This document shows positions 1-26,148 of a stretch of 26,148 bases of DNA, piece by piece. Under the pieces are notes generated by a model that made no database searches, had not been told where the DNA came from, and saw only the letters and a program-made list of their open reading frames with translations. This stretch comes from a virus, in IMG/VR virus record IMGVR_UViG_3300017773_000113, positions 1 to 26,148 of that record. One strand, given 5' to 3'. How positions within the stretch are numbered: position 1 is the stretch's first letter; every line of letters starts with the position of its first letter. The position numbers were made by a program, and so were the translations under genes.

Positions 1-120
1 AATAGACCTGCTTCGGCTCAATCTCTTCAAGGACAACGCCTTCAAGGTTCAACTCGCACTGGTGTTAAACCTTCAAACTATACTCGTGTAACTGGCACAT
101 TTGGCCGATACACTCAATGA
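1..120 (+). CDS. C-terminal fragment of upstream gene, possibly portal protein
   Basis: Frame 1 is open from the window edge and ends with TGA at 118-120, giving the last 39 residues of a protein. The tail is rich in Gln, Ser, Thr, Arg and Gly with few hydrophobic residues, so it looks like a disordered C-terminus. No catalytic or fold motif is visible. The portal call rests only on position: the gene directly before the scaffold/protease/capsid block in this type of genome is usually the portal, and no other portal candidate is in the window. Its stop codon overlaps the ribosome site of the next gene (TGAGGTG), so the two are probably translationally coupled. It could equally be another head gene. 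Confidence 0.4.
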   Translation, partial: NRPASAQSLQGQRLQGSTRTGVKPSNYTRVTGTFGRYTQ

Positions 121-129
121 GGTGATTAT

Positions 130-465
130 ATGACTGAACAATCGGATGCGGAACGATTGATGGGTGTCTTAATTACTAAGATGGAAAGCATGGATAACGA
201 CCTTGATTCTCTTAAAAGAGAAAATATGCGTCTTCAAAAAATGCTTTCAAATCCAACTCAAATGTTAAAGAAAATGGGTTTGGTTAAAGCGACTACTCCC
301 CTCACAGAAAATGTCATGAATGATGCATTCCGAAATGACATGAATGATGATTCTATTATGAAAGGTGTAAACTCTACAGTTCCTCAAACAAATGAAGAGT
401 TCCATAACATGTCGTGGGAAGATATTCACGAAATGGCATTAACAGCAAAAGAAACCGAGGTGTAA
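130..465 (+). CDS. Small coiled-coil protein carrying a scaffold-type C-terminal peptide
   Basis: This 111-residue protein starts at ATG 130 behind GAGGTGA at 119-125. Residues 8-45 form a likely coiled coil with spaced Leu/Met and alternating charges; the middle is Met- and Asn-rich. The C-terminal region, with N93-M-S-W-E-D-I-H-E-M-A103 at its core, closely matches the extreme C-terminus of the protease-scaffold protein (8380-8412), including a preceding V-P-x-T. That shared peptide suggests both proteins dock on the same partner, plausibly portal or capsid protein, or that this gene is a decayed copy of the scaffold tail. No known family was recognised. Its place between the putative portal and the head genes supports a head-assembly role, which is inference. 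Its TAA at 463-465 lies just before the next start at 468. Confidence 0.75.
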   Translation: MTEQSDAERLMGVLITKMESMDNDLDSLKRENMRLQKMLSNPTQMLKKMGLVKATTPLTENVMNDAFRNDMNDDSIMKGVNSTVPQTNEEFHNMSWEDIHEMALTAKETEV

Positions 466-467
466 AC

Positions 468-941
468 ATGAAGCCAAGATTTGAAGCAATTAGTTACGAA
501 GTAAAACAAATACTTGAAAAAGCAGAATCTATGACACTACGCATTGATAATATCCAAAAGGGAAAATGTGATTGCCCTAAAGGAGAATGTGATTGTAAAG
601 ACTGTCCAAGTTGCGGTTCTAAAATGAACAAGATGGGTTGCATGAAAATGGGCTGTGGTGGAAAGATGGCAAAGGCTGACCCTTTGGCTGACGCAAAACC
701 CATACCAAAAGAAAAAATCACCGATGTAAACCCACACTTGGTTACTGAAAGCGGCGGTCAAACAAAAACCGCTTACTATACTACAAACGGTAATACTATC
801 GAATATGAAGACGGTAAAGCAAAGCGAGATAAGCATGACAAGAAAGTTGACTTAGGTAAACTCGGCGGTCGTATGAACCCTCACGCTGGAACTGGTGCTG
901 AAAGAGAAGATGCAGAAGGCGGAACTGAACGAAGATATTGA
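468..941 (+). CDS. Cys- and Met-rich protein with an eight-cysteine cluster
   Basis: I chose ATG 468 over an upstream in-frame ATG at 414 because GAGGTG at 457-462 gives correct spacing and the longer version would run through the preceding gene. The protein has 157 residues. Residues 1-30 are probably helical. Residues 34-63 hold eight cysteines (34, 36, 41, 43, 46, 49, 58, 63) in CxC, CxC, CxxC and wider spacings, interleaved with many Lys, Met and Gly. That pattern is typical of metal binding and is denser than a single zinc ribbon. The remainder is hydrophilic, Gly-, Lys- and Asp-rich and probably disordered. It belongs to no family I recognise. Location among head genes suggests a virion or assembly protein. 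Zinc, copper or an iron-sulfur cluster are all possible ligands. Confidence 0.75.
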   Translation: MKPRFEAISYEVKQILEKAESMTLRIDNIQKGKCDCPKGECDCKDCPSCGSKMNKMGCMKMGCGGKMAKADPLADAKPIPKEKITDVNPHLVTESGGQTKTAYYTTNGNTIEYEDGKAKRDKHDKKVDLGKLGGRMNPHAGTGAEREDAEGGTERRY

Positions 942-950
942 TGTGGTAAC

Positions 951-1121
951 ATGTCAAAAATAGCCATCAAAAAAGCAAATCCTACCGCTTCAATGCGTGA
1001 AGCAAGTGAAAGTGGCGCACCTATCGCATGTCGAACATGTGGTGGTAATGTTCGTAGTGGTTGTAATCTTCATGATGGTATGGATGTTTTTGCTTGTCCA
1101 AAGTTTCAACCGCTTTCTTGA
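951..1121 (+). CDS. 56-residue mini zinc-ribbon protein
   Basis: A short frame starts at ATG 951 and stops with TGA at 1119-1121. It fills the gap between the Cys/Met-rich gene and the giant gene. Four cysteines at residues 27, 30, 38 and 49 (CxxC followed by two single Cys) fit a small zinc-binding fold, and the N-terminus is basic. The ribosome site is weak (GTGG at 943-946), so expression may depend on coupling to the gene that ends at 941. Its stop codon is embedded in the ribosome site of the next gene (TGAGGCGGTGA). The function is unknown; small zinc ribbons of this kind often bind nucleic acid or proteins. The tight fit between neighbours and the conserved-looking Cys spacing support a real gene. 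Confidence 0.7.
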   Translation: MSKIAIKKANPTASMREASESGAPIACRTCGGNVRSGCNLHDGMDVFACPKFQPLS

Positions 1122-1133
1122 GGCGGTGAAAAC

Positions 1134-4100
1134 ATGGTAGCAGAACAATTCAACATCGCAAAAGATGAACTTTTACTTTCTTTAGCAGATGGTAATGACT
1201 TAGCCTTTAGTGCCGCTGAATACATTATTGCGTGGGAGTCTCTTAACAAAGCCCCTACAGACTTACTTTCAAGGTCGTTAAAATACACGGCTGAAACAAT
1301 TCAAAAAGCCAAAGACGATGAAACATATGTAGAAGAAGACAAAACTTACAAACCGGGTCCGGGTTTTCTTCTTGCACATCACCATACACACGGTGAACAA
1401 ACAAATCACATTTGGAAAGACCGTTTAGCGGGTGCAGACGGGTTAAAAGAATCTCATGCTGTTTGGCCTCGGTATGTACCCACTACATCACATCCATATC
1501 GAGAACATAATTTTCCCTTTCACCATACTAATCACCCGATTTTGCGAATGGACTCCGAAACAGGTAATGCCGCTTATGTTGAAGTATTACGAAGTCACAT
1601 ATTTGGTGGACACGCTAAAGAAGAAGCGGAGATGGAAAAACAATATCAAAAATACTTACAAGAAAAGAAAAGTCCAATAGTATTTGGACATAATAAAAAG
1701 AAGATTTTAGGTTCATTAAGAACACATAAATCAAACCATACTCACCAACAAGATTTGTATGAGCGTGATTTTCAACGCTGGAATAAACTTAACAGTGAAT
1801 TGAAAGACAACTATCTTGCTGATGGTCGTTCAGCAGAAGAAACTGAAAATCGTTTGCGAGTGGACCACTTTAATCAACGAGCAAAACAATGGCAAAGTGA
1901 CGGTTATGTTACCGATGAAAATGGTGATGAACACGCTGTTGGATTAGGACAAGAGGGGTATCACCTCGGTCTTGAGTGGCTTAATCCCGAAGAACGCACT
2001 GCTGTTATGCGCCATATACACGAAAAAGGAGTTGATGAACATGATGATATTAAACTACCAAATGGTGAACATATTCCTACAGCAAGATTTACTTGGAATA
2101 ATTTAATGCGCCGTACACCCGAAATGAATTGGGCGTTAAGAGAAGCAGGGCATTACGGTCCAAACAGTCATTTCCGTCAAGAAAGTAATGAAGCCGACTT
2201 TAGACAAGGTGAAAATCGTTTCATGCAAGCGGCGTTTGGTGAAGCGGCGCATACATATGAAATAGGGGGTCAACCACTTTCACATTACATCACAGATGCA
2301 ATACACGACCTTCATGGTATAGAAATAGGTGATGAAGAAAATGAAGGTGTTGGTAAACCATTTGATGTCTTACCGAGGCTAAATACTCATTCAACCCCAA
2401 TTCAAGATAGTTATTCTTTACAAGACTTACGAAGTGGAACTTTTAGGCATTATAAAAAGACAAAGGGAATGGACCCGAAACATACCCGTATGCCAATGGA
2501 GGATATTTTATTTCTCGCTGGCTTTGACCCTAAAACACGAAAGCCGCTTCCTAATCATCCAATATACGGAGAGATGGATGGACCGATTATCCCACTTCAC
2601 GACTTAGAGCAAATGGAGTCGGAGGCTAAATCTCATGGCTCTTTAGAGCAAAAAGCAAAAGAAATTAGAACTGACCTTGCTTATCTACAATCTCCGCATG
2701 GCCCTCATCCCGATGAAGAAAAACCTCAACATTGGCAATTAGGTAAGGGTGGTAATCACACTGTAGGACCAGCAAAGTTTTGGAGTAAACCTTTTGCTCA
2801 AGTCGGTGGTGCTGGTTTATCGTTGGCTACATACGATGAAATTATTCACAGCACCACACATAATGAAGATGAATTAACAGAAGAAGAAAAAATCGAGCAA
2901 GCGTATGCAAACATAGCGAGTAATGAGCCTGTGGATATTACCGGTGGGCCGCAAACCGAAGACACTGCACACATTCCAACTCCATTTCAACAAAAAAAGA
3001 AAGACATGTTTTTCCCTTTAACTTCGGGGTTATTTGAAGTAAATGAGCAACATCATGGACAACTACACCCTAATGAAATAAACATGGCTTTGGGTATGCA
3101 CTTTGGCCCCGAAAAAGCAAGAGAGATAGGCACTTACGAAAAAGGCTTTGACAAAACAAAAAAGAAGTCATTTGATAAGTTTGTACGACATAATGATGCA
3201 GAACTTATTCAAAATATACTTTCACCGGCAAATACATTTACAAAATTAAGCGATGGTCGTAAACATAATTGGACACTCCATAAATCAACTTACAATCCCG
3301 ATTTAAAATACACACTTCGTAACATGACCCCTGCTGAAAAGAAAGAATACAAAGGATTAACATACATGAGTGATGTGATATCACATCATCCGTTGACTAC
3401 ATCACATCCACGAGCAACTTATGGTGCGAATACATCGGACACTTCATTACTTGAAAAAGCGAGAAAACAACACTGGCGAAAAACAATGTTGGGGCATACA
3501 AATGACCCATATAAGCCACAGAAAAACTCGGTTCAATCATTAAAAGATTTAGTAAACGGAAACATACCTGTAAGTTTTGGTGTGGACCATGAAGACTATA
3601 TGGATTTCATGGGTTGGGCTTCAAAATCTCAAAACTTTGCTAATGTTAAAAATTATATTACGAGTGCTGAAAGTGCAAAAAACATGCGTATTTTAACTGC
3701 AATAGCAAAAGAAGGTGGTAGTAATTCCCCTCATAGGGTTTTTAACAACATAGACAATATAACAGAAGATGACCCAATGTATGCAGACATTAAAAATCGC
3801 TTAGAGCAAGAAGGTTCTGCACTTAACGAAGGAGACTTAGAAGGATTTAAAACTTGGTTAAATGGTTTTGAGTTTCACCTTCAACAGCAGAAAGGTGAAA
3901 AAGCCAAAAGTACCAATCAGGTAAATCGAACCCGTATAAAACCTACAAAAGATACCACATTTACTACAAGTACAATTGATTCAGCATTAAAGTTCGGCGG
4001 TATGTTACCCGCAATGGAAAAAGAAACGCAATTGAATGAGCGATTAAACATTATTAGTGAAATGATTCAATACATGGATTCACCCGAACAGGTTCAAGCA

Positions 4101-6998
4101 CTGCGTCAAGAATTATATGAAGGGCAAGTAGAACTAAATAAATTACAACACCGTTCAACTCAAGCGGCTATTGGTAAAGGTGATAAGCGTTGGAAACAAA
4201 ATCCTAATATTACTGATAAAATTGCCAAGAACAGTCGTAATGCTGTCCTTGAAGCCGCAAAGCGATTATTACCAGTAGTTATGGAACATGACCCAAATCA
4301 TTTTGATATTAACGACCCGGAGAAGTTTATGGCAAATCATAACCGTTTGATGTATGACGCTGAACGATGGCTTGCAAATGCAGACCACAGTGTACACGGT
4401 ATCAAAGCGTCTGTTTACAGACAATCGTATGAAAGTAAAATGGTTGTTCCTCAACAAAAAGGTTTTCATCGTAATGTTATGAGTCATATGCTCGATAACG
4501 GTTTTGAGTTAAATGGTAATATGACACCCGATGAAGTCTTAGAAGGTATGGGCTTAGAAGGTAAAACAAGTGAACAAAAATCACGATTAAGAGAACATGT
4601 AAAGCAGTTAATTGATGAATCAAATGCAAGAGAAGTTCCGTTGCGTGTTGCGACTGTCGGACAGTTAATAACGAGTGGTAATTTTGATGACGAGTTTTCA
4701 CTTCATAGTATTCACGCTGATGAACAATTCACTCAAGACTATCAAGACAGTGGAATACACACTGCTATTGATAACGCTCAATCGAGAACTAAAAACTGGA
4801 AAGCGCATCCTATTCATAATATAGTAAGTGCTGTCGGACAGCACAGATTTAACTCATCGCAGTATGGTAGAAATATGTCAAACAACGGTTTATCCTATTA
4901 TCCAGCCGGTGGTAAACTCGATGTGCATAACAGATTAGGTGCTGGTAAAGGTGGTAAAAAACCATACACACGGAAAACAAAAAATCACCTTGATAGTATT
5001 GTAAGTTTAGATATTGATAGAGTGAATGAAGATAATTTGACACCTACTCAAGAAGATGTAAGAACTTTTGGTGTTAATGGTGAACCAGTTCCTATCGGCG
5101 GAGTCAACCCTTCCACTCACGGTATCATGCCTACACACACTGGTGCTGATGTAGTACACTCTTCTGCTGTTCCTCAACAGTCATCGTTTGGTGTTGAGTT
5201 TGATGCTCAAGGACAACCAACAGTTGGTACTTATACCGAACCTCAATTATTTCATCCTACTTGGCAAGGTGCATTAGAAGAACTCCACGGCACAGATATG
5301 ACAAAACAATTACTTGAATCAATGCCCCCACATCCTAATCCTATTCCACCTTTCATGGATTATGACAAAGAAACTTTTGATATAATCGGAGAAAACAACC
5401 CTACTGCTCTTAACTTGAGTGAAATGAGTGAATACATTACCTCTCTTTTGAACCCCGATGTCTTATTGACAAAAGCCGAGGATGCTGAATGGGTTCCTCC
5501 GGTAAGACCAATGCATCGTATATTCGATTTAAGTGACCTTGAACATCTACGAGGGTTCAGTGGCTCGTGGGTTGTAAGTAAATGGTATGATGGTAAGCGG
5601 GTTATTATCGTACAAAACGATAATGAGATTACTACCTATGATGAAAACGGGCGTAAGGTTGGATTAAAGAAAGCCTTCAAAGAAAGCCTTGCTGAATTAA
5701 ATGACAATAACTTTGTCATTGATGGTATTGTAGGTGAAGAAGATTTGAACATTATAGATATTATCAATTACGATGATACCAATGTTGCTGAAATGTTGAT
5801 GCACGAGCGCATGAAAGTTCTAAGAGGACAGTTTGATAGCCATGAAAATGTTATCATTCCGGGTCCACATGACACTAAAATGACTGATGATGAAGGTCTT
5901 GAAGATGCTGTTAAAATCTTACAAGAAGAACATGGTATAGTATTGTTACGAGATAACAAGTCCACATACATGAAGGGTGAGCGTCGTCATCCAAAGTGGT
6001 TGTTATTGCGTGAAAGCCGTGACTTTAACTTCATTGTTCTTGACCGTCGAGGTAAAGGCCCGTTCACTTACCGATTAGGTGCAGGGCCGATTCTTGATGG
6101 TGATGCGCTTGGTAATCGAGCGATTGAATACAAAAACCAATTCTACATGGATGTAGGCACAGCACATAATCAACAACGAACTTTCAAAGTTGGTGACATT
6201 GTAAGAGCAACTGTGACTGGTGTTACAAAGAAGCGTAGAAAAAACCGTGATGTGTTCAATGTTCAAGTTCGTGAAATTGAAAGTGAAGGAGAGGGTGAAG
6301 GTGCGGCCAGTGCCGAATCTCTTGATTTAATGACAAAATCTTTTGCACCTATACTAATCCCGCATGACTTAGAATACAATGATGGGGTAATACAAGTAAT
6401 ACTCAAAGACATTGATACTGTTTCATATCAAGTATCGAGAATCGAAGACCAATGGTATTTACATAATCCGTCTGCCGCATTAGGTGATTTAACAAAATCA
6501 AACTATTCTTTGACATTGGCGGAAAGTCTTCATCCTTATTGGCATACCTTAGCCCCACTTATGCTTGAGGGGCATCTTGTTAAAATGGAAATGATGGAGG
6601 AAAAACCCCCAAGTCGTGAAAGACAAGATAGGCAATCGGCGGGCGTACTTGAAGAAAAAGACGAAAACCGTTTACTTAAACCTTCAACAAAGAAAGCACT
6701 TGAAGTAATGAGTAGGGCTTTAGACCAACTCGCTAAAGAAAAGTTGACTTGGACTGGACCAAAGGGTTTGGGAATAGACATGGCGACACCTGTTGAATCT
6801 CCAAGCGGCCCTACAAGATTGACAGAAGAAAGCAATTTACCCGACTATGATGGCAAAAAAAGACCCGATGAACAAGAAAAAGATACTGATTCGGGCGATG
6901 ACAAGAAAAAGCCAGTTACACACATCGAAATGAAGACAGATGCAGACGAGTCTATCGTTTTAGACGACGAAGATGGCACTCCAACTCTTTCAGTGTGA
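1134..6998 (+). CDS. Giant 1954-residue head-cassette protein with a degenerate ATP-dependent DNA ligase-like domain
   Basis: ATG 1134 follows GGCGGTGA at 1122-1129. Residues 1-1450 match no family I know. They are unusually His-rich (for example H-H-H-T-H near residue 82), hydrophilic and without membrane segments. Residues about 1455-1720 align along their length with an ATP-dependent DNA ligase: an R-P-M lead-in near 1460, motif I as K1483-W-Y-D-G-K-R1489, an NG turn after it, motif III F1527-V-I-D-G-I, a segment resembling the motif IIIa neighbourhood ending in ERMKVL, motif IV H1600-G-I-V-L-L-R, motif V K1621-W-L-L-L-R, then an OB-fold-like F1684-K-V-G-D-I-V. The nucleophilic Lys and the motif III, IV and V acid and lysine positions are replaced, so nucleotidyl transfer is probably lost. 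The last 200 residues are charged and disordered. The slot between portal and protease is where minor or ejected head proteins usually lie. A virion role is inference. Confidence 0.85.
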   Translation: MVAEQFNIAKDELLLSLADGNDLAFSAAEYIIAWESLNKAPTDLLSRSLKYTAETIQKAKDDETYVEEDKTYKPGPGFLLAHHHTHGEQTNHIWKDRLAGADGLKESHAVWPRYVPTTSHPYREHNFPFHHTNHPILRMDSETGNAAYVEVLRSHIFGGHAKEEAEMEKQYQKYLQEKKSPIVFGHNKKKILGSLRTHKSNHTHQQDLYERDFQRWNKLNSELKDNYLADGRSAEETENRLRVDHFNQRAKQWQSDGYVTDENGDEHAVGLGQEGYHLGLEWLNPEERTAVMRHIHEKGVDEHDDIKLPNGEHIPTARFTWNNLMRRTPEMNWALREAGHYGPNSHFRQESNEADFRQGENRFMQAAFGEAAHTYEIGGQPLSHYITDAIHDLHGIEIGDEENEGVGKPFDVLPRLNTHSTPIQDSYSLQDLRSGTFRHYKKTKGMDPKHTRMPMEDILFLAGFDPKTRKPLPNHPIYGEMDGPIIPLHDLEQMESEAKSHGSLEQKAKEIRTDLAYLQSPHGPHPDEEKPQHWQLGKGGNHTVGPAKFWSKPFAQVGGAGLSLATYDEIIHSTTHNEDELTEEEKIEQAYANIASNEPVDITGGPQTEDTAHIPTPFQQKKKDMFFPLTSGLFEVNEQHHGQLHPNEINMALGMHFGPEKAREIGTYEKGFDKTKKKSFDKFVRHNDAELIQNILSPANTFTKLSDGRKHNWTLHKSTYNPDLKYTLRNMTPAEKKEYKGLTYMSDVISHHPLTTSHPRATYGANTSDTSLLEKARKQHWRKTMLGHTNDPYKPQKNSVQSLKDLVNGNIPVSFGVDHEDYMDFMGWASKSQNFANVKNYITSAESAKNMRILTAIAKEGGSNSPHRVFNNIDNITEDDPMYADIKNRLEQEGSALNEGDLEGFKTWLNGFEFHLQQQKGEKAKSTNQVNRTRIKPTKDTTFTTSTIDSALKFGGMLPAMEKETQLNERLNIISEMIQYMDSPEQVQALRQELYEGQVELNKLQHRSTQAAIGKGDKRWKQNPNITDKIAKNSRNAVLEAAKRLLPVVMEHDPNHFDINDPEKFMANHNRLMYDAERWLANADHSVHGIKASVYRQSYESKMVVPQQKGFHRNVMSHMLDNGFELNGNMTPDEVLEGMGLEGKTSEQKSRLREHVKQLIDESNAREVPLRVATVGQLITSGNFDDEFSLHSIHADEQFTQDYQDSGIHTAIDNAQSRTKNWKAHPIHNIVSAVGQHRFNSSQYGRNMSNNGLSYYPAGGKLDVHNRLGAGKGGKKPYTRKTKNHLDSIVSLDIDRVNEDNLTPTQEDVRTFGVNGEPVPIGGVNPSTHGIMPTHTGADVVHSSAVPQQSSFGVEFDAQGQPTVGTYTEPQLFHPTWQGALEELHGTDMTKQLLESMPPHPNPIPPFMDYDKETFDIIGENNPTALNLSEMSEYITSLLNPDVLLTKAEDAEWVPPVRPMHRIFDLSDLEHLRGFSGSWVVSKWYDGKRVIIVQNDNEITTYDENGRKVGLKKAFKESLAELNDNNFVIDGIVGEEDLNIIDIINYDDTNVAEMLMHERMKVLRGQFDSHENVIIPGPHDTKMTDDEGLEDAVKILQEEHGIVLLRDNKSTYMKGERRHPKWLLLRESRDFNFIVLDRRGKGPFTYRLGAGPILDGDALGNRAIEYKNQFYMDVGTAHNQQRTFKVGDIVRATVTGVTKKRRKNRDVFNVQVREIESEGEGEGAASAESLDLMTKSFAPILIPHDLEYNDGVIQVILKDIDTVSYQVSRIEDQWYLHNPSAALGDLTKSNYSLTLAESLHPYWHTLAPLMLEGHLVKMEMMEEKPPSRERQDRQSAGVLEEKDENRLLKPSTKKALEVMSRALDQLAKEKLTWTGPKGLGIDMATPVESPSGPTRLTEESNLPDYDGKKRPDEQEKDTDSGDDKKKPVTHIEMKTDADESIVLDDEDGTPTLSV

Positions 6999-7038
6999 AA
7001 GAAACCTTCTATATACCATGACAATGAATCGGAGGGTA

Positions 7039-8436
7039 ATGCTATCCCTTAAGCGACCTACCTCCGGCATTGCTCTCATCAAGGGCAGTTCCGATATGGT
7101 TATCGCTGGCTATGCATCAGTAGAACTGGTGGATAAGCAGGGCGACCTTATTACCCGTTCAGCACTAAAGGATGCGTTTGGCGGGTTCATGAAGAGTGAT
7201 AAGTTCCGCAATGTTCAACTTGCTCACTCAAATATTCAAGTGGGAGAAGTTATTGACTCCTATGTAGATTCAAATGGTCGGATGTGGAAGTCCGAAGTTG
7301 ATGATGCTGGTATGTTTGTCGTTGTTTCACTTCGCAACGATATTGAAAAGGCTCGTGAAGTGGCCGCAGAAATCCGTAAAGGAAACCTGCAAGGATTCTC
7401 CATTGGTGGACAAGCATTCAAGAGAGTGCGTAAATCGGATGGAGAACATGGAGACTACCAAGAAATTAGTAAAATGGAACTGCACGAAATTACGATATGT
7501 GAAAAAGGAATTAACCCCGAAGCACAGTTTCGTATTTTAAAGGAGGACACCCACATGACAACAGAAAATGATTTGAATAATGTAATGAGCAGACTTGAAG
7601 CACGACTTGACGCAATGGAGAAAGGTGAACTACCTCCGGCACTTGCGGCTTCTATGAAAGATAAAAAAGATGATTCCGAACCTAAAGAGGAAAAAGAAGA
7701 ATCTAAAAACCCATTCGCCGCTAAAGACAAAGACGAAGAAAAAGAGGATGATGACAAAATGAACTACGCAAAGAGTGAATACAGTGATGTTATAACCGCA
7801 GAATACCTAAACTGGATGGAGGACACCCTCAAATCCGCTGGTGTAAATACAATGCAAGCACGAACACACTTCGATAACTTGGAGAAGGCGCAACTTGGCG
7901 GCTTTGACAATCCCGATGCTGTTGACGGTGCAGACTACTTCGCTGGACAAGTCCGAGGTCGAGGTCAAGAAAACGGTTCACCTTCAACTGGTGCAATTTC
8001 AGCAATCACTTCAACTGGTGGTAAAACACCATCCGGCGCACTTGGACCTGTTTCAATGGCTAAGGGTTACATTAACCCAAGCAATGTTTCAGCATCCGAT
8101 GTTGAAGCCGCTTACGAAGTTTACAAAGCCGCCGCACTTGAACAAGGATTCCGTGGCGACCTTGAATCTCAATTCTCATCTCGCTTTGCTAATGAGCAAA
8201 ACATTGCAAAGCAAGAAGCCGAAAAAGCCGAGTTCGATGCTCGTGCGCCTCTCAATGAAGTTATGAAGTCAATTAACGCACTAAGTGAGCGCATTGACAA
8301 CATGACTGTCGAAGGCACTACAATTCAAAAGTCGGCTTCTTCATCTAATGTTGAAGTTCCATCCACGCAAGACTTGAGCAACATGTCTTGGGATGAAGTA
8401 CACAATCTCGCTGGTTCGGTTATCCGAGGGGCTTGA
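7039..8436 (+). CDS. HK97-type prohead protease fused to a scaffold-like C-terminal region
   Basis: Residues 1-165 are a prohead maturation protease of the S78/U35 kind. Visible features are a beta-rich GYASVELVDKQGD segment, the catalytic His in L-A-H63-S, the catalytic Ser in G-F-S121-I-G-G and the terminal E-L-H-E-I-T-I strand. Such enzymes cleave scaffold and capsid protein inside the procapsid. Residues 170-300 are a coiled coil and a Lys/Glu/Asp-rich stretch. The rest is helical and linker-like and ends with an N-M-S-W-D-E-V-H peptide. The start is uncertain: ATG 7039 has GGAGG at 7031-7035 with a short spacer, ATG 7018 and 7024 are in frame with poorer sites, and 6973 would overlap the previous gene. 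A strong internal start at 7555 probably yields free scaffold. Confidence 0.88.
   Translation: MLSLKRPTSGIALIKGSSDMVIAGYASVELVDKQGDLITRSALKDAFGGFMKSDKFRNVQLAHSNIQVGEVIDSYVDSNGRMWKSEVDDAGMFVVVSLRNDIEKAREVAAEIRKGNLQGFSIGGQAFKRVRKSDGEHGDYQEISKMELHEITICEKGINPEAQFRILKEDTHMTTENDLNNVMSRLEARLDAMEKGELPPALAASMKDKKDDSEPKEEKEESKNPFAAKDKDEEKEDDDKMNYAKSEYSDVITAEYLNWMEDTLKSAGVNTMQARTHFDNLEKAQLGGFDNPDAVDGADYFAGQVRGRGQENGSPSTGAISAITSTGGKTPSGALGPVSMAKGYINPSNVSASDVEAAYEVYKAAALEQGFRGDLESQFSSRFANEQNIAKQEAEKAEFDARAPLNEVMKSINALSERIDNMTVEGTTIQKSASSSNVEVPSTQDLSNMSWDEVHNLAGSVIRGA
7540..7557 (+). promoter_or_regulatory. Strong internal Shine-Dalgarno and in-frame start for scaffold
   Basis: AAGGAGG at 7540-7546 is followed after eight bases by ATG 7555, in frame with the protease gene. 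It is the best ribosome site in the window although it lies inside a gene, exactly where the protease domain ends and a coiled coil begins. It therefore probably sets a second translation product. Confidence 0.75.
7555..8436 (+). CDS. Nested in-frame scaffold protein (C-terminal product of the protease gene)
   Basis: Starting from ATG 7555, this 293-residue product lacks the whole protease domain. It opens with a Leu/Met/Glu/Arg coiled coil (about residues 5-30), then a highly charged stretch (about 35-70), then helical and Gly/Ser linker regions, and ends with the V-P-S-T ... N-M-S-W-D-E-V-H peptide. Assembly scaffolds are typically helical, charged, and carry a C-terminal capsid-binding tail. 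In phage lambda the scaffold Nu3 is made in the same way, from an in-frame start inside protease gene C. The strong internal ribosome site is direct evidence; scaffold identity is inferred from composition and position immediately before the capsid gene. The full-length form would then be the protease targeted to the procapsid by its scaffold tail. Confidence 0.65.
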   Translation: MTTENDLNNVMSRLEARLDAMEKGELPPALAASMKDKKDDSEPKEEKEESKNPFAAKDKDEEKEDDDKMNYAKSEYSDVITAEYLNWMEDTLKSAGVNTMQARTHFDNLEKAQLGGFDNPDAVDGADYFAGQVRGRGQENGSPSTGAISAITSTGGKTPSGALGPVSMAKGYINPSNVSASDVEAAYEVYKAAALEQGFRGDLESQFSSRFANEQNIAKQEAEKAEFDARAPLNEVMKSINALSERIDNMTVEGTTIQKSASSSNVEVPSTQDLSNMSWDEVHNLAGSVIRGA

Positions 8437-8467
8437 AAATAAAAAAAAATAATGGAGAGTGAAATAT
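8437..8467 (+). promoter_or_regulatory. A-rich leader of the capsid gene (copy 1)
   Basis: The 31 bases between the protease stop and ATG 8468 contain AAATAAAAAAAAAT (8437-8450) followed by GGAG (8454-8457). The same 14-mer stands before the next gene at 9583-9596. It probably keeps the start region unstructured for high expression; a promoter role cannot be excluded. Confidence 0.5.
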
Positions 8468-9568
8468 ATGGCACGAGACTACATACGAAGCGTAACTGAC
8501 ATGGAACGGTACTTTTACGGTGCTGGCAATGCAATGGGTTATTCCTACTCCGGTAGTGAATTACTCAAGGCAGATAGCCCCATGCTATCAAGCACAGCCG
8601 GAACATACCAAGCGATTTATGGTCGTAAAGTATGGTCGCAATTGAACCAAGAGTTCAACGCATTTTCAATTCTACCAAAGCGACCGTGGGAACGCAGTGG
8701 ATGGCGAGTCATCACTGCACGACCTTCGTTCACTGTTGGTGGCGGCGTTGCAGAAAACGCAACACTACCGGACACTACCAAACCTACCTTCCAACACATC
8801 GCCGCAAAGCCAAAGACGATTGTTCACACATTCGACATGAGCGAAACTGCAATGTTCCTTGCTGACAAGGATGACGGACTGGGCGACATTCGTTCAATCC
8901 TCAAAGAAGAAATGGGTAAGCACCACGCCGAGCATATTAACAAGATGCTTCTTGTTGACAAGGCTACTGCCGCTGGAAACGACTTTGAATCTCTTGACCG
9001 TATCACTACAGGTGCATCATCCAGTGCAAACGAAGACATCTACTCAATTGACCGAAGTGCAAACTCTTGGTCTTTGGCTGAACACGATGAGAACTCCGGC
9101 ACTGACCGAACTTTGTCTCTCGACCACTTGGACACTATCTTCCAAAAGTGCTGGACTCGTGGTGGCAATCCAAAGGTTATCCTCACTGGATATGACACCT
9201 TGATGCGACTTCAACAACTTCTCCAATCGCAACAGCGATTCATGGAGGAAAAGCGTATCACCCCTACCTACAACGGAGTTAAGGGTGTTCCGGGTATTGA
9301 AGCAGGTTTCATCGTTGCAACTTACAACGGCGTTCCTATCATCCCATCTAAGGATGTTCAAGCAGACACATTGAGCCGTATGTATTTCCTCGACACGGAT
9401 TACCTCTACTTCTCTACTGCTATCCCAACGCAATACTTTGAGTCCGGTATCGAAACCGGCGACCCATTCGCAATCAACCGTCTTGGACAAGAAGGAATGT
9501 ATCGAACTATGGGAGAACTATGGACTACTTTCTTCGGAGGACACGCTTCAATTCGTGACCTAAAGTGA
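8468..9568 (+). CDS. Probable major capsid protein (HK97 fold)
   Basis: This 366-residue product starts at ATG 8468, with GGAGAG at 8454-8459; an in-frame GTG at 8459 lies inside that site and is less likely. Identification rests on position directly after the protease-scaffold gene, on typical length, and on layout: an acidic and aromatic N-terminal arm, a long central alpha/beta body with strand-like segments such as the region around WRVITARPSF, a long glycine-spaced region, and a C-terminal strand with PFAINRLGQEG. About 1000 copies' worth of demand fits the dedicated A-rich leader in front. No unambiguous short motif exists for this fold, so confirmation needs profile or structure comparison. 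The next gene has a copy of the same leader, suggesting that it is another abundant head protein. Confidence 0.85.
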   Translation: MARDYIRSVTDMERYFYGAGNAMGYSYSGSELLKADSPMLSSTAGTYQAIYGRKVWSQLNQEFNAFSILPKRPWERSGWRVITARPSFTVGGGVAENATLPDTTKPTFQHIAAKPKTIVHTFDMSETAMFLADKDDGLGDIRSILKEEMGKHHAEHINKMLLVDKATAAGNDFESLDRITTGASSSANEDIYSIDRSANSWSLAEHDENSGTDRTLSLDHLDTIFQKCWTRGGNPKVILTGYDTLMRLQQLLQSQQRFMEEKRITPTYNGVKGVPGIEAGFIVATYNGVPIIPSKDVQADTLSRMYFLDTDYLYFSTAIPTQYFESGIETGDPFAINRLGQEGMYRTMGELWTTFFGGHASIRDLK

Positions 9569-9610
9569 TGGTGATTGAGAAAAAATAAAAAAAAATGGAG
9601 ATGACATAAT
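9569..9610 (+). promoter_or_regulatory. A-rich leader (copy 2)
   Basis: The 42-base gap after the capsid gene holds AAATAAAAAAAAAT at 9583-9596, identical to the element at 8437-8450, followed by GGAGA (9597-9601) and ATG 9611. No hairpin terminator is evident. Confidence 0.5.
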
Positions 9611-10060
9611 ATGGCACACAGTAATTTGACAGTAACAACAACCTACTTGGACATTGCAATCGGTGGAAACACACCGGGCGCACCTCAACTTGTTCCTAAT
9701 GCAGATGGAACAGTTGGCGACAACACAGCATGGCAATCCGGCACAGCCGCCGCAGGAACTTACCCCGGCGCATTGACTGGTTTCCAAGCGGTGAACTCAA
9801 GCAGTAACAAACCAGTTTCCGGTCTAAGACTTATTTCAGTCCTTCTAACTGGCGACACAGGAACAGCACACACTTTTGATGTAAACGCATTTGATGGTGG
9901 ACTAAGCAAGGTTTACGCTTTGCTTTCCCTTGTCAACGATACCGATACCGACGAATCTTTGTTGGCGGCGGCTACCGTAGTTGCACACGAATCGGGAACA
10001 ATTGCATACACTACTGGTGGAAACACCGATGTAGTGCTTTTGACCGCTATCGTTGGATGA
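9611..10060 (+). CDS. Possible capsid decoration protein
   Basis: The 149-residue product is rich in Gly, Thr, Ala and Ser with alternating hydrophobic residues and almost no Lys, Arg or Cys, so it is probably all beta. Ten or so strands can be traced, including one ending in the last residues (DVVLLTAIVG). There is no signal peptide or membrane helix. Position directly after the capsid protein and the shared A-rich leader suggest stoichiometric expression with it. Capsid-stabilising decoration proteins often occupy this slot, although usually just before the capsid gene in lambda-like genomes. The function is inferred. A minor head or tail beta protein is the alternative. The stop TGA at 10058-10060 is part of TGAGGTGG, the ribosome site of the next gene. 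Confidence 0.7.
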   Translation: MAHSNLTVTTTYLDIAIGGNTPGAPQLVPNADGTVGDNTAWQSGTAAAGTYPGALTGFQAVNSSSNKPVSGLRLISVLLTGDTGTAHTFDVNAFDGGLSKVYALLSLVNDTDTDESLLAAATVVAHESGTIAYTTGGNTDVVLLTAIVG

Positions 10061-10070
10061 GGTGGGCTAA

Positions 10071-10451
10071 TTGCCTACTGTTACCTTTTTGGGTCCGTTC
10101 TATGAACGCCCAATGCGACATACAATGGGTATGTGGACTCGTGGTGTTGCAGTAGAAGTTGAGCAAATATGGCTCGATGAATGGAGACACACACTACCTG
10201 CATCACGCTTCTTGATTGAAGGTGACGAAGGTGTTACCACAGACGCAGGTAATGACGGCTTGCCCGATATAGGGTGGAGTCGCAAAGACATTCTCACTTG
10301 GTTAAAAGAAAAAGACATCTCTACGGGTGCTGGTTATCTTACAAAGACAGCCGGACTTAGACTTGTAGAAGAATACTTGAATCCCACAGTAGTTGAGGAA
10401 CCTTTAAGTCAAGTCGAAGATACCACAGAAACATTAGGAGATGAACTATAA
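10071..10451 (+). CDS. Small head-cassette protein with N-terminal beta and C-terminal helical parts (TTG start)
   Basis: TTG 10071 is the only start that fits the GAGGTGG at 10059-10065, and it gives 126 residues. The N-terminal 60 residues look like a small beta domain. Residues about 67-103 (from W-S-R-K-D-I-L-T-W-L to V-E-E-Y-L) look like two helices around a short extended segment with a K-T-A-G turn, reminiscent of HeH/LEM-like helix-extension-helix folds. The tail is acidic. Small proteins of this shape are common between capsid and connector genes in tailed phages, where their role is often unassigned. The stop TAA overlaps the next ATG by one base (TAATG at 10449-10453), indicating coupled translation. 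The TTG start may reduce its yield relative to its neighbours. Confidence 0.7.
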   Translation: MPTVTFLGPFYERPMRHTMGMWTRGVAVEVEQIWLDEWRHTLPASRFLIEGDEGVTTDAGNDGLPDIGWSRKDILTWLKEKDISTGAGYLTKTAGLRLVEEYLNPTVVEEPLSQVEDTTETLGDEL

Positions 10452-10777
10452 TGGCCGCAAGCACAGCAACAATTGACCCCCGACCAACCGTATTTGGAGA
10501 TAGACTTGTAATTACTGGCAGTTATACTGCTGGCGATACAGGCACATTATCAATTGACCTTAGTTCCCAACTTTCAAGTATTGACTGGGCAGGTAGCAAC
10601 TTTTCGGGCGCACTTGCTCCTATAACTATCACTGACACTGGTGGTGGAGGGAATATCCAAGATGTTCACTTGAACCCAGTATTCACTATAGATGGAACAA
10701 CTTTGAGAGTGGGTAGCGGTTTATCCGCTTTCCCAATCATTGCTGGAACATTTATTGCAATTGGTCGCCGTTCTTGA
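10451..10777 (+). CDS. Small beta-rich structural protein, function unknown
   Basis: The 108-residue product has an Ala/Thr/Gly/Ser/Ile-rich composition with alternating patterns typical of an immunoglobulin-like or jelly-roll beta sandwich, for example VFGDRLVITGSYTAGDTGT. It has no cysteine and few charged residues, no signal peptide and no transmembrane helix. It starts on the base where the preceding gene ends. Composition resembles that of the 149-residue product at 9611, although I see no convincing stretch of identity between them. A decoration, head-fibre or neck role is possible, but I do not recognise a family. Confidence 0.65.
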   Translation: MAASTATIDPRPTVFGDRLVITGSYTAGDTGTLSIDLSSQLSSIDWAGSNFSGALAPITITDTGGGGNIQDVHLNPVFTIDGTTLRVGSGLSAFPIIAGTFIAIGRRS

Positions 10778-10787
10778 GGTGGCTTAA

Positions 10788-10991
10788 ATGGCGGCATTAA
10801 CCAAAATTGGCGTAAAGTGCTTTGGCCCTTTTTCACCTAAAGAGGTAAATGATGCGGCTACATGGGCGGCGGCGGTTGAAGACCTTATTCAAGCAGTAGC
10901 CGATTCAAATAGTACGAGTTCTGTAATTGATACCGAAGTGTTCCCTGTATTGGGTAACATTTTTGTCATGGTGACATACCAACTCGCTTGA
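10788..10991 (+). CDS. 67-residue conserved-looking small protein, function unknown
   Basis: ATG 10788 follows TTGAGGTGGC, where the stop of the previous gene is part of the ribosome site. The product begins with a short beta-like segment, then a helix rich in Ala, Val and Glu (about residues 17-42) and a C-terminal hydrophobic strand (VFPVLGNIFVMVTYQLA). The C-terminal stretch is too short and too strand-like to call a membrane anchor. It has one Cys. No family was recognised. Good ribosome site, tight packing and matching strand support a real gene. Confidence 0.6.
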   Translation: MAALTKIGVKCFGPFSPKEVNDAATWAAAVEDLIQAVADSNSTSSVIDTEVFPVLGNIFVMVTYQLA

Positions 10992-11002
10992 GGTGAGTGG
11001 GT

Positions 11003-11302
11003 ATGGGATTCGATGTTCGTTCTCTTGACCTTAGCGACATGGTTCGCTCGGAGAAACAAGGCGTTAAAATTGATACTGACTACGGTTCTTCGGCTGTAAC
11101 GAATGAACAAAACCCACTCAAGGGTATTACATCTCAACAGCGTAACCGCAATCGTAATATCGGTGATGTGTTGAACATAGGTTCGGGTACACGCTGTACA
11201 CACTGCGGCTTTCTTCATTTCTTATGGAGAGCCACATGTGCTACTTGCGATAAACCAATGGAATACAACTTAGGCGACCGTGACGAAAAGAACAGAATGT
11301 GA
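11003..11302 (+). CDS. Zinc-ribbon protein between head and connector genes
   Basis: I chose ATG 11003 behind GAGGTGAG (10990-10997) rather than the in-frame GTG at 10997, which is inside that site. The 99-residue product has a hydrophilic, probably disordered N-terminal half with a basic QQRNRNRN stretch, then a two-knuckle zinc ribbon: C65-T-H-C68 and C79-A-T-C82. Such ribbons bind DNA, RNA or protein. In this location a role in capsid, packaging or connector assembly is more likely than transcription, but that is inference from neighbours. Its stop TGA (11300-11302) ends five bases before the next start. It is one of four cysteine-motif proteins in this head cassette. Confidence 0.72.
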   Translation: MGFDVRSLDLSDMVRSEKQGVKIDTDYGSSAVTNEQNPLKGITSQQRNRNRNIGDVLNIGSGTRCTHCGFLHFLWRATCATCDKPMEYNLGDRDEKNRM

Positions 11303-11306
11303 TACT

Positions 11307-11972
11307 ATGAAGATTTTGATTAAAGCCGTAATGCCTCACCGACAGAAAGTTCTTACTCAAGACGGCCAAGAAATGCGCCTTCAACAATGGGCGAACAAGC
11401 AAGCCGCTTCTTCTCTTCGTGATGCTGGCGGCGATGCTCAAGGTGAACAATTCTCACAGTCTCGTGATATGCTCATGAGAGATGCTGTAGAGAACCCGGA
11501 CAAGCATGGACTCAAGTTTATGGGCGAGAGGCTACCCTTTGAGGGGCAAAACCTCCAAGAATCACTTAGTGAACCTACTTTTGACAACGAGGCTGATAAA
11601 GAAATAGCGGATTTTCACCATGAAGAAGAATTACGCACTTATGGTAAGGATGAAAGCGAAATAGAAAGGGATGCTCGTTATCCGGGTGGTGTTAAATTAC
11701 CCGGAGAAGAATTGCCTAATTTGTTTGACAGTGAAGGTAAACTCCGTGATGGTATGCCGCCCGAAGAAGAGTTCAACCCCGATGAAGAGGCTGAACACAT
11801 GCGCCGTATCATGACCTCCCGCCAAGTTCCTATGCGTGATGCTTGGAGTATATTGAAAAACAAAGAGCGTTGCGGACTTTGCGATGCTAATATGGTAAGG
11901 GGTGGTGGGTGTAACAACCCCGATTGTGAAGATTATTACATGAATAGCAGACTTTTTAATGACGATGTGTGA
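11307..11972 (+). CDS. Acidic protein with C-terminal zinc ribbon
   Basis: ATG 11307 gives 221 residues; an in-frame GTG at 11280 lies within the previous gene and is rejected. No strong ribosome site precedes ATG 11307, so reinitiation from the stop at 11300-11302 is likely. Residues 1-70 are mixed alpha/beta with many Gln and Arg. Residues 85-170 are strongly acidic with Pro/Glu runs, likely extended. Residues 189-207 hold a zinc ribbon, C189-x2-C192 ... C202-x4-C207. An M-R-D-A-W-S-I-L-K helix precedes it. No family was recognised. Together with the preceding gene it forms a zinc-ribbon pair upstream of the head-tail connector, suggesting a shared function in head completion or packaging. 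That function is inferred only. Confidence 0.72.
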   Translation: MKILIKAVMPHRQKVLTQDGQEMRLQQWANKQAASSLRDAGGDAQGEQFSQSRDMLMRDAVENPDKHGLKFMGERLPFEGQNLQESLSEPTFDNEADKEIADFHHEEELRTYGKDESEIERDARYPGGVKLPGEELPNLFDSEGKLRDGMPPEEEFNPDEEAEHMRRIMTSRQVPMRDAWSILKNKERCGLCDANMVRGGGCNNPDCEDYYMNSRLFNDDV

Positions 11973-11985
11973 GGGAGGGTAATGT

Positions 11986-13548
11986 ATGCCAATAGTATTC
12001 AGCCCCGGTGAGCCGGAAACTCGGCCTCTCAATCCCTCCGAGACTGTGTACACTACCGCCCAAAAAGTCGCTGACCTACTCGACATTGGCCCTACCGAGG
12101 CTGTTCTTGTAAGTTCCGACAGTGCAACTGACGGTGTGTTTGTCACTGGCGGCGACTATCGAAGTATAGGATTCAGTGTTGGTGATACCATACTGATATA
12201 CTCCGATGCTGACCCTATGGGTTTTGAAAAAGTTATTACTGCTATCACCAGTTCAGCCAGCGGTGTAAAACTGGCTTTCAGTGGTAGTATTACGGCGGCT
12301 GATTATCAAGCCGCTGACAATACATATGTGCAAAATCAAGCATCGTTTACTGATGGGCGCACTCGTGGAATGACGAAGGCCAAAGTGGACCATGTAATTC
12401 TCAAAATGCAAGACCGCATAGACAATATGACTCGCAACGCTTGGCGACCTTATTTGGTTTCAGCCGAGTATATCAACTTCGATACCTACAAGCCATACCG
12501 ACGACGATATTATACTGATTATGTCGGCACTGCACCCCTGCTTTTTAGGAATATCCAGCAAATCCTTCGCCTTGAATTATGGCAAGGTGATGATTACCGT
12601 GAAATTGGTGCGGCAGAAGTCCGTGTCAAGTTCGATGATGTTTCCGACCTTGCTTCGGCGGCTGTTTACATGTCACCCGGTAATGGTAGTGTGGCTACTC
12701 TTGCTCAAGGAACAGGTACAGGGCAGTGGCGAGATGACTTTGATGCTTCTACAGTAGCCCAAAACTTTGCTGACCTTGTAAACAAAGAAGACAGGGTAAG
12801 TAAAGTGGCTGTAGAGTTTTCACCTACTTTTACACTTGAAGGTTCAACATCAAATGTTGCATTGCATAACGAGTTTTACGCTACTGCAAATGCTGATTAC
12901 GGAACAGGTGTTGTCAAAGTTACAAGTATGCGTGGTGTAAAAAGCGGTGAAGTATGCAGTATCGTTACTACATCATCAAACATTGAGATAGACCAAACGC
13001 AAACCAACAGCACTACCTTTTCAAGTCTTGATTCTACCACAGTCAATGTAGCATCAACCACAGGATTCGTAAACGCTGGTGTGGCTATTGATGCCAGCGG
13101 TGATGTATTCCGATACACTGGTAAAACCGCTACATCGTTTACTGGATGCGTAGCGGTCACAGGTAGTTTGGGTGCAATTACAGGGGCTATCACTCAACAA
13201 TCTCTTTTGGTTGACCTACAAGGCGGCTCAAGTAGTGGAGACAGCGCACGACTTCGTGATTGGTGGATGGACCATGAAGTGGGTATTATTTACTTCAACA
13301 ACTCATATCCGTTTTTTGAATGGAACGCAATTAAAGTGTCTTACATTTACGGTGAAAGATATTTAGAAAAGGCTATTGAAGATATTTGCACCAAGATGGT
13401 AGCAATTGAATTACTCATGTCCGATGACCGTTCAGTGCTTATTCCCGAAGGAACTCAAAACATTGACCTTGCCAGCAAGGTGCAACTCTACCAAGCCGAG
13501 ATTGACCGAACCCTACCAAAGTATGTTGAAATGGTGGTTTTTGAATGA
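11986..13548 (+). CDS. Enlarged head-tail connector (gp6/gp15-like adaptor) with inserted beta domains
   Basis: ATG 11986 follows GAGGGAGGG at 11971-11979. Head-tail adaptors are normally 100-200 residues, built of a few helices; this product has 520. Adaptor-like parts are the N-terminal helix (about residues 22-34, TAQKVADLLDI), the helix at 131-152 (AKVDHVILKMQDRIDNMTR) and the C-terminal helices at 458-516. They are separated by beta-rich insertions at about 36-118 and 160-450. The second insertion contains a TTVNVASTTGF ... RYTGKTATSFTG segment (about 350-388) of the sort seen in phage tail and fibre proteins. The gene lies just before the neck and tail-terminator genes and overlaps the next start by four bases (ATGA), which supports the connector role. 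The adaptor assignment is by architecture and order, not by a diagnostic motif. Confidence 0.7.
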   Translation: MPIVFSPGEPETRPLNPSETVYTTAQKVADLLDIGPTEAVLVSSDSATDGVFVTGGDYRSIGFSVGDTILIYSDADPMGFEKVITAITSSASGVKLAFSGSITAADYQAADNTYVQNQASFTDGRTRGMTKAKVDHVILKMQDRIDNMTRNAWRPYLVSAEYINFDTYKPYRRRYYTDYVGTAPLLFRNIQQILRLELWQGDDYREIGAAEVRVKFDDVSDLASAAVYMSPGNGSVATLAQGTGTGQWRDDFDASTVAQNFADLVNKEDRVSKVAVEFSPTFTLEGSTSNVALHNEFYATANADYGTGVVKVTSMRGVKSGEVCSIVTTSSNIEIDQTQTNSTTFSSLDSTTVNVASTTGFVNAGVAIDASGDVFRYTGKTATSFTGCVAVTGSLGAITGAITQQSLLVDLQGGSSSGDSARLRDWWMDHEVGIIYFNNSYPFFEWNAIKVSYIYGERYLEKAIEDICTKMVAIELLMSDDRSVLIPEGTQNIDLASKVQLYQAEIDRTLPKYVEMVVFE

Positions 13549-13916
13549 GCGTGAGAGAGTTCACCAAAGCCGGAGACAACTTTCACACTCAACTTACTGA
13601 AATGTATGTCAAAGACAAGCAGTTGCAACAACAAATGCGAGAAGAGTTTACTCAAGAACCCGAAGACTTTCGTGAACGAATGATGGACATAGAGGCTACT
13701 GCTCATGGATTACGCAAAACCGAGCGTGGTTACTTTAACACTTCAAGTAAAAAACAAGCCACCGATGAAGAAATGGAGAAACTCTTGAAAGCCACCGATG
13801 ATGCAATGCTACGCATGAATCCTAAGATGGCGGAAAATAACCTTCAATTTAAGGATGGTTTTATTATTCCTTTACACTTCAAAGAACTTAGCGACAAAAT
13901 AGAGGGTGGTATCTAA
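13545..13916 (+). CDS. Small helical neck protein, possibly head completion or stopper
   Basis: The 123-residue product begins in a four-base ATGA overlap with the connector gene, so translation is coupled. The first 100 residues are strongly helical and charged, with Lys/Glu/Gln-rich heptad-like stretches (about 20-55 and 70-95). The last 25 form a short hydrophobic beta hairpin (FIIPLHFKEL). There is no cysteine and no membrane segment. No family was recognised. Between the connector and the tail terminator the expected proteins are head-completion or stopper subunits, or a minor tail protein that stabilises the neck. The helical content is unlike a classical beta-barrel stopper, so this is a positional guess. 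It shares its last base with the following start. Confidence 0.65.
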   Translation: MSVREFTKAGDNFHTQLTEMYVKDKQLQQQMREEFTQEPEDFRERMMDIEATAHGLRKTERGYFNTSSKKQATDEEMEKLLKATDDAMLRMNPKMAENNLQFKDGFIIPLHFKELSDKIEGGI

Positions 13917-14365
13917 TGGTAGCGACATGGACTGAATCACTTGATGTTGTCATAGGTTTATTTCAAACTGAATGGAATAGGGCGAACACCAGCAATATAC
14001 GCCCGATTGTTCTTGACATTGCAGACACTTCGCCGGAAAGAGGAAAGCGTCTTGACCTTCAACGGCATGATTATGTCCTGTGCTACGAGACAGCGCATAA
14101 CGAAGAAGCACCCGAATTATTCTACGATTTCGTCACTTCTCGTATCAATATCACCGTTGACATGCGAACAATTAAGGGTAGGAAGCATCTGCAAGCACTT
14201 GAGAACGAAGTGCGTAGGGTAGTTCATAGTAAACGAAAGGGGGATGGAGTAAGTTTTGACCGTTTAGTTTTCAAGACCCGCACCGACCTTTCCGACCGTA
14301 GCAAACAATTATTCCGCATGACATTCCAAATAGAAGTAGTAATTCTCGCAGAAGCAATACCATGA
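13916..14365 (+). CDS. Probable tail terminator / tail completion protein
   Basis: Starts in a TAATG overlap with the preceding gene and encodes 149 residues. The order of elements resembles tail terminators: an N-terminal helix (TESLDVVIGLFQTEWN), a strand, an edge strand reading HDYVLCYE, a strand ending ITVDMRT, a central helix (KHLQALENEVRRVVHS) and a final antiparallel pair (FDRLVFKT and FRMTFQIEVVILAE). Terminators cap the tail tube at its head-proximal end and set final tail length with the tape measure. Location immediately upstream of the tube protein is the usual one. The order of elements and position agree; sequence identity to a named family was not tested. Confidence 0.7.
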   Translation: MVATWTESLDVVIGLFQTEWNRANTSNIRPIVLDIADTSPERGKRLDLQRHDYVLCYETAHNEEAPELFYDFVTSRINITVDMRTIKGRKHLQALENEVRRVVHSKRKGDGVSFDRLVFKTRTDLSDRSKQLFRMTFQIEVVILAEAIP

Positions 14366-14375
14366 GTTGATTAAG

Positions 14376-16565
14376 ATGCCAAGCACAGTGTATAAGGGAG
14401 ATTTAGCAGAAGTATCATTTGCACCGGAGGTTGGTATGAAAATTAGAGTCGGTACTACTTCTACTGCTGATGTAGGTATGACTATTTCTACATTGGATAA
14501 TATAACGATATTAGCATTTAAAGCAGAAGTAAATACTACTTTATTTCAATCAGCAATTACTTTTACTGATGCTACTTGCGACACTAATCATACATCCGGT
14601 TTATCGGATGGTGTCTCAACCAGTGTGAAACATATTACTATGGACTCAACTGCGGCTTTGCGAGTAGGTATGGGAGTAAGTGGTACAGGTATTGCAACAA
14701 ACAGTATAATAACAAAAATTAACAGTACTACAGTATTTACCGTTGATTTAGCCACCACTGCTACCAATTCCAACCAAACTTTGACTTTTTCAGCAACCAA
14801 TTTAAAATATCCAAAAAACATGCTGGTCGGCTCTCAATTAGTTTGGACCACTGCTGGTGGAACTGATGTTGATGATATTGTAGTGGGTGATTTACCCGAT
14901 ACTGGTAACGGTGGTCGTATGTTTACTATTGTAGAAAACAACGGTTGTTCTATTAAAATTACACCGGCCATGACTACTCCCGACATTACTACAGTTGGAC
15001 CGGGTAATATATTTGAAATCCTACCTTACAAAACACCACCAATGGATATAGCAATGACTCAAGCCACAGTAGCCGCACCGGGTACTGAATCAGTCAAAAC
15101 AGACCAGTTCTTGGGTATTGCTACGGCTCTTACTCTACCGGAAACTAAAGTGGATTTGAAGCGATACCATGTCGTAGGGCTTGGTCGAGATGTAAGTGTA
15201 CAAGTTCCGGGCAAACTTACCAATGAAGGTGGGTCGTTTGAAGTCGCTATGCATTCTGCTCGATGGTTGAAATACTGTCTTGGACATGAATTGTTAAGCA
15301 AACTGCAAACTTCACTTGCCAGTGATGTAACACTTGCTCTTGGTTCGGCTTCTTATGCCGGTCAATCACATATTGTTCTTAACTCTCACGACGCTCAAGT
15401 TGCTGTAGGTACTTATATTGAGATTCAAGACCCTACAGAAGTTCCTATTGTAAGCGACCATGAACCCGAAACAAGTTCGGCTGAATGGGATGGAACACTG
15501 ACTGACTTTGATTTTGATTTGGCGCAAACTAATGAAATACGAAGGGTAATCGGAGTTTCGGAAGACACAGGCGACCATACGGTTTACTTAGACGAACCTT
15601 TGAGTTATCCTCATGATTCGGGTAGAGTAGTTGAAGTGCGAATTATTAGTGACGCAGATACAAACTCTGTAGCGATTGGAACTGACAATACTATTACGGA
15701 CCCAGTTACACACTTACTTTTTTCAAGAAGCACTCAACCTTCATTTGCTCTTGAAGTATCGCAACGCCGCCGTGATGTTGACTCAAATGCTGGTAGTACT
15801 GATGGTGGAGTTAATGACTCAAAGGAATTAACTCGTGTTTTCCGTGGCTGTAAGGTTACAGACTTTACCATGACAACCGACAACGATGCGGCACTACGCC
15901 TTTCAGTCAATTTCAATGCGGCTCTTTGCTACACTGATACTGGTCGTTTAGAAGCAACACCACTTACACGATATTCCGCTAATCGTATGTTTGACGACAC
16001 CGCTAATACAGAAGCAAAGCGTATTCAATCGGGTATAGGTAAGGGAACACAGAAACCATTTATGTTTTACAATGGTAGTATCACATTGGCTGGACAACAA
16101 GTTGCTCAAGTGATGAACTTTTCATTAACCGGACAAACAGGTATGCAAGCATTCCATACCATTAACGGGCATTATCAAGCAAGTTCCGCTTCTACCGACC
16201 AAGTGCCATTTGCTGGTGCAAGGAACGCAAGCCTCATGGTTGAAGGTCAAACATCGTATGAAATGACTATGGAGATTGCAGTTGATGACCCACTTTTCTA
16301 TCATAAAATGCGCACAGGAACCGAGTTTAGTGTGCATGGTGAAAACAATTCAACTACCAACCAAATCCGTATAATTTTTGAAAAGAATAAAATTGGTAGT
16401 ACTGCTGACGGTGATACCGAAAAAATGGTGCTATTGATTGATGATTATTACATTATTGAAGCACCGCTACAAATCCCCGAAGACAAAGGTGTAGTAAAAT
16501 CCACATTGAAAATTATGCCAAAGGCTATCAAGGTCTTGGCTCGTGATACTATTGCAAAGTATTGA
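14376..16565 (+). CDS. Major tail tube protein with an N-terminal inserted module
   Basis: ATG 14376 lies behind GAGTTGA at 14364-14370; a TTG at 14367 is in frame but inside that site. The product has 729 residues, roughly two to three times a simple tube protein. It opens with a short tube-like beta start, then carries inserted Thr/Ser/Asn-rich beta modules. One of them (residues 86-138, with LRVGMGVSGTGI) recurs in the tail-tip protein at 24697-24861. The later part contains typical tube features: long strands, an R-R-R-D-V-D loop, and a repeat of N-A-S-L-M-V-E-G and F-S-V-H-G motifs near the end. It follows the terminator and precedes the chaperones and tape measure, the standard place. 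Extra domains would decorate the outside of the tail. Confidence 0.8.
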   Translation: MPSTVYKGDLAEVSFAPEVGMKIRVGTTSTADVGMTISTLDNITILAFKAEVNTTLFQSAITFTDATCDTNHTSGLSDGVSTSVKHITMDSTAALRVGMGVSGTGIATNSIITKINSTTVFTVDLATTATNSNQTLTFSATNLKYPKNMLVGSQLVWTTAGGTDVDDIVVGDLPDTGNGGRMFTIVENNGCSIKITPAMTTPDITTVGPGNIFEILPYKTPPMDIAMTQATVAAPGTESVKTDQFLGIATALTLPETKVDLKRYHVVGLGRDVSVQVPGKLTNEGGSFEVAMHSARWLKYCLGHELLSKLQTSLASDVTLALGSASYAGQSHIVLNSHDAQVAVGTYIEIQDPTEVPIVSDHEPETSSAEWDGTLTDFDFDLAQTNEIRRVIGVSEDTGDHTVYLDEPLSYPHDSGRVVEVRIISDADTNSVAIGTDNTITDPVTHLLFSRSTQPSFALEVSQRRRDVDSNAGSTDGGVNDSKELTRVFRGCKVTDFTMTTDNDAALRLSVNFNAALCYTDTGRLEATPLTRYSANRMFDDTANTEAKRIQSGIGKGTQKPFMFYNGSITLAGQQVAQVMNFSLTGQTGMQAFHTINGHYQASSASTDQVPFAGARNASLMVEGQTSYEMTMEIAVDDPLFYHKMRTGTEFSVHGENNSTTNQIRIIFEKNKIGSTADGDTEKMVLLIDDYYIIEAPLQIPEDKGVVKSTLKIMPKAIKVLARDTIAKY
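14631..14789 (+). repeat. Beta module, copy 1 (in tail tube protein)
   Basis: Codes for tube residues 86-138. Aligning it with 24697-24861 in the tail-tip gene gives about 20 identities in 52 positions, including L-R-x-G-M, G-T-G-I and T-L-T-F. The similarity is at protein level, not obvious at DNA level. Confidence 0.7.
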
Positions 16566-16574
16566 GGTGAAAAC

Positions 16575-17060
16575 ATGAAGCAATCACTACAACAATACCG
16601 CCGCCTCGGACCAGTTGGATATGCCAAGTGGGTGATTAAGGCAAACGGTCTTGACTTAGTGGAGACTGACATTGACTGTGCTTCAAACCACACCATTCAC
16701 GCCGCTGTTGCTAACATCCTCAACAACCCTGTTGAAGTGGTCGAAGAAGAAATTAACCCACTGGTGCAAGAAGAAGCACCATCCCCCTTCGTCGTTGACG
16801 AAATACAATACGATTCCCTAACTGTCGCTGAATTGCGAGAACTATGTAAAGAACGAGGCTTGCCCGTTTCAGGTACAAAAGCCGAGATAGTTCTGCGACT
16901 CAACCAAAACGACACAGGAGTGACTGACGGCCCTACCGAAGAGGTAGCCCCCGAAGAAACGCCGGATGCCCCCACCGAAGAGGTGGCCGCACCCAATGGA
17001 AGTGAAATAGATGAGCAAACAACAAGTAGTGATGAACAAGAGCCTATTATTGAAAAATGA
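16575..17060 (+). CDS. SAP-domain protein with acidic repeat tail
   Basis: ATG 16575 follows GAGGTGA at 16564-16570, with the tube stop inside the site. The product has 161 residues. Residues 1-55 are a helical region with conserved-looking YRRLGPVGYAKWV. Residues 80-110 fit a SAP/HeH-type helix-linker-helix: L-T-V-A-E-L-R-E-L-C, then G-L-P-V-S-G-T-K-A-E-I-V-L-R-L. Residues 112-161 are acidic and carry a duplicated P-T-E-E-V-A (16932-16949 and 16971-16988). SAP folds usually bind nucleic acid, but in phage structural operons such small folds can be protein-binding. Its placement between tube and chaperones suggests a tail accessory or assembly protein. Its last 50 bases overlap the following chaperone gene in another frame. 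Confidence 0.75.
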   Translation: MKQSLQQYRRLGPVGYAKWVIKANGLDLVETDIDCASNHTIHAAVANILNNPVEVVEEEINPLVQEEAPSPFVVDEIQYDSLTVAELRELCKERGLPVSGTKAEIVLRLNQNDTGVTDGPTEEVAPEETPDAPTEEVAAPNGSEIDEQTTSSDEQEPIIEK

Positions 17061-17385
17061 CGATGTTACCAAGCATAAGATTCGGGTTGACCCCGATGAC
17101 GAAAGTGCTATCATCGAAGTTTGGGTTCGTGAAATATCATTCCTTGACATTCAAGCCGCCGCACAAGAAATGTTCCTTGTATCAAACGGCGATGTAGCAT
17201 TGAACTTGAAAGGCTACTGGCAATTCGCATTCACCCATTGGGTCACTAAAACTAATCCATCCTTGACTACAGAAGAAATGCTGTCTCTCAAGGGTTATGT
17301 CGGTGAGCAACTCTCCAAAGTGCTACCGCAACCTAATGAGATGGCGGAGGCTTTGCAAGGGGGGTTTACGAAGCCGACCGAGTGA
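17011..17385 (+). CDS. Tail assembly chaperone 1 (gpG-like)
   Basis: A 124-residue product whose start overlaps the SAP gene by 50 bases; GGAAGTGA at 16998-17005 supports ATG 17011, while an in-frame ATG at 17032 is the alternative. The fold looks mixed: an N-terminal strand region (KIRVDPDDESAIIEVWVREI), then helices around DIQAAAQEMFL and TTEEMLSLKGYVGEQLSKVL. In long-tailed phages a pair of small overlapping genes between tube and tape measure encodes chaperones that coat the tape measure before tube polymerisation; the second is often made by -1 frameshifting. Here both position and the overlap with the next frame fit. A run of six G at 17359-17364 lies near the end of the gene. Confidence 0.75.
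   Translation: MSKQQVVMNKSLLLKNDDVTKHKIRVDPDDESAIIEVWVREISFLDIQAAAQEMFLVSNGDVALNLKGYWQFAFTHWVTKTNPSLTTEEMLSLKGYVGEQLSKVLPQPNEMAEALQGGFTKPTE
17359..17367 (+). promoter_or_regulatory. Candidate -1 frameshift site (GGGGGGTTT)
   Basis: Zero-frame codons are CAA GGG GGG TTT. A slip of one base back enters the frame of the next gene, which is open from here through its GTG start at 17382. The heptamer is not a perfect X-XXY-YYZ, so the call is tentative. Confidence 0.35.
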
Positions 17386-17666
17386 GGGTCGAGAAGTTTC
17401 TTCGTAAAGATAAAATTGACAGTGAAAGTGATTTAACAACTCAAGTAGAACTTTGGGCCTATACAATCGCTAAACATTACTCAATATCTTTGCTTGAAGT
17501 TTACTCAATGCCCCCTCGGTTATTCAAGCAATCACTCGTTTGGGCGATGGTTGCGACCGAAGAAGAGAAAAAGAAAACCGAACATAGCAAACAACAGGCG
17601 AAGGCAGGTGACAGGGAGATGGTAAGTTTGGATTACTCGTTTTTAGATTGGGAGGGTACTGAATGA
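17382..17666 (+). CDS. Tail assembly chaperone 2 (T-domain-like; GTG start or frameshift product)
   Basis: The frame begins with GTG 17382 in a GTGA overlap with the preceding stop and encodes 94 residues. It sits in the -1 frame relative to the first chaperone, the same relation seen for gpG and gpGT of lambda-like phages. The product is helical and strongly charged (an N-terminal Lys/Asp/Glu stretch, an aromatic helix around VELWAYTIAKHYSI, a Lys/Glu-rich middle) and ends with YSFLDWEGTE. Such proteins bridge the tape measure and tube subunits. No ribosome site of quality precedes the GTG, so it is made either by coupled reinitiation or as a fusion through slippage at the G run upstream. 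It overlaps the tape-measure start by four bases (ATGA). Confidence 0.7.
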   Translation: MRVEKFLRKDKIDSESDLTTQVELWAYTIAKHYSISLLEVYSMPPRLFKQSLVWAMVATEEEKKKTEHSKQQAKAGDREMVSLDYSFLDWEGTE

Positions 17667-18757
17667 CACTCTTAGCCACACTCGCCTCCATGTCAACGAT
17701 GGTAAACGGTATCGGACCAGCGTTCAAAGGTATAGGCCAAATTGCAACGAAAATGTTTAGCGGCCTCAAAACATTCGTCAATGATAAGTTTTTCAAACCA
17801 ATTCAAGAAAAACTTGATGGATTAGGGGAGTGGTGGGAAGGATTTAAGACAAGTGCGGCAGATGTATGGCAATCAATACAGCAGTTTGCAGTTGATAATT
17901 TTTTTACACCAATCAGTGATTTACTAAAGTTTATTGGTACAGGATTTTTTGATTTTGGTAAAGGTGTTTTTGAGGTCTTTACAGACATATGGAACTTTGT
18001 AAATGATAATTTTTTCAGTCCTATTGGTGACGCAATATTATTTATTGGTACAGCGTTTTTTGATTTTGGTAAAGGTGTTTTTGATGTTTTCAAAGCCATG
18101 TGGGATTTTGCTGACTTTGTTTTTATTACACCAATATCAAAAGGAATATCATTTCTTATTGATTTAGTAGGTAATATTTGGGATTCATTACCTTCTTTAC
18201 CGGAGATATTTTCTTTGAAATATTGGATTGGGCTTGGTTTAGCAATCGGCACTTCAATTTTTGATGCCTTGAACGGTGTTGGTGATTTATTAGGTGATAT
18301 TTTTAGTATGGAAAACTTAAGTGATACTTTGGGTGGTGTAACTACTTTCTTGGGAGAGGCATTTAAGTTGGCTATCGAGCCGTTTAGAATAGGTATAAAC
18401 AGTTTACTTATTGATGTAATCAACGGTATAACTGGGTATCAATTACCTATTATTGGGGAGAGTCTTCGTTCAATTACAGGTTTTGGTGAAATCCCTCATC
18501 TCGCTAAAGGTGGTATCATCAACAAGCCTACACTCGCTATGATTGGTGAGGATGGGCCGGAGGCGGTTGTTCCCCTAAGCCAGCGCAACAACCCCAGTGG
18601 TGCTGGCATGGGCGGCGGTACATACAACATTACCGTCAATGCCGGAGGTATTACAGACCGCACAGACAAGCGAGCATTAGCAAGGGAGATTGGTAACATG
18701 ATTCAACAAGAACTTGCTCGCAGTATCGGCGGCTCAACCATGCGAGGGCGGTACTGA
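17663..18757 (+). CDS. Very short tail tape measure protein
   Basis: 364 residues starting in an ATGA overlap with the second chaperone. The C-terminal stretch at residues 281-306 is the conserved tape-measure tail motif: A-K-G-G-I-I-N-K-P-T-L-A-M-I-G-E-D-G-P-E-A-V-V-P-L. Residues 37-167 consist of repeats of about 37 residues built around an F-F-x-P-I box and an F-F-D-F-G-K-G-V-F box. Residues 185-275 are glycine-spaced, hydrophobic and helical. Tape measures fix tail length at roughly 1.5 angstroms per residue, so this one predicts a tail near 55 nm, short for this type; many relatives have over 700 residues. Downstream comes the distal tail protein by a one-base overlap. The coding is continuous, without evidence of a truncation. 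Confidence 0.85.
   Translation: MTLLATLASMSTMVNGIGPAFKGIGQIATKMFSGLKTFVNDKFFKPIQEKLDGLGEWWEGFKTSAADVWQSIQQFAVDNFFTPISDLLKFIGTGFFDFGKGVFEVFTDIWNFVNDNFFSPIGDAILFIGTAFFDFGKGVFDVFKAMWDFADFVFITPISKGISFLIDLVGNIWDSLPSLPEIFSLKYWIGLGLAIGTSIFDALNGVGDLLGDIFSMENLSDTLGGVTTFLGEAFKLAIEPFRIGINSLLIDVINGITGYQLPIIGESLRSITGFGEIPHLAKGGIINKPTLAMIGEDGPEAVVPLSQRNNPSGAGMGGGTYNITVNAGGITDRTDKRALAREIGNMIQQELARSIGGSTMRGRY
17888..18109 (+). repeat. Two adjacent 111-base repeats in the tape measure gene
   Basis: Units 17888-17998 and 17999-18109 encode residues 76-112 and 113-149. Both contain the box F-F-D-F-G-K-G-V-F, and parts are nearly identical at DNA level. A more diverged unit precedes (residues 37-75) and a partial one follows (150-167). 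Confidence 0.75.
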
Positions 18758-19926
18758 TGGCGGTAAATATCCCTATTCGATTGGTGCGTAAAGACGGTGG
18801 TTTGATACCGTTGAATGTAACTACTCTTACATTGGATGTTGACCGTAGTATCAACCCACATACCATTCCCTTTGCTGGTGGTGAAAGGTTTGCTTTTGAT
18901 TTAAATATGGCAAAGGCTGTTATTCTTTTAGAAGGTATCATTACTGATGATGACTTAGTAAGTATAGAACTTGGTAAAGGTGCAACCGCTTCTATTGATT
19001 TTTCAAGAGTAAGAGATTATGATAACAGAACTTACGCCTATGTAAGTAGCACATTGCAAGCATTAACCGATGAAATGACTAATGATAGTTTCGACCATGT
19101 AGATACTCCCCAACTCACAATTACCGCAAAAGATGGTGAAACATTTGTAATACATTTAATTAAGTCATCTACTGCTCATGGTTATAACTTAGGGAGTAGT
19201 GGTAAATATCACATTGCCATCCATGACACCACTGATTTAAACACGGCTACTGAAATTGCTACTAATTTACGAGATTTACTTAACAGTAGTGCAGGGCCAA
19301 GTAGTAACACTTTGAGTAGCAGATTTACGGCTTCACTTGCTACTTCGACAGTAAGCCATGAAGCAGATACTACTGTTATTATATCTCTCGACACAGTAGG
19401 AGATACAAACAATAACAATACACCTTCATGGAAAGAAACTGGGCGTTACCCTCCTATCACTACGCATTTTGTAGGAGGGGTGGATTCTGCATCTCAATTT
19501 AACAGTATGAGTGCTGGTGATAAGGTAATGTTCCTTTACGCCACGCTTAACAATTCTAATGACGGTGGCTCTATCGTACCTTTAGTAACTGCCGCCCAAA
19601 GAGTATTTACTAAAAATAATTTAAACAAAAAATATGGTGATTACATAAAAGGTATTCAAATACCTTTCAATTCTTCTGTTAATAATAGCGGTGGTGACAA
19701 ATATGTTGCTAAAAACTTTTTTATGCCTACTGGCCCCTTACACGATACTGATTCAAAACACCCCAGTCAAGCCGAAGATGCTTCTACTGAAGTACTAAAT
19801 CCAAGTGCTACTGGTGATAAAGCATTCATTAAAGGCACAGTAACTAAAGCCACCTTTGTTCAATTAGGTGGTGAACCTATTTATCAATTTAATATTCAAT
19901 TTGTTCCTGTAGAGCATATCATATGA
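18757..19926 (+). CDS. Distal tail / baseplate protein with an inserted module
   Basis: 389 residues, starting one base inside the previous stop (TGATG). The N-terminal 70 residues (VNIPIRLVRKDGG ... FAFDLNMAKAVILLEGIITDDD) form a beta start similar to proteins that close the tail tube and bind the baseplate. Residues about 120-220 form an inserted alpha/beta piece, from a G-E-T-F-V-I-H-L strand through a helix ATEIATNLRDLLN to an ADTTVIISLD strand, a pattern recurring in phage structural proteins. The C-terminus returns to tube-like beta with KGIQIPFN and a final FNIQFVPVEHI strand. Position after the tape measure and before the giant tip protein supports a distal-tail or hub role, which is inferred. 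No enzymatic motif is visible. Confidence 0.7.
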   Translation: MAVNIPIRLVRKDGGLIPLNVTTLTLDVDRSINPHTIPFAGGERFAFDLNMAKAVILLEGIITDDDLVSIELGKGATASIDFSRVRDYDNRTYAYVSSTLQALTDEMTNDSFDHVDTPQLTITAKDGETFVIHLIKSSTAHGYNLGSSGKYHIAIHDTTDLNTATEIATNLRDLLNSSAGPSSNTLSSRFTASLATSTVSHEADTTVIISLDTVGDTNNNNTPSWKETGRYPPITTHFVGGVDSASQFNSMSAGDKVMFLYATLNNSNDGGSIVPLVTAAQRVFTKNNLNKKYGDYIKGIQIPFNSSVNNSGGDKYVAKNFFMPTGPLHDTDSKHPSQAEDASTEVLNPSATGDKAFIKGTVTKATFVQLGGEPIYQFNIQFVPVEHII

Positions 19927-19935
19927 GGTGTATTT

Positions 19936-22900
19936 ATGGTAGGAATGGGTAGAACAAGCAATGCTTTCTTTTTTGACGGTGTTACTGATTCTATCCTTAT
20001 CCCTCAAGGTAACTTTACCAGCGTAGGACCAGCACGAGATATTCTCGGTAAAACTGGCAAAGGTAGTGACGAGTTTACAAATATCAATTCTATGATGAAT
20101 GGTGGTTTTGCCATTGAAGCATGGGTTATTCCCGATTGCGGTGGAGTAGTTGCACATCGAGATGGACAATTTACACTTGAGTTTGGAACGGTAGATACGC
20201 CCGGACCCGCAAAGTTTACTGTACAATTATCATCATCAAGTGGTACAATACCTATAGTGTTAAGCACTGCTACAGCAACATCTACTCGATGGGATGGAGT
20301 AGTGTACCCTCCACAAGAAGTAGGTGGCATACATGATACATACAATCGTTATTTAGAAGGCAGTAGTGCATTACATAACGATGCTACAAATCTTAACTTC
20401 AAGCATCGAGGTTTGTATCATATCGTTGCTGGCGTAACAAGAGGTTCTGTATTTTTATATGTTAATGGGCTAATTGTCGCCAGTCAAAAAATTAGTAATA
20501 ACACAGTAATAGCAGATTCAACAGACCATGTTTACATTGGCGGTAAAGGTGGAGAGTTTAGAGGGGCTATCGAGGCTATTCACTTTAACAGTGATTTTGA
20601 TTCTAATATGGCTGTAGCCACTGTTCCAGTCAACAGTGTTGAGACAACCGGTATGTATCGCTTTGAAGAACCGCTGGACATTGTAGAAGAGTCGTACGAT
20701 TTTAACGCATTTACAGTCGCCGCTAATGGAACTACTACAACAATCACAGTTGCCGCCGCTGATGCTCAAGCCCTTATCGCTCGCTTGACTGGTAAGGCAT
20801 ATGACAGTAGTAGCCCTACTACAACATTCACAGCCACTCCATACAGTATGGGTAATTACAAAGTCAATGATTTTGTTTCTACACCCGGCACAGAAGCGAC
20901 ACTTGCCATACCCCATACACCGTATAACATACTTATCAATCCCGGCTCTATTAACCGGAATACAGAAAAACCAAACGCTTCTCCGCCGGAAAGAGCAAGA
21001 ATAGAGTCAATAAATGGCTCTACTGGGGTAATTACAGTAAGTAGTATTCACATTGATTTTATCCTCGGCACTGGTGGTAAGCGTGGTCTTCTTCATTCTC
21101 GTACTGCTGATGTTGACAATTATTTTGTTGTAGTGAATGCTGACTTATTGATTGATAACGGAACAGGTAAACCATATCAACCGCCCCATTATGGTAGTCA
21201 AATCTTCGATAAAACAGGACAAATGGTGCTTGATGAAAGCGATTTTGCTCAACATGGTTTAGTTTATTCAACACAGATGGCTACTACTGATAATTCACCA
21301 AACAATCCTTTTGCTGTTACTTGGCCCGCTACTCTCGATGCTCTTTACCAAGTTGGACACAGCGGGCGACACAGGTATTCGCATGTCACAGGACACGAAT
21401 ATATGCGTCGTTATCCTAAACCAGCATACCTTTCAGTGGACCAAATGATGGATGGTTCGGCTGATGTTGTTGAAATGGCATATGACAGTAACACCAAAGG
21501 TATTTCAAATCTCTTTAGCATGAATGCCCTGTCCGATTTTTATGAAGAAAGTACACAAGTTACAGTGGCTAATTTTATCAATTCTACCACTGCTACTTTT
21601 GTAGTCTCAAACGGATTGCCCGAAAGTAAAGAACAAGCAATTGCTATTGGTGGAACAAACTTTGACTACCGCCCGTTTATGCTAAAAGGTCCAGTACCGG
21701 AGTTTGGTGACATCAATGACGATACACGGTTGTATCATCTGCGACCGGAAAGTGTAAGCCGTATTGCTTTACTCAAAGTTCCTACTCTTCAAACCACGCA
21801 TAACCTTGCACCGTATGTTGAGATACACTACAATGCGATTGATTTGACAGGGGCGAGTATGAGTAAAACTACACCTTGTTTGATGATAGAAAAAACTGTA
21901 CCGAGTGGTAATTTTGTCTTGACTGGTTCAACTACAGTGCTTGATGTTATAGAAGCAGACTTGGCTGATGCGACAAAAGACACTACACTGTTCGCACCCG
22001 GTGGTATTATTATGGTAGGTAATGCCTATACATCAACTACATTGCATTTGGAAACACCGCATTCGTTGGTTGGTGACAATACCGGAGGATTTGAACTTGA
22101 CAGTGAATTAGATTTTAGCCGTTGTCCGGTAAATTATACTCCGCCGAATGATGCAACAGCAGAAGGTAATACAACACCTCAACACCTTACAGCATCACAT
22201 AATAACGGTGTGCATGATTCAGCATATCATAAATTATGTATTGAACCCCTTAGTAGCAATACAGTAAAAAAGATAACTGAAAAAGGCATACAATTTATCA
22301 AACCTGCGGCTGTCACTAATTCTGGTACAGGTGTTTTTGACGAAGGTTCAACAAACGATGCCACTAATAATTTTGAAATGTTTGATATTATAGATAACAG
22401 ACAAGCGAATACACATGAGTATTCTGCTGTTATTTATGTTCAACCATCCGATAGAACACGAACAAATCAGTTGTCTAAAATGCGTACAAATCTTACAGAA
22501 GGTAATTCACCAAGTACTGCATCACTGTTATATTTAATGAGTCGCACTCGTATTCGCTCGGTAAGAGAAGACGAAGACCCCGAAAGCAATGAAAAAATTG
22601 TCACAGTATTGGCAACGGGTATTGCAGAAGGACTCGCTAATCAAAATGTCAACATCACCGGTAGCGGCTCACCGGATTCGCACATCGTCAAAGAAATTGA
22701 GCCAAACGCCCCTGTTGTCACTGTCACACTTGGCGGGCCGGGGCAAGGTGCGATTAACACCAAACCTACCAATGACCCAAGCCCGTTGATGCGATTACCC
22801 GGTTCAACCCGCCGTAGTTGCGCTGTACAGTCTGTAAATGTCAATACCGACACCGATAGGCAATACATGTCTGTTCAACCTCTCAATAACTTGTCAACAG

Positions 22901-25900
22901 ACATGGCATCATGGGGAACATATTGTTTTCCTAAAGTCGGTCGTATTTACCTTGAAAGCGGCGCAAGTGCCGCTTACAGTTCAAAAACTGGTGCTGGTTT
23001 TAATTTTACTGTAGATACAAGCGCATTAGATATTATTACTCAAAGGTCATTTATAGACGCTGATGGTATAGCATATGCTACTTTTCATGAATGGTTAAAC
23101 GCCACTGGTTTGCTTTCCAATTCCACACCGGATGAATATGGTCTTGTAGCAACCATATACAACGACCCTCATTTTGGTGACGATAACCTTTGCGAAGACG
23201 GTAGCACAGTTAATGACCGATTGTTTCAAAGTATGGACACCGTAAATCATGATTACCAACTTGGTACGCAATATGCCAGCACTCGTGCAATGGTAGAGAT
23301 ACCATTTTTCCCAAAACAATTTTTCGACCACGCACCAAGTGGTATTTTTCCCGGCCCCGACAACAGTATGAAAGTTCATCTTGATGCTACATACACAGCC
23401 CATTCATGGAATCCCACTCCTGTCGGTCGGCGGGCAAACGATGTTGCTGTAAGCGACCGCAATGCTCATTCAGCGTATGGATTTAATGCCAACAGTGATG
23501 AACACATTTCATCGGCTACCATTACTCAAATTAAAGTAAGTTCTAATTTTACTGACATATATGTTTCACACCCAAAGATATTCCCAACTGCTGAATCAGC
23601 GGCCAATGAGCATCGAAACATGAAAGATGTAGTGCGCTATCGTCGTGTTTTCTTGTCAAACAATCAATGGGGTATTTACCAAAACGACCCTGCTACAGAC
23701 GGCTATATCCGCATCCCGACTTCATTTAGTGCAAGCCCTTCACCCGATACATTTGACGGTGGTTTTTCGGAGGACTTCTTTACAGATGCAAGTATAGGTG
23801 ACTTACTGTATGTAGCCGGTGGGTATCGAAACGAAACACTGATGCCTATTGCATCGGATGAAACTACCCCATCATCCGACTTAGAAAATCGCTCACCGTA
23901 TTACTATGATAATGCGAATATGCAAACTCAAGGCGGCAACCTCGATTACGGATTGCGTCAATATGTAAGCGCAGTTGAGTTCAAAGAAGGCCCGCTTACC
24001 AATCCCCATGCCCCTCGCATACAATCAAAGACGGCTACTGCTACTATCATAGATATACAGACATTATTTAGTTTAGTCTTTATCACATTAGACGATGCTT
24101 CGGCTTTTCCCGAAGGTCCAATTCTTGAGGCTGTAATGAATGGTGATGCCGCCGCTGTTTCCGCTGGTGATACCATCTATGCCATAGAAGTTCTTGATGA
24201 TGAGCCATTTGAAATGTATTATTTTGGCAGTATTACTCTTGATGACCCGAATAAAGTGTTGTGCATAAATGCCAGTAATAACGATTTAAGTAATTTAACA
24301 GGTAAAAAAATAAGAATTAAAAGTGCAGGTCACGCTGTTATGGGTATTACAGACCCGCAAAATGCATACACTAATGAAGATATAACAAGTACTTTTAGAC
24401 CAAGTGTAAGCGGTGAAATATGGACTTACACGGTGGCTGTGGGTGACATTGGTGGTGCAACTACACTTTCAGTAGCACCTACTACTGCTACTCTCATGCC
24501 GCAAGCAAATACTGTTGGTATGAACTTAAGACCCGGTGATGACATATACCGTGAAGCGGCTGGTGATGCTACTGAAATAGATTACATCGGTAAAGTTTTG
24601 TTTAGCGAATCACCAATTGCTGGTAGTGGACACGCTACAAACACAGTAATCACTCTTGAAACTTTTACACTTACCAGTTCAATTACCGCTTCCAGTAAAA
24701 CGGTCACAGTTCCCGATACTACAAGATTGCGTAAAGGTATGGCTATTACTGGTACAGGTATAGACACTGGTGCGTATATTACCAGTATCACCAATGCGAC
24801 TACATTTGTAATGAGTCATAATCCAACAAGTAGTGGTACAACTACCCCCACACTTACCTTTGGTGGTAACGCACACGCTATTTCCAGTGGCGACAAACTC
24901 CGTATCAATGCCAGTTCAGTATTAGCAGAAGACCCCGATGCTATCTTAAATCTTGACTGGTTAAACCCTTATGCTCAAGGTGGCCTACGCAATGGTGATA
25001 CCATATGGATGAACATGACAATGAACAACCCACATGCAGTAGAAGGGTTGTTTGCAAAATCTCGTGGCGTATTGAATGACAGTCAAGTATGGACAGGTTT
25101 CAATGGCGGTAGAGGTGCATTAGCAAACCGCCCTCGTGATTCTATACCACTTGAAAACTTTTTAATTGGAGATACATGTCTTGAAACAGCAAACAATTTT
25201 GTTCAACATGTAAACAAAACAATTGAATTAAATTACGAATCAATGGGGTTGTTATCATCTCAAGCACCAACAGTTGCTTATCTTGACCCTTATCTTGCTA
25301 AGAAAGGTCATGCACGAGTATTGATGTTTGATGTAGCACATGACCGTGAGTTCATCGCATTTCATGATTTACACATGCAGGTTCAATCCAGTGCCGCTAC
25401 ACCACACATTGGGTTTGGTCGGCACATTGTAACTGCGGCAGGTGTAACTAATCTTGATAAGTTTACCATGTCGCAAAATGGTGGTGCGCCACATTACTTT
25501 ACCACTCAAATAGATGTAGCAAATGGATTCCCAAGCGAAAATCCGTATATTCGTCGCACTCAACAATCAAAGTTTATTGAAAGTGCTTATGTTCATAATA
25601 TCGGTGGTAATACATCCGAGGACATGATGAGTACAACATCGGAGGGAGAAAACCCTGTATTGACTTACATTACGCAAAATCCCGCTACTGCTGGAACAGG
25701 GGCGGCAAATAATAACTCACACTTAATGGGTAAAAATCACGGTCATTATGTACACACTGGTTTAATGCACGAAGGAACAAGTAACTCATTTACAGTTGCA
25801 GATAGCACATTACCTCGACTTGAACCGGCAGTTTCTTCTGTATATTGGGCTAATGAGAAACATAAACAATCAATAAAAACAACTGCTATATTATCATCTT

Positions 25901-26148
25901 TAACTCGTGATTTAAAATTACATCGTAAGAGTCACGGTGTAGCCACTTATTCACTTCGTGATGCCAGTACAATGATGGACACACCCGATGGAACAAGAGC
26001 CATCTCCGCATTCCTTTGCTTGAAAGGTATTCGTAATGAAACGCTCACCCTTACAAATCACGAAGAAAGCCGATTGCAATATCTCGACCATTGGAGTAAA
26101 ATGGACTTCGTGCGCCGACTTACCATTGACTGTGGAGAAGTAGGAATA
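19936..26148 (+). CDS. Giant tail-tip or fibre protein with N-terminal LamG domain (3' end outside window)
   Basis: ATG 19936 follows GAGGTG at 19925-19930. The frame runs 2071 codons to the window edge without a stop; I translated it line by line to check this. Residues about 50-220 form a LamG/concanavalin A-like lectin domain: G-G-F-A-I-E-A-W-V at 56-64, H-I-V-A-G-V then V-F-L-Y-V-N-G near 173, and V-Y-I-G-G-K-G-G-E-F-R-G-A-I-E ahead of the final strand. Such folds bind sugars, so host recognition is likely. Further along are Thr/Ser/Asn-rich beta regions, a module shared with the tail tube (residues 1588-1642), and a His-rich C-terminal part. No peptidase or glycosidase motif was seen. 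Its place after the distal protein fits the host-contacting tip. Confidence 0.85.
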   Translation, partial: MVGMGRTSNAFFFDGVTDSILIPQGNFTSVGPARDILGKTGKGSDEFTNINSMMNGGFAIEAWVIPDCGGVVAHRDGQFTLEFGTVDTPGPAKFTVQLSSSSGTIPIVLSTATATSTRWDGVVYPPQEVGGIHDTYNRYLEGSSALHNDATNLNFKHRGLYHIVAGVTRGSVFLYVNGLIVASQKISNNTVIADSTDHVYIGGKGGEFRGAIEAIHFNSDFDSNMAVATVPVNSVETTGMYRFEEPLDIVEESYDFNAFTVAANGTTTTITVAAADAQALIARLTGKAYDSSSPTTTFTATPYSMGNYKVNDFVSTPGTEATLAIPHTPYNILINPGSINRNTEKPNASPPERARIESINGSTGVITVSSIHIDFILGTGGKRGLLHSRTADVDNYFVVVNADLLIDNGTGKPYQPPHYGSQIFDKTGQMVLDESDFAQHGLVYSTQMATTDNSPNNPFAVTWPATLDALYQVGHSGRHRYSHVTGHEYMRRYPKPAYLSVDQMMDGSADVVEMAYDSNTKGISNLFSMNALSDFYEESTQVTVANFINSTTATFVVSNGLPESKEQAIAIGGTNFDYRPFMLKGPVPEFGDINDDTRLYHLRPESVSRIALLKVPTLQTTHNLAPYVEIHYNAIDLTGASMSKTTPCLMIEKTVPSGNFVLTGSTTVLDVIEADLADATKDTTLFAPGGIIMVGNAYTSTTLHLETPHSLVGDNTGGFELDSELDFSRCPVNYTPPNDATAEGNTTPQHLTASHNNGVHDSAYHKLCIEPLSSNTVKKITEKGIQFIKPAAVTNSGTGVFDEGSTNDATNNFEMFDIIDNRQANTHEYSAVIYVQPSDRTRTNQLSKMRTNLTEGNSPSTASLLYLMSRTRIRSVREDEDPESNEKIVTVLATGIAEGLANQNVNITGSGSPDSHIVKEIEPNAPVVTVTLGGPGQGAINTKPTNDPSPLMRLPGSTRRSCAVQSVNVNTDTDRQYMSVQPLNNLSTDMASWGTYCFPKVGRIYLESGASAAYSSKTGAGFNFTVDTSALDIITQRSFIDADGIAYATFHEWLNATGLLSNSTPDEYGLVATIYNDPHFGDDNLCEDGSTVNDRLFQSMDTVNHDYQLGTQYASTRAMVEIPFFPKQFFDHAPSGIFPGPDNSMKVHLDATYTAHSWNPTPVGRRANDVAVSDRNAHSAYGFNANSDEHISSATITQIKVSSNFTDIYVSHPKIFPTAESAANEHRNMKDVVRYRRVFLSNNQWGIYQNDPATDGYIRIPTSFSASPSPDTFDGGFSEDFFTDASIGDLLYVAGGYRNETLMPIASDETTPSSDLENRSPYYYDNANMQTQGGNLDYGLRQYVSAVEFKEGPLTNPHAPRIQSKTATATIIDIQTLFSLVFITLDDASAFPEGPILEAVMNGDAAAVSAGDTIYAIEVLDDEPFEMYYFGSITLDDPNKVLCINASNNDLSNLTGKKIRIKSAGHAVMGITDPQNAYTNEDITSTFRPSVSGEIWTYTVAVGDIGGATTLSVAPTTATLMPQANTVGMNLRPGDDIYREAAGDATEIDYIGKVLFSESPIAGSGHATNTVITLETFTLTSSITASSKTVTVPDTTRLRKGMAITGTGIDTGAYITSITNATTFVMSHNPTSSGTTTPTLTFGGNAHAISSGDKLRINASSVLAEDPDAILNLDWLNPYAQGGLRNGDTIWMNMTMNNPHAVEGLFAKSRGVLNDSQVWTGFNGGRGALANRPRDSIPLENFLIGDTCLETANNFVQHVNKTIELNYESMGLLSSQAPTVAYLDPYLAKKGHARVLMFDVAHDREFIAFHDLHMQVQSSAATPHIGFGRHIVTAAGVTNLDKFTMSQNGGAPHYFTTQIDVANGFPSENPYIRRTQQSKFIESAYVHNIGGNTSEDMMSTTSEGENPVLTYITQNPATAGTGAANNNSHLMGKNHGHYVHTGLMHEGTSNSFTVADSTLPRLEPAVSSVYWANEKHKQSIKTTAILSSLTRDLKLHRKSHGVATYSLRDASTMMDTPDGTRAISAFLCLKGIRNETLTLTNHEESRLQYLDHWSKMDFVRRLTIDCGEVGI
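24697..24861 (+). repeat. Beta module, copy 2 (in tail-tip protein)
   Basis: Codes for residues 1588-1642 of the tip protein, with L-R-K-G-M-A-I-T-G-T-G-I and a final T-L-T-F. It matches the module in the tail tube gene at 14631-14789. Confidence 0.7.

Follow-up and report, generated by a model that had tools for sequence, protein, structure and literature searches.

In phage lambda, the protease-scaffold C and the scaffold Nu3 have a common C-terminus, arising from in-frame overlap of their genes. The herpesvirus protease-scaffold and scaffold (UL26 and UL26.5 in HSV-1) also have a common C-terminus, which binds the MCP and is cut off at the M site (PMC12474303), and the P22 scaffold binds its MCP through a small helix-turn-helix domain (PMC10275583). 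T4 uses capsid-targeting sequences, a short terminal peptide common to internal head proteins that are otherwise unrelated, IPI-III and Alt (PMC9026906, PMC7411985). For the SPN3US prohead protease gp245, a C-terminal propeptide has been proposed to target the protease into the prohead; in the SPN3US account consulted, no other protein is described as ending in that peptide, and the cleavage motif is T4-like rather than after lysine.

Magroviruses are among the most abundant viruses of the ocean; to our knowledge, none has been cultured and in none is head assembly directly known. The DNA analysed here, referred to as the window, is a stretch of 26,148 nucleotides. Judged by its sequence, it represents part of the genome of a tailed virus, with the Druskaviridae as the nearest isolates and an MCP 35-37% identical to those of HVTV-1 and HCTV-1. 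A relation of the MCPs of Magrovirales-like viruses to those of the Druskaviridae is stated in the ICTV profile. A Cpn60/TCP1 chaperonin was encoded in all 15 related long contigs, and the window virus is consistent with the magroviruses of Poseidoniales; the hosts of the group are probably archaea. The type virus of the Aoguangviridae encodes MCM (ICTV profile). Since an MCM helicase was present in none of the 15 related contigs, which are possibly fragments or members of other magrovirus groups, no assignment to the Aoguangviridae was made.

The gene order of the head module in relatives was portal, 118-aa protein, p111, Cys-rich protein, small ORF, 1954-aa protein, protease-scaffold and MCP. 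The window starts inside the gene for the 118-aa protein and contains the following genes of this module:

1-120, plus strand: C-terminal part of the 118-aa small head protein, which lies between portal and p111 in relatives (full gene, L015 9634-9990)
130-465, plus strand: ORF for p111, a 111-aa coiled-coil head protein of no known family (59 diverse homologues aligned)
468-941, plus strand: 157-aa Cys-rich head-module protein with no docking tail (K18, K31 and K69 conserved in hxK[AG] among 41 homologues)
1134-6998, plus strand: 1954-aa head-module protein with a weak DNA-ligase-like domain at residues ~1541-1623 (Pfam E 0.015, below the cut-off)
7018-8436, plus strand: 472-aa prohead protease (S78) fused to a scaffold (Pfam Peptidase_S78, PF04586, 1.1e-9)
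8468-9568, plus strand: MCP, SU10-type, of the HK97 fold family (Pfam SU10_MCP 8.1e-13; phrog_24667 3.1e-62)

The protease-scaffold matched the head maturation protease family of PHROG (1.8e-15), and the AlphaFold2 model of the protease matched T4 gp21 (5jbl; E 2.9e-4, prob 1.00); its sequence profile had no match among PDB sequences. Residues H70, S128 and H156 were invariant in 41 homologues and are candidates for the catalytic Ser and His. In the model, the protease domain is followed by a linker, a long helix (359-405) and the tail. No match to p111 was found among 50,697 phage records of isolates. In PHROG the window protein was unmatched and its relatives gave weak, scattered matches, and searches of PDB sequences returned nothing beyond weak matches of coiled-coil type. 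The structure prediction for the MCP was useless (mean pLDDT 32.8). The Cys-rich protein contains a dense Cys cluster (KCDCPKGECDCKDCPSCGSKMNKMGCMKMGCGGK) and metal binding is likely, and the weak ligase-like domain of the 1954-aa protein contains the sequence KWYDG.

The C-terminal ends of p111 and the protease-scaffold were found to be alike, in the following segments:

364-462, plus strand: 33-residue C-terminal tail of p111, with a predicted cleavable docking role, matching the scaffold tail (hhalign E 4.5e-8)
406-438, plus strand: motif NMSWEDIHEMA, residues 93-103 of the 111 of p111, with a predicted docking role
8332-8433, plus strand: 34-residue C-terminal tail of the protease-scaffold, with predicted helices at 450-454 and 458-470
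8380-8412, plus strand: motif NMSWDEVHNLA, residues 455-465 of the 472 of the protease-scaffold, with the same predicted role

These are exactly the positions at which the original prediction had placed the two peptides. The motif is followed by eight residues before the stop in p111 and by seven in the protease-scaffold. When all pairs of the 21 C-terminal 40-mers of the window were compared, this pair had a local alignment score of 58, the next-best pair scored at most 32, and 20,000 shuffles reached a maximum of 44 and never 58. The likeness of the two tails is not due to chance. Profile-profile comparison of 59 p111 proteins with 41 scaffold parts gave a single region of similarity (E 4.5e-8) of 36 columns, which starts at I-x-K-[SG] and extends to the helix end. 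Once the tails were removed the E-value was 0.24, so broader homology between p111 and the scaffold is unsupported. The common architecture consists of hxK[SAG], a linker, and then M-x-W-[DE]-[DE]-[I/V]-H-x-[LM]-A close to the C-terminus. The p111 gene is distinct from the protease-scaffold gene and lies some 6.5 kb upstream of it, and the similarity is confined to the tail.

It had been claimed that the same C-terminal peptide occurs on two separate head proteins, and both the profile match and the conservation of the peptide in each family bear this out. The shared part, described as 11 residues long, does include that motif and is longer, beginning at the upstream I-x-K. A V-P-x-T element had also been assigned to both proteins; its P is invariant in the scaffold only, and the matching invariants of p111 are N88 and H92. 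Over as few as 36 columns, the likeness of the two tails may reflect either common ancestry or convergence on one receptor. On its own, M-x-W-[DE]-[DE]-[I/V]-H-x-[LM]-A is an ordinary helix pattern; what is special is its position at the end of exactly two head proteins.

The core of both ends was retained in relatives (59 p111 proteins and 41 scaffolds). The residues K78, N88, H92, W96, I99, H100 and A103 were invariant in the p111 homologues, with Met at position 94 in 58 of 59, and K438, P448, M456, W458, V461, H462 and A465 were invariant in the scaffolds. Mean pairwise identity was 0.66 across residues 88-103 of p111, compared to 0.39 just upstream and 0.26 downstream; for residues 448-465 of the scaffold it was 0.70, with flanks at 0.50 and 0.31. 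The two families differ by Ile in 59/59 p111 proteins and Val in 41/41 protease-scaffolds. Because this difference is fixed, the two copies of the tail are old and each is under its own selection, and recent duplication or gene conversion is ruled out. The two DNA copies of the motif were identical at 24 of 33 bases, counted from the sequence, and the motif codons varied freely at synonymous sites. These results agree with the proposal of a protein-level match with changed codons and no recent duplication; given the synonymous variation, a DNA or RNA element at the motif is unsupported.

To define how exclusive the motif is, IMG/VR relatives were collected (27 loci for p111 and 80 for the MCP), and both tails were retained throughout. 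A DNA-pattern scan of all IMG/VR viral contigs for M.W[DE][DE][VI]H.[LM]A identified at least 119 stretches. Among the matches listed, all 84 motif ORFs in the 79 newly kept loci belonged to the p111 family (25) or the protease-scaffold family (59), the distance from motif to stop was always 6-14 residues, and the p111 proteins extended to only ~35% identity with that of the window. Of 22 long contigs (50-108 kb), 20 contained a looser pattern, M.W..[VI]H..A, exactly twice, on one strand and ~7-8 kb apart. The other two contigs had a single match, and the second gene would fall past the contig end; a reversed control pattern had no match in the 22 contigs. Across 257 Gb of cellular genomes, 35 matches to the stricter pattern were recorded, which is the chance level, and none ended a protein-sized ORF; the three that lay within 20 residues of a stop were in spurious frames of 13-20 codons. 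Neither of the two conditions that would have refuted the original prediction thus held: the ends do show shared conservation in relatives, and the motif is not common in other proteins, among the matches listed for viral contigs and at protein ends in cellular genomes. The portal sequence, read directly in relatives, had no such tail, and no description of the shared tail was found in the literature searched. As a separate observation, an internal mimic, MGWxEVHxIAE(Q), recurs in small (~220-aa) Bacteroidota proteins (loci L234, L238, L244, L246, L248, L250, L252, L254-L256, L259, L263 and L264) and is an unrelated look-alike.

An invariant lysine, in a context resembling a protease site, stands before each tail; with this feature, which had been missed, what was described as a simple tag is probably a removable one. 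Three such sites are predicted in the window (a slash marks the cut):

361-363, plus strand: K78 codon of p111, predicted site SIMK/GVNS (K invariant in 59; hxK[ASG] in 87-90%)
8329-8331, plus strand: K438 codon of the protease-scaffold, predicted site TIQK/SASS before the tail (invariant in 41; hxK[ASG] in 45/45)
8567-8569, plus strand: K34 codon of the MCP, predicted maturation site ELLK/AD (L33-K34-A35-D36 invariant in 36 MCPs)

In p111, the Cys-rich protein and the protease-scaffold, 14 of 26 conserved lysines were in hxK[ASG], compared to 1 of 85 other conserved residues (R/E/D/N/Q/S/T) in that context (Fisher p 6e-10); for conserved lysines of 14 other window proteins, mainly of the tail, the figure was 3 of 34 (p 3e-4). 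The scaffold part alone had six of its eight conserved lysines in this context, and the portal one of 16. The 118-aa protein is a further predicted protease substrate, since K56 (upstream of the window) was Lys in 49/49 homologues and in hxK[ASG] in 46/49. The 1954-aa protein, which could be packaged and then released by the protease, had conserved LxTK[SA] at 1447 and 1735, with LxTK/S at 1735 in 89% of homologues. The position of MCP K34 aligned with K102 of HVTV-1 and K103 of HCTV-1, each followed by AD. The cut that the HK97 protease makes in its MCP, at K103/S104, falls within an unstructured region (PMC10275583). On this pattern of conservation, the hxK/[ASG] context, which precedes both tails and recurs at MCP K34 and in further head proteins, probably marks where the prohead protease cuts. 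Of the ten hxK[ASG] lysines in the protease-scaffold, however, four are within the protease domain, and K370 is in a confident helix; not all of these lysines can therefore be cut, and hxK[ASG] alone is not sufficient. In HVTV-1 and HCTV-1 (L227, L228), the MCP has an N-terminal extension of ~102 residues with four hxK[AS] sites.

Taking the observed features together, we put the probability at roughly 60% that a C-terminal capsid-docking tail, removable by the protease, is shared in trans between the protease-scaffold and a second head protein, a small coiled coil of the core or scaffold. The binding, its partner, the cleavage and the order of events are what we infer from those features. Through the amphipathic helix M-x-W-[DE]-[DE]-[I/V]-H-x-[LM]-A, both proteins would attach to a single type of site inside the assembling shell, with the inner face of the MCP the most likely candidate and the portal a less likely one, and would thereby enter the procapsid, the protease-scaffold bringing the enzyme and the coiled coil of p111 serving as a small core or scaffold protein. 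After shell closure, the protease would cut after the invariant Lys ~33 residues from each C-terminus, releasing protease, scaffold and core protein from the shell for digestion and exit. Other small head proteins would be cleaved with this specificity too, and the MCP would lose its N-terminus at K34. The MCP is favoured as partner because scaffold C-termini bind the MCP in herpesviruses and, by way of a small helix-turn-helix, in P22. In the scaffold model the predicted tail helices (mean pLDDT 63-84 across 441-470) follow a disordered linker (residues 430-443, pLDDT <50) that contains K438, which supports a docking tail; against it, known stand-alone scaffolds are far longer than p111. The Ile/Val difference, together with N88 and H92 of p111 and P448 of the scaffold, could mean two related but distinct binding sites.

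Docking of the tail to the portal or a portal-bound core, with p111 as the first-made core protein starting portal-vertex assembly together with the protease-scaffold, is possible but unlikely. In T4 the gene order is portal, small core proteins, protease, scaffold and capsid, and the separation of p111 from the portal gene by one small gene resembles it. The position of p111 is presumably the one where T4 keeps gp67 and gp68, which are core proteins digested by gp21 (PMC9958956). However, where the partner of a scaffold C-terminus is known, as in P22 and herpesviruses, it is the capsid protein, and in herpesviruses the scaffold uses a different region to bind the portal (PMC12474303). The presence of the same amphipathic helix on both proteins would also suit tails that pair with one another or occupy a shared site in the core of the scaffold, the helix being homotypic and mixing p111 into the core with no shell contact, and the T4 capsid-targeting sequences do act via the core (PMC7411985). 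Self-pairing should, however, keep a hydrophobic repeat, whereas the single W, H and A are invariant, as might be expected of a peptide that fits a fixed pocket, and we regard this arrangement as improbable. It is most improbable that the motif serves the protease domain as a substrate or pseudo-substrate signal instead of acting in docking, for although p111 and the scaffold both bear the tail and are both predicted to be cut, the 118-aa protein, the Cys-rich protein and the MCP have hxK[ASG] without M-x-W-x-x-[VI]-H, and there is no lysine within the motif.

By analogy, the proposed docking tail would work like the herpesvirus UL26/UL26.5 tail and the T4 capsid-targeting sequences while being a member of neither group. 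As in HSV-1, a protease is fused to a scaffold, a second protein has the same C-terminal tail, and a protease site (predicted here) lies 25-35 residues before the C-terminus in both. The herpesvirus tails, however, are identical through in-frame gene overlap, and the second protein is identical to the scaffold in the same frame; here the genes are unlinked, the tails are homologous but distinct, and the second protein is a 111-aa coiled coil unrelated to the scaffold outside the tail. The separate genes also differ from the overlap of lambda C and Nu3. Similar to T4, a short peptide is present on several internal head proteins, two per genome, and adjoins a prohead-protease site, which is predicted here. 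In contrast, the T4 tags are N-terminal, ~10-20 residues long and carried by cargo, whereas these tails are C-terminal and common to the protease-scaffold itself. The Druskaviridae (HVTV-1, HCTV-1 and HCTV-5) have the related MCP with KAD at the homologous position and an S78 protease with hxK/S ~25 residues from its C-terminus; they differ in having no M-x-W motif in the head proteins examined and no p111 homologue.

If the docking-tail reading is true, the locus would be a two-gene counterpart of the overlapping-gene arrangement of herpesviruses and lambda, and would give archaeal viruses a parallel to the capsid assembly of herpesviruses, one where common docking came about with no gene overlap. 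The odds are about even for the wider proposal of a transferable, protease-removable C-terminal capsid-entry tag on unlinked genes in this abundant group of archaeal viruses, with one procapsid receptor site and a maturation protease specific for lysine, the substrates of which are recognizable in the sequence. A tag found twice per genome with an invariant core would name the partner protein of the scaffold and predict the docking peptide, and hxK/[ASG] would offer a testable protease specificity from which the substrates, and with them the MCP maturation site, could be listed. Such capsids might also be loaded with cargo by means of this tail.

Two further observations were made outside the genes discussed above. 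A 364-aa protein (window 17663-18757) matched tail tape-measure families (phrog_1535, E 6e-19) and is short for a long-tailed virus. The ORF just upstream of the portal in relatives (L015 6508-7806, L020 6520-7833) has a LAGLIDADG-like stretch (AGFLDADGSIFISERG), which suggests a homing endonuclease or an intein.
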